Shown: piece after piece, positions 1 to 64,000 of the stretch
Layout of the letters: every line of letters begins with the position of its first letter
Numbering within the stretch: the stretch's first letter is position 1
Source of the DNA: Subsaxibacter sp. CAU 1640
GTDB lineage: Bacteria > Bacteroidota > Bacteroidia > Flavobacteriales > Flavobacteriaceae
Assembly (NCBI RefSeq): GCF_023156585.1
Contig: NZ_JALNMI010000002.1
Coordinates: forward strand, 352,479-416,478
Reading direction: 5' to 3'
DNA: 64,000 nt
Notes under the pieces: model-generated
What the model saw: the letters and a program-made list of their open reading frames with translations, nothing else
Databases searched by the model: none
What the model was told of the DNA's origin: nothing
Made by a program: the position numbers and the translations under genes

Positions 1-242
1 TCCGTTCCTGGCACCCAGCACGCATTTTTTCCTTGTAAGCGAGCACGACGAATCAACACATCCTGTATGGTGTTGTTCAACATATGTCCCATATGCAAAA
101 CACCTGTCACATTTGGTGGAGGAATAACAATGGTATACGGCTCTCTATCATCTGGTGTTGAATGGAAGTAGTTGTGCTCCATCCAGTAATCATACCATTT
201 GCTTTCTACTTCTGAAGTTGAATATTTTGTTGGGATTGGCAT
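1..242 (-). CDS. valS: Valyl-tRNA synthetase, N-terminal part (runs off the window)
   Basis: Class I aminoacyl-tRNA synthetase that charges tRNA-Val in the cytoplasm. Only the first 80 residues are present; the gene continues beyond base 1. The reading starts [20 protein letters not shown], the usual ValRS opening. It continues through the [15 protein letters not shown] stretch, which contains the class I HIGH signature as HMGH, and then the [16 protein letters not shown] segment. The ATG at 242 is the first start in frame and matches the family's usual N-terminus. The gene is divergent from the DUF1573 gene. Identification is firm; the rest of the protein cannot be judged. Confidence 0.95.
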
Positions 243-479
243 ATTTTGGTATCGTTTTTGTAATACAGGATGCAAAAGTACTTATATTTCCTTTTTTAGT
301 GAAATGATGGAAGAATTTAATGTGTAGGCACCAACTTACATAATGTTATAAATATTGTAATACATCCAATTTATTTTGCTGAATGGTAAAAAGTGAGTAG
401 TTTTGACTTGTTAGTTTTTTAAAATTAGAATCACATTTGTCAAATTAAATGTGTCTAAAAATAATAACGTAAATTAAAA
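243..479. other. AT-rich spacer between valS and the DUF1573 gene
   Basis: This 237-base divergent spacer must hold the promoters of valS and of the DUF1573 gene. I see no perfect TAnnTTTG box, no RNA gene and no strong hairpin. It is rich in short A and T runs. Confidence 0.5.
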
Positions 480-908
480 ATGATGAAAAATTTAGTTGCA
501 ATTTTATTTGTTGGCTTAATGAGCTTCGGAGCTTTTGCTCAAGAAAAAATAGCAAAAATCGAATTTAAAACCGATACAATAGATTACGGAACTATTGAAA
601 AAGGAGCTGACGGTGTTCGAGTATTTGAATTTACAAATACAGGAAATGCACCATTAATTATCAGTGATGTGAAATCTACTTGCGGATGTACCGTGCCTAA
701 AAAGCCTGAAGGTCCAATTATGCCTGGCGAAAAAGGTGAGATTTCTGTAAAGTATGATACAAACAGAGTGAATCCAATAAGAAAAACGATTACTGTAACT
801 TCTAATGCAGATACACCAACTGTTGCTTTAAAAATCAAAGGTGAAGTAATTGATCCTTCTAAAACAAGTGTATTGGAAAAGAAAGACAAAAGTGTCATAG
901 AACAATAA
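480..908 (+). CDS. DUF1573 domain protein, exported
   Basis: 142-residue secreted or periplasmic protein of unknown function. Residues 1-21 form a signal peptide (MMKNLVAILFVGLMSFGAFAQ, cleavage probably after the AFA box). The rest is a single immunoglobulin-like DUF1573 domain with the family's FEFTNTGNAPLII and STCGCTVP stretches; the CGC cysteines around residue 67 are typical. DUF1573 proteins are abundant in Bacteroidota and are thought to be surface or periplasmic beta-sandwich proteins; no reaction is assigned. ATG ATG at the start leaves a one-codon ambiguity. The gene stands alone and ends in a hairpin terminator. Confidence 0.88.
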   Translation: MMKNLVAILFVGLMSFGAFAQEKIAKIEFKTDTIDYGTIEKGADGVRVFEFTNTGNAPLIISDVKSTCGCTVPKKPEGPIMPGEKGEISVKYDTNRVNPIRKTITVTSNADTPTVALKIKGEVIDPSKTSVLEKKDKSVIEQ

Positions 909-928
909 AAATCTTTAATGATATTTAC

Positions 929-966
929 AAATCCCTTTGCTCAATTAGTGAAGGGATTTTTGTTTT
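929..966 (+). terminator. Rho-independent terminator after the DUF1573 gene
   Basis: Inverted repeat AAATCCCTT / AAGGGATTT with a 13-base loop, followed by TTTTTG. It separates the DUF1573 gene from the convergent protease gene and could serve both strands. Confidence 0.8.
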
Positions 967-2290
967 AAAATGGACTTTCCAATTTGAATTCAAAGTTTAA
1001 TTCAAATCCATTTCTGTCTACTCTAATCCTGATCATTTTTCCATCCTCATCAGAAAATATATTTATGATTTCATGCATTTTCAAGGAAGCCGTATTCTTA
1101 TTGTTTACTGATAAAATAACATCATCAATCATCAAACCAGCCTTTTCGGCCGGAGAACCTTTTCTTAACTCTACTACCGTAAAGGCAGGTTTTAACGAGT
1201 ATCTAAATGAAGCTTGAAATATAGCTTTAGTTAAATCATTATTTTCTGCTGGGTTTTTAAAAATTGAATTATCGTTGGATTCCCTAACTATCCTAATACC
1301 ATGTTGTTCTAGAACAATTCCGCTTTTATTATAGTGAAAAGGTTCATTAAAATGGTGGTTTTTTCTGAAGGTGACCTTCTCGTGGCCATAGTCAAAAATA
1401 ATGTTGAACCTTTTCAGTAATTCTCCAGAAATACTTCCACTTCTATCCTTGAATTTTCTTGCTATTGTAATGGATGATGAATCGGGAAAAGCAACATTAA
1501 CATTTTTGAATTTAAAATCCTGAAGAGAAAAAGAAGCGATTTTAGATCTTTTGCCATAGACACTTCCACTTAATCCCTTTCCCAAATAATCCTCAAAAAA
1601 TTGGCTATCAATTGGTTTTATATCCTTTTCTTCATCTTCAAAAAGCCATAAAGCGTCACTGCCACCTGAATCTATCAAAAGTTTGACAGGCTTTTCTATG
1701 GAGTCTATTTCAATGACCGCATCTATGTAAGGCTTATTTTGACTTAACGTTAGGTCAAATGTCCTACATTTTTTACAATTTCTATACTTGTACTTTGCCG
1801 GATCGTACAATTTTAAAGTTTTTGAAGAATAGTTTAATTCTACAATCAAATCTTTGAAAATATCATAGCCAATAATTCCGTGAATTGGTACACCAAGTCT
1901 TGGAGCAAAGTTTATCGATTCATCAAAAACTACATATACTTCCTGATTAACGTTGATAGCCTTCCCTATTTTCAAAATATTTTTTTTAGATCTCAAAGCT
2001 TCAATGGCTCCTTCACTACCCAAACCCCTCAAATACACTGTTTCAACATTATTAATCTGGAGAGAGTCGGATAAATTGATGATGTTGAACAAAATAGGCT
2101 TGCTAACACCAGAATCCAACAAAAATGACAACTTTACGCCATTCACTTCAACAGGAATCACCACTAGATTATTGATGAGTTCAAACTTTATTTTATCCTT
2201 ATTTGTATTAACCAAATTGAAGCTTCCTTGCCCAAATATATAGGCGTAAAAAGTTGAGAAGAAAAGAAACAAGATAATTCTTTTAAGCAT
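965..2290 (-). CDS. Retropepsin-like aspartyl protease with C-terminal PDZ domain
   Basis: 441-residue exported protein with a signal peptide (residues 1-20, ending in IFG-QG). Two retropepsin-like half-domains follow. Each carries a candidate catalytic triplet, LLDSG at 58-61 and LLIDSGG at 205-210, as in bacterial clan AA proteases built from two lobes. Residues about 365-436 are a PDZ domain with the GSPAEKAGL carboxylate-binding region. The Asp-Ser-Gly form replaces the Asp-Thr-Gly of viral and eukaryotic members and is common in bacterial ones. It probably acts on envelope proteins. It is transcribed alone and converges on the DUF1573 gene. The substrate is unknown. Confidence 0.85.
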   Translation of the reverse strand: MLKRIILFLFFSTFYAYIFGQGSFNLVNTNKDKIKFELINNLVVIPVEVNGVKLSFLLDSGVSKPILFNIINLSDSLQINNVETVYLRGLGSEGAIEALRSKKNILKIGKAINVNQEVYVVFDESINFAPRLGVPIHGIIGYDIFKDLIVELNYSSKTLKLYDPAKYKYRNCKKCRTFDLTLSQNKPYIDAVIEIDSIEKPVKLLIDSGGSDALWLFEDEEKDIKPIDSQFFEDYLGKGLSGSVYGKRSKIASFSLQDFKFKNVNVAFPDSSSITIARKFKDRSGSISGELLKRFNIIFDYGHEKVTFRKNHHFNEPFHYNKSGIVLEQHGIRIVRESNDNSIFKNPAENNDLTKAIFQASFRYSLKPAFTVVELRKGSPAEKAGLMIDDVILSVNNKNTASLKMHEIINIFSDEDGKMIRIRVDRNGFELNFEFKLESPF

Positions 2291-2412
2291 TGGGATACGT
2301 TAGATAGCTATAACAATTTACAACACTTTGATACATATTGCTTGATTGGGGGTGAAATTTTAGAAAAAATTTAAGATAATTTTCGGTACTTTGCCATCCA
2401 AAATCAAACCCA

Positions 2413-3603
2413 ATGCCAAACATTTCAAAAAAAGGGCTGTCAATGCCTGCATCTCCAATAAGAAAATTAGTTCCCTATGCTGAAAAAGCATATCAGGACG
2501 GTAAAACCGTTTATCATTTAAACATTGGTCAACCAGATATTAAAACACCTGAAATTGCTCTCGATGCTGTTAAAATTCATTCGCTTGATATTTTGGCCTA
2601 CACTCGTTCAGAAGGATCTGAAGAATACAGAAAGAAAATAGCTAATTATTATAAGAAAAATCATATTGATGTTTCTCACAATGACATCATTGTCACAACA
2701 GGAGGAAGTGAAGCTCTATTGTTTGCGTTTGGAAGTATTATGGACAATGATGATGAAATTATTATCCCTGAACCATTCTATGCAAATTATAATGGATTCT
2801 CAACGGCATCAAATGTGAAGGTTGTACCTGTAATTTCTAAAATTGAAAACAATTTTGCTTTACCTGCAATCGAAGAATTCGAAAAATTAATTACTCCAAA
2901 GACTAAGGCCATCTTGATTTGCAATCCTGGCAATCCTACCGGATATCTTTACTCTAAAGAAGAAATAAAGAAATTGGCGTCAATAGTCAAAAAACATGAC
3001 TTATTCCTAATTGCTGATGAAGTATACCGTGAATTTGTATATGACGGCATTGAATTTTATTCGATAATGCAACAGGAGGGACTGGAAGACAATGCCATCA
3101 TGATAGATTCTGTATCAAAACGTTACAGTATGTGTGGTGCCAGAATCGGATATCTAGTTTCAAGGAATAAAGAATTTATAAAAACTGCCTTAAAGTTTGC
3201 CCAAGCCAGATTAAGCCCACCAACCTTGGCTCAAATTGCCAGTGAAGCTGCTCTAGATACTCCTCAAAGTTATTTTGACGAGGTTATAGAAGAATATGTA
3301 AACAGAAGAAATACACTTATAAAAGAACTTGAAAAAATTGAGGGTGTCAAAGTAGCTAAACCTAATGGAGCCTTTTATTGCATCGCTGAATTGCCTATAA
3401 AGAATGCAGATAATTTTGCACAATGGCTTTTAGAATCTTTTGAGATAAATGGAGAAACTGTTATGGTTGCTCCAGCCGCAGGTTTCTATTCAACTCCAGG
3501 AGTTGGACTAAATCAAATTAGAATAGCTTACGTACTCAATGAAAATAGCCTTAAGAAAGCGGTTCATATTTTAGCCGAAGCATTAAAAGTTTACAAGGAC
3601 TAA
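2413..3603 (+). CDS. Class I/II pyridoxal phosphate aminotransferase
   Basis: 396-residue fold type I PLP enzyme, probably an aspartate or broad-range amino acid aminotransferase acting in the cytosol. Visible landmarks: the LNIGQPDIKTP substrate loop (36-46), CNPGNPTG (170-177), the ADEVYREF phosphate-contact strand (201-208), and the PLP Schiff-base lysine K236 in DSVSKRY. The C-terminal IRIAY arginine binds the substrate carboxylate. It overlaps murB by one base (TAATG), so the two genes are translationally coupled. A near-consensus TACTTTG lies just upstream at about 2388. Exact amino acid specificity cannot be read from the sequence. Confidence 0.9.
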   Translation: MPNISKKGLSMPASPIRKLVPYAEKAYQDGKTVYHLNIGQPDIKTPEIALDAVKIHSLDILAYTRSEGSEEYRKKIANYYKKNHIDVSHNDIIVTTGGSEALLFAFGSIMDNDDEIIIPEPFYANYNGFSTASNVKVVPVISKIENNFALPAIEEFEKLITPKTKAILICNPGNPTGYLYSKEEIKKLASIVKKHDLFLIADEVYREFVYDGIEFYSIMQQEGLEDNAIMIDSVSKRYSMCGARIGYLVSRNKEFIKTALKFAQARLSPPTLAQIASEAALDTPQSYFDEVIEEYVNRRNTLIKELEKIEGVKVAKPNGAFYCIAELPIKNADNFAQWLLESFEINGETVMVAPAAGFYSTPGVGLNQIRIAYVLNENSLKKAVHILAEALKVYKD

Positions 3604-4616
3604 TGCAGATTTTAAACAATTTCTCATTAAAATCATATAACACATTTGGTATTGAGGCCAAAGCAAAACACTTTGTTTCCATAAAGTCTATCGACGATCT
3701 TAAAAGTGTGTTGTCTACAGACAATTATCCTGAAAAATTCATTTTGGGAGGAGGAAGTAATATGCTACTGACTCAAGACGTCAATGCGTTAGTGATTCAC
3801 ATTGATTTAAAAGGTATAGAAATTGTCGAAGAAAATGACAACTACGTTGAAGTTAAGGCGTATGCTGGTGAAAATTGGCACAGTTTCGTGCAATGGTGCT
3901 TAAAGCATGACTTTGGAGGATTGGAAAACCTTTCGCTCATTCCTGGCAATGTAGGCAGTGCACCAATACAAAATATTGGTGCTTATGGAGTAGAATTAAA
4001 GGATGTGTTTGTGTCCTGTGAAACTCTAGAAATAGGATCTCTTAAAACAGCATTATTTAAATTTGATGATTGTAGGTTTGGATATAGAGAATCTATTTTC
4101 AAACAAGAAGCTAAAGGAAAATACATCATTACAAGTGTCACATTTCTATTGACAAAAAAAGACCATATTCTGAATACAAAATATGGAGCAATTGAAGCCG
4201 AATTGCAACAGATGAGTGTGTCTAATCCCTCAATTCAAGACATTTCAAAAGCAGTGATAGCCATTAGACAAAGTAAGCTTCCAGATCCAAAAGAAATAGG
4301 AAATAGTGGGAGTTTTTTTAAAAATCCTGTTATTCATATTGAACATTTTGAAGAAATAAAATCAAACTTTCCTGAAATACCTAGCTATTTTATTTCGGAA
4401 TCAGAAGTAAAGGTCCCAGCGGGATGGCTAATCGAAACTGCTGGATTCAAAGGAAAGACTTTAGGAGATTATGGAATTCACAAAAAACAAGCTTTGGTTT
4501 TGGTCAATTACGGAAATGCCAAAGGCTCCGACATTTTTGATTTAGCCGTCTTAATTCAAAACACTATTTATCGTATCTTTAAAATTGAGATCGAAATTGA
4601 AGTAAACATTATATGA
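3603..4616 (+). CDS. murB: UDP-N-acetylenolpyruvoylglucosamine reductase
   Basis: Cytoplasmic FAD enzyme that reduces UDP-GlcNAc-enolpyruvate to UDP-MurNAc, the second committed step of peptidoglycan precursor synthesis. At 337 residues it matches the type I (E. coli-like) length. Seen: the FAD-binding ILGGGSNML loop (47-55), PGNVGSAPIQNIGAYG (114-129), the YRES segment containing the type I arginine (161-164), and the catalytic serine S237 in NSGSFFKNP. The start overlaps the aminotransferase stop by one base, so expression is probably coupled. Nothing is missing. Confidence 0.97.
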   Translation: MQILNNFSLKSYNTFGIEAKAKHFVSIKSIDDLKSVLSTDNYPEKFILGGGSNMLLTQDVNALVIHIDLKGIEIVEENDNYVEVKAYAGENWHSFVQWCLKHDFGGLENLSLIPGNVGSAPIQNIGAYGVELKDVFVSCETLEIGSLKTALFKFDDCRFGYRESIFKQEAKGKYIITSVTFLLTKKDHILNTKYGAIEAELQQMSVSNPSIQDISKAVIAIRQSKLPDPKEIGNSGSFFKNPVIHIEHFEEIKSNFPEIPSYFISESEVKVPAGWLIETAGFKGKTLGDYGIHKKQALVLVNYGNAKGSDIFDLAVLIQNTIYRIFKIEIEIEVNII

Positions 4617-4621
4617 AATAA

Positions 4622-4656
4622 AAAAGAGTTCCAACTTTTTATTGAAACTCTTTGAT
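4622..4656. terminator. Hairpin after murB
   Basis: Arms AAAGAGTTCC and GAAACTCTTT with one mismatch and an 11-base loop lie directly after the murB stop. The T-run is weak on the plus strand and stronger on the minus strand, so terminator strength is uncertain. Confidence 0.5.
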
Positions 4657-4809
4657 TTAATAGATGTAATTAATTTGAAAAAGCTATTAATCAATTCTTT
4701 TAAGGAAGAAAAAATTACATTCTATATTTTAAAAAAACAATATTCAATTTAAAATACTGTTCTGTTATATTTACTAATTTTACCCACTTTAATATATACG
4801 TTTAAAAAC

Positions 4810-4817
4810 TACATTTG
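4810..4817 (+). promoter_or_regulatory. -7 box of the sigma factor/anti-sigma operon
   Basis: TACATTTG matches the Bacteroidota -7 consensus TAnnTTTG and sits 28 bases before the TTG start of the ECF sigma factor. A TTTA about 18 bases upstream is a poor candidate for the -33 TTTG element. Confidence 0.55.
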
Positions 4818-4844
4818 GATTTTTTCCCAGTAAAAAAATAAATC

Positions 4845-5375
4845 TTGAGCACCTCATTAGAACAACATATTGTAAAACTCCTCGAAAATGGAGATAAACA
4901 GGCATTAAACTTGTTATATGAAAATTATGCAGATAGTCTTTACGGTGTCATTTTAAAAATTACACGAAACGAAGAAATTGCTCAAGATGCTCTGCAGGAA
5001 AGCTTCGTCAAAATTTGGAAAAACTCAAAACGATACGATTCCTCAAAAGCGAAATTGTTTACTTGGTTATATCGTATTGCTAAAAATACTGCCATAGATA
5101 AATTGAGAAGTTTTAACAACCGTTTTGAGAAAGAAGTCCAAATCGACAAATCAAACGTATATATTCTACCAACCCAGAACTTAAATCAAGATGTTATTGA
5201 TTTGAGAGAGCATGTTGGACGACTGGACAATAAGTATCAAATTGTGTTGAACGCACTGTTTTTTGAGGGTTTAACACAGCAAGAGGCAAGCGAGGAATTG
5301 GATATTCCGTTGGGTACTATAAAGTCTAGATTAAAAATTGGATTGCGAGAGCTAAAAAAGGTTTACGATCCATAA
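4845..5375 (+). CDS. ECF-type RNA polymerase sigma factor
   Basis: 176-residue sigma-70 family protein of the extracytoplasmic-function type, with only regions 2 and 4. Region 2 spans about 22-92, with the core-binding DALQESFVKIWKNSKRYD and the -10-binding FTWLYRIAKNTAIDKLR stretches. Region 4 spans about 122-172, with a helix-turn-helix reading LTQQEASEELDIPLGTIKSRL. The start is a TTG at 4845. It is followed after 11 bases by a membrane anti-sigma factor, so the pair is almost certainly an operon in which the sigma factor is held inactive at the membrane until a signal arrives. Confidence 0.92.
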   Translation: MSTSLEQHIVKLLENGDKQALNLLYENYADSLYGVILKITRNEEIAQDALQESFVKIWKNSKRYDSSKAKLFTWLYRIAKNTAIDKLRSFNNRFEKEVQIDKSNVYILPTQNLNQDVIDLREHVGRLDNKYQIVLNALFFEGLTQQEASEELDIPLGTIKSRLKIGLRELKKVYDP

Positions 5376-5386
5376 TAATCAAGAAA

Positions 5387-6178
5387 ATGGAAAAAAAATT
5401 ACAAGCATTTATTAACTCTGGCCTAATAGACAAATATATATTGGGCGACACTTCTATTGCAGAATCAGTGGAAGTTGAACACTATATTTCAGACTATCCT
5501 GAAATCGAAGAGGAATACAACCGTTTACAAGATAATCTAGAGATCATTGCGAAATCAAATTCTGTTGAAGCGCCAAAGCATATGTTGGCTTCTGTACTTA
5601 AAGATATAGAGGAAAAACCAGTGATTTCTCTAAATTCACCAAAGCAAAAAACTCCTTGGTATAGTATTGCAGCCAGTTTTGCAGCAATTGGTTTTGCTGT
5701 TTTGGCTTTTCTTCTCTATCAGAAAAACATGGTGTTGATTGAAGAAAATCAAGTAGTTGTGGATGAAATATTTGACCTGCGAAGTGACATTGACAGCTAC
5801 AATTCTAAGCTTGACAACGTTATGCTTCAATTTCAAAAATTGAATAATCCCGAAACGGAAAAATATGTATTGCGTGGAAATTCTAGAGCGAAAGATTTAA
5901 AAACTGTCGCTTACATTAATCCAATTGATAAAACTTCCATGATTGATGTGGTTTCTTTACCAAAATTACCCGAAGAGCAGCAATTTCAGATTTGGGCGGA
6001 ACTGCAAGATAAAATGGTAAGTTTAGGAATTTTGGATGTCAATGACAGAAATCTTAAATCGATTCCATACATGGAAAATGCATTGGGATTAAGCATTACA
6101 ATTGAGAATAAAAATGGCACTACTAATAAAGCTACTGCTGAAAATTCGGTTGCAGAAATATCTCTAAAAAATAAATAA
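5387..6178 (+). CDS. Membrane anti-sigma factor, RskA type
   Basis: 263-residue single-pass membrane protein. Residues 1-75 form the cytoplasmic sigma-binding part (YILGDTSIAESVEVEHYI resembles anti-sigma N-termini, but without the zinc Cys/His set). One membrane helix lies at about 91-111 (WYSIAASFAAIGFAVLAFLLY). A short coiled coil follows (115-150), then an RskA-like C-terminal domain (about 165-245, containing YINPIDKTSMIDVVSLPKLP and FQIWAEL). It is encoded 11 bases after the ECF sigma gene and is its likely partner. The lack of zinc ligands suggests binding by fold rather than a redox switch. The inducing signal is unknown. Confidence 0.87.
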   Translation: MEKKLQAFINSGLIDKYILGDTSIAESVEVEHYISDYPEIEEEYNRLQDNLEIIAKSNSVEAPKHMLASVLKDIEEKPVISLNSPKQKTPWYSIAASFAAIGFAVLAFLLYQKNMVLIEENQVVVDEIFDLRSDIDSYNSKLDNVMLQFQKLNNPETEKYVLRGNSRAKDLKTVAYINPIDKTSMIDVVSLPKLPEEQQFQIWAELQDKMVSLGILDVNDRNLKSIPYMENALGLSITIENKNGTTNKATAENSVAEISLKNK

Positions 6179-6190
6179 ATATATTCTTTT

Positions 6191-6226
6191 AAAAAAAAGC
6201 CACTCGCATGAGTGGCTTTTTTTATT
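6191..6226. terminator. Bidirectional terminator between the anti-sigma and aquaporin genes
   Basis: Perfect 11-base arms AAAAGCCACTC / GAGTGGCTTTT around a GCAT loop, with A- and T-runs on both flanks. It serves two convergent genes. Confidence 0.92.
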
Positions 6227-6233
6227 GGACCTA

Positions 6234-6923
6234 TTAAGACTCTTTATTCAGCATAGTTTTATGAATCAAACCCGCAACCAAGGCACCTGCAATAGGAGCT
6301 ATCCAAAAAAGCCATAATTGAGAAGTAAACTCTCCACCAGCAAATAAAGCTTGACTTGTAGATCTTGCCGGATTTACAGAAGTATTCGAAATAGGAATAC
6401 TGATCAAATGAATCAAAGTTAAAGCCAAACCAATGGCAATCCCTGCAAAACCAGCAGGAGCTTTAGGATAAGTACTGCCTAAAATAATCAATAAGAAAAA
6501 TAAGGTTAGTGTGAATTCTGTTATCAAAACTGATGTCATACTATAGCCTCCTGGTGAAAGCTCACCATAACCATTAGCGGCAAAACTTCCTATATCCACA
6601 AAATCAGATTTTCCACTTATAATCAAAAATAAAAGTCCCGCAGCCGCAATGCCGCCAATCACTTGAGCAACAATATAGCCTAATAAATCTTTGGCTGGAA
6701 ACATTCCTCCTGCCCACAACCCGATGCTCACGGCAGGATTAAAATGTGCCCCAGAAATATGACCTACTGCATAAGCCATCGTTAAAACCGTTAAACCAAA
6801 GGCTAAAGCAACTCCTACAAAGCCAATACCCAATTCTGGAAACGCAGCCGCAAAGATTGCGCTACCACATCCACCAAAAACAAGCCAAAAAGTTCCAAAG
6901 AACTCTGCGAACAATTTTTTCAT
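6234..6923 (-). CDS. aqpZ: Aquaporin Z-type water channel
   Basis: 229-residue MIP-family channel with six membrane helices and two NPA half-helices: HFNPAVS (NPA 62-64) and SVNPARS (NPA 184-186). The selectivity-filter positions read F42, H172, T181 and R187, the pattern of water-selective AqpZ rather than glycerol facilitators. The ATG at 6923 gives [20 protein letters not shown], the standard family start. The frame is open for 30 codons further upstream, but that stretch is unlike the family and is probably untranslated. The gene stands alone and is divergent from the small membrane gene at 7112. Confidence 0.93.
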
Positions 6924-7087
6924 AACTGATAAGTTTAATGTTAGTATCTTTAAAAGTATTAATTCTATTTCGTTAGACAGAAGAAATGTTAAAAAGTCAC
7001 ATAATTTGTTCATTTTTACATGCTTAAAGAGTTTTCTTTAAGGTAATATCTTACAATTGATTATTTATCAAATAGCTTAAAATGTTA

Positions 7088-7095
7088 TATCTTTG
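7088..7095 (+). promoter_or_regulatory. -7 box for the small membrane protein gene
   Basis: TATCTTTG, a perfect TAnnTTTG match, 17 bases before the ATG at 7112. It implies a very short 5' leader and argues against the earlier in-frame ATG at 7082, which lies upstream of the box. Confidence 0.7.
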
Positions 7096-7111
7096 CACAA
7101 AACATCATATA

Positions 7112-7315
7112 ATGAAGCTGCTTCTAATTACATTCATACTTTTAGGAATTGGCATAGCTGGCATTGCCATTAAGCTCTGGGCAAAAAAAGATGGAAAATT
7201 TGCAGGAACTTGTGCAAGCCAAAACCCTATGATTAACAAAGAAGGAGAAACTTGTGGATTTTGTGGCAGGACTCCAGATGAATATAAAAATTGTAGTGAA
7301 CCTCAACATTCATAG
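7112..7315 (+). CDS. Small membrane-anchored cysteine-containing protein
   Basis: 67 residues: one N-terminal membrane helix (about 2-22, LLLITFILLGIGIAGIAIKL) and a short C-terminal part. That part has four cysteines (AGTCASQ, GETCGFCGRTP, KNCSE) that could bind a metal or Fe-S cluster or form disulfides. I recognise it as a type of small flavobacterial protein but know no function. The start at 7112 is preferred over 7082 because a -7 promoter box lies between them. It is followed after 6 bases by a glycosyltransferase gene, probably co-transcribed. Confidence 0.75.
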   Translation: MKLLLITFILLGIGIAGIAIKLWAKKDGKFAGTCASQNPMINKEGETCGFCGRTPDEYKNCSEPQHS

Positions 7316-7321
7316 GCATTC

Positions 7322-8440
7322 ATGCTGATTTTTGAAATTCTGTTCTACATTTTTGTAGTAGTTGTATTTACTCAAATAGTTTTTTACGGTTTTATATTCG
7401 GGAAATTTTCCTTTACAAAAAAAGGAAATTATAATTCCACCAACGCAAATTTTCCAATTTCTGTTATAATTTGTGCCAAAAATGAGGCCAAAAACCTGAA
7501 AAAATTTCTTCCTATAATTCTTAAGCAAGATTATCCAAAATTTGAGGTAGTCCTTATCAATGATAGTTCAAACGACAAAACTTTGAAAGTCATGGAGGAC
7601 TTCAAAGCAGAATTCAACAATATCAAAATTGTAAATGTTAAGAGTATCGAAGCTTTTTGGGGCAATAAAAAATATGCATTGACTTTGGGCATCAAAGCCG
7701 CTTCATACAATCATCTTCTATTCACGGATGCTGATTGTAAACCGCTTTCCAATCAGTGGATAAAACAAATGAGCAGTCATTTTTCAAATAAAGCTTCAAT
7801 CATTATTGGTTATGGAGCGTACAAAAAGGAACCAAAATCATTTTTGAACAAGTTGATCCGATATGAAACTCTAATCACTGCTGTTCAGTATTTCTCTTAT
7901 GCTAAAATAGGCAAACCTTATATGGCCGTAGGAAGAAACTTGGCTTATACAAAAGAAGTCTTCTTTGAAGCTCGCGGTTTTATGAATCATATGAATATAA
8001 AATCTGGGGACGACGATCTTTTTGTAAATGAAACTGCTACGCCTACCAATGTTTCTCTCTGCTATGAGAAAGAGAGTTTTACAGAATCAATACCCAAAAA
8101 AACATATTCTGATTGGCTTTTACAAAAAAGAAGGCATATAAGCACTGCCAAATATTACAAGGCAATACATAAAACTATGTTGGTTGTTTTTTACGTATCG
8201 CAGTTGAGCTTTTTCATTCTTGCCATTGTACTGATAAGTGCATCAATCTATTGGCAGTTTTTAATAGGCATTATCGTTTTGAGGTATGTCATTCTCTATT
8301 TGAGCTTGATTTTTGCTTCAAAAAAATTAAATGAAAAAGACTTGATTTTTTACTTTCCACTTTTGGAAATGTTTTTAGTTATTGCCCAATTATCTATCTT
8401 TATGCAGAATCTCACTTCAAAACCAAATCATTGGAAGTAA
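7322..8440 (+). CDS. Membrane glycosyltransferase family 2 protein
   Basis: 372-residue processive-type GT2 enzyme. An N-terminal membrane helix (about 2-27) is followed by a GT-A domain (about 45-290). The domain has the nucleotide-binding SVIICAKNEAKNL opening, the metal-binding FTDADCK (D136, D138), a GDDDLF acceptor-site motif, and a QKRRH segment in the place of the QxxRW motif. Two or three more membrane helices follow near the C-terminus (290-365). It probably adds a sugar to a lipid or polysaccharide at the inner membrane; the substrate is unknown. Its last bases overlap the TTG start of an ECF sigma factor gene. Confidence 0.88.
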   Translation: MLIFEILFYIFVVVVFTQIVFYGFIFGKFSFTKKGNYNSTNANFPISVIICAKNEAKNLKKFLPIILKQDYPKFEVVLINDSSNDKTLKVMEDFKAEFNNIKIVNVKSIEAFWGNKKYALTLGIKAASYNHLLFTDADCKPLSNQWIKQMSSHFSNKASIIIGYGAYKKEPKSFLNKLIRYETLITAVQYFSYAKIGKPYMAVGRNLAYTKEVFFEARGFMNHMNIKSGDDDLFVNETATPTNVSLCYEKESFTESIPKKTYSDWLLQKRRHISTAKYYKAIHKTMLVVFYVSQLSFFILAIVLISASIYWQFLIGIIVLRYVILYLSLIFASKKLNEKDLIFYFPLLEMFLVIAQLSIFMQNLTSKPNHWK

Positions 8441-8979
8441 AAACAGCGATTGAAAAAGCCAAGAAAAATGATCAAATAGCATTCAATTTTTTATTGGATA
8501 AATATTGGAACGATATCTATGGATTTCAATTGAAGCGAACTGAAAATGAAAACGATGCAGAAGATATAACAATACAAACCTTCTCGAAGGCTTTCGACAA
8601 AATCGCTACTTACAAGGAAGAGTACGAGTTCAAAACGTGGTTAATCACAATTTCAAAAAACATTCACATAGATTTGTTGAGAAAAAGAAAATCCTCCATT
8701 TCCAATACTACAAATAAAAGAAACGATGATGATTTCTTTGATATCATCGATGAATCTCCTTCCCCTGAAGATGAATTGATTACAGAACAAAATCTCGCCA
8801 AACTGCTACGCGATATAAAAAAATTAAAACCTCACTATCAACAAGTTATAAATCTTCGCTATTTTCAGGAATTGAGCTATTTGGAAATTTCCGAAGAGCT
8901 TAATGAACCCATCAACAATGTGAAAGTAAAACTGTTGCGCGCCAAGAAATTATTGGCAGAAATCATCAAGAAAAAGTGA
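8431..8979 (+). CDS. ECF-type RNA polymerase sigma factor (second)
   Basis: 182 residues with sigma region 2 (about 20-90, including FKTWLITISKNIHIDLLRKRK) and region 4 (about 128-180, with LSYLEISEELNEPINNVKVKLLRAKKLL as the helix-turn-helix). An acidic linker (NDDDFFDIIDESPSPEDE) joins them. The TTG start at 8431 lies inside the last codons of the glycosyltransferase gene in another frame (10-base overlap), so translation is probably coupled. No anti-sigma gene follows, unlike the pair at 4845-6178. An alternative start further in would truncate region 2 and is less likely. Confidence 0.88.
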   Translation: MEVKTAIEKAKKNDQIAFNFLLDKYWNDIYGFQLKRTENENDAEDITIQTFSKAFDKIATYKEEYEFKTWLITISKNIHIDLLRKRKSSISNTTNKRNDDDFFDIIDESPSPEDELITEQNLAKLLRDIKKLKPHYQQVINLRYFQELSYLEISEELNEPINNVKVKLLRAKKLLAEIIKKK

Positions 8980-9024
8980 CGATATAGAATGAAATATCAC
9001 GCCTTTTTTGGAATTTTAAATTCG

Positions 9025-9032
9025 TATCTTTG
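9025..9032 (+). promoter_or_regulatory. -7 box for lipA
   Basis: TATCTTTG, a perfect TAnnTTTG match, 25 bases before the lipA ATG at 9057. Confidence 0.7.
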
Positions 9033-9056
9033 CAAATCAAATTGAAGACTTACTAC

Positions 9057-9935
9057 ATGGATTCAGAAACTGTCTCAAATATACTCCCTGAGCGTCAAGC
9101 AAAGCCCAAATGGTTGCGAGTAAAGCTTCCCACAGGAAAAAAATATACTGAATTAAGAGGTTTGGTAGACAAGTACAAACTAAATACTATTTGTACGTCG
9201 GGAAGCTGTCCTAATATGGGTGAATGTTGGGGAGAAGGTACTGCCACATTTATGATTTTAGGCAATGTTTGCACGCGTTCTTGCGGTTTTTGTGGCGTTA
9301 AAACTGGTCGTCCAGAAACTGTTGATTGGGATGAACCTGAAAAAGTAGCCCGTTCCATTCGTATTATGAACATAAAACATGCTGTTTTGACCAGTGTTGA
9401 TCGAGATGATTTGAAAGATATGGGAAGCATTATGTGGGCAGAAACGGTCAAGGCTGTGAGACGAATGAACCCACAAACAACCATGGAAACCTTGATTCCG
9501 GATTTCCAAGGGATTGAACAACATATCGATAGAATAATTGAAGTAGCTCCAGAAGTGGTTTCGCATAATATTGAAACTGTCAGAAGGCTAACACGAGAAG
9601 TACGAATTCAAGCCAAATATGATCGAAGTCTTGGAGTTTTGAAATATTTAAAGTCTCAAGGACAAAGACGTACAAAGTCGGGAATCATGCTTGGCCTCGG
9701 CGAAACTAGAGAAGAAGTGATTGAAACACTTTATGATTTAAAAGCCAATAGCGTAGATGTGGTGACCATAGGTCAATATTTGCAGCCTAGCAAAAAGCAT
9801 TTGCCTGTAAAACAATTCATCTTACCAGAACAGTTTGAAGAATATCAACAAATTGGTCTCGATTTAGGTTTTAGGCATGTTGAAAGCAGTGCGTTGGTAA
9901 GGTCCTCTTACAGAGCTCAAAAACACATCGATTGA
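9057..9935 (+). CDS. lipA: Lipoyl synthase
   Basis: Radical SAM enzyme that inserts two sulfurs into the octanoyl chain on lipoyl domains of 2-oxoacid dehydrogenases and the glycine cleavage H protein. At 292 residues it has both 4Fe-4S sites: the auxiliary cluster cysteines C46, C51 and C57 ([12 protein letters not shown]) and the SAM cluster C72, C76 and C79 (CTRSCGFC). The C-terminal ALVRSSYRA holds the serine that ligates the auxiliary cluster. The ATG at 9057 follows a -7 box at 9025, so the longer reading from 9030 is rejected. The stop codon overlaps the start of the next gene by one base. Confidence 0.97.
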
Positions 9936-10951
9936 TGATAAGAGTCAGCATTAACGGATTTGGTCGAATTGGCAGACGTGTTTTTAGACTGATTCAAGAG
10001 CGAAATGATATAGAAGTTGTGGCCATTAATGACTTGGCTGATTCGAAAACTTTAAGCCATTTATTGAAATACGATAGCATTCATGGTATCTCCCAAAGCT
10101 CTATTTCATATGACGAACAGCATATTATTGTGGATGGGATAAAAATTCCGCTGTTGAATCACACACATCCGAAGGACATCAATTGGAAAACTTATAATGT
10201 GGATTTTGTAATTGAATCTTCAGGAAAATTCAAAACATCAAACGTTCTTCAGAATCATATTGTCAACGGAGCCAAGCAGGTTATTCTATCAGTTCCTCCC
10301 ATTGAAGATGAAATCAAAACGGTAGTAATTGGAGTTAATGACAACGTATTAAATGGTGATGAAACCATCATATCAAACGCTTCCTGCACTACAAATAATG
10401 CAGCCCCAATGATTGAAGTCATCAATCGTTTGTGCAAAATCAAACAGGCTTATATCACAACCATCCATTCTTATACAACAGATCAAAGTCTTCACGATCA
10501 ACCGCATAAAGACTTGAGACGTGCACGTGCTGCTGGACAATCAATAGTGCCTACAACAACAGGTGCAGCGAAAGCATTGACAAAAATTTTCCCAGAGCTT
10601 TCTGAAGTGATTGGTGGTTGCGGCATCAGAGTGCCCGTCGCCAACGGATCACTCACGGATATTACCTTTAATGTAGTTGACGATGTATCAATTTCAGACA
10701 TCAATTCAGCTTTTAAGAAAGCATCAGAAACTTACCTCAAAGGTATTTTAGAATACACTGAAGATCCCATTGTTTCTATTGATATTATAGGAAACAAAAA
10801 TTCTTGTATTTTCGATTCGCAAATGACTTCGGTGATTGGAAACATGGTAAAAATAGTAGGTTGGTATGATAATGAAACTGGCTATTCTAGTAGAATTTTA
10901 GATTTAATTTGCAATTTATCGGACAAAAAGAACTTTTTATCGAATAAATAA
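9935..10951 (+). CDS. gap: Glyceraldehyde-3-phosphate dehydrogenase, type I
   Basis: 338-residue NAD(P)-dependent dehydrogenase of glycolysis/gluconeogenesis. It has the Rossmann motif INGFGRIGRRVFR (6-18), the catalytic cysteine C151 in NASCTTN and the catalytic base H178 in TTIHSYTTDQ. The C-terminal WYDNETGYSSR is the usual NAD-site stretch. D33 in INDLAD follows beta-2, as in NAD-using enzymes. It diverges from the main glycolytic form: NASCTTNNAAP replaces NASCTTNCLAP, and SSGKF replaces the TGVF/STGVF loop. It may therefore be a second paralogue. The ATG overlaps the last base of lipA, so the two are probably one operon. Confidence 0.9.
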   Translation: MIRVSINGFGRIGRRVFRLIQERNDIEVVAINDLADSKTLSHLLKYDSIHGISQSSISYDEQHIIVDGIKIPLLNHTHPKDINWKTYNVDFVIESSGKFKTSNVLQNHIVNGAKQVILSVPPIEDEIKTVVIGVNDNVLNGDETIISNASCTTNNAAPMIEVINRLCKIKQAYITTIHSYTTDQSLHDQPHKDLRRARAAGQSIVPTTTGAAKALTKIFPELSEVIGGCGIRVPVANGSLTDITFNVVDDVSISDINSAFKKASETYLKGILEYTEDPIVSIDIIGNKNSCIFDSQMTSVIGNMVKIVGWYDNETGYSSRILDLICNLSDKKNFLSNK

Positions 10952-10952
10952 T

Positions 10953-10960
10953 TATATTTG
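10953..10960 (+). promoter_or_regulatory. -7 box for the hybrid histidine kinase
   Basis: TATATTTG, a perfect TAnnTTTG match, 20 bases before the ATG at 10981. It begins one base after the gap stop codon. Confidence 0.6.
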
Positions 10961-10980
10961 TTCATTAAAAGTTGTTTAAA

Positions 10981-13215
10981 ATGTCCCATATCAACTACTT
11001 TATAATTGTCCTCTTCATTGGGCTGACCTCTTTGGGCTTTTCACAAAATGCCCAAAATGAAGATATTGAGGTGCTTAAAATGCGCATTGAGAACTACATA
11101 TCTCACTCTGAACTCGAAACCGAACGTGGTGATTATTATAGCGCCAATGATAATTTGGCTAAAGCTTTAATTCTTGCGGAGCAAATTCAAGACAAAAAAA
11201 GTCAAGGTATTCTTCATACTAAAATAGCCAAACTTCAATATACTGTAGAAGAGCCTGAAAAGGCATTTATTTCTTTAACAAAGGCAGCCGAAATACAAAG
11301 AGAGATAAGTGACTATCCAAACCTGGCAATTACCTACAACGTGCGTGGTATCTTGCATGCAAGCAAAAAAGAATATCAAAATGCTTTAGACTATTTTAAT
11401 TCTGCCAAAACAAAATTCGAAGAAGAGGATTTAGAGGCAAATATTTCCGACATTACCCTAAATGAAGCCAAAGTATATATTCAAATGGGCGAATATCAAA
11501 CCGCAAAATCCTTGTTGGAAAAATCAATTATTCTTGCTAAAAAATACAATCAAAATAAGGTATTGAGCAGTGCTTTGATTTATAGCGGAAAGGTATCAAG
11601 TCTCATGGGTAACGATGAAGTTGGTTTGTCTATGGCAAATGAGGGTATGCAAATAGCCAAGAACAATAACATCATCGAGAACATTAACGACAGCTATTCT
11701 ACGTTGAGTGAAATATATGAGAATACTAAAAACTATAAGCTGGCCAATGATTACCTGAAAAAGCATATTCATCTTTCTGATTCTATTTTGGATATCAAGC
11801 GTGAAAATTTATCCCCAGAAAATAAGATTCAGTTTATCAATGACTACCACGAAGCTGAAAAAAAGCAGATGGAAGTGAAGCTTGAAGAAGCAGACGCTTC
11901 AAATAATTTGACTCGTATCACAACCATTTTGAGTATTGCGCTTATTACTATTTTATCATTGCTGACATTATCATTATACAAAAACAATAATATTAGACTG
12001 AAAACCAACAACATGCTTCACAAAAAGCATGATGAATTGGTTGTTGCGAAGGAAAAGGCCGAACTCGCGTCAAAGACCAAGGCCAATTTCCTTTCAACTG
12101 TGACTCACGAGTTAAGAACGCCACTGTATGCAGTGACTGGTTTGACCAATATGCTGTTGGACGAGAACCCAAAACCAGAACAGGTTCAGCATTTGAAATC
12201 TTTAAAATTTTCCGGTGATTATTTGTTGACCTTCATCAATGACATCTTACAGATCAACAAGATTGAAGCCAATAAAGTTGAATTGGATCCAGAACTATTC
12301 AACTTAAAGAAAAAAGTTGAAAATGTCGTTTCAGCACTCAATAATTCTGCGTTGGACAATAATGTCAAAATGCATTACGAATATGAAGACGGGTTGCCTT
12401 CAAACTTTGTTGCAGACCAATTGAAGATATCTCAAATATTGATAAACTTGATCGGTAATGCCATTAAGTTTACAAAAGATGGTGACATTTGGGTAAGGGT
12501 TTACAAAATAAACCAAGTTCACGATATTTATACGCTTCGATTTGAGATTGAAGATAATGGTATAGGTATCACCAAGGAAAAACAAGAACATATGTTCGAA
12601 AGTTTTTCTCAAGGTTCTATACAAATCAACAGAAAATACGGAGGTACAGGACTTGGACTTTCCATCGTAAAAGGACTTATAGAGATTTTAAAGGGTAAAA
12701 TTTATCTAAAGAGTGAACTCGGTAAAGGCACTACATTCTTCTTTGAGATACCTCTTACCTATTCATCAGAAACTGTAGCAGTAGAAGAAAAACCTAAACA
12801 TTATAAAAACATCGAGGCAGTGGAATTAAGTAATATCAAAATTTTGGTTGTGGAAGACAACAAAATCAATCAAATGATTACTAAAAAGATTCTGAACAAA
12901 ATGGATCTTTATTGTGATGTTGTCGACAATGGTGAAGAAGCTGTTGAACGTGTAAAACAAGAGCGTTACGATGTTGTACTGATGGATATTCATATGCCAG
13001 GCATCAGCGGACTGGAAGCTACTAAAATCATTCGAACTTTTGATAAGGAGTTGACTATTTTCGCGCTGACTGCTGTAACCATCGACGATAAGATGCACGA
13101 ATTTGAAGAAGCTGGCTTTGATGATATCATATCGAAACCATTCAAGCAAGAGGATTTTGAAAGAAAGCTATTTTCTGCTTTGAGAGCTAATGAAAATACG
13201 ACGCCTTCGGTTTAA
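10981..13215 (+). CDS. Hybrid sensor histidine kinase with TPR sensor region
   Basis: 744-residue two-component protein. A signal peptide (about 1-22) leads into a periplasmic region of five or six tetratricopeptide repeats (about 30-285). A short coiled coil and one membrane helix (about 312-333) follow, then a cytoplasmic coiled coil. The kinase part has a HisKA domain with H376 in THELRTPL, and an ATPase domain with the N-box NLIGNAIKF, the G1 box EDNGIGI and the G2 box GGTGLGLSI. A C-terminal receiver domain has phospho-acceptor D669 in VVLMDIHMP and K719 in SKPF. No separate DNA-binding regulator is adjacent, so the output is unknown. The ATG at 10981 is chosen over a TTG nine bases earlier. 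Confidence 0.93.
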   Translation: MSHINYFIIVLFIGLTSLGFSQNAQNEDIEVLKMRIENYISHSELETERGDYYSANDNLAKALILAEQIQDKKSQGILHTKIAKLQYTVEEPEKAFISLTKAAEIQREISDYPNLAITYNVRGILHASKKEYQNALDYFNSAKTKFEEEDLEANISDITLNEAKVYIQMGEYQTAKSLLEKSIILAKKYNQNKVLSSALIYSGKVSSLMGNDEVGLSMANEGMQIAKNNNIIENINDSYSTLSEIYENTKNYKLANDYLKKHIHLSDSILDIKRENLSPENKIQFINDYHEAEKKQMEVKLEEADASNNLTRITTILSIALITILSLLTLSLYKNNNIRLKTNNMLHKKHDELVVAKEKAELASKTKANFLSTVTHELRTPLYAVTGLTNMLLDENPKPEQVQHLKSLKFSGDYLLTFINDILQINKIEANKVELDPELFNLKKKVENVVSALNNSALDNNVKMHYEYEDGLPSNFVADQLKISQILINLIGNAIKFTKDGDIWVRVYKINQVHDIYTLRFEIEDNGIGITKEKQEHMFESFSQGSIQINRKYGGTGLGLSIVKGLIEILKGKIYLKSELGKGTTFFFEIPLTYSSETVAVEEKPKHYKNIEAVELSNIKILVVEDNKINQMITKKILNKMDLYCDVVDNGEEAVERVKQERYDVVLMDIHMPGISGLEATKIIRTFDKELTIFALTAVTIDDKMHEFEEAGFDDIISKPFKQEDFERKLFSALRANENTTPSV

Positions 13216-14213
13216 ATTTTACTCTTAATAATTTTGGCGAAAACTTCTGGTCTATCAATTGTCAATTCAATCGGTAGAAAAAACAGTTGATTTTTGTCTT
13301 CAAAATTTGGAGATAGACGAACAAAATCTTTTTCAGTCGTAAGGATGAATTTTTTCGATTTTAAATCTTCAATTTCTTTTGATGTGAAATTATGATGGTC
13401 ATCATAATTCAGATGCTCAAAGCTCAAATTTTTCGACTTTAAGAAATCAACCAGTGGTTGGGCGTTGGCAATTCCTGTTACAAGTGTAAACTCCTTTTGA
13501 GCAAGAAATGCTAGACTATTTTCTTCAGCATTATTCTTGATCTTATCTGAATAAGCAATACTACTGAAAAACACTTCTTGGTAATTTCTAGGCTTTAAAG
13601 ATTTAATTATTTTCAATTTATCACCTTCCGATAGCGAATCAGGACATTTGGTGACCACAATAAAATCTGCGCGCTTTGCACCACTTCGAGGTTCTCTCAA
13701 ATCTCCTGTAGGAAGCACTATATCTTCACTGTAAAGGTTGTGATAGGCTGTCAACAAAATATTGAAAGTAGCTTTTACTTTTCGATGTTGGTAAGCATCA
13801 TCCAATAAAATGATGTCAGGCTGCTCGTCTAGCTGCAATAGTCTTGAAATTCCATTACGCCTGTCTTCATCAACGCTCACAACAATCTCCTTGAATTTAT
13901 TGTAAAACTGAAAAGGCTCGTCCCCTAAAGTTGAAGCATTTGAAGATTCATCGGCCAGCATAAATCCTTTGGTTGAACGCTTATAACCTCTGCTTAAAGT
14001 TGCCAATTGAAAATCAGCCTTCAATAACCGAATCAAATATTCAATCATTGGCGTTTTTCCTGTTCCTCCAACACTCAAATTTCCAACACATATGGTTGCT
14101 ACCTTAAATTCGGTCGATTTAAATATGCCGTAATCATAAAATTTATTGCGAATCCACGTCACCAAGAAATATATGGGAACTATAGGAAAAAGGATGTATC
14201 TCAATATTTTCAC
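13212..14213 (-). CDS. lpxK: Tetraacyldisaccharide 4'-kinase
   Basis: Inner-membrane kinase that phosphorylates the 4' position of the lipid A disaccharide. 333 residues starting at a GTG (14213). The start is a hydrophobic anchor (VKILRYILFPIVPIYFLVTW) and is followed by the P-loop CVGNLSVGGTGKTPM. The conserved LLDDAYQHR motif lies further on. The frame is open to 14291, but the extra 26 residues would run across the promoter of the divergent Nif3-like gene and are unlike the family. Its 3' end overlaps the stop of the histidine kinase gene by four bases, in convergent orientation. Confidence 0.95.
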   Translation of the reverse strand: MKILRYILFPIVPIYFLVTWIRNKFYDYGIFKSTEFKVATICVGNLSVGGTGKTPMIEYLIRLLKADFQLATLSRGYKRSTKGFMLADESSNASTLGDEPFQFYNKFKEIVVSVDEDRRNGISRLLQLDEQPDIILLDDAYQHRKVKATFNILLTAYHNLYSEDIVLPTGDLREPRSGAKRADFIVVTKCPDSLSEGDKLKIIKSLKPRNYQEVFFSSIAYSDKIKNNAEENSLAFLAQKEFTLVTGIANAQPLVDFLKSKNLSFEHLNYDDHHNFTSKEIEDLKSKKFILTTEKDFVRLSPNFEDKNQLFFLPIELTIDRPEVFAKIIKSKI

Positions 14214-14234
14214 AATAACGAAAATATAATATTT

Positions 14235-14242
14235 TATCTTTG
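14235..14242 (+). promoter_or_regulatory. -7 box for the Nif3-like gene
   Basis: TATCTTTG, a perfect TAnnTTTG match, 27 bases before the ATG at 14269 in the 55-base gap between lpxK (minus) and the Nif3-like gene. It rules out the earlier GTG at 14242 as the start. Confidence 0.7.
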
Positions 14243-14268
14243 TGATGAACCTAAAAATCAAAAATAAT

Positions 14269-15363
14269 ATGATTATCCAAGATGTTATCAATCACCTAGA
14301 AAAATTGGCGCCTTTGCATTATGCGGAAGATTTTGATAACGTCGGATTGTTGGTAGGAAATAAAAATGATGGAGTAAAAGGGGTTTTGGTAACGCTCGAC
14401 ACATTGGAAAGTGTGGTGGATGAAGCCATCGAAAACAACTGTAATTTGATTGTCAGTTTTCATCCGATAATTTTCAAGGGTTTGAAAAAAATCAATGGCA
14501 ATTCTTATGTTGAAAGAGTTGTCATCAAAGCCATTCAAAACAACATTGCCATTTTTGCGATCCATACGGCTTTGGATAATTGTTTACAAGGTGTCAATGA
14601 CATCATCTGTAATAAACTGGGCCTTTCAAACAAAAAAATTCTGTTGCCAAAACAAGGCACCATAAAAATGCTGACCACTTATGTTCCAACAGAAAATGCT
14701 GCATCATTACGACAGGCACTTTTTCAAACTGGAGCTGGTTCTATTGGCAATTATGAAAATTGCAGTTTCAACACCGAAGGAACAGGAACTTATCAAGGCA
14801 ACGACAATTCAAATCCTACAAAAGGTAACAGAGGTGAGTTGCACGAAGAAAAAGAAACCAAAATAACGGTCACGTTTCAGAAACATTTAGAATCAAAAGT
14901 CCTGAATGCTTTATTCAATAACCATCCTTACGAAGAAGTGGCTTTTGAGGTCACAACTTTAGATAATTACAATCAAACCATAGGTATGGGAATGATTGGC
15001 GAACTCGAAAAAGAGCTACCGATTCACGATTTTCTGACGTTTTTAAAACAAAAAATGAATGTTTCCGTTATTAGACATTCAGAAATCATTAAAAAATCTG
15101 TAAAGAGAATTGCTGTTTTGGGAGGTTCAGGAAGTTTCGCAATTCCTGCCTCAAAGTCAGCAAATGCAGATGTTTTAATCACTTCAGACCTAAAGTATCA
15201 CGATTTTTTTTCGGCAGAAGGGCAAATAATTTTGGCAGATATTGGACATTATGAAAGCGAACAGTTCACAAAAAACTTTTTAGCTGATTATCTATCAGAA
15301 AAATTTACTAATTTTGCAGTCGTTTTATCAATGACGAATACCAATCCTGTAAAGTATTTATAA
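14269..15363 (+). CDS. Nif3-like dinuclear metal centre protein
   Basis: 364-residue member of the NIF3/YbgI family, hexameric proteins with a paired metal site of unsettled function (GTP cyclohydrolase I type 2-like). The N-terminal half has FDNVGLLVG, SFHPIIFKGLKKI and AIHTALDN, which supply metal ligands (the His of FHP, and His and Asp of HTALDN). The C-terminal half ends with VLITSDLKYHD and DIGHYESE, the second ligand set. The middle segment (about 125-230, including HPYEEVAFEV) is the extra domain found in long bacterial members. The adjacent coiled-coil DUF164 gene 3 bases downstream is a common flavobacterial partner. Confidence 0.92.
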   Translation: MIIQDVINHLEKLAPLHYAEDFDNVGLLVGNKNDGVKGVLVTLDTLESVVDEAIENNCNLIVSFHPIIFKGLKKINGNSYVERVVIKAIQNNIAIFAIHTALDNCLQGVNDIICNKLGLSNKKILLPKQGTIKMLTTYVPTENAASLRQALFQTGAGSIGNYENCSFNTEGTGTYQGNDNSNPTKGNRGELHEEKETKITVTFQKHLESKVLNALFNNHPYEEVAFEVTTLDNYNQTIGMGMIGELEKELPIHDFLTFLKQKMNVSVIRHSEIIKKSVKRIAVLGGSGSFAIPASKSANADVLITSDLKYHDFFSAEGQIILADIGHYESEQFTKNFLADYLSEKFTNFAVVLSMTNTNPVKYL

Positions 15364-15366
15364 AAT

Positions 15367-16149
15367 ATGGCAAAAAAAGCTGAACTAACTGTAGAAGAAC
15401 GATTGAGAGCATTGTATGATTTACAATTGATAGACTCACGTGTGGATGAAATCAGAAACATCAGAGGAGAACTTCCACTTGAAGTTAGAGACCTTGAAGA
15501 TGAAGTTGAAGGCTTAAACACTAGAATTGAAAAATTGAATTCTACTTTGGAATTGATTGATAATGATATCAAAGCAAAAAAGAATTTGATCGAAGAAGCT
15601 AGAGCTCTTATAAAGAAATATTCTGAACAGCAAAAGAACGTTAGAAACAATAGAGAATTCAACTCTATCACTAAAGAAATTGAATTCCAGGAATTGGAAA
15701 TTCAATTGGCCGAAAAGCATATCAAAGAATTTAAAGTTCAAATCGAACAGAAAAAAGAGGTGATTTCTGAAACCAAAGAACGTTTGAAAGATCGTCAAAG
15801 TCATTTGAAACACAAAAAAGGTGAGCTAAACGCCATTTTGGGTGAAACTGAAAAAGAAGAAAACGCCTTAATTGAAAAATCAAAAGAATATCAAGAGCAA
15901 ATTGATGAGCGCTTGGTTTCTGCATACCAAAGAATCCGTAAGAATGTAAAAAATGGATTGGCAGTTGTTGCTATCGAAAGAGGTGCTTCTGGAGGTTCAT
16001 TCTTCACCATTCCACCACAAATGCAAGTTGAGATTGCTTCTCGCAAAAAAGTGATCACTGATGAGCATAGTGGACGTATTTTGGTAGATGCACAATTGGC
16101 TGAAGAAGAAAAAGCCAAAATGGAAAAATTGTTTGCAAAATTAAGCTAA
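15367..16149 (+). CDS. Coiled-coil protein of the DUF164 zinc-ribbon family, cysteines lost
   Basis: 260 residues, almost entirely a long antiparallel coiled coil (about 25-180, rich in E, K, I and L heptads, with the family's KKYSEQQKNVRNNREFNSITKEIEFQ turn). A short C-terminal domain (about 195-245) follows. In most members that domain is a C4 zinc ribbon. Here the equivalent stretch reads ASGGSFFTIPPQMQ and ITDEHSGRILV, with no cysteine in the whole protein, so it cannot bind zinc in the usual way. It lies 3 bases after the Nif3-like gene, so the two are co-transcribed. Function is unknown; a scaffold role with Nif3 is an inference from gene order only. Confidence 0.85.
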   Translation: MAKKAELTVEERLRALYDLQLIDSRVDEIRNIRGELPLEVRDLEDEVEGLNTRIEKLNSTLELIDNDIKAKKNLIEEARALIKKYSEQQKNVRNNREFNSITKEIEFQELEIQLAEKHIKEFKVQIEQKKEVISETKERLKDRQSHLKHKKGELNAILGETEKEENALIEKSKEYQEQIDERLVSAYQRIRKNVKNGLAVVAIERGASGGSFFTIPPQMQVEIASRKKVITDEHSGRILVDAQLAEEEKAKMEKLFAKLS

Positions 16150-16170
16150 TAACAAACCAGTATATAGTTG

Positions 16171-16206
16171 AAAAGCCCTTGTGAAATTTTGCAAGGGCTT
16201 TTTTTT
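16171..16206 (+). terminator. Terminator after the DUF164 gene
   Basis: AAAAGCCCTTG pairs with CAAGGGCTTTT around a short loop, followed by a run of T. Strong intrinsic terminator. Confidence 0.92.
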
Positions 16207-16272
16207 AAGTAAACTTTCACAAAATTATTTTAAGGACATTTCAATTGTTTCGACTATAAAGAAAAACTTTTT

Positions 16273-16923
16273 ATGACACGTATATTATTATCGCTATCGC
16301 TTGTATTTCTTTTTAATTGCCAAAATCAAGCCCAGAACCATACAAAACAGCAAGAAATCATCAACGCAAAACCTGTGGAAGTCCCATTAGAAAACGGAAA
16401 GGCCAGAGCGTATTTTGCGAGTGGATGTTTTTGGTGCGTGGAGGCCATTTATGAACACGTTAAAGGCGTAAAAGATGTGATTAGTGGCTATTCAGGCGGT
16501 CATACAAAAAATCCAAGTTATGAATCGAGCAATACAGGAAAAACAGGCCACGCTGAAGCTGTTGAAGTAATTTACGACCCTAAAGTGGTGAGCTTTTCAA
16601 CCTTGGTAGATGTGTATTTTGGTACTCAAAATCCAACTCAAGTTAATGGACAAGGTAATGACATTGGTTCGCAATATCGCTCCATTATATTCTATCAAAA
16701 TGATGAACAAAAACAGATTATTCTAAAGAAGAAGGATGCTCTTGCAAAAAAACTTGATAAGAAAGTTGCCGCAGAAGTCTATCCGTTTCAAAAGTTTTGG
16801 GTTGCTGAAGATTATCATCAGAACTATGAACGTTTACACCCAAATGACCCTTACATCAAAAATGTATCTGTGCCGAGATTAAATCGGTTTAAGGCAAAGT
16901 TCCCTGAATTGGTTAAAGATTAA
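16273..16923 (+). CDS. msrA: Peptide methionine sulfoxide reductase A, lipoprotein form
   Basis: Reduces the S-epimer of methionine sulfoxide in proteins. 216 residues. The first 16 look like a lipoprotein signal with a lipobox (LVFLFNC), so the enzyme is probably anchored outside the inner membrane rather than cytosolic. The catalytic core begins at about 46 with ASGCFWCVEAIYEHVKGV (catalytic C52). It continues through SGYSGG, GHAEAVEV, FFGTQNPTQ-like VYFGTQNPTQVNGQGNDIGSQYRS, and EDYHQNY. No MsrB domain is fused. The gene stands alone and ends at an unusual perfect inverted repeat. Confidence 0.95.
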   Translation: MTRILLSLSLVFLFNCQNQAQNHTKQQEIINAKPVEVPLENGKARAYFASGCFWCVEAIYEHVKGVKDVISGYSGGHTKNPSYESSNTGKTGHAEAVEVIYDPKVVSFSTLVDVYFGTQNPTQVNGQGNDIGSQYRSIIFYQNDEQKQIILKKKDALAKKLDKKVAAEVYPFQKFWVAEDYHQNYERLHPNDPYIKNVSVPRLNRFKAKFPELVKD

Positions 16924-16955
16924 TTTGTCCAGGATAACAAACGCCATAAATTCTC

Positions 16956-16988
16956 AAACCTGACAGGTTTCGGAAACCTGTCAGGTTT
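16956..16988. repeat. Perfect 16-bp inverted repeat, nested palindrome, probable bidirectional terminator
   Basis: The left arm AAACCTGACAGGTTTC and its exact reverse complement are separated by one G. Each arm also contains its own palindrome, AACCTG-A-CAGGTT, so the site can form either one long hairpin or two small ones. It lies between convergent msrA and a methyltransferase gene, with a T-run on the plus strand. Similar AACCTGACAGGTT repeats are, from memory, frequent in Flavobacteriaceae intergenic DNA; the copy number here cannot be tested. Confidence 0.85.
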
Positions 16989-16990
16989 TT

Positions 16991-17794
16991 TTATGTCTTT
17001 TTTGTAGCCTTTAAAGTAAATATCAAAGGATACAATTTTTCTTTCATCACATACATTCCAGAATCGGTCTGAACCAAATTTGGCAATACATCATACGGAC
17101 TTTCATAATATTCCCTTAAATATTCAATGTGCAACCCTGCCTCGGTTAAGCAAGTCACAACCTCACCAAGTCCGTGATTCCATCCGTATTCTCGACTTAC
17201 CATCTTTGACGCTTTGTCTGCATATGTTCCTTCATATTCAACATAGATGGCTTCCTTCTGCATATAACCATATTTCATTTCGCTACTTCCATTGTCATAA
17301 TCAAACATCCAAACAATCGGATGAAATTCGGCCATAAAGAAAGTACCTCCCTTTTTTAATCTTTCAGAGATAACTTTAGCCCAAGGTTTCAAATCTGGCA
17401 ACCAACCTATGACACCATAACTGGTAAAAACAATATCAAAACTATCTTTGATATATTTTGAAGTATCCAAAACGTTGCAACAGAAAAAATCGGCATCCAA
17501 ACCCAATTCTTCATTTAGCTTTTGCGCCAATTTAATACCTTCATCACTTAAATCGACACCTACGCACTTCGCTCCCATCCTACTGAAGCTTAAAGTGTCC
17601 TGTCCAAAATGACATTGTAAGTGAAGTAACGATTTTCCATTAACATCTTCCAAAGCTTTTAATTCATAGGGCATCAAGGAAGATTTGCCTTCTTTAAAAG
17701 CTTTCAAATCATACATATCACTTTCAGAGTGAATTTTTACTTTTTCATTCCAAGTGACTTTATTTATTCGGAAGTAATCATTAGCATCTCCCAT
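16991..17794 (-). CDS. Class I SAM-dependent methyltransferase
   Basis: 267-residue Rossmann-fold methyltransferase. The SAM motif I region reads GKSLLHLQCHFGQDTL, an LLHLQCHFG variant seen in a distinct subgroup. GAKCVGVDLSDEGIKLA forms motif II, and SFDIVFTSYGVIGWLPDL the motif IV region. The substrate is unknown and no neighbour suggests a pathway. The start MGDANDYFRINKVTWNEK at 17794 is the family's typical opening. It converges on msrA and is divergent from a lipoprotein gene. Confidence 0.85.
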   Translation of the reverse strand: MGDANDYFRINKVTWNEKVKIHSESDMYDLKAFKEGKSSLMPYELKALEDVNGKSLLHLQCHFGQDTLSFSRMGAKCVGVDLSDEGIKLAQKLNEELGLDADFFCCNVLDTSKYIKDSFDIVFTSYGVIGWLPDLKPWAKVISERLKKGGTFFMAEFHPIVWMFDYDNGSSEMKYGYMQKEAIYVEYEGTYADKASKMVSREYGWNHGLGEVVTCLTEAGLHIEYLREYYESPYDVLPNLVQTDSGMYVMKEKLYPLIFTLKATKKT

Positions 17795-17845
17795 TTTAAA
17801 CCAATTTATACCTCTAATTTACATCAAGTTGGGCAGATAAATTTA

Positions 17846-17853
17846 TACATTTG
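17846..17853 (+). promoter_or_regulatory. -7 box for the lipoprotein gene at 17866
   Basis: TACATTTG, a perfect TAnnTTTG match, ends 12 bases before the ATG at 17866. It overlaps an upstream in-frame TTG (17851), which therefore cannot be the start if the box is used. The implied mRNA leader is only a few bases. Confidence 0.6.
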
Positions 17854-17865
17854 AAAAAAAATAGT

Positions 17866-18540
17866 ATGAACAGAGCATTTATTTTACTTTTAGGTCTCGC
17901 CGTATTCACATCTTGTAAGTCAGACCAGAAAACTGAACCCAAACCTATTGAAGAAGAGCTATCCATAGCCCAAAAAATCGCGAATGCAAGCGGATTTCAA
18001 CGTTGGAACAATGTTTCACAAATCAATTTTACTTTTAATGTCGATAGAGACACTACGCATTTTGAGCGTACTTGGAGTTGGAAGCCAAAAACTGGCGATG
18101 TAGTTTCTATTTCAAATAACGACACCATAGCATACAATAGAAGCGCTGTAGACAGCACATCTCTAAATGCTGACAAAGGTTTTATCAATGACAAATATTG
18201 GTTGTTGGCGCCATTTCAATTGGTTTGGGATACTTCTGCCACTATTTCTGAAATCTCCACAGAAAATGCTCCTATCAGTTCAAAATCTTTAAACAAAATC
18301 ACTTTGACATACCCTAACGAAGGTGGCTACACACCTGGCGATGCCTATGACTTTTATTTTGACGATGATTATATGGTGAAAGAATGGGTTTTTAGAAAAG
18401 GAAACTCAAAAGAACCATCGATGATAACTACTTGGGAAGATTATGAAGACTTTGGCGGTATCAAAATTTCAAAAACGCATAAAAAATCTGAAGGCAACTG
18501 GAAACTTTACTTTTCTAATATTGAAATAATTAAAAATTAA
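17866..18540 (+). CDS. Putative lipoprotein of unknown function
   Basis: 224 residues starting MNRAFILLLGLAVFTSCKSD: a lipoprotein signal with lipobox FTSC and S/K after the cysteine, as in outer-membrane lipoproteins of this phylum. The mature part is about 205 residues, rich in aromatic residues and predicted to be mostly beta strand (WNNVSQINFTFNVDRD, ERTWSWKPKTGDVVS, YDFYFDDDYMVKEWVFRKG). It resembles Bacteroidota lipoproteins of the DUF6503 type, but I am not certain of that. No catalytic motif is visible. The ATG at 17866 is chosen because a promoter box overlaps the earlier TTG. Confidence 0.75.
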   Translation: MNRAFILLLGLAVFTSCKSDQKTEPKPIEEELSIAQKIANASGFQRWNNVSQINFTFNVDRDTTHFERTWSWKPKTGDVVSISNNDTIAYNRSAVDSTSLNADKGFINDKYWLLAPFQLVWDTSATISEISTENAPISSKSLNKITLTYPNEGGYTPGDAYDFYFDDDYMVKEWVFRKGNSKEPSMITTWEDYEDFGGIKISKTHKKSEGNWKLYFSNIEIIKN

Positions 18541-18650
18541 TCCATTGTTAAAAAATTATTAAAACCTATTTTCTAAAATCCAAATCAAAACAACAGGACG
18601 TATATAAGATATTAAAAGAATATTCCGCAATTATGCGTCTCTATATATTT

Positions 18651-18688
18651 AAAGAGCTTCAACTGATCAAGTCGAAGCTCTTTCTCTT
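18651..18688. terminator. Terminator between convergent genes
   Basis: AAAGAGCTTC / GAAGCTCTTT with a 13-base loop and a following CTCTTTT. It lies between the lipoprotein gene and the convergent CDGSH protein gene. Confidence 0.75.
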
Positions 18689-18690
18689 TT

Positions 18691-19110
18691 CTACCCTCTG
18701 AAGTTTTCCTTGACGTGCGCTCCATCGCAATAGGGTTTATTATGCGATTGTCCGCAACGGCAGAAGGCAGTCGTCTTATTTTTGGTTTCCTTTTGCCCAT
18801 CTTTATGGGTTATGTGTAGCGTGCCATAGATCAATAATGGACCATTTTCTCGGACTTCCACTTTAGTTTCCAACGCTTCAGCCTCCTTATTTTCTTCGTC
18901 ATTCATATAATAGCTTAAAGCACCAGAAGGACAGGCCTTAACTTGATCAACCAAAGCTTCAGTTGTTGCAGCATCGATTTTAATCCAAGGTTTCTCCTTT
19001 GGCTTAAATACTTCACCCAAACCTTTAACACAAATACCAGAATGTATGCATAAATCGGGTTTCCAAACGATGGTCACTTCTCCGTTTGAATATTCTTTTG
19101 AATTGCTCAT
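18691..19110 (-). CDS. Ferredoxin-like plus CDGSH iron-sulfur protein
   Basis: 139-residue cytosolic protein with two iron-sulfur modules. The N-terminal half (about 8-72) is a Fer4_19-type divergent ferredoxin with cysteines in PDLCIHSGICVKG and KACPSGALSY. The C-terminal part (about 90-139) is a CDGSH domain with the 2Fe-2S ligands in CRCGQSHNKPYCDGAH (three Cys and one His). This two-module architecture is common in bacteria. It probably works in electron transfer or redox sensing, but the partner is not known. It stands alone, divergent from the kynureninase gene. Confidence 0.9.
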   Translation of the reverse strand: MSNSKEYSNGEVTIVWKPDLCIHSGICVKGLGEVFKPKEKPWIKIDAATTEALVDQVKACPSGALSYYMNDEENKEAEALETKVEVRENGPLLIYGTLHITHKDGQKETKNKTTAFCRCGQSHNKPYCDGAHVKENFRG

Positions 19111-19195
19111 ATCTATTTCAATTTGATTAAAGATACGAAAAAAGAAACTCCAAATTAAGTCCCTATGTAGGCTTTAATTCTTGATTTATAATCCT

Positions 19196-19203
19196 TATTT
19201 TTG
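19196..19203 (+). promoter_or_regulatory. -7 box for the kynurenine genes
   Basis: TATTTTTG, a perfect TAnnTTTG match, 26 bases before the TTG start of kynU at 19229. It is the likely promoter of kynU-kmo and excludes the longer in-frame reading from 19181. Confidence 0.65.
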
Positions 19204-19228
19204 TGGGAAACCGAAAAACAAACTCACC

Positions 19229-20500
19229 TTGTCCAACTATCAATTAGGTTTAGAATTCGCTAAACAACAAGACCAACAAGATGTTTTGGCATCATATAGA
19301 CAACGCTTCCATATTCCAAAAAACAGCAATGGAAATGAACTGATTTATATGACCGGAAATTCCTTGGGATTACAGCCAAAATCAACAAAGGATTACATCA
19401 ATCAGGAATTGGAAGACTGGGCAAAGCTGGGTGTTGAAGGCCATTTGGAAGCTAAACATCCTTGGTTGCCTTACCACGAATTTTTGACCGAAAATATGGC
19501 AAAAGTGGTGGGTGCAAAACCTTTGGAAGTGGTGGTGATGAATACCTTGACTGCCAACCTTCATTTGATGATGGTGTCGTTTTATCAACCTACAGAAAAA
19601 CGTTATAAAATTTTGATTGAAGCCGATGCTTTTCCTTCAGATAAATATGCGGTGGAAAGTCAGTTGAGACATCACGGTTTTGATGCAGAAGAAGGATTGA
19701 TTCTCTGGAAAGCGCGCAAAGTTGAAGAATTGGCCAACTATGATGATTTAGAAGACATTCTAAAAAAACAAGGTGACGACATTACTTTGATAATGATAGG
19801 TGGTGTCAATTATTACACAGGACAGTTTTTTGATTTGAAACGCATCACACAACTGGGTCATAAATATGGTTGTATGGTCGGATTTGACTGTGCTCACGGA
19901 GCAGGCAATGTAGAATTGAATCTCCACGATTCAGGTGCTGATTTTGCAGTTTGGTGTACTTATAAATATTTGAATTCAGGTCCTGGTAGTTTGGGTGGAT
20001 GTTTTGTCCACGAACGCCACGCTAACAATAAAAATCTCAACCGTTTTGCTGGTTGGTGGAGTCACAAAAAAGAAACACGTTTTAAAATGCGTGATGAGTT
20101 TGACCAGTTGCCAGGCGCAGAAGGTTGGCAATTGAGCAACCCGCCAATTCTTTCAATGGCTGCCATTAGAGCGTCGTTGGATATTTTTGCTGAAGTTGGT
20201 ATGGAAAAATTAACCGAAAAATCTAAAAAACTAACTGGCTATTTTGAATTTCTTTTGAAGGAATTGGGAGAAGATATCATCAAAATTATCACGCCTTCAA
20301 ATCCTGATGAGCGTGGTTGCCAACTATCGATTCAGGTTAAAAATGCTGATAAATCATTGCACACCAAACTGACAGAAGCGGGCGTTATAAGTGATTGGCG
20401 CGAGCCAGATGTGATTCGATGTGCTCCTGTTCCACTGTATAATTCATTTCAGGATGTGTACCATTTGGTTGAAAAATTGAAAGCTATTTTAAATGACTAA
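19229..20500 (+). CDS. kynU: Kynureninase
   Basis: PLP enzyme that hydrolyses 3-hydroxykynurenine (or kynurenine) to 3-hydroxyanthranilate (or anthranilate) and alanine. 423 residues from a TTG start giving MSNYQLGLEFAKQQD, chosen because the -7 box at 19196 lies inside any longer reading. Landmarks: IYMTGNSLGLQPKS, NTLTANLHLMM, the PLP-binding VGFDCAHGAGN, the Schiff-base lysine K246 in CTYKYLNSGPG, and the C-terminal VIRCAPVPLYNSFQDV. The gene overlaps kmo by 8 bases, which implies coupled translation. With Kmo present, the physiological substrate is probably 3-hydroxykynurenine. Confidence 0.95.
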   Translation: MSNYQLGLEFAKQQDQQDVLASYRQRFHIPKNSNGNELIYMTGNSLGLQPKSTKDYINQELEDWAKLGVEGHLEAKHPWLPYHEFLTENMAKVVGAKPLEVVVMNTLTANLHLMMVSFYQPTEKRYKILIEADAFPSDKYAVESQLRHHGFDAEEGLILWKARKVEELANYDDLEDILKKQGDDITLIMIGGVNYYTGQFFDLKRITQLGHKYGCMVGFDCAHGAGNVELNLHDSGADFAVWCTYKYLNSGPGSLGGCFVHERHANNKNLNRFAGWWSHKKETRFKMRDEFDQLPGAEGWQLSNPPILSMAAIRASLDIFAEVGMEKLTEKSKKLTGYFEFLLKELGEDIIKIITPSNPDERGCQLSIQVKNADKSLHTKLTEAGVISDWREPDVIRCAPVPLYNSFQDVYHLVEKLKAILND

Positions 20501-21896
20501 ACAACAAAACGTACTCATCATTGGCGCAGGTCTTTGCGGAAGCCTTTTGGCGTTGCGATTGGGTCAGCGTGGTTATAACGTGACCGTTTATGAAATGCGT
20601 CCCGATTTACGAAAAGTTGATATCAGCGCAGGCCGTTCCATCAATTTGGCGTTTTCCGATAGAGGTAACAAGGCAATGAAACTGGTTAGCATCGAAGACA
20701 AAGTGAAGGAGTTGTGCATACCGATGAATGGTCGTATGCTTCACGATGTAGAAGGTAACACGGTTTTTGCACCTTACAGTGGTCGTGAGCACGAATACAT
20801 AAATTCTATTTCTCGTGGTCAGTTGAATGCGCTGTTATTGGACGAAGCCGAAAAACACGAGAATGTCACCATTCATTTCAATAAAAAATGTAAATCGGTC
20901 GATTTTGAAAAGACCACAGCATTGTTTCAGGATTACGAAACCAAACACGAATTTGTAGAGGATGCAGATGTCATCTTTGCAACAGATGGAGCGGGTTCTG
21001 CAATGAGAAAGAGCTACTTTTTAGGCAAAAAATTCCTGTTCAGTTTCTCACAATACTGGCTCACACACGGTTATAAAGAATTGAGCATTCTTCCGGCAGA
21101 AAATGGTGGTTATAAAACCTTTAAAAACGCTTTGCACATTTGGGGACGCGATAGTTTTATGCTCATTGCTTTGCCTAATTTGGACGGAAGCTTTACTGTC
21201 ACGCTGTTTTTAAGTTATGATGAAGGCGAATACAACTTTAACAATCTGACCACACAGGAAAAAGTGGTGGAATTCTTCGGAAAATACTTTAAAGATGCCT
21301 TGGAATTGATGCCAAACTTGGCTGAAGATTTCTTTATGAATCCAACATCGGCCTTGGGAACCGTAAAATGTTCGCCTTGGCATTATAAAGGCAACACACT
21401 TCTGATGGGTGATGCAGCCCACGCCATTGTACCTTTCTACGGACAAGGTATGAATGCTTCCTTTGAAGATGTGGTGGAGTTTGATAAGGTTCTGGATGAA
21501 GGTCATCAAGATTGGGAAACCATTTTTAAAATTTACGAACGAAATCGTAAGAAAGATACCGATGCCATTGCTGATTTGGCAATTGACAATTTCCACGAAA
21601 TGAAAGGCCACGTCAATCATACTATTTTTAGGGCAAAAAGAAATCTGGAAATGGCATTTGAAAAACATTTTCCTGATGACTATTCCTCAAAATACTCTTT
21701 GGTGACATTTAATGAGGATATTGGTTATAGAGAAGCTATGTTGCGAGGCCGTGCCCAAGATAAAGCTATTCTGAATATGCTGACCGACAAAGAAATCAGT
21801 CTTAATGACGATTTAAAAACTACTTTGGAAAAAGTAAAAGCAGCCACAGAAGAAATTTTGGATGATGACCGTGTAGCCAAAAATTTTAAACATTGA
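20493..21896 (+). CDS. kmo: Kynurenine 3-monooxygenase
   Basis: FAD- and NADPH-dependent aromatic hydroxylase that converts kynurenine to 3-hydroxykynurenine. 467 residues. The N-terminal FAD-binding loop is VLIIGAGLCGSLLALRLGQRGYNV; the ribityl-binding motif is LLMGDAAHAIVPFYGQGMNA, and ATDGAGSAMR is the DG-type motif. GRSINLAFSDRG is characteristic of KMO. The C-terminal third is typical of KMO but has no strong hydrophobic anchor. It follows kynU with an 8-base overlap. Confidence 0.95.
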   Translation: MTKQQNVLIIGAGLCGSLLALRLGQRGYNVTVYEMRPDLRKVDISAGRSINLAFSDRGNKAMKLVSIEDKVKELCIPMNGRMLHDVEGNTVFAPYSGREHEYINSISRGQLNALLLDEAEKHENVTIHFNKKCKSVDFEKTTALFQDYETKHEFVEDADVIFATDGAGSAMRKSYFLGKKFLFSFSQYWLTHGYKELSILPAENGGYKTFKNALHIWGRDSFMLIALPNLDGSFTVTLFLSYDEGEYNFNNLTTQEKVVEFFGKYFKDALELMPNLAEDFFMNPTSALGTVKCSPWHYKGNTLLMGDAAHAIVPFYGQGMNASFEDVVEFDKVLDEGHQDWETIFKIYERNRKKDTDAIADLAIDNFHEMKGHVNHTIFRAKRNLEMAFEKHFPDDYSSKYSLVTFNEDIGYREAMLRGRAQDKAILNMLTDKEISLNDDLKTTLEKVKAATEEILDDDRVAKNFKH

Positions 21897-21904
21897 ATTA
21901 TAAT

Positions 21905-21928
21905 GTCAGTTCGAGCGCAGTCGAGAAC
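21905..21928. repeat. REP-like palindromic element in the kmo-ridA spacer
   Basis: GTCAGTTCGAGCGCAGTCGAGAAC, an imperfect hairpin (TTCGA...TCGAGAA) of a type I recall as highly repeated in Flavobacteriaceae genomes. The single copy here lies between kmo and the aminomuconate deaminase gene. It could affect mRNA stability between cistrons. Confidence 0.6.
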
Positions 21929-21948
21929 TACAAATTGAATATTAAATA

Positions 21949-22383
21949 ATGAGTAACAAAAAAAATGAGAATCCTGCCTCCACAGGAACAAATGTCACAC
22001 CAAGAGGTGCTTATCCACATACAAAACGTGTGGGTGATTTCATTTTTGTATCTGGAACGAGTTCTCGCCGAGCCGACAATACCATTGCAGGCGTTGACAT
22101 TATAGACGAGATGGGCACCAAACGATTGAACGCCGAAGTGCAAACCCGTGAAGTTCTGAAGAACATTGAAAAAAATCTTGCAAAAGAAAATGCTTCCTTA
22201 AAAGATGTTGTGGATGTCACCTCTTTTTTGGTGAATATGAACGACTTTGCAGGTTACAACAAGGCCTATGCAGAGTTTTTCGATAAGGAAACAGGCCCAA
22301 CGCGAACTACTGTTGCGGTGCATCAATTGCCTCATCCTGATTTAGTGGTAGAAATTAAGGTGATGGCTTATAAGAAATTGTGA
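21949..22383 (+). CDS. amnD: 2-Aminomuconate deaminase (RidA family)
   Basis: 144-residue RidA/YjgF-fold protein. It is closer to the specialised 2-aminomuconate deaminases than to general RidA. The blocks [20 protein letters not shown], the [16 protein letters not shown] region and [20 protein letters not shown] match what I recall of the Pseudomonas enzyme from nitrobenzene/aminophenol degradation. It would hydrolyse 2-aminomuconate to 4-oxalocrotonate and ammonia. Position inside the kynurenine cluster, with the semialdehyde dehydrogenase 450 bases downstream, supports this. The arginine of PTRTT would bind the substrate carboxylate. Confidence 0.88.
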
Positions 22384-22388
22384 TGGGT

Positions 22389-22739
22389 TTATTTCCCAAA
22401 TTTATCCATTAAGGCATTTTCAACCTTAATTCTAATAATCGTAACTCCGATTCCTAAAATTGTTACTGCAACAATAAACCCAATAATTAACCCGAAATCA
22501 ACAAAAAATCCAATAAATCCAAGTCCAAATAAGATACAGGCAAAATTCAAGAAAAGCTTTCCTGAATATTTATGTGAAAAATCCCAATGTACCTCGCTTC
22601 TACCTTCATATTTTGATTTGGTAAATCCTTTGTAGTCTTCACTATATTTTGGAGTTTTTTTCAAGTTTATCCAACCTATCAAAACCATAATGATAGCTGA
22701 AACAAATAAAATAATTGGAAAAGGATTTTGACCATTCAT
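22389..22739 (-). CDS. SdpI-like small membrane protein
   Basis: 116 residues with three predicted membrane helices (about 6-25, 60-82 and 84-106). The loop between the first two, SEVHWDFSHKYSGKLFLNF, resembles the SdpI family motif, in which a tryptophan and a HKYSGK-like segment are conserved. SdpI proteins confer immunity to, or sense, toxic peptides in Bacillus; the role of flavobacterial homologues is not known. It is the only minus-strand gene inside the kynurenine cluster, between amnD and the dehydrogenase, and its promoter must face the dehydrogenase promoter. Confidence 0.7.
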   Translation of the reverse strand: MNGQNPFPIILFVSAIIMVLIGWINLKKTPKYSEDYKGFTKSKYEGRSEVHWDFSHKYSGKLFLNFACILFGLGFIGFFVDFGLIIGFIVAVTILGIGVTIIRIKVENALMDKFGK

Positions 22740-22796
22740 TGATTCAAAGATATAAAACCATTGGAAGTATGTTTAGCAAAACTTCTTGTTAATTCG

Positions 22797-22804
22797 TATT
22801 TTTG
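22797..22804 (+). promoter_or_regulatory. -7 box for the aminomuconate semialdehyde dehydrogenase
   Basis: TATTTTTG, a perfect TAnnTTTG match, 28 bases before the GTG start at 22832. It suggests that the second half of the kynurenine cluster has its own promoter. Confidence 0.65.
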
Positions 22805-22831
22805 AAAACATCATAAGAAACTTGTGCATTC

Positions 22832-24277
22832 GTGGCAATCTCTGTTCAAAACTACATCAACGGTCAATACGAAACTCCATCATCCAATGAATGGTTGGAC
22901 AACTTTTGTCCTGCAACTGGCGAGGTGTATGGTAAAATTCCAAATTCCTCAAAAGTTGATGTAGAAAATGCATACATCGCTGCCAAGTCAGCATTCCCAA
23001 GTTGGTCGCAAACTACTTTAGAAGAACGCAGTCGAATTCTCATCAAGATTTCAGAATTGCTGGAAGCCAATTTGCAGCGCTTTGCAGAAGCGGAAAGCAA
23101 GGACAACGGCAAACCTGTATTGTTGGCAAAAGAAGTGGACATCCCAAGAGCTGCGAGCAACTTTCGCTTTTTTGGAAATGCCATCACCCAATTTGCGAGC
23201 GAAAGTCACGAAAGTGTAGGTCACGATGCCCTCAATTTCACATTGCGACAACCCATCGGTGTGGTTGGCTGCATATCGCCTTGGAACCTTCCACTCTATT
23301 TGTTTACTTGGAAAATTGCTCCAGCCATTGCAGCAGGAAATTGCGTGGTTGCAAAACCTAGCGAAGTCACACCAATGACTGCCTATTTACTTGGTGAGAT
23401 TTGTACAGAAGCTGGTCTTCCAAAGGGCGTTTTGAATATCGTTCACGGACTTGGTACAACCACAGGTCAAGCCATTATTGAACATCCAGACATCAAAGCT
23501 ATCAGTTTTACAGGTGGAACAGCTACTGGCGCACACATTGCCAAAGTGGCTGCGCCAATGTTCAAAAAACTGTCATTAGAATTGGGTGGCAAAAACCCAA
23601 ATATCATTTTTGCCGATTGTGATTACGACACAATGTTGAAAACAACAGTTCGTTCATCCTTTGCGAATCAAGGGCAAATTTGTCTCTGTGGCAGTCGTAT
23701 TTTTGTGGAACGCAGCATCTACGAAAAATTCAAAACCGATTTTGTTCAGAAAGTAAAAGCTTTGAAAGTTGGGCATCCATCAGAAAGCTCTACAAATATT
23801 GGTGCTTTGGTGTCCAAACCGCATCTTGAAAAAGTATTGGATTACATAGAAATTGCCAAACAAGAAAATGGTACCATTCTTTGTGGTGGAAATAAGGTAA
23901 GCGTAAAAGACTTTGAAAATGGTTACTATTTGGAACCAACGGTTATCGAAGTCATAACTGATGAATGCCGTGTAAACCAAGAAGAAATATTTGGACCTGT
24001 GGTAACCATAATGCCTTTTGATACTGAAGACGACGTTTTGCAAATGGCCAATAAAGTGAAGTATGGGTTGTCTGCAACACTTTGGACCAATGATTTAAAA
24101 CGAACGATGCGAATGAGCAACCAATTGCAAGCAGGAATCGTTTGGGTAAATACTTGGATGATGCGTGATTTACGCACACCGTTTGGAGGCGTTAAGGCAA
24201 GTGGTGTTGGTCGTGAAGGTGGTTTTGAAGCTTTGCGATTTTTTACGGAAGCAAAGAATGTTTGTATAAAGTATTAG
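22832..24277 (+). CDS. amnC: 2-Aminomuconate 6-semialdehyde dehydrogenase
   Basis: 481-residue NAD-dependent aldehyde dehydrogenase. Catalytic residues are N152 in SPWNLPL, E250 in LELGGKN and C284 in NQGQICLCGSR. The NAD site has FTGGTATG. It closely resembles the family that oxidises hydroxymuconic or aminomuconic semialdehyde (YINGQY start, NFTLRQPIGVVGCISPWNLP). Placement among kmo, kynU, haaO and an ACMSD-type gene points to 2-aminomuconate semialdehyde as the substrate, giving 2-aminomuconate. The start is GTG. It is immediately followed by a small ORF and an SDR gene. Confidence 0.88.
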   Translation: MAISVQNYINGQYETPSSNEWLDNFCPATGEVYGKIPNSSKVDVENAYIAAKSAFPSWSQTTLEERSRILIKISELLEANLQRFAEAESKDNGKPVLLAKEVDIPRAASNFRFFGNAITQFASESHESVGHDALNFTLRQPIGVVGCISPWNLPLYLFTWKIAPAIAAGNCVVAKPSEVTPMTAYLLGEICTEAGLPKGVLNIVHGLGTTTGQAIIEHPDIKAISFTGGTATGAHIAKVAAPMFKKLSLELGGKNPNIIFADCDYDTMLKTTVRSSFANQGQICLCGSRIFVERSIYEKFKTDFVQKVKALKVGHPSESSTNIGALVSKPHLEKVLDYIEIAKQENGTILCGGNKVSVKDFENGYYLEPTVIEVITDECRVNQEEIFGPVVTIMPFDTEDDVLQMANKVKYGLSATLWTNDLKRTMRMSNQLQAGIVWVNTWMMRDLRTPFGGVKASGVGREGGFEALRFFTEAKNVCIKY

Positions 24278-24478
24278 ATGAGCGATATAATAGTCAACAT
24301 ATTAGACCTCATTGACAGCCTATTCTTTTGGCGCAGAAAAAAGAAACGAAGGAAATTTGAAAAGGACAATAATCTTCCAAAGAAAATAATGATTAGACCT
24401 TTGAACTTAATTCTAATAAGTCTTATCGCGATTCTTTTCATTATTAAATTAATAACACTTTTAGTCAAATGGATTTAA
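24278..24478 (+). CDS. Small basic membrane protein inside the kynurenine cluster
   Basis: 66 residues whose ATG follows the dehydrogenase stop directly (TAGATG) and whose stop overlaps the SDR start by 10 bases. Tight packing on both sides favours a real gene. The N-terminal half has a strongly basic stretch (WRRKKKRRKFEKDNN, about 18-32) and the C-terminal half is one membrane helix (about 42-63). I recognise no family, and it could instead be only translated spacer. Confidence 0.55.
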   Translation: MSDIIVNILDLIDSLFFWRRKKKRRKFEKDNNLPKKIMIRPLNLILISLIAILFIIKLITLLVKWI

Positions 24479-25251
24479 AACTCAACAATAAAAACGCATT
24501 GGTCTGTGGAAGTACTGCGGGTATAGGAAAAGCAACAGCCATTGGTTTGGCAAACGAAGGTACACGAGTAACGCTCATTGCCAGAAATGAAGACAAGCTG
24601 AAAGACGTTTTGACAGAACTTCCCAAACAACGCCAACACGATTACATCGTGGCAGATTTTTCAAATCCCGATGAGTTGAAGAGTAAGGTTACCGAATATA
24701 TCACTAAAAACGGTGGCTTCCATATTTTGGTGAACAATACAGGCGGTCCAAAAGCTGGAACTGTTTTGGATGCTGAACTGGATGAATTTGAAAATGCGTT
24801 TACACAACATTTAAAATGCAACCATATTCTCGCGCAAGCGGTCATTCCTTTTATGAAAAAGGAAGGCTATGGACGTATCGTCAATATGATTTCAACCTCT
24901 GTAAAACAACCTATTGAAGGTTTGGGCGTGAGCAATACCATTCGAGGCGCTGTGGCCAATTGGAGTAAAACCTTGGCAACTGAAGTTGGACCTTTTGGAA
25001 TTACGGTAAACAACGTTTTGCCAGGTGCAACAGCGACAGAGCGACTCACCTCAATACTCCATAATGTTGCAAAAAAAATAAACGGCACGTATGAAGATGC
25101 CGAAACAATGATGAAAAACGTCACACCTGCCAAACGTTTCGCCGAACCGGAAGAAGTAGCCAATGCAGTGGTATTTTTGGCAAGTGAATGCGCAGGCTAT
25201 ATTAACGGAATTAACCTTCCTGTTGATGGTGGTCGAACAAAATCTTTGTAA
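24469..25251 (+). CDS. SDR-family protein with atypical catalytic motif
   Basis: 260-residue short-chain dehydrogenase/reductase fold. The coenzyme loop is CGSTAGIGKATAIGLA (13-28), with VNNTGGP (88-94) in place of NNAG; S142/S144 lie in the catalytic-Ser region. The C-terminus INLPVDGGRTKSL is standard. The usual Tyr-x-x-x-Lys is replaced: the aligned stretch GVSNTIRGAV has S155 and R159. A subgroup of SDRs with an SN-x-x-R pattern exists, but its reactions are poorly defined. Context suggests a step in kynurenine or aminomuconate breakdown; which one is not clear. Confidence 0.8.
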   Translation: MDLKLNNKNALVCGSTAGIGKATAIGLANEGTRVTLIARNEDKLKDVLTELPKQRQHDYIVADFSNPDELKSKVTEYITKNGGFHILVNNTGGPKAGTVLDAELDEFENAFTQHLKCNHILAQAVIPFMKKEGYGRIVNMISTSVKQPIEGLGVSNTIRGAVANWSKTLATEVGPFGITVNNVLPGATATERLTSILHNVAKKINGTYEDAETMMKNVTPAKRFAEPEEVANAVVFLASECAGYINGINLPVDGGRTKSL

Positions 25252-25265
25252 CTTTAAAGTCAAAT

Positions 25266-25361
25266 CTCGCGTTAGGGATTGAGGCATTGTTAGAGCTCCT
25301 CGCAGAGAGCGACTGCCGAAAGCCCGACTCTCTGTAGCTTAAGCGAAAGAGAGTAACGCCC
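25266..25361 (-). repeat. Structured intergenic element, Bacteroidota-type
   Basis: A 96-base element fills the gap between the SDR gene and haaO. Read on the minus strand it begins GGGCGTTA, has GTCGGGCTTTCGGC in the middle (25328-25315) and ends CAATCCCTAACGC. The ends pair (GCGTTA with TAACGC) and CAGAGAG (25303-25309) pairs with CTCTCTG (25328-25334), so a branched RNA fold is possible. I recall elements with these three landmarks as dispersed repeats in many Bacteroidota genomes, with no agreed function. Only one copy is present here. Confidence 0.65.
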
Positions 25362-25375
25362 AAAAAAAATATATT

Positions 25376-25912
25376 ATGAGTAATTTGGTTTCTCCTATAA
25401 ATTTCAAGGAATGGATTGAGGAAAACAGGCACTTGTTGAAGCCGCCTGTGGGCAATAAAGTCGTTTGGAAAGATGGTGATTTTATTGTGATGGTGGTTGG
25501 TGGTCCAAACAGCAGAAAAGATTATCACTACAATGAAACACCCGAATTTTTCTATCAGATTGAAGGTGATATTGTGCTGAAAATCATTGATAATGGTACG
25601 CCTAAAGATGTACACATCAAGGAAGGCGAGATTTATTTGTTGCCGCCAAAAGTGCCACATTCACCTCAACGCGGCGCCAATACGGTAGGTTTGGTAATTG
25701 AATACAAACGGCCTGAAGGAATGCGAGATGCGCTGCTTTGGTTCTGTGAAAATTGTACGACAAAACTTTATGAAGAGGATTTTTCGGTGAAAAATATTGA
25801 GACCGATATGCCTGTCATTTTTGACAAATATTATGGTGACAAGGGCAAACGCAAATGTCCAAATTGCGGCGAAATTATGGAGCCGCCTAAAAAAGTTCAG
25901 TTAGAGGATTAA
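25376..25912 (+). CDS. haaO: 3-Hydroxyanthranilate 3,4-dioxygenase
   Basis: Cupin iron(II) dioxygenase that opens the ring of 3-hydroxyanthranilate to 2-amino-3-carboxymuconate 6-semialdehyde. 178 residues. The catalytic iron ligands H51, E57 and H95 lie in HYNETPEFF and PKVPHSPQRG. The second, rubredoxin-like iron site has C124, C127, C161 and C164 (WFCENC and KCPNCGE). Length and ligand spacing match bacterial single-domain HAAO exactly. It lies after the structured spacer element and 38 bases before the ACMSD-type gene. Confidence 0.97.
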   Translation: MSNLVSPINFKEWIEENRHLLKPPVGNKVVWKDGDFIVMVVGGPNSRKDYHYNETPEFFYQIEGDIVLKIIDNGTPKDVHIKEGEIYLLPPKVPHSPQRGANTVGLVIEYKRPEGMRDALLWFCENCTTKLYEEDFSVKNIETDMPVIFDKYYGDKGKRKCPNCGEIMEPPKKVQLED

Positions 25913-25926
25913 GATAAAATAAAAAG

Positions 25927-25947
25927 ATTTCTGCCTTCGCAGGAAAT
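25927..25947 (+). repeat. Small hairpin just upstream of the ACMSD-type gene
   Basis: ATTTCTGC-CTTC-GCAGGAAAT, an imperfect stem with one bulge, ends 3 bases before the ATG at 25951. It occupies the place of a ribosome binding site. TGCCTTCGCAGG hairpins are, from memory, common dispersed repeats in flavobacteria. Confidence 0.6.
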
Positions 25948-25950
25948 TAT

Positions 25951-27036
25951 ATGGAAAAACGCAAACTACGTATCAACGGCCACTCGCACCTTCTGCCTTA
26001 CCCAGAGGAAATTCCACAGTTCATGAAAGACAAAGGGATTTTTTGGGTGGATAAGGACCGAAAATTTATGCTTCAGAAAGATTGGAACCGTCCCATCACG
26101 GATTCTAGTTTTTTCTTGGATGAAAAACTGGCTTGGATGGAGCGTTTTAAGATTGACCACGCTGTGGTTTTGAACTTGTCTCAATTATATGGCAACGGTC
26201 TGCGCGTTGAGGAAATGAAACAAGCATTGCGTTTTCAAAATGATTTTAATGCGAAAATTCAACACGAAAACCCAACTAAATTCACTTGCGGATTTGTGGT
26301 GCATCCTGGTTTTGTGCGTGGTGCCTGCTGGGAGATTGAACGCTGCGTAGAGGAATTGGGAATGCAACTCTTATGCCTGCCAACTCACTATATGGATACG
26401 ATTGGAACTTGGCGTTGTATTTTTGATGAGGAAAACGAACCCATTTTTGAATTGGCCAATAAATATAATTTGGCTGTGGAAATTCATCCGTATGATGGCG
26501 AAAAATTCATCAAACTGGAAAACACGTCTTGGCGTTTTCATTTGATTTGGATGTTGGCTCAATGTGCCGATGCCTATCACTTTTTGACCTTAAATGGTTA
26601 CCAAGATAAATATCCCAATATGCGTACGTGTTTTGCCCACGGAGGTCAATTGGCGCAAATCAATTTGGGACGTCGAATCCAAGGGTTCGATGGCAGACCG
26701 GATTTGTTTGAAGGAAAGCATCATCCAAGAAAAGCCGTGGGCCATAAAAATATCTTCTTTGACACACTAGTACACGATACAGGCTCTTTACAATTGTTAA
26801 TTAAAAATCAAACGTCGAAACAAGTCATAATGGGCTTGGATGACCCTTATCCGCTAGGCGAAATGGAAAGTGCCAAACAATCGTCTTATCCAGGAAAAAT
26901 ATTGGATTTGGCTATGGACCGTCAGATTATAACAGAAGAAGAACGTGATGCAATGTGGGAAGACAATGTGATACAATGGCTGTATGGTGATGATGAAGTT
27001 GGAAAGCAAAAGTTTTTGGATAGAATTTTAGGTTAA
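25951..27036 (+). CDS. Aminocarboxymuconate-semialdehyde decarboxylase-type amidohydrolase
   Basis: 361-residue metal-dependent TIM-barrel protein of the amidohydrolase-2 family. Metal ligands: H11 and H13 in NGHSHLLPYP, the histidine of AVEIHPYDGE, and the catalytic histidine of CFAHGGQL. The metal-site aspartate lies in MGLDDPYPLGE. It would decarboxylate 2-amino-3-carboxymuconate 6-semialdehyde (the HaaO product) to 2-aminomuconate semialdehyde, diverting flux away from quinolinate. It is about 25 residues longer than the Pseudomonas enzyme. Assignment rests on family plus location between haaO and the rest of the cluster. It overlaps the next gene by one base. Confidence 0.88.
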   Translation: MEKRKLRINGHSHLLPYPEEIPQFMKDKGIFWVDKDRKFMLQKDWNRPITDSSFFLDEKLAWMERFKIDHAVVLNLSQLYGNGLRVEEMKQALRFQNDFNAKIQHENPTKFTCGFVVHPGFVRGACWEIERCVEELGMQLLCLPTHYMDTIGTWRCIFDEENEPIFELANKYNLAVEIHPYDGEKFIKLENTSWRFHLIWMLAQCADAYHFLTLNGYQDKYPNMRTCFAHGGQLAQINLGRRIQGFDGRPDLFEGKHHPRKAVGHKNIFFDTLVHDTGSLQLLIKNQTSKQVIMGLDDPYPLGEMESAKQSSYPGKILDLAMDRQIITEEERDAMWEDNVIQWLYGDDEVGKQKFLDRILG

Positions 27037-27677
27037 TGCATTTTATATCAGACGAACTAGAACACTACATCGAAGCGCATTCTGAAAATGAGCCGGAATT
27101 ACTGCAACAACTCAACCGTGAAACACACCAAAAAATAATGCAACCTCGTATGTTGAGTGGCCATTATCAAGGCCGTGTGTTGAGTTTGATTTCAAAACTT
27201 ATCAATCCGAAATACATTCTTGAAATAGGAACTTACACAGGTTATTCCGCATTATGCTTGGCTGAAGGTCTTCAAAAAAATGGCGAATTGCATACACTCG
27301 ACAACAACGAAGAATTATATGATTTTCAAAGAACGTATTTTGATAAATCTGGCTTTGGAAACCAAATCCATCAGCATTTGGGAAATGCTTTGGAAATCAT
27401 TCCTGAAATGGATTTGGTGTTCGACTTGGTTTTTATCGATGCTGACAAAGAAAACTACACCAATTATTTTCATTTGATTGTTGACAAGTTGAAACCAGGA
27501 GGACTCATATTGTCAGATAACGTTCTTTGGAGCGGAAAGGTTTTGGAGCCAGTAAAAGATTCGGATAAATCTACAAAAGCTATTTTGGAGTACAACAAAC
27601 TGCTTAAAAGTGATAAACGTGTTGAAACTGTAATCCTTCCGATTAGAGACGGTTTAACCGTTAGCAGAAAAAAATAA
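27036..27677 (+). CDS. O-methyltransferase, caffeoyl-CoA type
   Basis: 213-residue SAM-dependent methyltransferase of the catechol/caffeoyl-CoA O-methyltransferase family. SAM motif I is ILEIGTYTGYSALCLAEGL (66-84). The metal-site and SAM stretches are VFIDADKENY and LILSDNVLWSG, with Asp and Asn ligands for a divalent cation. Its ATG overlaps the amidohydrolase stop (TAATG), so it is translationally coupled to the kynurenine cluster. A catecholic or hydroxyanthranilate-like substrate is possible from context but unproven; this family is also a common stand-alone gene next to unrelated operons. Confidence 0.87.
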   Translation: MHFISDELEHYIEAHSENEPELLQQLNRETHQKIMQPRMLSGHYQGRVLSLISKLINPKYILEIGTYTGYSALCLAEGLQKNGELHTLDNNEELYDFQRTYFDKSGFGNQIHQHLGNALEIIPEMDLVFDLVFIDADKENYTNYFHLIVDKLKPGGLILSDNVLWSGKVLEPVKDSDKSTKAILEYNKLLKSDKRVETVILPIRDGLTVSRKK

Positions 27678-27706
27678 GCCCTGTATATCATACAGAGCTT
27701 ACTTTT
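27675..27706 (+). terminator. Terminator at the end of the kynurenine cluster
   Basis: AAGCCCTGTAT / ATACAGAGCTT (one mismatch) around ATC, followed by ACTTTTAAAT. It includes the stop codon of the O-methyltransferase gene. Confidence 0.65.
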
Positions 27707-27727
27707 AAATGAAAATACAATGGTTTA

Positions 27728-29236
27728 TTACTGTACCGCTTGCAAGGCATCTATGTTACCATAGCCAAAACTGCCATTTCTACTCGGATAAAAATCAGAT
27801 GATTGCTTCAAACGATTCAAGACCTGTGTACGTGACCAACTTGGATATCTAGACCAAACCAACGCAGCAATACCAGCCGTAGTAGCGGTTGCTACAGATG
27901 AGCCACCTGTATATCTTCTATCACCATTGTAAAAACCTAGAACTGGAGGTGATTTTGAAGTGTTATTATCGCCTTCCATAATAATGGTAAAATCTATTTT
28001 GCTTCCGCTATGACAAGTCTCGCATCTTTCATAATTACTGCCATCATCAACACCTGTCACCGCAACGGTTTCATTCATAGTAGCAGGAAAAATGACTCCG
28101 AAACCATTCGTAAAACTTGTTGAAGTTCCTCCAGCCGCAAAAATCAATTTGCCTTTACTGTAAGCATATTTTACGGCATCCTCTATGTTTCCAATAGACC
28201 AAATATAACCAATGGACATTGATATAATCTTAACATCACTCCTATTTCCTAATTGTGTCAAGGCATCAGAAACACCTTTTCGTTCGTGGTAATCATTTAG
28301 CAGCACATCTTCCGTAGCTCTGTAAGCCACCAAATTTGAATTATATGCAACTCCTACAGGCATTCCATTATCATTTCTAGGCGACGCTATGGTGGAAGCC
28401 ATCGCTGTACCGTGACCACATTTGTCGTGCGGACCATCATAATTACTGGACCACCACCAAGCAGAGTCTATAAAAGTGCCATATTTTTGAACGAAACGAC
28501 CAGAAGAATAACCATCATTGAAACCTGAAGAATTCAATAGTTGCTGACTTTGCGATACTCCAGTGTCAATCAAACCAACTGTTACGCCTGCTCCAGTACT
28601 CAAATTCCAAGCTTGCGGAATGTTGTGTTCACTAAAATTCCAGGACACTTGTGCATTGTTTGGAGCTACAGTTGTGTAATGGGCTGGATTGATATATTGA
28701 CCACTTTGGTCGCAACCAGAGCTTGAGCGTTGCAGGTTCTGGGATGTTTCGTTGAACTTATTATAACCATTCGGCTGTAGGTATCTTACATTGTTACTTC
28801 TACGCAAAGCAATAATAGTCTTAATGTTTTCTGCCTTAACATCAATCACATTAATGATTTCGTGCTCGACCAACGTTAAATCGTCTTTTTGAACACCTTC
28901 ATTTGTAACAACGATGTCTATGGCAGCATTCTTTTTCTTTTCAATATCTGCTGTTCTTACTTCGCTGAAAAACTCACCTTCAGCACCATATCCGATGGTC
29001 AATAAGTTGTCTCCATGGACGACAGCACTCCACAGAAAATGTTCATCTACCTCATTCCAATCAAAATCACCTTTTTCCCTTAAGGTTTGGTCGATTTTTG
29101 CATTGATTTGTTCAACTGTCAGAGGTTCTTTAGGAAAAGTTAATTCTGGCTCTTCAATTTGTGTGGTATCTTCTTTTGAACACGAAACGATCGTTATTGC
29201 TAACAACAATAACATTTTAAAGTGAAGTTTTTTCAT
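27728..29236 (-). CDS. Subtilisin-family (S8) serine protease, lipoprotein
   Basis: 502 residues. The N-terminus is a lipoprotein signal (LLLLAITIVSCSKED, lipobox VSC). A pro-region occupies about 25-195. The catalytic domain (about 200-500) has the S8 triad D224 in GLIDTGVS, H275 in CGHGTAMAS and S447 in TGGSSVATATTAG. The serine sits in GSSVA rather than the common GTSMA. Two cysteine pairs (C175/C273 and C405/C408) may form disulfides. There is no type IX sorting domain, so it is probably an outer-membrane lipoprotein. It stands alone and converges on the kynurenine cluster. Confidence 0.93.
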   Translation of the reverse strand: MKKLHFKMLLLLAITIVSCSKEDTTQIEEPELTFPKEPLTVEQINAKIDQTLREKGDFDWNEVDEHFLWSAVVHGDNLLTIGYGAEGEFFSEVRTADIEKKKNAAIDIVVTNEGVQKDDLTLVEHEIINVIDVKAENIKTIIALRRSNNVRYLQPNGYNKFNETSQNLQRSSSGCDQSGQYINPAHYTTVAPNNAQVSWNFSEHNIPQAWNLSTGAGVTVGLIDTGVSQSQQLLNSSGFNDGYSSGRFVQKYGTFIDSAWWWSSNYDGPHDKCGHGTAMASTIASPRNDNGMPVGVAYNSNLVAYRATEDVLLNDYHERKGVSDALTQLGNRSDVKIISMSIGYIWSIGNIEDAVKYAYSKGKLIFAAGGTSTSFTNGFGVIFPATMNETVAVTGVDDGSNYERCETCHSGSKIDFTIIMEGDNNTSKSPPVLGFYNGDRRYTGGSSVATATTAGIAALVWSRYPSWSRTQVLNRLKQSSDFYPSRNGSFGYGNIDALQAVQ

Positions 29237-29350
29237 TTAATATGAGTTAGATGGTTAATTTTCATCTAAATATATTAAATAAATCAAAATTTTGAACGCG
29301 TAAAATGTTTAATTGATAACAATGGTGTTAATAATTTATCAACACAATAG

Positions 29351-29638
29351 TTATTGCTTGCGCTTGATTGATCCTGTAAAATCTTCCAAATCATCTTTCA
29401 GTTTGGAAATTTCACCTGTAATGTTGTCGGTCACATCTTTATCTATGCCATGCTTATCTACACTCTTGGTGATTTCACCCTTGATATCATTGGTAGCATC
29501 TCTCAATTGGCGCATGCCTTTGCCCAAGCCTTTGGCTATCTCTGGAATTTTATCAGCACCAAATACCATAACCACAATGAAGAGGATAAAGATAACCTCT
29601 GTAGTTCCGATAAATAAAAATGTTGTTTGAAGTATCAC
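29351..29638 (-). CDS. tatA: Twin-arginine translocase subunit TatA/TatE
   Basis: 95-residue pore-forming subunit of the Tat protein export system. It has a short N-terminal part, one membrane helix (about 12-26, TEVIFILFIVVMVFG), the hinge GADKIPEIAKGLG, then an amphipathic helix (to about 50) and a charged tail. The FGADKIPEIAKGLGKGMRQLRDA block is typical of Bacteroidota TatA. The start given is a GTG, but a -7-like box lies only 4 bases upstream, so the mRNA may be nearly leaderless. No tatC is adjacent. Confidence 0.9.
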   Translation of the reverse strand: MILQTTFLFIGTTEVIFILFIVVMVFGADKIPEIAKGLGKGMRQLRDATNDIKGEITKSVDKHGIDKDVTDNITGEISKLKDDLEDFTGSIKRKQ

Positions 29639-29642
29639 AATG

Positions 29643-29650
29643 CAAATATA
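29643..29650 (-). promoter_or_regulatory. -7-like box upstream of tatA
   Basis: On the minus strand this reads TATATTTG, a TAnnTTTG match, ending 4 bases before the GTG of tatA. If used, transcription would start at or inside the first codons. Confidence 0.45.
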
Positions 29651-29691
29651 AGGAGTTGTCTGCTCAAGATTCAGTGAATAGTAAAAAATTA

Positions 29692-30468
29692 TTAGTCTTT
29701 CTTAATTTGAAGATTGGTCTTGTAGCCGTCTAGTTTTTTCTGAAGAAATTCTAATGTATGAATGTCATTTTTAAGCTTGCAAATAGTTTCAAACTCTTCA
29801 TCTTCCAGACAAAAATAGAAGAATTCAGCCTTCTTCTCTTCGTCTAATTCATTGTATTCGAAAAACGTATTTGATAGGTCGGCTTTGATCCGCTCCAAAC
29901 ACTCATTCAAACGTTCAATTTTTATTTGGTTCTTGAGCATTTTTGTTCTTCCCGAAAAATAATTCAATATAGGATTTAAAGGTACAATTCCGCCACCTGT
30001 AGTGGCCTCATTATAACGTCGCTCACTTTGGGTCAAGGGTTTGCCAGTATATCCAGGAATTCCAAGGTCATAGAAATTGATGTCACGCTTTGCTTCTGAA
30101 TTCTCAATATCAGACGTTAAATTACCTGTCAACACTTTTCCAACGATTACCTCATCTAACTCGTTCACTTGTTCGGTTAAATACACGGTCAATGTTTTAG
30201 CTTTATAAACGATTGCGTCGACGATAATTTCTTTGGGTTTATATTTAATGGCAGAAAATATAATGGTATCGTTTTGTTGTGCGGGAATTACAAATTTCCC
30301 ATCTTCTTGCGTAATGGTAAATTTATTGGCTGTTTTATTGATGACATGAATCCCTTCGATTTCGTCATCATCTACAATTACTTTCCCACTGATTTGAACT
30401 GATTGAGCAGTAACAAAGGAGATAGAAAAAAAGAAAAACAAAAAGAGACAACACTTAATTCTTTCCAC
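29692..30468 (-). CDS. Exported carboxypeptidase-like regulatory domain protein (second of a tandem pair)
   Basis: 258 residues. A signal peptide (about 1-21) is followed by a CarboxypepD_reg-like beta-sandwich (about 23-115: VQISGKVIVDDDEIEGIHVINKTANK, then TITQEDGKFVIPA, then IIFSAIKYKPKEI). The C-terminal 140 residues are helical and charged. Unlike TonB-dependent receptors, no plug or barrel follows the N-terminal domain. It overlaps the upstream paralogue by 14 bases. The two share the same order of signal, beta-sandwich and helical tail, which suggests a duplication. Function unknown; probably a periplasmic or envelope protein. Confidence 0.82.
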   Translation of the reverse strand: MERIKCCLFLFFFFSISFVTAQSVQISGKVIVDDDEIEGIHVINKTANKFTITQEDGKFVIPAQQNDTIIFSAIKYKPKEIIVDAIVYKAKTLTVYLTEQVNELDEVIVGKVLTGNLTSDIENSEAKRDINFYDLGIPGYTGKPLTQSERRYNEATTGGGIVPLNPILNYFSGRTKMLKNQIKIERLNECLERIKADLSNTFFEYNELDEEKKAEFFYFCLEDEEFETICKLKNDIHTLEFLQKKLDGYKTNLQIKKD

Positions 30469-31270
30469 TTTCGGACTTTAAAAATTCATCACTTTTTTGT
30501 GTCAAAAACTCTAAAAAGTCCATTTCCTTACCTTTTTTAAGTAATGAATAATCCAAATCATGAGATTCGACATATGCCACAAAATCATTGACCTTATCTT
30601 CAGGGATTTTAAAGTTATCGACTATAAAACGGGTGCTGTAATAATCTCTTAAACTTGTAGACTGAATCTCATTTACCTTTTCTATTTCCTTTGTTTTCTT
30701 GTCTTTTTTTGATTTAAAAAGAGGTTTTAGCAATAATCCAACAAGAGCAACACCATCCATTTGATACCTGATATCATTAGGCTGCCTGGCTGCTATGTTT
30801 TCCACTTCCGACTTATAATCATCAGGAAATTCATAGGCGCTGATATCTCCAATTCCGAAATAAATAGCATCCAAATTTGGATTGAAGGTTCTAACACTCT
30901 CCATGTCAACAACAAGATTACCTGTTAAATCATAGGGAAGAATCAGCACCTCGTTCAGTTTGTTAACCTTTTCGACCAAAAAGATTGTAGCTTTTTTGGA
31001 GTCGATGATATTCTTATCAATCGTTACTGTAAAATCTTGAAATTGCAGTGCTCTTACTTCCAATATGTCGAATAAAGCCACTTCTATTTTGAATTTCCCG
31101 TCTTCATCGGTTAGTGTGCCTTTATTTGAAGACGTATTGTAAATAGTAACATTCTCTAAATCTTCACTATTAACCACAATCTTTCCTGAAATCTCAACTC
31201 GTTTTATTTCTTGCGAAAATGATAGGAGGCTTACAGTTAAACATATAAATAGAAGTAAATTTAATTTCAT
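30455..31270 (-). CDS. Exported carboxypeptidase-like regulatory domain protein (first of a tandem pair)
   Basis: 271 residues: signal peptide (about 1-20), CarboxypepD_reg-like domain (about 22-115, with VEISGKIVVNSEDLENVTIYN and GTLTDEDGKFKIEVA), and a helical C-terminal part. That part includes a basic segment (LLLKPLFKSKKDKKTKEIEKV) and ends FLEFLTQKSDEFLKSESGKN. It is first in a two-gene operon with the paralogue that begins inside its 3' end. Its role is unknown. Pairs of such short proteins recur in flavobacteria, but I know no demonstrated function. Confidence 0.82.
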   Translation of the reverse strand: MKLNLLLFICLTVSLLSFSQEIKRVEISGKIVVNSEDLENVTIYNTSSNKGTLTDEDGKFKIEVALFDILEVRALQFQDFTVTIDKNIIDSKKATIFLVEKVNKLNEVLILPYDLTGNLVVDMESVRTFNPNLDAIYFGIGDISAYEFPDDYKSEVENIAARQPNDIRYQMDGVALVGLLLKPLFKSKKDKKTKEIEKVNEIQSTSLRDYYSTRFIVDNFKIPEDKVNDFVAYVESHDLDYSLLKKGKEMDFLEFLTQKSDEFLKSESGKN

Positions 31271-31414
31271 ATTGAATAAGTTTGCATAAAGATCTAATTT
31301 AAGAGATTGTTATCATAAGAAAATCCAAACTCTTGGTAAACTTTTGTTAAAGCCTGTGATTACTTAAATTTACAAAAAAATTCAACTTTAAAGTTAGCAA
31401 TCTAACATATAAAA

Positions 31415-32122
31415 ATGAAACAAATCATTATTGCTAGTACCTCGACAATTCACGGAAGTGGATATTTAGAATACATTTTAAAGGAACTAAAAGTATTTTT
31501 TAAAGATACGCAAGACATACTTTTCATTCCTTATGCGCGCCCAAGCGGTATAACTCACGATGAGTACACTAGTAAAGTGGCTGAAGCATTCAACAAAATT
31601 GATAAAAAAGTAAGAGGTATCCACGAATTTGAAAATCCTACTGAAGCTGTTAAGAATGCCCAAGGAATTTTTACAGGTGGAGGAAACACATTTGTTTTGG
31701 TCAATCAATTATATAAAAACAGTTTGATTGAAATTTTGAAAGAGGCAGTATCTAATGGCACACCATATTTCGGAACTAGCGCAGGAAGCAATATTTGCGG
31801 ACTCACCATTAACACGACCAATGATATGCCAATTGTTTATCCGCCAAGTTTTAAAACACTTGGCCTAGTGCCATTTAATATCAATCCACATTATCTAGAT
31901 CCCGATCCAAACAGCACACATAAAGGAGAAACTCGCGAAACAAGAATTAAAGAATTTCATGCATTTAACTCACAACCAGTTGTAGGGCTCCGTGAAGGCA
32001 GTTGGCTGGAAGTAAAAAATGATTCAATCGTTTTAAAAGGAAAACTTAAAGCAAGAATTTTTGAGTACAACAAAACCCCATATGAAGTTGAAACTGGAAC
32101 GGACCTATCTTCCTTAAAATAA
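31415..32122 (+). CDS. pepE: Dipeptidase E (alpha-aspartyl dipeptidase)
   Basis: 235-residue cytosolic serine peptidase of family S51, which cleaves dipeptides with N-terminal aspartate. The fold is a glutamine-amidotransferase-like one. The nucleophile is S122 in FGTSAGSNICG, in the usual nucleophile-elbow context. A histidine in INPHYLDP and an aspartate in NTTNDMPIVYPPS fit the rest of the triad. The FTGGGNTFVL oxyanion stretch is also present. Length agrees with the Salmonella enzyme (229). It stands alone, next to a tRNA gene on the other strand. Confidence 0.94.
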   Translation: MKQIIIASTSTIHGSGYLEYILKELKVFFKDTQDILFIPYARPSGITHDEYTSKVAEAFNKIDKKVRGIHEFENPTEAVKNAQGIFTGGGNTFVLVNQLYKNSLIEILKEAVSNGTPYFGTSAGSNICGLTINTTNDMPIVYPPSFKTLGLVPFNINPHYLDPDPNSTHKGETRETRIKEFHAFNSQPVVGLREGSWLEVKNDSIVLKGKLKARIFEYNKTPYEVETGTDLSSLK

Positions 32123-32149
32123 AAAAAGCCTCACTAAAAGTGAAGCTTA
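32120..32149 (-). terminator. Terminator of the tRNA-Gly gene
   Basis: On the minus strand AAGCTTCACT pairs with AGTGAGGCTT around TTT and is followed by seven T. It lies just downstream of the tRNA and may also stop transcription from pepE. Confidence 0.8.
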
Positions 32150-32151
32150 AG

Positions 32152-32224
<73 letters not shown>

Positions 32225-32335
32225 ATTCGTTCTGCAAATATAGACAAACAAAATTCTGTTCAAAAATTATTTTAAAGCTACTGATTTACAACTTTTAAAA
32301 AAAACTATTAAGTTTGAAGTGCTTCACTTATAGTC

Positions 32336-33073
32336 ATGAATAGAAACCATTTCTTAAAACTCTCAAGTATTTCTACGATTGCACTCGCAGCGTTTCCGTA
32401 TTTAATTTTAGGGAAGAATGATTCTACGATATTTACTTCTGATGAATTGATTGGTAAGGGAACGCCTGATCTTTATGGCAAGGGCTTTAAATTAAGGAAG
32501 GACGCCTTTGAAGCTTTTCTTAAAATGAAAAAAGATGCCCAAAGCAGTGGAATTGAGTTAAAAGTTGTTTCAAGTTATAGGGATTTTGAGCACCAAAACA
32601 GTATTTGGACACGTAAATATAAAAAGTATGTCGCAGAAGGTTTGACACCTGAACAATGCCTCAAAAAAATAATTGAATATTCCACAATTCCTGGATCATC
32701 ACGTCACCACTGGGCTACTGATCTTGATTTAGTGGATGCAAGTGTCCAACAGCCAAAGAATGTGTTGAATCCCTCACATTTCGATACTGAAGGTTGCTTT
32801 TGGAAATTTAAAAAATGGATGGATGACAATGCCAATAGCTATGGTTTCTATTTGGTTTACACTAATAACGTGGAGCGAAAAGGATTTAAATATGAACCTT
32901 GGCACTATAGCTTCAAACCACTATCCGTGAACTATTTAAAAGCTTTTAAACAACTCAATCTAACAGAAATACTTCGAAATGAATCAATTCTTGGTAAAGA
33001 ATATTTTTCTAACGAATTTCTAGATTCCTATTTTCAGGATAATGTTTTAGACATCAATCCAGAGCTATTATAA
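32336..33073 (+). CDS. M15 family D-alanyl-D-alanine carboxypeptidase (VanY type)
   Basis: 245-residue exported zinc peptidase that trims peptidoglycan stem peptides. An N-terminal hydrophobic segment (about 8-26) serves as signal or anchor. The catalytic domain has SSYRDFEHQNSIW (79-91), zinc ligands H124 and D131 in SRHHWATDLD, catalytic E187 and ligand H190 in YEPWHYSF. These fit the HxxxxxxD...ExxH pattern of VanY/DacB-type enzymes. It stands alone; its terminator separates it from the convergent ankyrin gene. Confidence 0.92.
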   Translation: MNRNHFLKLSSISTIALAAFPYLILGKNDSTIFTSDELIGKGTPDLYGKGFKLRKDAFEAFLKMKKDAQSSGIELKVVSSYRDFEHQNSIWTRKYKKYVAEGLTPEQCLKKIIEYSTIPGSSRHHWATDLDLVDASVQQPKNVLNPSHFDTEGCFWKFKKWMDDNANSYGFYLVYTNNVERKGFKYEPWHYSFKPLSVNYLKAFKQLNLTEILRNESILGKEYFSNEFLDSYFQDNVLDINPELL

Positions 33074-33092
33074 AATCATACCAATAAAAATG

Positions 33093-33125
33093 AAAAGCGC
33101 CTCCATTTCGATGGAGACGCTTTGT
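33093..33125. terminator. Bidirectional terminator with TTCG loop
   Basis: AAAGCG-C-CTCCAT / ATGGAG-A-CGCTTT closed by a TTCG tetraloop, between the M15 peptidase gene and the convergent ankyrin gene. Confidence 0.8.
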
Positions 33126-33145
33126 AAATTTATGTTTCTTACGGC

Positions 33146-33535
33146 TTAAGATTTCAAGCTTTCCAAGTAAACCACTGCATCTTTGGCATTCGAAAGTTCA
33201 GCATAGTTTATTGCTTTATGCCCTTGTTCAGATTTAATCTTCAAGTCGGCGCCTTTCTCAACCAAAAGTTTTAAAATTTCCACCTTGTTGTATCTTGCTG
33301 CATACATGGCAGGCGTCATTCCGTTTGATTTTTGATTGACGTCAGCTCCTAATTCTATGAGCTTTTTAACTGTTTCGATATCTCCTTTTACGATAGATTT
33401 ACAAAAAGGGCTGACTGTTACATCAGGATTTACGATTTCCGCTGAAGTTGAGCTTTCAACAGAATTGATGTTGGCATTGATTGTTCCGATTGAGAATCCC
33501 AATGCGATAGCTGTAATTACAATTGTTTTTTTCAT
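33146..33535 (-). CDS. Exported ankyrin-repeat protein
   Basis: 129 residues with a signal peptide (about 1-21, ending INA-N). About two and a half ankyrin repeats follow: DIETVKKLIELGADVNQKSNG, then MTPAMYAARYNKVEILKLLVEKGADLKIKS, then EQGHKAINYAELSNAKDAVVYLES. Ankyrin repeats mediate protein binding; the periplasmic location suggests a binding or chaperone-like role. No partner gene is adjacent. Similar small exported ankyrin proteins are common in Bacteroidota, sometimes beside catalase genes, which is not the case here. Confidence 0.85.
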   Translation of the reverse strand: MKKTIVITAIALGFSIGTINANINSVESSTSAEIVNPDVTVSPFCKSIVKGDIETVKKLIELGADVNQKSNGMTPAMYAARYNKVEILKLLVEKGADLKIKSEQGHKAINYAELSNAKDAVVYLESLKS

Positions 33536-33762
33536 GATTGATGAATTTAAATTAACTGATTTGTTTTTTGATATACTAAAGAGACGACAAAAAAATATAT
33601 GTGTTACACCTCAAATTACATTATAACATTTCTTTAACCTTTTGGTTACAAATCTGTTAAATTTTAATTATTTCAAAATAAACCCATAATTCTGGCTTTA
33701 GAAATAGATAACCAACAGCTAATTAAAATAATTTTGAAAGCTAGGTTTTATTATTTAACCTT

Positions 33763-33770
33763 TATCTTTG
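33763..33770 (+). promoter_or_regulatory. -7 box for gpmI
   Basis: TATCTTTG, a perfect TAnnTTTG match, 20 bases before the gpmI ATG. A TTTTG at 33732-33736 is the nearest -33 candidate, with 26 bases between. The rest of the 254-base spacer upstream shows no other feature. Confidence 0.65.
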
Positions 33771-33789
33771 AACTAACAAAACTGTCACC

Positions 33790-35310
33790 ATGAACAAAAA
33801 AACAATTCTAATGATTCTTGATGGCTGGGGACTGTCTCCGGACCCGAAAGTTTCCGCTATAGACAATGCCAATACACCTTTTATAGATTCGCTTTATCAA
33901 AATTATCCACACGCCACATTAAGAACTGACGGGTTAAATGTAGGTTTGCCAGAAGGTCAAATGGGAAATAGTGAAGTTGGCCATATGAATTTAGGAGCTG
34001 GACGCATTGTGTATCAGGATTTGGCTAAAATAAATCTAGCGGTTCAAAACAATACACTCGCTAAAGAACAAGTACTTACAGACGCTTTTGAGTATGCCAA
34101 AGCAAACAATAAACCGATTCACTTTTTGGGTTTGTTGAGTGATGGTGGTGTACATTCACATATCAATCATTTGTTTGGCTTGTTGGACGCAGCTGAAGAT
34201 TTTGGTCTAAATAAAGTGTTTGTCCACGCTTTTACTGATGGTCGAGATGTAGACCCTAAGTCTGGATTGGGGTTTGTGTCAGAATTGGAGCAACATATCA
34301 AAGGCACATCTGCGCAACTTGCCACAATAACTGGTCGCTATTATGCGATGGATAGAGACAAACGATGGGAGCGTGTTAAATTGGCCTACGATGCGTTGGT
34401 AAATGGTATTGGTGAGCATTCTACCAATGCACCTTTGTCCATTGAAAACAGCTATAACAATGATATTACTGATGAATTCATTAAGCCAATTGTTATGGTT
34501 GATAACGATAATCAGCCGATTGCAAAAATCCAAAATGGCGATGTTGTCATTTTCTTTAATTTCAGGACAGACAGGGGTCGACAACTGACAGAAGCCTTGT
34601 CGCAAAAAGATTTTCATGAACAAAATATGCACAAACTCGATCTGTATTATGTTACTATGACTAATTATGATGAGCTCTTCACAGGTATAAAGGTCATTTT
34701 TGAAAAAGACAATTTAACTGAAACATTAGGCGAGGTTTTAGAGAAGCATCATAAAAAACAAATCCGAATTGCCGAAACGGAGAAATATCCTCATGTGACA
34801 TTTTTCTTTTCAGGAGGCAGAGAACAACCATTTGAGGGCGAAACTCGTATTTTGAGAAATTCTCCCAAAGTCGCAACCTACGATTTGCAACCTGAAATGA
34901 GCGCTTACGAACTTCGAGATGCCTTGGTACCAGAACTTAATAAAGGTGAAGTTGATTTTGTGTGTCTCAATTTTGCAAACGGCGATATGGTAGGTCATAC
35001 TGGAGTAATGGAAGCTGCCATTAAGGCTTGTGAAGCAGTAGATGTTTGCGTCAAAGACGTGATTACGGCCGCTTTGAATAACGATTACACCACCTTGCTG
35101 ATTGCAGACCATGGTAATTGTGAAACAATGATAAATCCAGATGGTTCGCCAAACACTGCTCATACAACCAATCCTGTTCCGATTATTTTAATTGATAAAG
35201 ATTTAAAACATATCAAAGATGGTGTTCTCGGTGATATTGCACCTACCATCCTCAAACTTCTTGGTATTAAACAACCAGAAATAATGACAAGGCACTCACT
35301 CATAGATTAA
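33790..35310 (+). CDS. gpmI: 2,3-Bisphosphoglycerate-independent phosphoglycerate mutase
   Basis: 506-residue Mn-dependent mutase that interconverts 3- and 2-phosphoglycerate in glycolysis. It has the alkaline phosphatase-like fold. The start MILDGWGLS carries metal ligand D11, and the phosphoserine nucleophile is S61 in QMGNSEVGHMNLG. GRYYAMDRDKRWERV and FFNFRTDRGRQL come from the inserted phosphotransferase domain. NFANGDMVGHTG and IADHGNCE are the second metal ligand set. Length is normal (about 505-515). The gene follows a clear promoter box; a HAD phosphatase gene lies 51 bases downstream with its own promoter. Confidence 0.97.
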   Translation: MNKKTILMILDGWGLSPDPKVSAIDNANTPFIDSLYQNYPHATLRTDGLNVGLPEGQMGNSEVGHMNLGAGRIVYQDLAKINLAVQNNTLAKEQVLTDAFEYAKANNKPIHFLGLLSDGGVHSHINHLFGLLDAAEDFGLNKVFVHAFTDGRDVDPKSGLGFVSELEQHIKGTSAQLATITGRYYAMDRDKRWERVKLAYDALVNGIGEHSTNAPLSIENSYNNDITDEFIKPIVMVDNDNQPIAKIQNGDVVIFFNFRTDRGRQLTEALSQKDFHEQNMHKLDLYYVTMTNYDELFTGIKVIFEKDNLTETLGEVLEKHHKKQIRIAETEKYPHVTFFFSGGREQPFEGETRILRNSPKVATYDLQPEMSAYELRDALVPELNKGEVDFVCLNFANGDMVGHTGVMEAAIKACEAVDVCVKDVITAALNNDYTTLLIADHGNCETMINPDGSPNTAHTTNPVPIILIDKDLKHIKDGVLGDIAPTILKLLGIKQPEIMTRHSLID

Positions 35311-35333
35311 TGGAATCAAATCAATATTTGTTG

Positions 35334-35341
35334 TACTTTTG
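35334..35341 (+). promoter_or_regulatory. -7 box for the BT0820-type gene and map
   Basis: TACTTTTG, a perfect TAnnTTTG match, 21 bases before the ATG at 35362. Confidence 0.6.
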
Positions 35342-35361
35342 CAACTCTAAAAAACGCATCG

Positions 35362-35772
35362 ATGAATTTTCATGATAAGTTAATTATTGCAGTAGATTTT
35401 GATGGAACCATTGTAGAAGATGCCTTTCCAAAAATTGGAAAAGCCAGAATTTTTGCGTTTGAAACATTAAAAAAGCTCCAAGAAGATGGCCACAGACTTA
35501 TTCTGTGGACCTATAGAAGTGGCTCAAAGTTAGATGAAGCAGTGAAGTTTTGTGAGGATAATGGCATCGTGTTTTATGCCGTGAATAAGAGTTTTCCAGA
35601 AGAACAATTTGACTACACCAAAAGCCGAAAAATCTATGCAGACATCTATATCGATGATAGAAATATTGGAGGTGTGTTAGGTTGGGGAGAAGTTTATCAG
35701 ATGATTACAAAAGAAGAACCTGACCCTTCGGCATTCAAGAAAAAAAGAGGTTTGTTTTCATTCTTCAAATAA
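35362..35772 (+). CDS. HAD-type phosphatase, BT0820 family
   Basis: 136-residue compact HAD-superfamily protein. Motif I is VDFDGTIVED (nucleophile D12, acid D14), motif II is LWTYRSG, and the C-terminal DIYIDDRNIGG is motif IV. It lacks a cap domain, like the Bacteroides protein after which the family is named. The substrate is unknown; small uncapped HAD enzymes often act on phospho-sugars or phosphoproteins. It lies 30 bases before map and is probably co-transcribed with it. Confidence 0.9.
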   Translation: MNFHDKLIIAVDFDGTIVEDAFPKIGKARIFAFETLKKLQEDGHRLILWTYRSGSKLDEAVKFCEDNGIVFYAVNKSFPEEQFDYTKSRKIYADIYIDDRNIGGVLGWGEVYQMITKEEPDPSAFKKKRGLFSFFK

Positions 35773-35802
35773 GAAATTAACAGCTTCTGAAGAGTATTAG
35801 AT

Positions 35803-36621
35803 ATGATCATACAAAAATCAAGAGAAGAGATTGAATTGATGCGTGAAAGCGCCTTGGTAGTGTCCAAAACTTTGGGCATGCTAGCTAAAGAGGTTAAACC
35901 TGGTGTTACAACATCCAAATTGGATAAATTGGCAGAAGAATACATCAGAGCGCAAGGTGCCATTCCTGGTTTTTTGGGTTTGTATGACTGTCCTTCCACC
36001 CTATTGTGTAGCACCAACGAAGCAGTTGTTCACGGTTTACCTACTGATGTCCCATTGAAAGAAGGTGATATTGTTTCTATAGACTGTGGCGCTATTAAAA
36101 ACGAATTTTACGGAGATCACGCTTATACTTTTGAAATAGGTGAAGTAGCTTCTGAAACGAGAAAACTTCTTCAAGTGACAAAAGATTCTCTATACATTGG
36201 AATTCGAGAGCTGAAAGTTGGCAATCGTGTGGGCGATGTTGGTTTTGCCATTCAAAATCATTGTGAATCTCACGGTTATGGAGTTGTGCGAGAATTGGTT
36301 GGTCACGGCCTAGGGAAAAAAATGCACGAAGATCCTGAAATGCCAAACTACGGAAAACGTGGTCGTGGTAAAAAGTTTGTTGAAGGTATGGTTGTTGCTA
36401 TAGAGCCGATGATCAATATGGGAACTCATAGAGTAAAACAACTTAAAGATGGTTGGACCATTGTCACTTTAGACGGTAAACCTAGTGCACACTTTGAACA
36501 CGATGTAGCAATCGTAGATGGAAAACCAGAAATCCTATCAACATTTGCCTATATATATGAAGCGTTGGGCATCACTTCTGATGAAGAAAACCAATTCCGC
36601 CAAAAGGCATTAGTGCTATAA
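35803..36621 (+). CDS. map: Methionine aminopeptidase, type I
   Basis: Dinuclear metal peptidase that removes the initiator methionine from nascent proteins in the cytosol. 272 residues. All five metal ligands are present: D94 (SIDCGA), D105 (YGDHAY), H168 (VGHGLG), E201 (IEPM) and E232 (FEHDVAI). There is no N-terminal zinc-finger extension, as is normal for bacterial type Ia. It is followed after 9 bases by the DUF3050 gene. Confidence 0.97.
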   Translation: MIIQKSREEIELMRESALVVSKTLGMLAKEVKPGVTTSKLDKLAEEYIRAQGAIPGFLGLYDCPSTLLCSTNEAVVHGLPTDVPLKEGDIVSIDCGAIKNEFYGDHAYTFEIGEVASETRKLLQVTKDSLYIGIRELKVGNRVGDVGFAIQNHCESHGYGVVRELVGHGLGKKMHEDPEMPNYGKRGRGKKFVEGMVVAIEPMINMGTHRVKQLKDGWTIVTLDGKPSAHFEHDVAIVDGKPEILSTFAYIYEALGITSDEENQFRQKALVL

Positions 36622-36630
36622 AATTCACAT

Positions 36631-37416
36631 ATGTACACGATTGAAACTATTGAGAAAGAGTTAAACCCATTGAGGGAACAACTCAAAAATCATCCATTAT
36701 ATCAAAATTTATCATCCATTAAAGACATTCAAGTTTTTATGGAGCAACACGTCTTTGCTGTTTGGGACTTTATGTCTTTGCTTAAAGCGCTTCAAAATCA
36801 TTTAACTACTACGAGTCTTCCTTGGATGCCTTCAGAAAATCCGGCAACAGCTCGTTTTATCAATGAAATTGTTCTCGGCGAAGAAAGTGATGTCAATGAA
36901 CTGGGTGAACCCAAAAGCCATTATGAAATGTATCTGGACGCTATGGTTCAAATTGGCGCAAATACAAAACAGGTGGAAACCTTTATATCACACTTAAAAG
37001 CTGGAGCTACTATCAATGAGGCTTTGGATACATTAATGGTGAATGATGAAACCAAAAAGTTTGTCAACTTTACTTTCAAGATTATAGCTTCAAACCAGCC
37101 GCACAAAATAGCTTCTGCATTTACATTCGGCAGAGAAGATTTAATTCCTGATATGTTTCTTCAAATCATCAACCAATCCGAAGATAAAAATGAGTCCACT
37201 TCGTGTTCAAAATTGACCTATTATCTGAATAGACATATTGAATTGGATGGTGATGAACACGGCCCTTTATCTTTAAAGATGATTGAAGAATTATGTGAAA
37301 ATGACTCTATTAAATGGAAAGAGGTGTTGGATGTTGCAAAGGATTCTCTGATGCAACGCATCGCACTTTGGGACCATATTTCAGAATTGATACAGCCAGA
37401 AGTTTCAATCGTTTAA
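36631..37416 (+). CDS. DUF3050 protein, heme-oxygenase-like fold, possible diiron enzyme
   Basis: 261 residues, all alpha, matching the DUF3050 family (opening [15 protein letters not shown], then [22 protein letters not shown]). I see a pattern resembling the ligands of heme-oxygenase-like diiron oxidases. E38 and H40 lie on the first helix and acidic E79/E84/E85 with H97 on the second region (NEIVLGEES...SHYEMYLD). An HxxxDxxxH run lies at H202, D206 and H210 ([11 protein letters not shown]). Function has not been assigned as far as I know; a diiron oxygenase is my inference. The gene lies 9 bases after map and 10 before a methyltransferase gene. Confidence 0.82.
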
Positions 37417-37426
37417 ACCTATCGGT

Positions 37427-38194
37427 TTGAAAAAACTCTTCAAAATAATTCTTAACACCATACCAAGACCCATTCTTATCAGATTGAGTTATGTGGCAAG
37501 ACCAGTTTTGGCATTTATTTTAAGAGGCAAAAATTATACAGATCCAATAGATGGTAAAAGCTTCAAAACCTTTCTACCTTATGGTTATGGTACACAGCGA
37601 AACAATGTACTGTCGCCTTCAACCTTGTCATTAGAAAGGCATCGATTATTGTGGTTATACCTTCAAAACGAAACGGATTTTTTCTTATCTCAAAAGAAAG
37701 TACTTCATTTTGCGCCAGAACAGGCATTTTATAAGCGGTTCCGTCAGATGAAACATCTCGACTATGTCACTACAGATCTGAATTCGCCCTTGGCTGATGT
37801 CAAAGCAGACATTTGCAATCTTCCTTTTAAGGACGATGAATTCGATGTGATACTTTGCAATCACGTTTTGGAACACATACCTGATGATACAAAAGCGATG
37901 CGAGAGTTATTTAGGGTTATGAAACCAGGCGGTTGGGGTATTTTTCAGATTCCGCAAGATTTGAGCCGAGAAAAAACTTTTGAAGATAATTCCATTACAG
38001 ACCGAAAAGAGCGCGCCAAAATATTTGGTCAATATGACCACGTGCGAGTTTATGGTCGTGATTATTTTGACAAACTACAGAGTATAGGCTTTGAGGTTGA
38101 TGAAGTTGACTATACTTCGACAATGAGTGGTGATGATATCAACAAATATTGTCTTGCTGAAGGCGAAATTATTCCTGTGGTTTATAAAAATTAA
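37427..38194 (+). CDS. Class I SAM-dependent methyltransferase
   Basis: 255 residues starting from a TTG. After a basic, hydrophobic N-terminus (KKLFKIILNTIPRPILIRL) comes a Rossmann methyltransferase domain. KKVLHFAPEQAFYKRF takes the place of motif I, DYVTTDLNSPLADVKADICNLPF is motif II, and FDVILCNHVLEHIPDDTKAM with LFRVMKPGGWGIFQIP are motifs IV to VI. The missing GxGxG glycines make it an atypical but recognisable type-11 methyltransferase. The substrate is unknown. It is the last gene of the map run and converges on apbE. Confidence 0.85.
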   Translation: MKKLFKIILNTIPRPILIRLSYVARPVLAFILRGKNYTDPIDGKSFKTFLPYGYGTQRNNVLSPSTLSLERHRLLWLYLQNETDFFLSQKKVLHFAPEQAFYKRFRQMKHLDYVTTDLNSPLADVKADICNLPFKDDEFDVILCNHVLEHIPDDTKAMRELFRVMKPGGWGIFQIPQDLSREKTFEDNSITDRKERAKIFGQYDHVRVYGRDYFDKLQSIGFEVDEVDYTSTMSGDDINKYCLAEGEIIPVVYKN

Positions 38195-39204
38195 TCTTCA
38201 GGAAAATTGTTCAATGACAGGGTTTCTAACACATTCTTGTCATTTTCAAAAATCAAAAATACTTTCAGCTCTGGATGTCTTGACAAAAAAGACCGTGTTT
38301 TATCAATTCCCATCGCTTTAAATGCGGTAGCATAACCATCTGCCGTCATACAATCATCTGCAATGACCGAAATGCTTAAAAGGTTGGTTTTGCTTGGGTA
38401 CCCAGTTTTGGTATCAATAATATGTGAGTAACGGTTGCCATCATCATCTGTCTTAAATTTTCTATAAGTACCGGAAGTCGCCATAGCAGCATTTTCAAGG
38501 CTTATCGCTTTCATTATGGATTGCGTACCGTCAAAATGAGGCATCTCTACACCTACTTTCCACGATTGCTGTTTTTCAACATTGATGCCTCTGCTGCGTA
38601 TTTCTCCGCCGATTTCAACAAGGTAATTTTCCACATTTTTACTTTCTAAAAATTCACCTATCACATCAACACCATAACCTTTGGCAATTGCGTTAAAATC
38701 GATAAAACTATTGCGTTCTTTTACAACAGTGTTGCCTCGTAATCCGACTCGATTAAAACCAACAGAACGCATCAAGCTATCAACTTTGACGCTGTCAAGA
38801 TTCACAATACGACCTTCTGGACCAAAATCCCAGGCATTCACCACGGCTCCAATGGTTGGGTCAAAGGCACCTTCCGTATATCTATAAATTTCTTTAGATT
38901 TATTAAAGACCTTTATGAAGTGTGCATCAACTTCAAATGCTTCGTTTCTGTTGATTTTGGAAATATCAGAATCTTCCTGATAAGTTGACATCGATTGATT
39001 GATGATTTTAAAAATGCTATCAAATTGTTTTTGAAAATCGATATCATCTTCAATATGATATTTCACAGAATATGTCGTGCCAAAAACATTTCCGAATACT
39101 GCAACATTTTTTGGCTCCTTTTCGCAGGAAATAAATAGAAATACAAAAAGTATCAGCATTAAGTATCGACCTATTTCCACCAGACAAAACTCATTATTTT
39201 TCAT
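38191..39204 (-). CDS. apbE: FAD:protein FMN transferase
   Basis: Envelope enzyme that attaches FMN from FAD to a threonine in NqrB and NqrC, maturing the Na+-NQR complex. About 337 residues. A lipobox lies at LFISCEKE, so the mature protein is a lipoprotein. Typical stretches are GTTYSVKYH, EGAFDPTIGAVVNAWDFGPEG, IDFNAIAKGYGVD, YLVEIGGEIRSRG and MTADGYATAFKAMG. The ATG at 39204 is my choice; a TTG at 39228 and an ATG at 39159 (starting MLILFVFLFISC) are alternatives. Its substrates are encoded about 5 kb upstream on the same strand. It converges on the methyltransferase gene with a 4-base overlap. Confidence 0.93.
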   Translation of the reverse strand: MKNNEFCLVEIGRYLMLILFVFLFISCEKEPKNVAVFGNVFGTTYSVKYHIEDDIDFQKQFDSIFKIINQSMSTYQEDSDISKINRNEAFEVDAHFIKVFNKSKEIYRYTEGAFDPTIGAVVNAWDFGPEGRIVNLDSVKVDSLMRSVGFNRVGLRGNTVVKERNSFIDFNAIAKGYGVDVIGEFLESKNVENYLVEIGGEIRSRGINVEKQQSWKVGVEMPHFDGTQSIMKAISLENAAMATSGTYRKFKTDDDGNRYSHIIDTKTGYPSKTNLLSISVIADDCMTADGYATAFKAMGIDKTRSFLSRHPELKVFLIFENDKNVLETLSLNNFPED

Positions 39205-39231
39205 TGATTCTTTATTCGTTGTTCTCAATAC

Positions 39232-39609
39232 TTAATTCAAATCAGTTTCTATCACTTGTATCCCGTTATACTCAATTAAATACTCTTCATTCAAATAGAC
39301 GGGAAGGTCTTCTCCTTTTGGGTTTCCAAGACCCACTCCTGCATAAAGAACTTTGGCATCTTGTTCTCTGGCGTGTTTTTTGAAACTTTCCATCCAAATC
39401 ACATCATAATTATTAGGATTTTCTGGAAGAATCACAACCTTAACAATTACAAAAAAGTATTGTTTGTTTTTATCAATACACACGAATTGTGGATGCTTCT
39501 TCAATTTGCTATTGATGGCGATAAACTCAAAGCCACGTTGCTCTAAATCTTTCCCTACGTGGTTCATAGCGAGATTGTGCATCTCTTGTTCGGTAAGCGG
39601 TCTACTCAT
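39232..39609 (-). CDS. Conserved flavobacterial protein next to apbE
   Basis: 125 residues without signal peptide or membrane helix. The sequence (FEFIAINSKLKKHPQFVCIDKN and YFFVIVKVVILPENPNNYD) suggests a small alpha/beta fold, perhaps nuclease-like or a binding domain. Homologues in flavobacteria are often labelled Na+-NQR subunit F, but it has no ferredoxin, FAD or NADH domain, so I do not accept that name. It lies 27 bases upstream of the apbE ATG on the same strand and is probably co-transcribed, which is the only link to NQR. Confidence 0.75.
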   Translation of the reverse strand: MSRPLTEQEMHNLAMNHVGKDLEQRGFEFIAINSKLKKHPQFVCIDKNKQYFFVIVKVVILPENPNNYDVIWMESFKKHAREQDAKVLYAGVGLGNPKGEDLPVYLNEEYLIEYNGIQVIETDLN

Positions 39610-39666
39610 AGCGCAAAAATACGAAATGCTGTAGGATTTCAGTTTTGGATGAAAATAAAATTATTC

Positions 39667-39674
39667 TACTTTTG
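39667..39674 (+). promoter_or_regulatory. -7 box for the lipoprotein gene at 39699
   Basis: TACTTTTG, a perfect TAnnTTTG match, 25 bases before the ATG. Confidence 0.6.
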
Positions 39675-39698
39675 ACCTGCTTTTAAATCATATGATTA

Positions 39699-40271
39699 AT
39701 GAAATTTTCACATTCAATTTTGTTACTTTCCTTTATATCGCTGACATCGTGCGTAACTACTTCCTATCAGACCAGCTTTGATTCAGATAGATTTGGAATC
39801 GACTATCGTAAGGGAAAATGGCTTTTGAACACAATACAATGTCCTTTGACCATTCAAGAGCGTATGACGAAAATAGCCACGAAGCACTTCAGCGATCAAC
39901 TCGGAGAAAATTTCAAAGATGCCAACACTGATAAGTCTATCGCACTTTCTTACATTCCATTAAATCCAGACTCTCTATCATTAAAAGATCTAAAAAGACA
40001 ATCCCGTTCAGATTATATCATCAATATTGTTGGTGAAGTTGAAAGTAATGAAATTGGATCTTCTGACTTTGGAACTGCCTTTCGGACAAAAAGCAATTCT
40101 GCCAAAACCACAATGCAAGTTTATGATTTAAATACTTTGCAAATAATTTTTACGAAAACAGTATCTGGCTCTGTTACTAGAAATACTGATGACAGCAAAG
40201 ATTTTAAATTCTTTCAGGAAGCAAATGGTATCATCGTTAAATGCTTGAAAAAAATCATCAACAAGCTTTAA
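39699..40271 (+). CDS. Putative lipoprotein of unknown function
   Basis: 190 residues with a lipoprotein signal (MKFSHSILLLSFISLTSCVTT, lipobox LTSC). The mature region resembles periplasmic peptidoglycan- or lipid-binding lipoproteins with alternating strands (RQSRSDYIINIVGEVESNE, TTMQVYDLNTLQIIFTKTVSGSV). I recognise no family or catalytic residue. It stands alone between the apbE pair and the DUF4846 gene and converges on the latter, with no space between their stop codons. Confidence 0.75.
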   Translation: MKFSHSILLLSFISLTSCVTTSYQTSFDSDRFGIDYRKGKWLLNTIQCPLTIQERMTKIATKHFSDQLGENFKDANTDKSIALSYIPLNPDSLSLKDLKRQSRSDYIINIVGEVESNEIGSSDFGTAFRTKSNSAKTTMQVYDLNTLQIIFTKTVSGSVTRNTDDSKDFKFFQEANGIIVKCLKKIINKL

Positions 40272-41141
40272 TCATTTAAACCTCACAAACTTTGAATCAT
40301 AAAATGTGTAGTTCGAAACAGGTATGACAGCACCCTTTTCCAGTCGATACCAAGGTGAAATAGAAGAATCTTCAAGGTTTTTCACCAAATGTACACTTTG
40401 TGCAGGTGTGTTTCCTTGAAACAATAAATAGATTTTTTCGCCATCTGCATTCATAGCTTCATCACAAATCATTACAATATGACCAGGAGAGCCGCCTTTG
40501 ATGAGCATATCACCAATCTTCAAAGTTTTTGCATTTTCAATCTTTGGCAATTCATTGTACAATGACAAAGTCCCTGAATACATATAGATAAGATTGAGGT
40601 ATCTGTAGAAATTATCCTTTGAGGTATCTTTTGCGGCAGATTTGATGTAACTGACCTTACTTCCATTAATAATCGGTCTGTAACCATCAGCATAAGCAGT
40701 CCAAGAGCAATAATGGCCGGAAGTGAAATTAAAACCAATTTCATCTTTACGGTTGTTGTCCCATAAAAATTCACTTCGCACTCGAATCAGCGCATCGGCA
40801 CATTGTTGCAATCCATTTTTTGGAACTGATATCTCTAAAATTCCAATGTGTCCACCTTGCCAAAAATAATCAGTATCGTCATAGTTGATAATCTTTGACC
40901 CGAATGATTTCAGTTTATAATTCCGTAGATAGTCTTCAAAAGTTCCATCACCATATTCTACTCTAGTATAACCTTTAGGCACGTTAACTCTGCTTCTTAT
41001 GGTTAAGCTATCTTCATTGATATGACTAGGTTTTTCAACAGTGGCAATTACCATATTTGTCACGTGCTGCACAGGTTGAAACTGATAAGCTACTAGGACA
41101 ACGAGTACAATAAAAACAAGGATAACGAGTAGTTTTTTCAT
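40272..41141 (-). CDS. DUF4846 protein
   Basis: 289 residues with a signal anchor (about 4-22). The mature part matches DUF4846, a family of Bacteroidota exported proteins: FEDYLRNYKLKS, LQQCADALIRVRSEFLWD, FNFTSGHYCSW and GSPGHIVMICDEA. The last motif, with a histidine after GSPG, and the FNFTSGHYCSW cysteine (about 166) suggest a papain-like or NlpC-like arrangement, but this is weak. No function has been established to my knowledge. It stands alone. Confidence 0.85.
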   Translation of the reverse strand: MKKLLVILVFIVLVVLVAYQFQPVQHVTNMVIATVEKPSHINEDSLTIRSRVNVPKGYTRVEYGDGTFEDYLRNYKLKSFGSKIINYDDTDYFWQGGHIGILEISVPKNGLQQCADALIRVRSEFLWDNNRKDEIGFNFTSGHYCSWTAYADGYRPIINGSKVSYIKSAAKDTSKDNFYRYLNLIYMYSGTLSLYNELPKIENAKTLKIGDMLIKGGSPGHIVMICDEAMNADGEKIYLLFQGNTPAQSVHLVKNLEDSSISPWYRLEKGAVIPVSNYTFYDSKFVRFK

Positions 41142-41265
41142 ATTTACTTACAACGTTGAAGAAAGACTGTTTAGCATAAATTAAAGTTAATTTTATCAAA
41201 TTACGTTCGATGAACTTCCTAATTCTGACAAAAATTAGTAATTTAAGATTTCAATACCAATAATT

Positions 41266-41727
41266 ATGAACACCTCGAAACGTTTTGATTCCGCCATAAA
41301 GAAACTGTACAATGCCTTTCACAATAATCAGTTGCATCCAGAATGTTGCCAACAGTGTGCTGTAGGGAATATTTTGGACAATAAAGATTCTTGGAAACAC
41401 CTATCGGATGAACACGGTTCTTTAAAGCTGAATTATGTAGGTTTGGTCAATCAAAACTTTGGGAAGAAGTTCAATGGCTACTCACCTTTGGAATTGCTAA
41501 AAATAGAAGCATCCTTTCTGAAAGGTTGTGGCTATTCGTTACCGCTGAATCATAAAGGTTCAAAACCTGAAAATCCAGACGACAAAGATGTCTTGTTCAA
41601 TGGACTTTGCAAAGCGATTAAGGTTCTATGCGACTTGGACAATATCTCCAACGTGATGGACTATTCTAAAATGTTTAAACAAAAGAGCACCAGCGTTAAA
41701 TTTGCAACAAAAAAATTGACTGTATAA
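41266..41727 (+). CDS. Conserved cysteine-containing flavobacterial protein
   Basis: 153 residues, soluble and mostly helical. The N-terminal third has the cluster HPECCQQCAVGNIL (C27, C28, C31), with further cysteines at GCGYS and LCDLD, which could bind a metal. I recall close homologues across Flavobacteriaceae, sometimes misnamed as NQR components because they sit near nqrF. No domain supports that name. It is convergent with nqrF, separated by a shared terminator. Confidence 0.75.
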   Translation: MNTSKRFDSAIKKLYNAFHNNQLHPECCQQCAVGNILDNKDSWKHLSDEHGSLKLNYVGLVNQNFGKKFNGYSPLELLKIEASFLKGCGYSLPLNHKGSKPENPDDKDVLFNGLCKAIKVLCDLDNISNVMDYSKMFKQKSTSVKFATKKLTV

Positions 41728-41759
41728 AAAAACCCAACACTTTCGTATTGGGCTTTCTA
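41727..41759. terminator. Terminator between the cysteine-rich protein gene and nqrF
   Basis: CCCAACAC / GTATTGGG (one mismatch) around TTTC, flanked by A-run and CTTTCT. It lies between convergent genes and would end the nqr operon on the minus strand. Confidence 0.75.
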
Positions 41760-41782
41760 ATTTATCTTGATGATGATTCTGA

Positions 41783-43093
41783 CTATCCACCAAAATCATC
41801 AAATCTGATATTTTCGTCTGGGATTCCAAAGTCTTCTCCCATCTTTTGAACAGCTTGGTTCATTAATGGAGGACCGCAGAAGTACAATTCGATATCTTCT
41901 GGTGCATCGTGATGATTCAAATAATTATCAATCACACAGTTGTGAATGAATCCAACGAAACCATCACCTGGAGCATCAATGTTTTCCTTTACTTTCCAGT
42001 TATCTTCAGGCAAAGGTTCTGATAATGCCAAGTAAAATTTGAAGTTAGGGAAATCGCGCTCTAATTCACGGAAATGCTCTAAATAGAATAACTCTCGTTT
42101 TGAACGACCTCCATACCAGTAAGTTACTTTACGACCTGTCTTTAAAGTCTTGAACAAGTGATATAAATGCGAGCGCATAGGAGCCATACCAGCACCACCA
42201 CCTACATACAACATTTCAGCATCTGATTCATTGATAAAGAATTCTCCGTAAGGACCAGAAATGGTCACTTTATCACCTTTTTTCTGATTGAAGATATAAG
42301 AAGAAGCAACACCTGGATTAACATCCATCCAACCTCCTTTTGCTCTATCCCAAGGCGGCGTTGCAATACGTACGTTCAACATAATCTCACGACCTTCTGC
42401 AGGATAAGAAGCCATTGAATAAGCTCTTTCCACAGTTTCGTCATTCTTCATCACCAAAGGCCACAATTGGAACTTATCCCATTCAGCTTGAAACTTATCT
42501 GGCGTTTCATGCTCTTGTGGATGCGCAGTAATGTCAATATCTTTATAATTAATGGTACAAGGTGGAATTTCAATCTGAATATAACCTCCGGCTTTATAAC
42601 CCATATCTTCTGGGATTTCTACCACAAACTCTTTAATGAAAGATGCTACGTTATAGTTTCGTACTACGGTAGCCTCCCATTTTTTGATTCCGAAAACTTC
42701 TTCAGGAATGGTGATTTCCATATCCTGTTTTACTTTTACTTGGCAAGATAAACGTGCACCATGCTTTAACTCGCTTCTAGTAAAGTGTGGCGTTTCGGTT
42801 GGTAGCGCTTCACCACCACCAGACAATACATGACATTCACATTGAATACATGTTCCACCACCACCACAAGCTGATGGTAAAAATATCTTGTTGTTACCTA
42901 AAGTAGAAAGCAAACTTCCGCCTGAAGCTACTTCTATGGTTTTTTCACCATTGATGGTGATTTTTACCGGACCAGATGGCGACAGTTTTTGTTTGACTAC
43001 CAATAAAAGTGTGACCAATAAAAGCGTGATAATCAAAAACGCAACGACGGTCGCTATAACGGTTCCTAATGTTCCTGCTGCTAATAAAATCAT
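41783..43093 (-). CDS. nqrF: Na+-translocating NADH:quinone reductase subunit F
   Basis: NADH-oxidising entry subunit of Na+-NQR. 436 residues. One membrane helix (about 10-34), then a 2Fe-2S ferredoxin domain with C76, C82, C85 and C117 ([13 protein letters not shown] and RLSCQV). A FAD domain follows with RAYSMASYP, then an NADH domain with [16 protein letters not shown] and YFCGPPLM. Length is slightly above the Vibrio protein (407). Last gene of nqrABCDEF; its start is 1 base after nqrE. Confidence 0.97.
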
Positions 43094-43094
43094 G

Positions 43095-43862
43095 TTATTC
43101 GTTTACTTTAGAAGTGTTAGCCATACCAAGGTCATCTTTTAAAACCACAGTATTATTGTTTGAATCATTATTTTCCAATTGTACTTGAGGTGGTTCTTTG
43201 TCACCTTCTTGTACAGTAGTTCCTTTCTTAACTTCTGGCTCATCACCTCCTGTCAACATTCCACCAAAACTCATAAAACCAATCGCCATCAATCCTGTGA
43301 TGATGAAGGTAATTCCCAAACCTCTTAATGCTGGTGGCACATTTGAATATCTGATTTTTTCACGAATGGCTGCAATTGCCAAAATAGCCAAAAACCAGCC
43401 TATTCCTGAACCAACTCCGTAGGTGGTAGCCAAACCTAATGATGGAATCTCACGAGATTGCATAAACAATGAACCTCCTAAAATTGCACAGTTAACCGCA
43501 ATCAATGGCAGGAAAATACCAAGTGAGTTGTACAATGAAGGTGAGAATTTCTCAACCACTATTTCTACCAATTGTACCATTGTTGCAATGGTAGCGATAA
43601 ACATAATGAACGAAAGAAAGCTCAAATCATAATCAGCATACTCTGCTCCCAACCATTTTAAAGCACCTGGTTGCAAAAGATACTGATCCAAAAGCCAGTT
43701 TAATGGTACAGTAATCGCCAACACGAAGATAACTGCAGCTCCAAGTCCAACTGCCGTGGAAACTTTCTTCGAAACCGCTAGGTAAGAACACATTCCAAGG
43801 AATGTCGCAAATACCATATTATCTATAAAGATTGATTTTAAAAATAATTCTAAATGTTCCAT
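43095..43862 (-). CDS. nqrE: Na+-translocating NADH:quinone reductase subunit E, with extended tail
   Basis: Membrane subunit that, with NqrD, holds an iron site in the membrane interior. 255 residues with six helices. The iron ligand cysteines are C25 (GMCSYL) and C125 (VNCAIL). After the last helix (about 180-200) comes a hydrophilic tail of about 50 residues ([20 protein letters not shown] and onward, rich in N, D and E) that the roughly 198-residue Vibrio NqrE lacks. The tail may be clade-specific. The 101-base gap before this gene is the largest in the operon and contains short repeats. Confidence 0.96.
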
Positions 43863-43924
43863 TTTTAAGTTATAAGTTTTAAGTACTTTGAGTGCCTAAA
43901 GTTATTTTTTATTGAGTTCAGCGC

Positions 43925-43963
43925 TTCATAACTGCTTACTGCTACTGATAACTGATCACTGGT
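43925..43963 (-). repeat. Degenerate CAGT heptad repeats in the nqrD-nqrE spacer
   Basis: On the minus strand five CAGT units occur at 6-7 base spacing (CAGTGATCAGTTATCAGTAG, then CAGTAAGCAGTTAT). A run of ACTT units at similar spacing follows nearer nqrE. Such degenerate 7-base repeats occur, from memory, in other flavobacterial spacers; their role is not known. Confidence 0.6.
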
Positions 43964-44608
43964 TTAGTCTTCGATTAATTCTTTATTCCTTGTTCTTTGC
44001 ACCCAAATAATGATACCTACCACAATCAATGCCATTGGAGACAATAACATAAAACCATTGTTTTCGTATCCTATCGCATACAAACCTTTCTTTTCGATTG
44101 GATCTCCCAAAACTGGAAAACCTAATAAAGTACCAGAACCTAATAATTCTCTAAAAAATCCAACAATAATCAATATTAAACCGTAACCTGCAGCATTTCC
44201 AATACCATCAAGGAAAGATCTCCAAGGGCCATTCGCCAAAGCAAAAGCTTCAAAACGTCCCATAATGATACAGTTGGTGATAATCAATCCAACAAATACC
44301 GAAAGCGTCTTACTCAATTCATAAGAGAATGCTTTCAAAACTTGGTCAACAATAATTACCAACGCAGCAACTACGACCAGCTGCACGATAATTCTAATTT
44401 TAGAAGGAATGATGTTTCTCATCAACGAAATTACCACATTACCTATTCCCAATACAGCCATTACAGAAATAGCCATTACTATTGATGCCTTTAATTGGGC
44501 TGTAATTGCCAGAGCTGAACAGATTCCCAAAACCTGAATGGTAATTGGGTTATTATCCGCTAGTGGATCTGTGATTAACTTGGCATCTTTTTTTGATAAA
44601 AGTCCCAT
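43964..44608 (-). CDS. nqrD: Na+-translocating NADH:quinone reductase subunit D
   Basis: 214-residue membrane subunit, a paralogue of NqrE in inverted topology, with six helices. Iron ligand cysteines are C30 (VLGICSAL) and C113 (ITNCIIMG). The length equals that of the Vibrio protein. It starts 4 bases after nqrC in the nqr operon. Confidence 0.97.
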   Translation of the reverse strand: MGLLSKKDAKLITDPLADNNPITIQVLGICSALAITAQLKASIVMAISVMAVLGIGNVVISLMRNIIPSKIRIIVQLVVVAALVIIVDQVLKAFSYELSKTLSVFVGLIITNCIIMGRFEAFALANGPWRSFLDGIGNAAGYGLILIIVGFFRELLGSGTLLGFPVLGDPIEKKGLYAIGYENNGFMLLSPMALIVVGIIIWVQRTRNKELIED

Positions 44609-44612
44609 ACAA

Positions 44613-45365
44613 TTAATTAGTTTTTAAATTATCGAAGTAAGGCTTGTAAAGTTTCAAATCGCTTTTGATCATCGCAGTAACACCATCACCTGTAATAGTA
44701 GCACCTGCAATGGCATCGACCTCGTTATCAGTTTTATTCTCGTTTTTTGGATCAGCATTTCCTTTGGCTACAGTAATTCCTTTAAAATTACCATTATCAT
44801 CCAATAAATGCTCGCCTTTGAAGTCGTCCATAAAGAAACGCTCTTTGATGTTAGCTCCTAAACCTGGTGTTTCACCTTTGTGGTCAAAATAAGCACCTTG
44901 TACCACCATATTTTTGTCAACAGAAACATATCCCCAGATAGCGTCCCAAAGACCTTTTCCGTAAATAGGAATCACATAATAGGTTTTACCGTCTTTTTCT
45001 CCAACAAATAAAGGTAAACGTCTTTTAGACGCATCACCTTTCGCAGAAGATTTCTCTTTTTTAATGTCTATCAAATACGCTTCATCATCTTCAGTCACCT
45101 TACCGTTTTCAATCACCAATTGCTGTGTAACGTATTTTGAAAAAGCTTCAGGCGCTTTGTCTGTAGAAATAAATACAGCGCTGCTTTCAGTATTATCATT
45201 TACATTCATAGCATACAAAATGTTCTGTTGCTTTTCTATGCGCTGATTTTCTGTGATTTTTGGCTTTAAAGATGAGGCTGTAAATGCTAACAACGCACCT
45301 ACTGCCAAAACCATCCCGATCGCAAATAATATAGTATATGAATTTTTATCTGTTCTGTTTTCCAT
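44613..45365 (-). CDS. nqrC: Na+-translocating NADH:quinone reductase subunit C
   Basis: 250-residue flavoprotein subunit with one N-terminal membrane helix (about 10-30) and a periplasmic FMN domain. The flavinylation motif DAIAGATIT has the acceptor threonine T223 and matches the ApbE target consensus (D-x-x-S/A/T-G-A-T). The GETPGLGA loop (165-172) is also conserved. FMN would be attached by the ApbE encoded about 5 kb downstream. It starts 2 bases after nqrB. Confidence 0.97.
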   Translation of the reverse strand: MENRTDKNSYTILFAIGMVLAVGALLAFTASSLKPKITENQRIEKQQNILYAMNVNDNTESSAVFISTDKAPEAFSKYVTQQLVIENGKVTEDDEAYLIDIKKEKSSAKGDASKRRLPLFVGEKDGKTYYVIPIYGKGLWDAIWGYVSVDKNMVVQGAYFDHKGETPGLGANIKERFFMDDFKGEHLLDDNGNFKGITVAKGNADPKNENKTDNEVDAIAGATITGDGVTAMIKSDLKLYKPYFDNLKTN

Positions 45366-45367
45366 CG

Positions 45368-46594
45368 TTAAGCAGTTTTTACTTTTAGACGTTTCATTCT
45401 TCTTTTCACATTTCCTTGCACCACGTAATGGTCAATAGTTGGAGCGAACACATTCATCAATAGGATGGCCAACATAACACCTTCCGGGTAAGCTGGGTTG
45501 AACACACGAATCAATATTGAAATAAATCCAATCAAAAATCCGTAAATCCATTTTCCTTTATTTGTTTGTGATGCTGTCACGGGATCGGTAGCCATAAAGA
45601 CTGTACCGAAAGCAAAACCGCCAATCAACAAGTGATGCCACCAAACTGTGCTCATCAAACCGTAAAACTTGCTGCTTTCTGTAATCCATCCAGAATTGAC
45701 AACGCCATTGAAGATTAATCCCATAGCCAACGCTCCTGCGACACAAGACACCATAATTCTCCAACTTCCAATTTTGGTAAAAATCAAGAACAAAGCTCCT
45801 AACAATATTAATACGGTCGATGTCTCACCAACAGAACCAGGAATCAATCCGAAGAACATATCCCAAGTTGAATAAGCAACTTCTTTTCCTTGAGCCAAAG
45901 CACCTAGAATGGTTTCACCAGAAATCGCGTCTAAATTTGAACCCGCAGCAATGGCCTGGTCTCTTTCAACCGCGCCATGCACCCAAACTTTATCTCCAGA
46001 CATCCATGTAGGATATGCGAAGAACAAAAATGCTCTGATGGTCAAAGCAGGATTTAAGATATTCATTCCAGTACCTCCAAAAACCTCTTTACCTATGACA
46101 ACACCAAAAGCTACAGCAACTGCAAGCATCCATAATGGCGTATCAACAGGCACAATCAAAGGCACTAACATTCCTGTTACCAAATAACCTTCCTCAACTT
46201 CATGCTTTTTGATGACTGCAAACATAAATTCGATGGCAAGACCTACTCCGTAAGACACAATTACAAGTGGCAATACTTTCCAAAGTCCAATGACAAGGTT
46301 ATCCCACGTCCAGAAGTTAGTAGTGTCAAAAAAACCTGTAGCTCTAGCAATTTCTCCCAACGCTACATGATGTTGATATCCTGCGTTGAACATTCCAAAA
46401 ATCAAACAAGGAATCATTGCCATAATGACTGTGTTCATTGTTCGCTTCAAATCGTCAGCTACTTTGATATGAGTTCCACCGTGTGTGGTTTCATTCGGTA
46501 AGTATAGAAAGGTATGGATTGCGTTAAACGCAGGAGCCATTTTGGTTCCTTTATACTTTTCTTTTAAGTTATGTAAACTATTTTTTAAACCCAT
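45368..46594 (-). CDS. nqrB: Na+-translocating NADH:quinone reductase subunit B
   Basis: 408-residue membrane subunit with about ten helices; it carries covalent FMN and riboflavin and forms the Na+ path. The expected FMN-acceptor motif lies at 222-228 and reads DAISGET, with the acceptor T228 kept but Glu in place of the near-invariant Ala of (S/T)GAT. The rest is normal: FNAGYQHH, EEGYLVTGMLVPLIVP, GTGMNILNPAL, and the C-terminal FAPTIDHYVVQGN. It follows nqrA by 55 bases. Confidence 0.96.
   Translation of the reverse strand: MGLKNSLHNLKEKYKGTKMAPAFNAIHTFLYLPNETTHGGTHIKVADDLKRTMNTVIMAMIPCLIFGMFNAGYQHHVALGEIARATGFFDTTNFWTWDNLVIGLWKVLPLVIVSYGVGLAIEFMFAVIKKHEVEEGYLVTGMLVPLIVPVDTPLWMLAVAVAFGVVIGKEVFGGTGMNILNPALTIRAFLFFAYPTWMSGDKVWVHGAVERDQAIAAGSNLDAISGETILGALAQGKEVAYSTWDMFFGLIPGSVGETSTVLILLGALFLIFTKIGSWRIMVSCVAGALAMGLIFNGVVNSGWITESSKFYGLMSTVWWHHLLIGGFAFGTVFMATDPVTASQTNKGKWIYGFLIGFISILIRVFNPAYPEGVMLAILLMNVFAPTIDHYVVQGNVKRRMKRLKVKTA
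45911..45931 (-). other. NqrB flavinylation site, variant motif
   Basis: Codons for D-A-I-S-G-E-T (residues 222-228). The acceptor threonine codon ACC is intact and the preceding codon GAA gives Glu where Ala is expected by the ApbE consensus. Confidence 0.65.
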
Positions 46595-46649
46595 TTTATA
46601 GTGTCTGTTTTTTAATCACTTTATATTTCAAATACTTTAGGAAATTAGA

Positions 46650-48005
46650 CTAACCTATTTCTTTTATCATTACATCCAAACCTTTTCTGATGATGGCCTG
46701 GTGTGGCTGCTTTGATACACAGATGAATTCTGTCAAGGCAAAATCTTCTGGAGCTACTTCATACATTCCCAACGCTTCCATTTCATCCAAATCTTGATAC
46801 ATACAAGCTTTCAACATTTGAAGTGGATACATATCCAATGGGAAAACCTCCTCGTAATTTCCAGTTAACACGAATGCTCTATGCTCACCATTGGTATTGG
46901 TATTCAAGTCATAGGATTTGTTTGGTGTCAACCAAGAAAAAGTCAACGCTCTTGAAGTAGATATCTTATTGAAAACTGGTTTATTCCATCCGAAGAATTC
47001 ATAATCATCGCCTTCAGGAATCACAGTAATCGTATTGCTGTAGTAATCTAAATATCCGTCAGGTTTTACTTGTTTTCCTGAAAGGATATTCCCAGAAATG
47101 ATACGGTCGTTCCCATTTTTATCAACGCCATTATCATACACCATAGTGGCAACCTCACTACCGATTTTAGTCACAAAATATCGTGGTTTTTTCACTGAAG
47201 AACCAGCCAATGCTACAATGCGCTCTGCATTGAATTTGCCTGTCAATAAAAGTTCACCAATGATTACCAAATCTTGCGCAGCAACGGTCCAAACCACTTC
47301 GCCTTTATTAACAGGATCGATTTTATTGATTTGGGTTCCAACATTTCCTGAAGGATGCGGACCTGATACTTTGTGCAAGGTGATGCCAGACAAACCCGCA
47401 AGTGGAGAGTTTGATTTTTTACCAACACTTACGTGTACTTTACCATCGGTCAATTTCCCCAAAGCCGTTACCGCTGCCTGCAATTCCGCTTCTTTCCCTT
47501 GCAACACGTAATCCAAATCTGCTGTTAAAGGAGCACTTGCATAGCCAGAAATAAAAATAGCTTTAGGCTTACGGTCAGTCATCGCTATAACGTCATAGGG
47601 ACGTTGTTTTATAAAGGGCCAGCAACCTGTTGCCAACAAATGTTTTTTAATCGCTTCTCCATTTGCTCCAGCAACATCAAACTTACTATTGTCTTGATAA
47701 ACCTGCTCTTTATCTGCTTGGATTTTAATGGCCAAAATTCTACGCTTCTCACCACGAGCAATGTCAATAACTTCCCCAGAAACAGGAGACGCAAACTTGA
47801 CTGACTCATTGGCTTTGTCATAAAATAAGGTTTCACCAGCTTTTACTTTGGCACCTTGCTTCGCGATTAATTTTGGAATAACACCGTGGAAATCTTCTGG
47901 TCTCACAGTATAAAAGTTACTGATAATGGCCTTTTCAGTGGTTTTTTCAGCTTCACCCTTTAACTTGATATCAAGACCCTTTTTAATCTTAATGTCGTTT
48001 GACAT
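46650..48005 (-). CDS. nqrA: Na+-translocating NADH:quinone reductase subunit A
   Basis: 451-residue peripheral subunit that binds quinone, on the cytoplasmic side. The family opening is IKIKKGLDIKLKGEA, followed by the DFHGVIPKLIAKQGAKVKAG biotinyl/lipoyl-like module. Later come the conserved HPSGNVGTQINKIDPVNKGE and GCWPFIKQRPYD. The C-terminal half has ECGLCEYICVSK replaced by a stretch ending ALTEFICVSKQPH. First gene of the nqr operon; a possible promoter lies at 48067-48074. Confidence 0.96.
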   Translation of the reverse strand: MSNDIKIKKGLDIKLKGEAEKTTEKAIISNFYTVRPEDFHGVIPKLIAKQGAKVKAGETLFYDKANESVKFASPVSGEVIDIARGEKRRILAIKIQADKEQVYQDNSKFDVAGANGEAIKKHLLATGCWPFIKQRPYDVIAMTDRKPKAIFISGYASAPLTADLDYVLQGKEAELQAAVTALGKLTDGKVHVSVGKKSNSPLAGLSGITLHKVSGPHPSGNVGTQINKIDPVNKGEVVWTVAAQDLVIIGELLLTGKFNAERIVALAGSSVKKPRYFVTKIGSEVATMVYDNGVDKNGNDRIISGNILSGKQVKPDGYLDYYSNTITVIPEGDDYEFFGWNKPVFNKISTSRALTFSWLTPNKSYDLNTNTNGEHRAFVLTGNYEEVFPLDMYPLQMLKACMYQDLDEMEALGMYEVAPEDFALTEFICVSKQPHQAIIRKGLDVMIKEIG

Positions 48006-48066
48006 ATTATAAATCTATTTGTTAATAGTCGAGGTAATCAGGATTGTTCCGATGGAAAAATCCGTG

Positions 48067-48074
48067 CAAATTTA
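48067..48074 (-). promoter_or_regulatory. -7 box for the nqr operon
   Basis: On the minus strand this reads TAAATTTG (TAnnTTTG), 61 bases before the nqrA start. A TTTG at 48102-48099 with a 24-base gap is a -33 candidate. Confidence 0.55.
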
Positions 48075-48240
48075 CTAAATATCACACTAATTTAATTTCA
48101 AATTTTTGCATATATTTTTTATTTATAATTGTTCTAAATAAAATATATTATGTATTTAATCGAAAAACGTTTTTCTATAACGTTTGAGTAAAATTTCAGG
48201 CACAAATTTTGTTTATATTTACAAATCAAACATTACTCAA

Positions 48241-49491
48241 ATGACATTAAAGTCCTTATCATTGTTTCTTTTCCTCATTGTTTCAATAACGATGCTTGGT
48301 CAAGTACAAGAAACCAATCCACCCAATTATATCAAAACCATCACCTTTAAGGGCAGTCAGCAGGAAAGCCAATTGCCGATTCTTCGATTGGGTGAACCTT
48401 TATTTCTGGAATTTGATGCGCTTAATGGTCGTGAAGAAGACTTTTACTATGTGATTGAGCATTTTAATTATGATTGGACACCATCACCTTTGGCGAAAGC
48501 TGAATATTTAAGAGGTTTTGATAACCAACGTATTTTCGACTATGAAAATTCATTCAACACCTATCAAACCTATTCGCATTACAGCTTAAGAATCCCTAAC
48601 CAACAAACGAAAGGCATCTTAAAATCTGGCAATTATATCATATCCATTTGGAATGACAATGATGAAATGATGTTCTCGCGCAAGTTTATGGTCTATGAAG
48701 AAGCTGTTAACGTAGGTGTCAGTATCAAACGCTCAAGGGACGTAAAATTCATTGAGCAGAAACAAACGGTTGATATTGTTATCGCAAACAACAATTTCAA
48801 TTTCAATAATCCGATGGAAACGGTCAAAACCCTTATCATTCAAAACAACAACCTCAACACAGCCATTACAGATGTAAAGCCACAATATATTTTGGGCAAT
48901 GAACTCACCTATAAATATGTATCTGAAACTAGTTTTTGGGCAGGAAATGAGTATAGATTTTTCGAAAATAAAGATGTGCGTGCTGCCAATGTAGGCGTTC
49001 AGTTTATTGATTTACAAGATATCTACCACAATTATTTGTTTTTAAACGGTAGTAGAGCCAATGCGCCTTACACTTATAATCCTGATATCAATGGAAATTT
49101 CGTAATTACGGCAATAGACAGAGAAAATGTGGCGATTGAAGCTGATTACACGATGATACATTACAAACTGTTCTATCCGTTGCTGAAAGAAGGCGAACGA
49201 CTGTATGTGTATGGAAATTTCAATAATTATGCGTTGGAACCTGAAAACCAAATGACCTACAACGAAGAAAGCAATGCCTATGAATGTGCTTTTAGAATGA
49301 AACAAGGATTTTATAATTACAAGTATGTAGTAGTCGAGAAAGATGGCACATTGAATGAAGGTGCAGTAAGTGGCGACTTTTGGCAAACTGAAAACAACTA
49401 TAAAGTGTTGGTTTATTATAAAGATTTAGGGGCACGTTTTGATAGATTGATTGGCGTTGGCGAGGCATCCTCTGTTGATATTTCAAATTAA
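48241..49491 (+). CDS. Type IX secretion Plug-type protein (DUF5103)
   Basis: 416 residues with a signal peptide (about 1-22, LSLFLFLIVSITMLGQ). The body matches DUF5103, the family of the Plug protein found in the structure of the SprA translocon of the type IX secretion system. Typical pieces are PPNYIKTITFK, EDFYYVIEHFNYDWTPSPLAKAEYL, GILKSGNYIISIWN and SRKFMVYEE. By homology it would close the periplasmic side of the SprA channel when no cargo is engaged. The ATG at 48241 is chosen over a TTG at 48184, which would put 19 extra residues before the signal peptide. It is not next to other T9SS genes here. Confidence 0.88.
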   Translation: MTLKSLSLFLFLIVSITMLGQVQETNPPNYIKTITFKGSQQESQLPILRLGEPLFLEFDALNGREEDFYYVIEHFNYDWTPSPLAKAEYLRGFDNQRIFDYENSFNTYQTYSHYSLRIPNQQTKGILKSGNYIISIWNDNDEMMFSRKFMVYEEAVNVGVSIKRSRDVKFIEQKQTVDIVIANNNFNFNNPMETVKTLIIQNNNLNTAITDVKPQYILGNELTYKYVSETSFWAGNEYRFFENKDVRAANVGVQFIDLQDIYHNYLFLNGSRANAPYTYNPDINGNFVITAIDRENVAIEADYTMIHYKLFYPLLKEGERLYVYGNFNNYALEPENQMTYNEESNAYECAFRMKQGFYNYKYVVVEKDGTLNEGAVSGDFWQTENNYKVLVYYKDLGARFDRLIGVGEASSVDISN

Positions 49492-49675
49492 AATCGACAT
49501 TCTCATTAAAACAGGGAAGAAAATTGCAATTGCTGATATCAAATGAAGACTCAAACTAAATTATTATATCCAATTAAATGAGCGATAAAAACTGTTAAAA
49601 ATCGAATATTCAGATTGGAAATGCTCGAAAGTCTCAAAAAAATTTTATATTTATCAAAAATCGCTGAATTCCCAC
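49492..49675. other. Spacer between the Plug-type gene and apaG
   Basis: 184 bases, AT-rich. I see no promoter box of good quality, no terminator and no repeat. Confidence 0.4.
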
Positions 49676-50062
49676 ATGGTACAACAAGTAACAAGCGGCA
49701 TTAGAATTTCCGTTGAGACAACTTTTGAAGGCACATTTTATAAAAACTATAAGGTGCATTTTGCTTTTGGATATAAGGTCACCATTGAAAATCAATCCAA
49801 AGATTCGGTTCAACTGAACTCAAGACATTGGAGGGTTTTGGATGCACTTAATAACATTGAAATCATTGAGGGAGAAGGTGTCATTGGTAAAAAACCAGTG
49901 CTGAAACCTGGTGAGTCGCACACCTACACTTCTGGTTGTTTGCTGACCTCACCTTTTGGAGCGATGCAAGGTCATTATAATATGGTCAATTTTACAAACA
50001 CCAACAAATTCAAAGTATATATTCCAACATTCAAGTTGAGTGCTCCTTTTGCGCTGAACTAG
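49676..50062 (+). CDS. apaG: ApaG protein
   Basis: 128-residue single-domain protein of the ApaG/DUF525 family, a fibronectin-like beta-sandwich. Landmarks are GIRISVETTFEG, FGYKVTIENQSKDSVQLNSRHWRVLDA, EGVIGKKPVLKPGESHTYTSGC and SPFGAMQGHYNM. ApaG is linked to Co2+/Mg2+ resistance in enterics, but its molecular role is not settled. Its last 32 bases overlap the end of the convergent gene on the minus strand. Confidence 0.95.
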   Translation: MVQQVTSGIRISVETTFEGTFYKNYKVHFAFGYKVTIENQSKDSVQLNSRHWRVLDALNNIEIIEGEGVIGKKPVLKPGESHTYTSGCLLTSPFGAMQGHYNMVNFTNTNKFKVYIPTFKLSAPFALN

Positions 50063-51065
50063 AATCTTCATTTTTTCTGATAAAATCAAATCGATAGTCG
50101 GTTCCATTCTGTTTTACATAAAAGAAACTGCAATTCGAATATTGTATAAACTGGTGCGGTATGCTCATATCAAAACCTTCCTTATCAATTTTATAAATAC
50201 CATCTACATCAATATGTCCATCAGGGGAAATACGTCTAAATCGATATTCATCAACATATTGTAAATCATACAACTCAAACCAAGCGCCAGCCGCAATTCC
50301 TGACAACCATTGCGCATGTTCACCTTTGACATCATTATGCTTTGGTTTTAAAGTCCCGACAAAATTGGGCTGATGATTTGATAATTTATCGAGAAACAAA
50401 CGTCTATTTTCTTTAGAAACCGATGATTTAAAAATCCCAATCTCACCTGCTTCAGACACCTCAAAAACTTCTTCCTCTGTATTCGCAATCACGACGTTTC
50501 CGATAGTGCTGGGTGTAAACAATTTGGAGCGAGCCAATTTCCTCTTAATGGTTTTATCAGTAGTACCAGCAATCAAACTGTCCGTCACAAAACGTGCACA
50601 ATTACAAGCATTCTTGATGAAAGCCGCATATCTGAGAAAATGTCTATTCTGCATCATCGTGATATACTTTCGGGATTTTTGATAATTGATGGCCTTGCAA
50701 ACAGATGCATAAAGTGTTCCATCACCATGCGTTTTCTTTGGATTCGTTGCGAGAAATTTCAATATGTCATTCAAATTAGTGATGATACCATTTTGAATCT
50801 CTGCTTGAATTGGAAAATCAAGTTCATGGTCAGTATCTTTTCCTCGAACTCTTCCGTAAGGTTCGGGAGTGATGTATCGTCCGAAATCGTGGTATTCCAA
50901 GATGCCTGTTTGTCTATCAATCAAAACCAATGCGGCATGACCAGCTCGCACATAGTCCTTTTTCCCAATTCCAAAATAACGCATATAGGGCGAGTACCAT
51001 TCATCGGCTACCATCACAATTGTTTCAGGATAGGCTAATGTCAATATAATTCCTGTGTTCTCCAT
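50031..51065 (-). CDS. LRAT/NlpC-P60-like protein of unknown function
   Basis: 344 residues, no signal peptide. The N-terminal half looks like a circularly permuted papain-like domain. H43 sits in VRAGHAALVLID and H59 in ILEYHDFGRY, and C156 in NCARFVTDSL is very like the NCEHFV motif of LRAT-type acyltransferases and permuted NlpC/P60 proteins. The C-terminal 150 residues (from about 190) have no recognised fold. Homologues are probably limited to Bacteroidota (possibly DUF6695; not certain). A thiol hydrolase or acyltransferase is inferred from the motif only. It converges on apaG with a 32-base overlap. Confidence 0.78.
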   Translation of the reverse strand: MENTGIILTLAYPETIVMVADEWYSPYMRYFGIGKKDYVRAGHAALVLIDRQTGILEYHDFGRYITPEPYGRVRGKDTDHELDFPIQAEIQNGIITNLNDILKFLATNPKKTHGDGTLYASVCKAINYQKSRKYITMMQNRHFLRYAAFIKNACNCARFVTDSLIAGTTDKTIKRKLARSKLFTPSTIGNVVIANTEEEVFEVSEAGEIGIFKSSVSKENRRLFLDKLSNHQPNFVGTLKPKHNDVKGEHAQWLSGIAAGAWFELYDLQYVDEYRFRRISPDGHIDVDGIYKIDKEGFDMSIPHQFIQYSNCSFFYVKQNGTDYRFDFIRKNEDSSSAQKEHST

Positions 51066-51178
51066 TCAAAATTGATTGGTTATATGCAGACAATTTAAAG
51101 GTAGCAACTTACGAAAAAATATACTTTCAACATCCATATTGAAACCATTCATCAGAAGTTAAAGCCAACTAAATTTTG

Positions 51179-51186
51179 TACCTTTG
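51179..51186 (+). promoter_or_regulatory. -7 box for pruA
   Basis: TACCTTTG, a perfect TAnnTTTG match, 38 bases before the ATG at 51224. It lies inside any longer reading frame and so supports the ATG start. Confidence 0.68.
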
Positions 51187-51223
51187 CATCTCAAAATTTC
51201 AAACTTTTAAAAGCAACAAACAT

Positions 51224-52849
51224 ATGTCCAAAGGATTTTTCAACGTACCAATTGCAATCAATGAACCTGTGAAATCTTATGCTCCAGGTACTCCAGAACG
51301 CGAAGCCGTAAAGGCTGAATACGCCAAAATGTATAGAAGCAATGTAGAGGTTCCAATGTATATAAACGGGAAGGATGTAAAAACCAAAAACACCCGAACT
51401 ATGTCGCCTCCACACGATCATAAACACGTAGTGGGAACGTATCATCTTGCAGAGAAAAAACATGTTGAGGAAGCTATTTCCACAGCTTTGGAAGCCAGAA
51501 AGGAGTGGTCACAAATGCCTTGGGAGCAGCGTGCGGCCATCTTTTTAAAAGCTGCAGAATTAATTGCAGGCCCTTATAGAACAAAAATCAATGCAGCCAC
51601 TATGATGGCACAGTCCAAAACAATCCATCAGGCTGAAATTGACTCGGCTTGTGAATTGATTGACTTTTTGCGTTTTAATGTTCAATTTATGACGGACATT
51701 TATAAAGACCAACCTAAAAGTACAAGCGATGCTTGGAATAGAGTTGAATATCGTCCGTTGGAAGGTTTTACCTATGCGGTAACACCTTTTAATTTTACTG
51801 CAATTGCGGGAAATCTTCCGTCGTGTATGGCACTGATGGGAAATGTGGTGGTATGGAAGCCAAGTGATAGTCAGATTTACTCTGCTAAAGTCATTATGGA
51901 TGTCTTTAAAGAAGCTGGCGTGCCTGCTGGTGTGATAAATGTGGTATTTGGTGACGCTAAAATGATTACAGATGTAGTGTTGTCAAGTCCTGATTTTTCT
52001 GGACTTCACTTTACAGGCTCTACAGAAATCTTTAAATTACTTTGGAAACAAATAGGAAACAACATTGCTAACTATAAAACTTATCCTCGAATTGTAGGAG
52101 AAACCGGTGGAAAAGATTTCATCGTCGCGCACAAAACTGCTAATGCCAAACAAGTAGCAACAGCCATCGTAAGAGGTGCTTTTGAGTTCCAAGGACAAAA
52201 ATGTAGTGCAGCTTCGAGAGCATATATCCCAAAAAGCCTTTGGAAAGATGTTAAGAAAATGGTGGTTGAAGATGTCAAATCTTTCAAAATGGGATCACCA
52301 GAAGATATGGGCAACTTTATTACAGCAGTCATACACGAAGGTTCTTTTGACAAGCTTGCCAAATATATCGACCAAGCTAAAAAAGATAAGGATGCAGACA
52401 TTGTAGTTGGTGGCAACTATGACAAATCAAAAGGCTATTTTATCGAACCGACGGTCATTGAAACTACAAATCCTAAATATGCAACAATGTGCACGGAATT
52501 GTTTGGCCCAGTGATTACCATCTATGTTTATGATGATAAAGATTACAGCAAAACCTTAAAATTGGTGGACGAAACCAGTGAATATGCTTTGACAGGTGCT
52601 ATATTGGCGACAGATCGATATGCCATTGATGAAGCGACAAAAGCTCTTCAAAACAGTGCTGGAAACTTCTATATCAACGACAAACCAACTGGAGCCGTAG
52701 TTGGCCAGCAGCCATTTGGTGGTGCAAGAGCTTCTGGAACAAACGACAAAGCGGGTAGCGCCCAAAATTTATTACGATGGGTCTCACCACGATTAATCAA
52801 AGAGACATTTGTAACTCCTACTGATTACCGTTATCCATTTTTGGGATAA
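51224..52849 (+). CDS. pruA: L-glutamate gamma-semialdehyde dehydrogenase (1-pyrroline-5-carboxylate dehydrogenase)
   Basis: NAD-dependent aldehyde dehydrogenase that oxidises glutamate semialdehyde (from proline) to glutamate. 541 residues from MSKGFFNVPIAINEPVKSYAPG, the usual start of the single-function bacterial/mitochondrial type. It has TPFNFTAIAGNLP (Asn of the oxyanion hole), the NAD-site FTGSTEIFK, the glutamate of VGETGGKDF, and the catalytic cysteine in FEFQGQKCSAASR. PFGGARASGTNDKAGS is a signature of this subfamily. No proline dehydrogenase is adjacent. Confidence 0.96.
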   Translation: MSKGFFNVPIAINEPVKSYAPGTPEREAVKAEYAKMYRSNVEVPMYINGKDVKTKNTRTMSPPHDHKHVVGTYHLAEKKHVEEAISTALEARKEWSQMPWEQRAAIFLKAAELIAGPYRTKINAATMMAQSKTIHQAEIDSACELIDFLRFNVQFMTDIYKDQPKSTSDAWNRVEYRPLEGFTYAVTPFNFTAIAGNLPSCMALMGNVVVWKPSDSQIYSAKVIMDVFKEAGVPAGVINVVFGDAKMITDVVLSSPDFSGLHFTGSTEIFKLLWKQIGNNIANYKTYPRIVGETGGKDFIVAHKTANAKQVATAIVRGAFEFQGQKCSAASRAYIPKSLWKDVKKMVVEDVKSFKMGSPEDMGNFITAVIHEGSFDKLAKYIDQAKKDKDADIVVGGNYDKSKGYFIEPTVIETTNPKYATMCTELFGPVITIYVYDDKDYSKTLKLVDETSEYALTGAILATDRYAIDEATKALQNSAGNFYINDKPTGAVVGQQPFGGARASGTNDKAGSAQNLLRWVSPRLIKETFVTPTDYRYPFLG

Positions 52850-52872
52850 TCAACATTTAAATATCAAACATC

Positions 52873-52905
52873 AAAATCCTCAAATTCCTTTTGAGGATTT
52901 TTTAT
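52873..52905 (+). terminator. Terminator after pruA
   Basis: Perfect 11-base arms AAAATCCTCAA / TTGAGGATTTT with a 7-base loop, followed by TTTATTG. Confidence 0.9.
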
Positions 52906-52983
52906 TGTAAATAGCTCATCGACATAAAATTATATATGATAAAACTTTGTATATTTATCGATAGCTAATCAATATGATTTCTT

Positions 52984-54645
52984 ATGGAAAAAAATTACTT
53001 CTACCTTTTATTCTTTGTTTGCTCATTCATTTACGCTCAACCTGGAAGTGAAAGCGCCATCACAACAATCAATGCTACGATTCCCTATCAAGGTGTAGGT
53101 GAACCAACGCCTCTTTTAGGTTCGGGTCAGTATAAAATTTATTATGATAATGTAGATGGTGTCTTGGATAAACCTATTTTCTTCGTGGATGGTTTTGACC
53201 CAAATGATTCAAGAGACATTCCTTTAATGTATAGCTTATTGAACTTCGGTGACCCTGTTATGAATCTTGGTGACTTGATTCGTGACGAAGGGTTTGATTT
53301 AGTGGTTTTGAATTTTGAAGCTTCTTATTTGAGTCCAACCGATGGCACAACTGAAATCCTTGGAGGCGCTGATTATATTCAACGTAATGCGTTTACAATG
53401 GTTGAATTGATCAACACCATCAATGGGATGAAGACAGGAACTGAACAGAATGTCGTCATTGGCCCAAGTATGGGAGGACTTATTTCTCGCTATGCTTTAC
53501 GATATATGGAGCAAAACTCACTTGACCACGATACACGACTTTATATTTCATTTGACGCACCTCATCGCGGCGCAAATGTTCCTATCGGCATTCAGTATTT
53601 ATTCAATTATATGGTCAACGGCGACCCAGGAATTACCGAAGCAGAACCTTTGGTCAGTGGATTGTTGAATAGTGCAGCTGCAAAACAAATGTTGATCGAT
53701 CATTACTTGGGACACGTTGATGCAGGTGGTGTAGAGCAAGACAACTCAACACATACGCCAAAAGGTGCTCCGAATTTCAGAAATGCGTTCCAAACCGAAC
53801 TGGATGCGATGGGTTTTCCACAAAACGTTAGAAATGTGGCCATCACAAATGGTAGTGGCACAGGACAAATGTCTGGCTCTCCAGGTCTTCAACTTATCAA
53901 TCATACTTTTGATACAGGAACAGTGGCTTTTCCGCCTTTTGGAAATATTAATACAAGAGCAATCATTACAGTCCATTTTACACCTGCAGCCGGTCAAAAT
54001 ATCGAAGTAACCGATTTTGTTGGTCAAGGATTTCTTTTTGGCAGTTGGTTCAATGTTTTTACTTATGAAGCAGATGCTCAATCTTTAGCCACATCTGATG
54101 GACTGGACAGTGCTCCAGGTGGTCAATTTGATCTTTATTCATTTGATGATGGAACCAATCCTTTGATTACAGAATTTGTATCCAATCTCAACTCTCAATA
54201 TTTTGATTTCATCCCTACCTTGAGCGGTCTTGCGATTAGTAACGAACCAAATTGGTATGCGACACCAAATGTCAGTAATTCTCCGTTTGCAAATACATAT
54301 ATTCCAGATGATAACGAACCACACGTTACATTAACCCAAGGAAATGTAGCTTTTGCACTTGATGAAATATTGAATCCTACTTTGGGTGTGATTGAACAAC
54401 CAATAAATGATTTTATTAAAATTGAAAGAAATCCAATATCTAATGAATTTACATTGATTAATTCAACACAAATAAACAACGCTTTGATACATATCGTCGA
54501 TATGACAGGAAAGCAAGTTTTAAGCACTCAAACATCAATTTCAGAGAGAACAAGTGTGCCTGTTAATCTTGAATCTGGCCTTTATATTTTAAATATTTCT
54601 TCGGAAAACGGGTTGATTTTCAAAACTAAACTTATCGTTAAATAA
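52984..54645 (+). CDS. Lipase-like alpha/beta hydrolase exported by type IX secretion
   Basis: 553 residues with a signal peptide (about 1-18). The alpha/beta-hydrolase-like region spans about 55-260: FFVDGFDPNDSRD, then LVVLNFEASYLSPTDG, then the nucleophile elbow VVIGPSMGGLISRYALRYM (GxSxGG), then YISFDAPHRGANVP. A middle region (about 260-470) shows no family I recognise. The last about 75 residues are a type A sorting domain (FIKIERNPISNEFTLIN, then ALIHIVDMTGKQVL, then LESGLYILNISS and KTKLIVK). It is therefore secreted or cell-surface attached, probably a lipase or esterase. It stands alone. Confidence 0.88.
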   Translation: MEKNYFYLLFFVCSFIYAQPGSESAITTINATIPYQGVGEPTPLLGSGQYKIYYDNVDGVLDKPIFFVDGFDPNDSRDIPLMYSLLNFGDPVMNLGDLIRDEGFDLVVLNFEASYLSPTDGTTEILGGADYIQRNAFTMVELINTINGMKTGTEQNVVIGPSMGGLISRYALRYMEQNSLDHDTRLYISFDAPHRGANVPIGIQYLFNYMVNGDPGITEAEPLVSGLLNSAAAKQMLIDHYLGHVDAGGVEQDNSTHTPKGAPNFRNAFQTELDAMGFPQNVRNVAITNGSGTGQMSGSPGLQLINHTFDTGTVAFPPFGNINTRAIITVHFTPAAGQNIEVTDFVGQGFLFGSWFNVFTYEADAQSLATSDGLDSAPGGQFDLYSFDDGTNPLITEFVSNLNSQYFDFIPTLSGLAISNEPNWYATPNVSNSPFANTYIPDDNEPHVTLTQGNVAFALDEILNPTLGVIEQPINDFIKIERNPISNEFTLINSTQINNALIHIVDMTGKQVLSTQTSISERTSVPVNLESGLYILNISSENGLIFKTKLIVK

Positions 54646-54665
54646 TTCAATCCCCAATCAAAATG

Positions 54666-54699
54666 AAAAAGGCTGAACCTAACTATGTTCAGCCTTTGT
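54666..54699. terminator. Bidirectional terminator overlapping the rsmG stop
   Basis: AAAGGCTGAAC / GTTCAGCCTTT with an 8-base loop. It lies between convergent genes; the TGA stop of rsmG is inside the stem. Confidence 0.88.
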
Positions 54700-55318
54700 A
54701 TTTTATGGGTAAGTGAACTACTTTCTTGGTTTCAAAAAAATCTTCTTCAAAATAATCGCTTAAATCATAAATGGTAGTATTGCGATACACTTGAAGCTCG
54801 TCGGTTAAATCACCACCTTTTAGATAAAGAATCCCATTTTTCAGTGGATGGTTTTGCTCCTTCGACACCTTTTGTTTTACCCAACTTACGAAAGTGGGCA
54901 TCGTGGTGACAGCACGACTTACTATAAAATCAAACTCATCTTTGATAGTTTCAGCTCTTCCGTGAGTGGTCTTGACATTTTTCAACCCCAAACTTTGAGC
55001 CACGCCTTCCACAACTTTCAGTTTTTTTCCGATACTGTCAACCAGGTGAAATTTACTTTCGGGAAACATAATGGCTAATGGGATTCCCGGAAAACCGCCT
55101 CCTGTGCCTACATCCATAATTTTTGATTTAGGTTGAAAAGAAATGACTTTTGCAATTCCCAAGGAATGCAGAACGTGCCGAAGGTACAGTTCATCAATAT
55201 CCTTCCTTGAAATCACATTGATCTTGGAATTCCAGTCTTTATACAAGGCTTCCAACTGCTGAAATTGCCTAATTTGAGTCTCGGATAATTCAGGAAAGTA
55301 CTTTGTGATTAGCTCCAT
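54689..55318 (-). CDS. rsmG: 16S rRNA (guanine-527-N7)-methyltransferase
   Basis: 209-residue SAM-dependent enzyme (GidB) that methylates G527 of 16S rRNA; loss gives low-level streptomycin resistance in other bacteria. SAM motif I is IMDVGTGGGFPGIPLAI. Other stretches are HLVDSIGKKLKVV, HGRAETI and FIVSRAVTTM. It stands alone here, not beside gidA. The likely -7 box is at 55335-55342. Confidence 0.96.
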   Translation of the reverse strand: MELITKYFPELSETQIRQFQQLEALYKDWNSKINVISRKDIDELYLRHVLHSLGIAKVISFQPKSKIMDVGTGGGFPGIPLAIMFPESKFHLVDSIGKKLKVVEGVAQSLGLKNVKTTHGRAETIKDEFDFIVSRAVTTMPTFVSWVKQKVSKEQNHPLKNGILYLKGGDLTDELQVYRNTTIYDLSDYFEEDFFETKKVVHLPIKYKG

Positions 55319-55334
55319 CAGATTGAATTTTCAA

Positions 55335-55342
55335 CAAAAATA
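55335..55342 (-). promoter_or_regulatory. -7 box for rsmG
   Basis: On the minus strand this reads TATTTTTG (TAnnTTTG), 16 bases before the rsmG start, implying a short leader. Confidence 0.6.
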
Positions 55343-55400
55343 GGTATTTTAGTGTGTATATTTTTAGCATATTCTTAAACCCTTCGCGATATTAATTGAT

Positions 55401-55408
55401 TATCTTTG
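55401..55408 (+). promoter_or_regulatory. -7 box for the desaturase gene
   Basis: TATCTTTG, a perfect TAnnTTTG match, 54 bases before the ATG at 55463. Confidence 0.65.
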
Positions 55409-55462
55409 CCAGCAAAATATGATATTTTAATGTTTTGCGTTATCATATAAACCCTAGTAACA

Positions 55463-56566
55463 ATGGCTGAACAACAAACCTTATCATTTTCAAGAACAGA
55501 TTCTGCTAAATTCTTTCGAACGCTGAATAAGCGTGTTAATGATTATTTCAAGGAAAACAATATAAAACGTACCGGAAACTGGAAACTTTGGCTTAAAACG
55601 GTCATAATGTTCTCCATCTTTTTAACGCCTTACTTCCTTATTCTCACGTTGAATTTGCCCACTTGGGCTTTGATTCTTCTGACGATTACAATGGGTGTCG
55701 GGATGGCCGGAGTCGGGATGAACGTAATGCACGATGGCAACCACGGGTCGTTTTCTAACAAAGAATGGATCAATCGATTGATGGGAAGCAGCATTTATAT
55801 TTTGGCTGGAAATGTCTATAACTGGAAAGTACAACACAATGTTCTTCACCATACCTATACTAATATTCATGGACACGATGAAGATTTAGAAGCCGGAAGA
55901 ATCCTTCGTTTTTCAAAACATGCCGAGTGGCACAAGCACCATAGATTTCAGCATTATTATTCAGTGTTTTTATATGGTTTGTTGACAATCAACTGGGCCA
56001 TCACTACTGATTTTTTACAAATGAAGCGTTACCTAAAACGTAAGCTGTCTTATGGTAAATTTCCAAATCCTGCGACAGAATGGAGCAAATTGGTCATTTC
56101 AAAAATAATTTATGTTTCTATTTGGATTGTATTGCCAATTTTGTTGACAGACATCGCTTGGTGGAAATTGTTGATTGGTTTCTTCTTGATGCATTATGTT
56201 GCTGGCGTTATATTGAGCGTCGTGTTTCAATTGGCACACGTTATGGATGAAGCAGAGATGCCACTTCCTGAAGAAAATGGCACTATGAAAAACTCTTGGG
56301 CAATTCATCAATTGCAAACAACAGTTAATTTTGCCACTAAAAACAGAATTGTAAATTGGTTTACAGGTGGGCTGAACCATCAGGTGGAACATCATATTTT
56401 CCCGCATATTAGCCATATTCACTATACTAAAATTTCAAAAATAGTAAGAGAAACGGCCAAAGAGTTTGATTTGCCTTACAAGGAATACAAAACAACTCGA
56501 AAAGCAGTCATTGCACACTTCAGATTTTTAAAGGAAATGGGTATGAACCCAGCACTACAAGCATAA
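55463..56566 (+). CDS. Membrane fatty acid desaturase
   Basis: 367-residue integral membrane diiron desaturase of the linoleoyl-CoA/acyl-lipid type. The three histidine boxes are HDGNH (90-94), HNVLHH (125-130) and QVEHH (307-311), the last with the Q of front-end-like desaturases. Two pairs of membrane helices (about 45-85, and 170-180 with 212-260) fit the family topology. No cytochrome b5 domain is fused. It would introduce a cis double bond into membrane acyl chains, useful for cold adaptation; regiospecificity cannot be read. It is followed after 10 bases by an aminotransferase gene. Confidence 0.92.
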   Translation: MAEQQTLSFSRTDSAKFFRTLNKRVNDYFKENNIKRTGNWKLWLKTVIMFSIFLTPYFLILTLNLPTWALILLTITMGVGMAGVGMNVMHDGNHGSFSNKEWINRLMGSSIYILAGNVYNWKVQHNVLHHTYTNIHGHDEDLEAGRILRFSKHAEWHKHHRFQHYYSVFLYGLLTINWAITTDFLQMKRYLKRKLSYGKFPNPATEWSKLVISKIIYVSIWIVLPILLTDIAWWKLLIGFFLMHYVAGVILSVVFQLAHVMDEAEMPLPEENGTMKNSWAIHQLQTTVNFATKNRIVNWFTGGLNHQVEHHIFPHISHIHYTKISKIVRETAKEFDLPYKEYKTTRKAVIAHFRFLKEMGMNPALQA

Positions 56567-56576
56567 TTTTTTTTGA

Positions 56577-57761
56577 ATGAACCAACTTTCAGATAGAGTT
56601 TTAGGGATGGCTACATCTGCCACTTTGGCGATGGCAGCAAAGACGAGAGAATTAAAAGCAGAGGGGAAAGATATCATTGGATTGAGTCTTGGTGAGCCTG
56701 ATTTTAATACTCCAAATTTCATAAAAGATGCGGCCAAACAAGCCATTGATGAAAATTACAGTTCCTATTCTCCTGTAGATGGTTATGTAGAATTGAAGGA
56801 TGCAATTATTACCAAATTCAAGCGCGACAATGGTTTAACTTATAAACCTTCTCAAATTGTCGTGTCAACAGGCGCCAAACAATCTTTGGCAAATGTTGCA
56901 GCAGTAATGCTCAATAAAGGAGATGAAGTGATTTTGCCTTGCCCTTATTGGGTAAGTTACAGCGACATTGTAAAGTTGAACGAAGGTGTTCCTGTGGAAG
57001 TGCAAACGTCTATAGACAATGACTTCAAATTGACACCAGCGCAATTGGAAGCAGCCATTACTCCAAAGACCAAAATGATTTGGTATAGCTCTCCTTGCAA
57101 CCCAAGTGGCTCTGTTTACAGCAAGGAAGAATTGAGAGCGTTGGCTGATGTATTGCAAAAATATCCGAATATCATTGTGGTTTCTGACGAAATCTATGAG
57201 CATATCAATTTTGTTGGTGAGCACGCAAGTATGGCACAATTTGACGATATGTTTGATAGAACCGTTACCGTCAATGGTGTTTCAAAAGCATTTGCGATGA
57301 CTGGCTGGAGGATTGGTTACATTGGTGCTCCAGAATACATAGCTCGAGCTTGCAACAAAATGCAAGGTCAAATTACGAGTGGCGCCAATAGCATAGCCCA
57401 AAGAGCTACCATTACAGCATTGAATGAATCTCCAGACCGTATCAAGTTTATGGTAGAACAGTTCAAAAAGAGAAGGGATTTAATATTGGATTTGCTTAAC
57501 GAAATACCAACTTTTAAGAATAATGTTCCGGAAGGTGCTTTTTACGTGTTTCCAGATATTTCTTATTATTTCGGAAAAACGTTAAGAGGCCATAAAATCA
57601 ATAATGCCACTGATTTTTCGATGTATATTTTGGAAGAAGCTTTGGTAGCAACCGTTACAGGTGAAGCTTTTGGAAATCCAAACTGCATCAGACTGTCTTA
57701 TGCAGCCTCTCAAGAGCAAATTATCGAAGCTGTAAGACGGATTAAAGAATCCTTGAACTAA
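56577..57761 (+). CDS. Aspartate aminotransferase-type PLP enzyme
   Basis: 394-residue class I aminotransferase, subgroup I-gamma as in Bacillus and Thermus AspC. Landmarks are LSLGEPDFNTP (36-46), STGAKQSL (97-104), SSPCNPSGSVY (171-181), VSDEIYEHI (202-210), the Schiff-base lysine K237 in NGVSKAFAMTGWRIGY, and the C-terminal CIRLSYA arginine. It would transfer amino groups between aspartate and 2-oxoglutarate; related members act as prephenate aminotransferases. It is the second PLP aminotransferase in this window and is not close to the one at 2413. It is probably co-transcribed with the desaturase gene. Confidence 0.93.
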   Translation: MNQLSDRVLGMATSATLAMAAKTRELKAEGKDIIGLSLGEPDFNTPNFIKDAAKQAIDENYSSYSPVDGYVELKDAIITKFKRDNGLTYKPSQIVVSTGAKQSLANVAAVMLNKGDEVILPCPYWVSYSDIVKLNEGVPVEVQTSIDNDFKLTPAQLEAAITPKTKMIWYSSPCNPSGSVYSKEELRALADVLQKYPNIIVVSDEIYEHINFVGEHASMAQFDDMFDRTVTVNGVSKAFAMTGWRIGYIGAPEYIARACNKMQGQITSGANSIAQRATITALNESPDRIKFMVEQFKKRRDLILDLLNEIPTFKNNVPEGAFYVFPDISYYFGKTLRGHKINNATDFSMYILEEALVATVTGEAFGNPNCIRLSYAASQEQIIEAVRRIKESLN

Positions 57762-57763
57762 TA

Positions 57764-57793
57764 AAAAGCCACTGTCGAGAAAGTGGCTTTTCT
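57764..57793. terminator. Bidirectional terminator
   Basis: AAAAGCCACT / AGTGGCTTTT around an 8-base loop, between the aminotransferase gene and the convergent small membrane gene. Confidence 0.88.
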
Positions 57794-57794
57794 G

Positions 57795-58061
57795 TTATAA
57801 ATAGATCAACAGAGCGATGATAATACTCGCTGCAATTAAAAAAAGAATGATGCGTTTTTGAAACGTTCTTTTCTTTTCTTCCGTCAACCGATTTCGAATA
57901 TCTTTCAACACTTCAGGTGTGACTTCAGGAAAATCAAACTCTACTTTTTGACCATCTCCATAGCCACCAGCTTTACCTTTGTCGAATTGCGTTCGGTTTT
58001 TTCTTCTACTATTGTTTTTCAATGATGTAATCATTGCCATCATTGCGCCTTCTCCACCCAT
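57795..58061 (-). CDS. Small tail-anchored membrane protein, MGGEG type
   Basis: 88 residues. The start MGGEGAMMAMITSLKNNSRRKN is a conserved opening I recall from flavobacterial small proteins. A basic stretch, an acidic segment (VEFDFPEVTPEVLKDIRNRL) and one C-terminal membrane helix (about 70-88, IILFLIAASIIIALLIYL) follow. The helix suggests a tail-anchored protein with its body in the cytosol. The ATG at 58061 is preferred over a TTG nine bases earlier. Function unknown. Confidence 0.75.
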   Translation of the reverse strand: MGGEGAMMAMITSLKNNSRRKNRTQFDKGKAGGYGDGQKVEFDFPEVTPEVLKDIRNRLTEEKKRTFQKRIILFLIAASIIIALLIYL

Positions 58062-58276
58062 AATTTCCAAATTTTAAAATGAAATTTAATTTTGAGATAA
58101 ATGGTGTCATTTCAATTGTTGAATATTGAATTTCACTACTCTTAAAAAAAATAAAAGATAAATTTTGGAGATCAACCCAAGAACTATCAGTTAAAGGTTC
58201 TTAAAAAGCTGCTTTAAATGATTAGTCCTTAAGAGATTGAAAATGTTACAGACTATTAAAGAAAAATCTTTCAGTA
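58062..58276. other. AT-rich spacer between two small genes
   Basis: 215 bases with runs of A and T. I see no RNA gene, repeat or strong terminator. Confidence 0.4.
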
Positions 58277-58528
58277 TTAGCTCACAACTGCCAATAAGAT
58301 AGCAGTGCAAATTGAAAATTTAAGAAGCGCTTCAGTATAAGTTGCCAAACGGAAACGTTGTGCTTTCACACGTTGTCTTCTGCTGAAAACAGACGAAGTT
58401 GAAGCATTTTTATGAGCAGTCTTAACAAGTGATTGATAGTTTGAATTTAATAAACCTTGAGGTTCCGAAATCTCAAAATCTGTATTCTTTGATAAAGTTA
58501 CTGTTGAAGTATTGATTACTAATTCCAT
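58277..58528 (-). CDS. Small protein of unknown function with C-terminal membrane helix
   Basis: 83 residues from the ATG at 58528 (MELVINTSTVTLSKNTDFEI). The middle is basic (FSRRQRVKAQRFRLATYTEA) and the end is hydrophobic (ALLKFSICTAILLAVVS, about 66-83), so it may be tail-anchored. I recognise no family. The reading frame is well formed but short, the spacers on either side hold no other candidate, and codon choice looks ordinary. It could also be a spurious frame. Confidence 0.5.
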   Translation of the reverse strand: MELVINTSTVTLSKNTDFEISEPQGLLNSNYQSLVKTAHKNASTSSVFSRRQRVKAQRFRLATYTEALLKFSICTAILLAVVS

Positions 58529-58622
58529 AATGATTGATGTTTGATTGGTTATACTAGTAAGACGAGTATACAACAAAAATGTTACAGAATATTAAAAATA
58601 TCAATTTCCAAATCGCTAAAAA

Positions 58623-60119
58623 TCACCTGTTTCTCCAAAAGAAAGGCGTCAATAAAATCAAGACCGTAAAAAGTTCCAAACGACCAATGAGCATCAAAAA
58701 AGCAGACCACCATTGTGCCAAAGGTGGCAGCGCAGCATAGTTATTGACGGGACCGAAATTACCCAATGCTGGACCAATATTGCCCAAACTGGATGCCGAT
58801 AATCCTACGGCAGATTGAAATTCGATTTGGAACATTGAGAACACCAAAGCTCCAACAATGAACGATAACATATAAAGGATAAAAAAACCTAGGATATTGA
58901 ATACAATTTCTCCAGCAATGGCCTTGGTATTATATCGAACCGGTAAAATGGCATTAGGATGCAACGCTCTCTTAAACTCCAAAAATCCGTTCTTTATCAA
59001 AATCAAATGCCTTACCACTTTCACACCACCAGCTGTACTTCCTGCCGAACCACCTAGAAACATAATTCCAAAGAAAAACACCACCAAAAATGGTGTCCAT
59101 AAGGTATAATCAGCTGTAATAAAACCTGTAGTAGTTATTACCGTTAAAACTTGAAACAATCCATGCCTTACAGAAGCTTCAAATTTGCCCCAAATTTGTG
59201 GGTGATTAATAGTAGATACTGAAAAATCTGCCCTGAAGTAAATGATCAAAGCTACGATTACCGTAAATGAAACGATAAATTTAAAATATAAGCGTAACTC
59301 CTCATCACCCAAAGCGCGCTGCACTTTTCCTTTGAAAGCATAATAGCTCAATACAAAATTGGTACCTGCCAAAAACATAAAGACAATAATGATATATTGA
59401 ATAATGGGCTGGTCGTTCCAGTGGGCAACACTCGCATTCTTTGTTGAAAACCCTCCTGTCGATAAGGTACTCATGGAATGATTGATAGCATCAAAAAACG
59501 ACATTCCAGCGACCTTCAACAGAATGGTTTCAGCAACCGTATACCCAAAATAAATAAGCCACAAACGTTTCGCGGTATCCGTAATTCTCGGATGTAATTT
59601 ATCAGCGCTGGGTCCAGGAGCTTCAGCAGCAAACAACTGCATGCCACCGATTCCCAACAAGGGCAAAATCGCGATGGCCAAAACAATGATTCCCATGCCA
59701 CCAATCCAATGGGTCGTACTTCTCCAAAACAAGACACCTTCAGGAACAATTTCAATATTATTCAAGATTGTGGCTCCAGTGGTCGTATAACCAGACATGG
59801 TTTCAAAAAAAGCACTTGTAAAACTAGGAATCGTATTGGTAATCATATAAGGTATAGCTCCAGAAAGTGCCATAACGACCCATCCGAAGGTGACGACCAA
59901 ATACCCTTCGCGCTTATTCATGACTTTGCTATGTTTTTTGGTCAATATCATTAAAATGACACCTATGATTAAAACTGCAATTCCAGAAGTAAACAATTCT
60001 AAAGTAACGCCATCCTTATATATCAAGCTTATTAAAGTAGATAATAGCATGAAGCCACCATTGAACAGCAGTAGTAATCCGAAAAAATGAAAAATTATCT
60101 TGTAGTTGAATTTTGCCAT
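58623..60119 (-). CDS. trkH: Trk-type potassium uptake channel subunit
   Basis: 498-residue membrane protein of the TrkH/KtrB superfamily, with four repeats of helix-pore loop-helix. Selectivity-filter glycines appear in MSGYTTTGATIL, MSTLSTGGFSTKNAS and TVITTTGFITADY, with a fourth repeat at LSASSLGNIGPALG. K+ moves inward through the pore; gating is by TrkA, encoded 3 bases upstream on the same strand. Length is normal (about 480-500). Confidence 0.95.
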   Translation of the reverse strand: MAKFNYKIIFHFFGLLLLFNGGFMLLSTLISLIYKDGVTLELFTSGIAVLIIGVILMILTKKHSKVMNKREGYLVVTFGWVVMALSGAIPYMITNTIPSFTSAFFETMSGYTTTGATILNNIEIVPEGVLFWRSTTHWIGGMGIIVLAIAILPLLGIGGMQLFAAEAPGPSADKLHPRITDTAKRLWLIYFGYTVAETILLKVAGMSFFDAINHSMSTLSTGGFSTKNASVAHWNDQPIIQYIIIVFMFLAGTNFVLSYYAFKGKVQRALGDEELRLYFKFIVSFTVIVALIIYFRADFSVSTINHPQIWGKFEASVRHGLFQVLTVITTTGFITADYTLWTPFLVVFFFGIMFLGGSAGSTAGGVKVVRHLILIKNGFLEFKRALHPNAILPVRYNTKAIAGEIVFNILGFFILYMLSFIVGALVFSMFQIEFQSAVGLSASSLGNIGPALGNFGPVNNYAALPPLAQWWSAFLMLIGRLELFTVLILLTPFFWRNR

Positions 60120-60122
60120 TTT

Positions 60123-61472
60123 CTAAAAGAAAAACGTTTCAACTTCTGTGATAGACCTTGGTAAACAACAAACTACCACTCTATCTCCTGCTTGAATGGT
60201 AAAATTTCCTAAAGGTATCATACCCTTTCCATTTCTAATGACGCCACCTATAATTGCGGAACGAGGAAAATCTAAATCTTTGATGAGTTTATTCGTGATC
60301 TTGGATTGTTGTTTTACTTCAAACTCCAACAATTCGGCATTCATATTGTTAAGCTTGGTCATGGCAACCACCTCACCTTTGCGTATGTATCTAAAAATAT
60401 TATTTGCAGCCAAGAGTTTTTTATTTATAAGGGTATCAATACCAATAGAATGAGACAATTGATAATAATCCATATTTTCAACCAAAGCAATGGTTTTTTT
60501 GACACCTTTAGACTTGGCCACTAAACAAGACATGATATTAGTCTCAGAGTTTCCAGTTACAGCAATGAACGCATCCATATTACTGATGTTTTCTTCCTCC
60601 AAGAGTTCAGCATTTCGGCCATCACCATTGATGACCAAGGCATTTGGCAATTCATCGGCAAGTTCGAAAGCATTCTCTTTGTTACTTTCGACAATCTTGA
60701 CATTGAATTTACTCTGACATAAGTCCTTGGCAGTTTTCAAACCAATCTTGCTTCCTCCCAAAATCATGATATTACGAATGTCTAACTTTACTCGTCCTGA
60801 AAGTTCAAACAATTCTTCGTCACCACCTTTAGATGTAATGAAAACCACTTTATCTCCCTCCTTAAATTGCGTATCTCCACGAGGAATTATCGTGTATTGT
60901 GTTCCAAACCGCTGTATGGCAATAGGTACAAAGTGAAGTTCTGGAAAGCTTTTAGCAGCTTCCTTCACGGTTTTCTCTACGAATGTGGCAGTTCTAGATA
61001 AACGTAAGCTCAACATCGTCAAAGCACCTTCCTCAAATTCATAACTGTCATTAAATCCATATTGATTCAATAATAACTCTATCTCCGAAGCCGCCAAAGA
61101 TTCAGGAGAAATCAATTCATCAATTCCAAATTTTGAAAATCCAACGATATCTTTATGGTCAATGAATTCAGTATTGGAAATCCTTGCAATGGTACGTCTG
61201 GCACCAAGTTGCTTTGCTAATACACATGCTGTAATATTAGTAGTTTCTGAAGATGTAACTGCGATAAATAAATCAGAAGTTTCAATTTTGGCATCATTAA
61301 GGATCGCAATGGAAGTTGCATCGCCTTTTATCACTCTAATATCTAAATGGTCTATTGCATAAACTAGACTTTCCTTTTTGGTATCGAGCAATGTAATTTC
61401 TTGTGACTCGAAAGAAAGTAGTTTTGCCAAATGGAATCCAACCTCACCAGCTCCAGCAATGATTATTTTCAT
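60123..61472 (-). CDS. trkA: Trk potassium system peripheral protein
   Basis: 449-residue NAD(H)-binding regulator of TrkH, with two RCK halves. The first nucleotide site is IIIAGAGEVGFHLAKLL (3-19), and the second is IMILGGSKIGLKTAKDL (about 233-249). Each half ends in an RCK_C domain (the second contains VVAMTKLNNMNAELLEFEV). It forms the gating ring under the TrkH pore and is probably co-transcribed with trkH (3-base gap). A -7 box lies at 61498-61505. Confidence 0.95.
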   Translation of the reverse strand: MKIIIAGAGEVGFHLAKLLSFESQEITLLDTKKESLVYAIDHLDIRVIKGDATSIAILNDAKIETSDLFIAVTSSETTNITACVLAKQLGARRTIARISNTEFIDHKDIVGFSKFGIDELISPESLAASEIELLLNQYGFNDSYEFEEGALTMLSLRLSRTATFVEKTVKEAAKSFPELHFVPIAIQRFGTQYTIIPRGDTQFKEGDKVVFITSKGGDEELFELSGRVKLDIRNIMILGGSKIGLKTAKDLCQSKFNVKIVESNKENAFELADELPNALVINGDGRNAELLEEENISNMDAFIAVTGNSETNIMSCLVAKSKGVKKTIALVENMDYYQLSHSIGIDTLINKKLLAANNIFRYIRKGEVVAMTKLNNMNAELLEFEVKQQSKITNKLIKDLDFPRSAIIGGVIRNGKGMIPLGNFTIQAGDRVVVCCLPRSITEVETFFF

Positions 61473-61497
61473 GTGTATGGGAATTCAAAAAAACAAA

Positions 61498-61505
61498 CAA
61501 ATATA
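61498..61505 (-). promoter_or_regulatory. -7 box for trkA-trkH
   Basis: On the minus strand this reads TATATTTG (TAnnTTTG), 25 bases before the trkA start. Confidence 0.62.
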
Positions 61506-61585
61506 CTACAATTTTGAAAGAGCCCTATAAATCAGAGGCTTTATAAATCTGTTTTTTTATTTAATTAAAAACTAATCGATTATTT

Positions 61586-61593
61586 TATCTTTG
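61586..61593 (+). promoter_or_regulatory. -7 box for menG/ubiE and porT
   Basis: TATCTTTG, a perfect TAnnTTTG match, 15 bases before the ATG at 61609. It overlaps an earlier in-frame TTG at 61591, which is therefore not the start. Confidence 0.68.
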
Positions 61594-61608
61594 TCAAAAA
61601 TTTTCTGG

Positions 61609-62337
61609 ATGTCCGAAAAAGTAATTCCATATAAAGATAGCGACCTCAACAAAAAGCAGCAGGTCACAAAAATGTTTGATACCATCTCAAATGAATACGA
61701 TGGTCTTAACCGTATTATTTCTTTTGGTATTGATGTAAAATGGCGAAAAAAGGTGGTGAACATAGTGACTAAACATCAGCCTTCAAACATTTTGGATATT
61801 GCTACTGGTACAGGCGATTTGGCGATAAACCTTGCTAAAACGAATGCTTCAGAGATTGTTGGTTTAGACATTAGTGAAGGAATGCTCGAAGTAGGTCGAA
61901 AAAAAATCGCACAAAAGAAGCTCGATTCCAAAATAAAAATGATGGTAGGCGATTCTGAAAATTTACCATTTGATGACAATACCTTTGATGCGATTACTGT
62001 AGCTTTCGGAATCAGGAATTTTGAGAGTTTGGAAAAAGGTCTGGCAGAAATATACAGGGTCCTTAAACCCAACGGAATGTTTGTGATATTGGAAACATCG
62101 GTTCCAACAAAACCTTTTTATAAAGCAGGATATTCATTCTACACAAAATATATTTTGCCTACCATTGGCAAGGTTTTCTCGAAAGATCAATCGGCTTACT
62201 CGTATTTATGTGAATCTGCGTCAAAATTCCCGTATGGAGAAACCTTAAACAATATTTTGAGACAAATCGGGTTTAATAGTGTCGAAGACTTGCCGCAAAC
62301 CTTTGGAGTGGCAACGATTTATAAAGCATCTAAATAA
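61609..62337 (+). CDS. menG: Demethylmenaquinone methyltransferase (UbiE/MenG)
   Basis: SAM-dependent C-methyltransferase that completes menaquinone, the quinone used by Na+-NQR and the respiratory chain of this phylum. 242 residues. SAM motif I is [16 protein letters not shown], and [16 protein letters not shown] is motif [16 protein letters not shown] and [15 protein letters not shown] are signatures of the UbiE family. It sits 3 bases before porT, an adjacency I recall from other flavobacteria. Confidence 0.94.
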
Positions 62338-62340
62338 TTT

Positions 62341-63069
62341 ATGAAAAACATACTCTTCGTATTACTGTTCATTTGTTCAGGTCAAATAGCGACGGCTCAA
62401 CTATTCACCAAGGAAAGAATTCTCAACGATGCCAACGGTGGAAAGGGAACAACGGACAAAAACCTTTTGAATTGGGGCTATTTCTTCGGTTTGAACAGTT
62501 ATGATTTCAAATTTGAATATGAACAAGACGGACCAGATATTTTGGTGGAAGACAATCTGGGCTTCAATGTCGGATTAGTTGGAGATTTGCGTATCAACGA
62601 TTATTTCAATCTTCGTTTTGAACCAGGTCTTTACATTACACAAAGAAATTTGATGTATGACCCAAGATATTTTGATGGTATTGAGTTTACAGATGCAGAT
62701 TTGATGCGTGAGGTCAAATCAACTTATATTCATTTGCCTTTGCTTTTAAAGATTTCTACAAAACGAATCAACAACATCAAACCATTCATTGTTGGTGGTT
62801 TTTCAACAGCACTCAATCTGTCGAGCAATGAAGAAAATCCTGATGACAACAGTGTAGGGCAATTCAGGACGAAAAAGAATATGCTGTTTTATGAGTTGGG
62901 TTTTGGAATTGATTTTTATCTGTTCTACTTTAAATTTACGCCTTCCATAAGAGGTGTTTTTGCCTTAAATGATGAGATTGTCAGAGATGTTGACCCTAAC
63001 AGCCCTTGGACTTCCAATGTTACCATGATGAAAACCAGAGGTGTTTTTGTGAATTTTACATTTCAATAG
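62341..63069 (+). CDS. porT: Type IX secretion outer-membrane protein PorT
   Basis: 242 residues with a signal peptide (about 1-19, cleaving after ATA-Q). The body is an eight-stranded beta-barrel-like outer-membrane protein of the PorT/SprT family: LGFNVGLVGDLRINDYFNLRFEPGLYI, then YIHLPLLLKIST, then KPFIVGGFS. It ends in an aromatic residue context (VFVNFTFQ), as barrel proteins do. PorT is needed for type IX secretion and gliding in other species. It is co-transcribed with menG. Its 3' end overlaps the convergent RNA methyltransferase gene by 14 bases. Confidence 0.9.
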   Translation: MKNILFVLLFICSGQIATAQLFTKERILNDANGGKGTTDKNLLNWGYFFGLNSYDFKFEYEQDGPDILVEDNLGFNVGLVGDLRINDYFNLRFEPGLYITQRNLMYDPRYFDGIEFTDADLMREVKSTYIHLPLLLKISTKRINNIKPFIVGGFSTALNLSSNEENPDDNSVGQFRTKKNMLFYELGFGIDFYLFYFKFTPSIRGVFALNDEIVRDVDPNSPWTSNVTMMKTRGVFVNFTFQ

Positions 63070-63790
63070 TCCGACGGCTAAATTCACTCAACAAAATTGC
63101 GGTGGCTGTAGCTACATTCAAACTTTCGGTATTTTGAAGGTTCCCGAAACGTGGTATGCTGATTTTTCTATCGATCAATGCTTCAATTTGGGTAGAAATG
63201 CCATTGGCTTCGTTTCCCATTACCAAGATTCCGTTGGCTGGCAGAATATGGCTGTAAACAGAAGCGCCATCCATAAAAGTTCCAAATTTTGGCAAATCTG
63301 ACGACTTAAGGAAATTTTCCAAATCCAAATAATGTGTTGAAACACGCGTCAATGAGCCCATTGTAGCCTGTACCACTTTAGGATTGAAACAATCCACAGT
63401 TTCTTTACTGCACACCAAATGATCAATCCCAAACCAATCACAAAGTCTGATGATGGTTCCCAAATTTCCAGGGTCGCGAACATCGTCAAGTGCTAATATC
63501 AATTTTGAATCGTCCACTTTTTTTCCTTTCGGAATTTTGAACAAAGCCAACGCTGTATTGGGCGTAGTGAGATTGCTGATAGATTTCAGATCCTTTTCAG
63601 AAATCAGGACCAATTTTTCTGCTTCAACCTCAAACTCGTCAGAAGTTGAAAATAATTGAGACAGTTCAAATTCAGAATTCAAAAATTCATCTACGCCTTT
63701 CTTACCTTCCACCACAAACAGTTGATGTTGGTTTCTGAATTTTTTCTGTGATAAACTGACTACTATTTTTTTTTGGTTCTTCGTAAGCAT
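63056..63790 (-). CDS. SpoU/TrmH-family RNA 2'-O-methyltransferase
   Basis: 244 residues from the ATG at 63790 (MLTKNQKKIVVSLSQKKFR). The N-terminal substrate-binding part (about 1-90) has QLFVVEGKKGVDEFL. The C-terminal SPOUT domain shows LALDDVRDPGNLGTIIRLCDWFG, then ILVMGNEANGIS, and SLNVATATAILLSEFSR, all three SpoU motifs with the knot. It would methylate a ribose in tRNA or rRNA; the target is not certain. The frame is open to 63832, but the extra 14 residues are unlike the family. Confidence 0.92.
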   Translation of the reverse strand: MLTKNQKKIVVSLSQKKFRNQHQLFVVEGKKGVDEFLNSEFELSQLFSTSDEFEVEAEKLVLISEKDLKSISNLTTPNTALALFKIPKGKKVDDSKLILALDDVRDPGNLGTIIRLCDWFGIDHLVCSKETVDCFNPKVVQATMGSLTRVSTHYLDLENFLKSSDLPKFGTFMDGASVYSHILPANGILVMGNEANGISTQIEALIDRKISIPRFGNLQNTESLNVATATAILLSEFSRRTIEM

Positions 63791-63914
63791 CAAAATGTCG
63801 TTACTTTTGTTCTGTTTACTTTTAAAAGTCAATTGTTTTTGGATTGATTTTTGTTTAGCAATAACAATCTTAAAACATTAAATTTGGCTTCAAATTAAAC
63901 AATAATTTAACTGT

Positions 63915-64000
63915 GTGTTGAAATACGCTCCTGCAAAAATATCATTAATTGTCTTAACCTTTATGCTTTTGTCTTCGTGCAATGCTATAAAACGCGTAAA
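63915..64000 (+). CDS. Start of a probable TamL/BamA-like outer-membrane lipoprotein (cut by the window edge)
   Basis: About 28 residues of an open frame that runs off the window: a signal peptide and lipobox (LIVLTFMLLSSC) followed by NAIKRV. The SSCNAIKRV junction and the position beside a SpoU-type methyltransferase gene match what I recall of the flavobacterial TamL lipoproteins (BamA/TamA-type surface antigen family). Start is GTG 63915 or TTG 63918. The assignment rests on very little sequence. Confidence 0.5.
   Translation, partial: MLKYAPAKISLIVLTFMLLSSCNAIKRV

Follow-up and report, generated by a model that had tools for sequence, protein, structure and literature searches.

A class A copy of an enlarged Flavo-1 family, with a covarying three-way-junction base, lies directly upstream of haaO in Subsaxibacter

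Flavo-1 (RF01705) has been a common yet unexplained motif of the Bacteroidota since 2010. Weinberg et al. 2010 (PMC2864571), in the part of the article that deals with the motif, presented it as a candidate RNA judged to be a probable RNA, with "n" entered both for cis-regulation and for switch. Part of a later text (PMC9029176) counts it among the abundant sRNA families without function, and Rfam files it as Gene; sRNA. In F. psychrophilum, the relevant passages of another study (PMC9723704) describe Flavo-1 matches lying sense or antisense indistinctly to transcribed regions and many lying outside them, and also report that several 5' transcribed regions coincide with Flavo-1 matches.

The window analysed here is a stretch of 64,000 nucleotides from Subsaxibacter sp. 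CAU 1640. At the Rfam gathering cut-off, it contains one tRNA and nothing else, and relaxing the search to E<=5 gave nothing relevant near the element described below, which occupies the gap between a short-chain dehydrogenase (SDR) gene and haaO. A sequence-only reading of the gap had described a 96-base structured spacer with paired ends. The element is real but its core spans 93 bp, and the paired ends, GCGTTA (25269-25274) and TAACGC (25354-25359), form a helix (P1) that covaries among copies. The minus-strand landmarks of that reading, GGGCGTT, GTCGGGCTTTC and CAATCCCTAACGC, are all found in the sequence, and the window contains a single GGGCGTT-N(20-50)-GTCGGGCTTTC pattern, which 0/100 shuffles reproduce. 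Further copies were collected with a covariance model built from ten own-genome copies (R1), which placed helix P1b one column off and served for collecting only, and with a corrected model in which P1b is rightly placed (R2). The plus strand of the window copy, which is the better-folding "sense" strand, reads GCGTTA...TAACGCCC and is laid out as follows.

24469 to 25251, plus strand: SDR (short-chain dehydrogenase), the upstream gene (Pfam PF13561/PF00106)
25269 to 25361, plus strand: whole element, arm class A on a three-way-junction base; 93-bp core, R1/R2 covariance-model match L001:1504-1596
25269 to 25274, plus strand: P1 5' strand GCGTTA, partner 25354-25359
25275 to 25277, plus strand: P1b 5' strand GGG, partner CCC 25323-25325
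25278 to 25282, plus strand: core ATTGA, opposite GAAAG, putatively read as A.G, T-A, T-A, G.A, A.G
25283 to 25286, plus strand: P3 5' strand GGCA, partner TGCC 25314-25317
25293 to 25312, plus strand: class A tip GA-GCTC ... GAGC-GA, the variable hairpin hp2, short in the window copy
25314 to 25317, plus strand: P3 3' strand TGCC
25318 to 25322, plus strand: core GAAAG
25323 to 25325, plus strand: P1b 3' strand CCC
25326 to 25327, plus strand: conserved junction GA
25328 to 25353, plus strand: side hairpin hp1 CTCTCT...AGAGAG, self-paired; a short hairpin stands here instead in the congener G001
25354 to 25361, plus strand: P1 3' strand TAACGC, then CC; AAA usually comes next
25376 to 25912, plus strand: haaO, 3-hydroxyanthranilate dioxygenase (Pfam PF06052, 209.5 bits)

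The three-way junction is the meeting point of P1, hp1 and P1b, and in the distal arm GCTC (25295-25298) pairs with GAGC (25307-25310). The ATG of haaO begins 14 nt past the end of the element. Folded alone, the window copy is weak (single-sequence z of -0.84 for the minus and -1.92 for the plus strand), and the structural case for the element is a comparative one. A second pairing proposed earlier, CAGAGAG (25303-25309) with CTCTCTG (25328-25334), is not conserved; its two halves belong to separate hairpins, the tip and one strand of hp1, and it is specific to the window copy. An intrinsic terminator had been dismissed in that reading and the sequence bears this out, as no T run follows the hairpin, AAA follows the plus strand in most copies and the T run of the minus strand precedes the element.

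The window copy gives no match to RF01705, whose gathering cut-off is 42 bits. Among 27 copies in 20 loci, 11 pass this cut-off, so that annotation by the Rfam model caught under half of the sampled copies (11/27); all 11 are of arm class B (52-63 bits; L052 62.8 bits), and the remaining 16 (class A, C, odd or partial) fall below it. Class B copies match RF01705 on the plus strand, and the core GAUUG...GAAAGC and the host range agree. However, the Rfam model is a single hairpin (76 positions) that lacks P1 and hp1, and arm classes A, C and others fall below its cut-off. Class A and class B copies have the same P1, hp1, P1b and ATTG/GAAAG core, and their arms substitute for one another at shared slots, for example L210/L190 and L304/L254/L296. 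We conclude that the window copy belongs, with its class A arm, to an enlarged Flavo-1 family and not to RF01705 as modelled. Flavo-1 is thus extended by a base that Rfam omits and by arm classes that its model misses. The earlier statement that the element has no assigned function holds, but the element is not nameless, since its sister copies are Rfam Flavo-1. A search of literature text found no occurrence of CAATCCCTAACGC, GCGTTAGGGATTG, GCGTTAAGGATTG or GTTGCACCTATGCAAC; when shorter strings were added, the matching papers were apparently unrelated by title among the matches listed, and a search on repeats in Bacteroidetes gave nothing relevant among the matches listed.

Recurrence of the element, which the sequence-only reading had suggested, is borne out in its own genome and in relatives, in line with the search it had proposed. 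The own genome (G000) holds 15 blastn pieces at E<=10, several of them at E<1e-6, and 18 covariance-model matches at E<=0.01. At least one copy is present in 35/60 relatives (R1, E<=0.01), with a maximum of at least 70 in G036, where 72 candidates were scored. RF01705 itself matches 32 of the same 60 relatives. In G040, G048 and G053 it gives 32, 7 and 9 matches where R1 finds 3, 0 and 0 three-way-junction copies, and a branch of the Flavo-1 family with another base therefore probably exists. R2 matches 286/395 family genomes in 165/203 genera, leaving 109/395 family genomes without a match, and in a phylum-wide draw it matches 41/296 Bacteroidota genomes, five of these outside the class; per-genome counts in both surveys are lower bounds, as 11 or 14 candidates were scored per genome. 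Five deeply scored single-contig genomes contain 44, 88, 74, 27 and 15 copies (E<=1e-5), and plasmid and phage collections gave weak partial matches only. The earlier description as a structured, dispersed Bacteroidota element longer than a REP is in agreement with these results. Copies also cluster: a stretch of about 30 kb in the own genome (G000:C2:514375-544860) contains five, and one of about 31 kb in the congener G001 (G001:C5:112727-143985) at least four among those listed. A partial copy (G000:C1:501279-501331; L166:2278-2335) has just the class A arm, set on a different basal stem (CCAG/CTGG) and lacking both P1 and hp1.

Alignments of the copies show that the stems are maintained by compensatory changes. 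With further copies present as well, neither outcome that would have refuted the sequence-only reading came about. In A2 (43 distinct copies), 92.9% of cells are paired and 61 are doubly changed, against a shuffled mean of 13.0; the corresponding doubly changed counts are 143 against 22.2 in A3 (113 copies), 54 against 12.3 in A4 (32 copies) and 65 against 9.6 in A5 (68 copies), with A3-A5 biased towards the model because they were aligned to it. None of these four counts was reached in 500 shuffles, and shifting the partner by one column lowers pairing to 39-50%. A2 was aligned with R1, which carries the wrong P1b helix, yet the correct P1b still covaried. P1 is paired in 99.1% of cells with two-sided changes in 4/5 pairs (A3), P1b occurs as GGG/CCC, GCG/CGC or AGG/CCT, and the third pair of the ATTGA/GAAAG core covaries between T-A and A-T. 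Pure palindrome correction as the source of this covariation is disfavoured because the internal mismatches persist across copies.

Two-sided changed cells in A3-A5 number 262, against 15 (12+2+1) one-sided cells of the G.U type. Read on the minus strand (A3+A4), P1 has 707 Watson-Crick, 5 G.T and 4 A.C cells, P1b 710, 0 and 3, hp1 346, 4 and 1, and P3 323, 5 and 16; the hp2 stems have 723 Watson-Crick, 19 G.T and 8 A.C. Wobble pairs are rare and neither strand is clearly richer in them, P3 excepted, where the three pairs together have 16 G.U against 5 A.C cells on the plus strand.

The orientation of copies to their neighbouring genes is mixed. Among 113 copies, a set that includes the haaO copies L001, L054 and L173, tandem-gene contexts comprise 32 plus-strand and 44 minus-strand copies, and a further 68 high-scoring copies add 15 and 27; pooled, this is a mild bias (47:71, p 0.034), with genes taken from a custom codon-score caller, which miscalled the haaO locus L054 and probably also the gene behind one distance of -100. 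None of the 68 further copies lies inside a called gene. The two ends of the element differ in their surroundings. A stop codon lies within 11 nt of the GGGCG end in 45/97 copies and of the other end in 9/73 (p 2e-6), and a start codon within 27 nt in 20/74 against 6/99, the plus-strand orientation prevailing (p 2e-4), although both p-values are too small because copies of one ancestry are not independent. A cis-regulatory riboswitch or leader would keep a constant orientation before related genes, but the 113 and 68 copies are mixed and the haaO slot alone is constant. A palindromic repeat, CTTCGAGTG ... TATCGAGAAGT, directly adjoins the GGGCGTT end of several copies (L172:2689, L061:1501, L169 near 2545, L188 and L208).

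Replication-strand bias is absent among the 150 of 248 copies that were typed, with dnaA positions located and the terminus taken as opposite (73 co-oriented, 77 anti, p 0.81). The best-scoring rows in G409, G310 and G206 had hinted at clustering on the lagging strand, which the fuller count erased. These data bear on whether the element is of REP/BIME type and moved by a RAYT or IS200-like Y1 transposase, as its palindromic, intergenic and dispersed nature and the lack of an obvious target duplication might suggest. However, Y1_Tnp (PF01797) is absent from 20/35 carriers, including G000, G006 and G020 with 18, 24 and 36 copies, and the element is much longer than a REP. Because most carriers lack Y1_Tnp and replication bias is nil, we reject a RAYT/IS200 source, which we regard as extremely improbable.

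The sequence-only reading had placed the element inside a kynurenine cluster, and the haaO slot is the one place where its orientation is constant. Among 80 haaO loci (the best 80 of 584, from Flavobacteriaceae and related bacteria), the element lies directly upstream of haaO in 29 (R2, E<=0.1), in the orientation of the window in 29/29 and with 13-17 nt between its CCC end and the ATG; three additional R2 matches lie elsewhere within these loci. This constancy of slot, orientation and spacing, together with an apparent location between the promoter-like TAACTTTA and the ATG, would suit a cis-regulatory leader of the kynurenine operon, that is, a haaO-specific switch or attenuator. However, 51/80 haaO loci are without the element and in some of these the gap is taken up by one of at least two other repeat families, the 18 own-genome copies stand by unrelated genes, and the arm class shifts at the slot itself. 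A quick haaO+SDR tree (82 rows), for which arm classes and both of the other gap repeats were typed by eye, requires at least 18 changes in presence and, over its 31 carriers, at least 13 in arm class; these counts are given without a null. The left flanks of nine haaO loci are visibly homologous, with arms of A, B or D. A haaO-specific leader is therefore very unlikely in our judgement, and the copy in the haaO leader appears to be mainly inherited rather than selected for haaO. The haaO position of the element is striking, yet it does not amount to evidence of a kynurenine-specific role; with copies adjoining many unrelated genes, nothing links the element to that pathway.

In other species, the haaO gap is, by eye, short or occupied by at least two other repeats. 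One of these, AAGCCC..CCTTCCC ... GAGTTTCTCC..GGGGCTTT, looks dispersed and reaches within a few bases of the haaO ATG (L080, L101, L105, L129, L143, L146, L148, L152 and L154). A third gap repeat, GTCATTCCTGCGAA ... CGCAGGAATGACAAA or similar, is present in L109, L114, L137, L138, L140 and L144.

Copies differ in the distal arm, for which three main classes were distinguished.

Arm class A: GTTGGAGCTC...GAGCGACT, the class of the window copy
Arm class B: GGCATCC...GATATAG
Arm class C: GCTACCGTGTAGC

Automatic typing of 145 copies gave 58 of class A, 50 of class B, 5 of class C and 32 untyped, and rarer classes exist besides these three. The copies at L169:17321, L264:2530 and L220:4739 have yet another arm class, marked by GAAAAGCCC ... 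GAGGACTTG or similar. Other palindromic repeats are apparently nested in the hairpin loops of L110, L088 and L174 (hp2) and of L128 (hp1).

The congeners G000 and G001 have eight copies at identical sites. Some of these are better conserved than their flanks (74/77 against 38/106 and 64/111 in one case, 89/101 against 32/99 on one flank in another); in the pair formed by the window copy and L173, the element is not better conserved (66/93) than the coding-side flank (69/90). P1b is altered on both sides in this pair and in L160/L174. Sites are shared across genera as well. Among 163 sampled copies from 13 genomes of 12 genera (11,728 cross-genome pairs, G000-G001 excluded), 48 pairs have a flanking gene in common with the orientation unchanged and 6 with it reversed, against about 4 expected by chance if 2,800 equal slots are assumed. 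The sites of the element are long-lived. The arms at shared slots differ, as in L304 (B), L254 (A) and L296 (B) or in L184 (B) and L263 (A-like), and G009 L210 (class A) and G020 L190 (class B) have retained the same long, odd hp1 with the arm swapped. In G310, one tip is found on 17/24 copies with differing P3 stems, and the same tip occurs in 2/24 copies of G206 and 2/15 of G009. Near-identical copies (95-99%) stand at unrelated sites. The G000 copy at C1:248492 corresponds to gaps without a copy in G001 and G002, for which gain and loss are both possible. A MITE would have terminal inverted repeats together with a target-site duplication; the element has inverted ends, and at one presence/absence site, compared between diverged species, no duplication is visible.

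On balance, we favour the view that the element is a strand-neutral, modular DNA repeat of unproven function, with a persistent base and an exchangeable arm, rather than a gene-specific RNA. The stable base, made up of P1, hp1 with its three-way junction and the ATTG/GAAAG core, would hold a copy at one intergenic site over the long term. The distal arm, of class A, B, C or others, would be overwritten by arms from other copies, probably through template switching or gene conversion that uses the short conserved blocks flanking it, and a copy would occasionally appear at a new site. Folded DNA may be the working form; this and the route by which arms are copied are inferred. An RNA family would be expected to show more wobble. 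Rare wobble, mixed orientation and the lack of replication bias favour a DNA-level element. Among the non-coding RNA, non-autonomous mobile element and mRNA processing site offered by the sequence-only reading, the mobile or DNA-repeat option fits best, although movement itself was not observed: we found no moving enzyme and no target duplication, and the presence/absence site could reflect loss.

Some observations speak against the DNA reading. The internal mismatches are tandem G.A on the plus strand and C.T on the minus strand, so that one strand is seemingly the folded one, as RNA would explain. The plus-strand G.U excess in P3, the mild orientation bias, the strong asymmetry of the ends and the 29/29 constancy of the haaO slot also count against it. 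Persistence and two-sided changes at shared sites imply that individual copies are under selection, as a dead transposon would not be. A serious rival is a structured RNA read from the plus strand, which would act either in trans or, within UTRs, by binding a protein or by serving in processing or stability. Tandem G.A loops are typical of RNA folds, and such loops are what the plus strand offers. The compensatory changes that keep structure at single sites between congeners, the locked orientation in the haaO leader and the prevalence of plus-strand copies within 27 nt of an ATG would all agree with an RNA, as would the several 5' transcribed regions of F. psychrophilum that coincide with Flavo-1 matches in the part of that study cited above (PMC9723704). 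However, copies stand in either orientation to genes, G.U is nearly absent, the same passages place matches sense or antisense alike with many untranscribed, and the entry in Weinberg et al. 2010 (PMC2864571), in the part noted above, is negative for cis-regulation and switch. Published evidence that Flavo-1 is made as an RNA is ambiguous (PMC9723704), and we consider a structured RNA possible but doubtful. A protein-bound cruciform or chromosome landmark, such as a nucleoid or recombination site, would also be strand-neutral, retain its structure and occupy long-lived sites. It is quite unlikely, given that 109/395 family genomes have no match and that copy number ranges from 15 to 88 across the five deeply scored genomes.

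Returning to the modular DNA repeat, we tentatively suggest, as a less probable extension of it, that Flavo-1 represents one aspect of a large, modular family whose three-way-junction dock is fixed at its site across genera and whose distal arm is exchanged and spreads as a cassette (classes A, B, C and others, with one tip in three genera), such hairpin-arm mobility being kept by selection on DNA structure. To our knowledge, mobility of this kind has not been described for any bacterial repeat. The results weigh against the sRNA label of Flavo-1, and its function is now testable, as the predictions of a DNA repeat and of an RNA differ.

Integron attC sites are folded imperfect hairpins with a variable tip and short conserved ends, features that the present element shares. 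However, its ends read GCGTT...AACGC, the reverse of AAC...GTT, it has a side hairpin and no cassette arrays were seen with it; attC identity is rejected because of the reversed end orientation. Like REP/BIME sequences mobilized by RAYT, it is a short palindromic intergenic repeat with many copies, but it is longer, contains a three-way junction, has no REP tag tetranucleotide that we recognised, and most of its carriers are without a Y1 transposase. ERIC and BOX are structured intergenic repeats of about 100 bp that occur in both orientations, some of them in transcripts. By description, the present element resembles them in length, structure, intergenic location and orientation, and differs in the replacement of the arm observed here at fixed sites.
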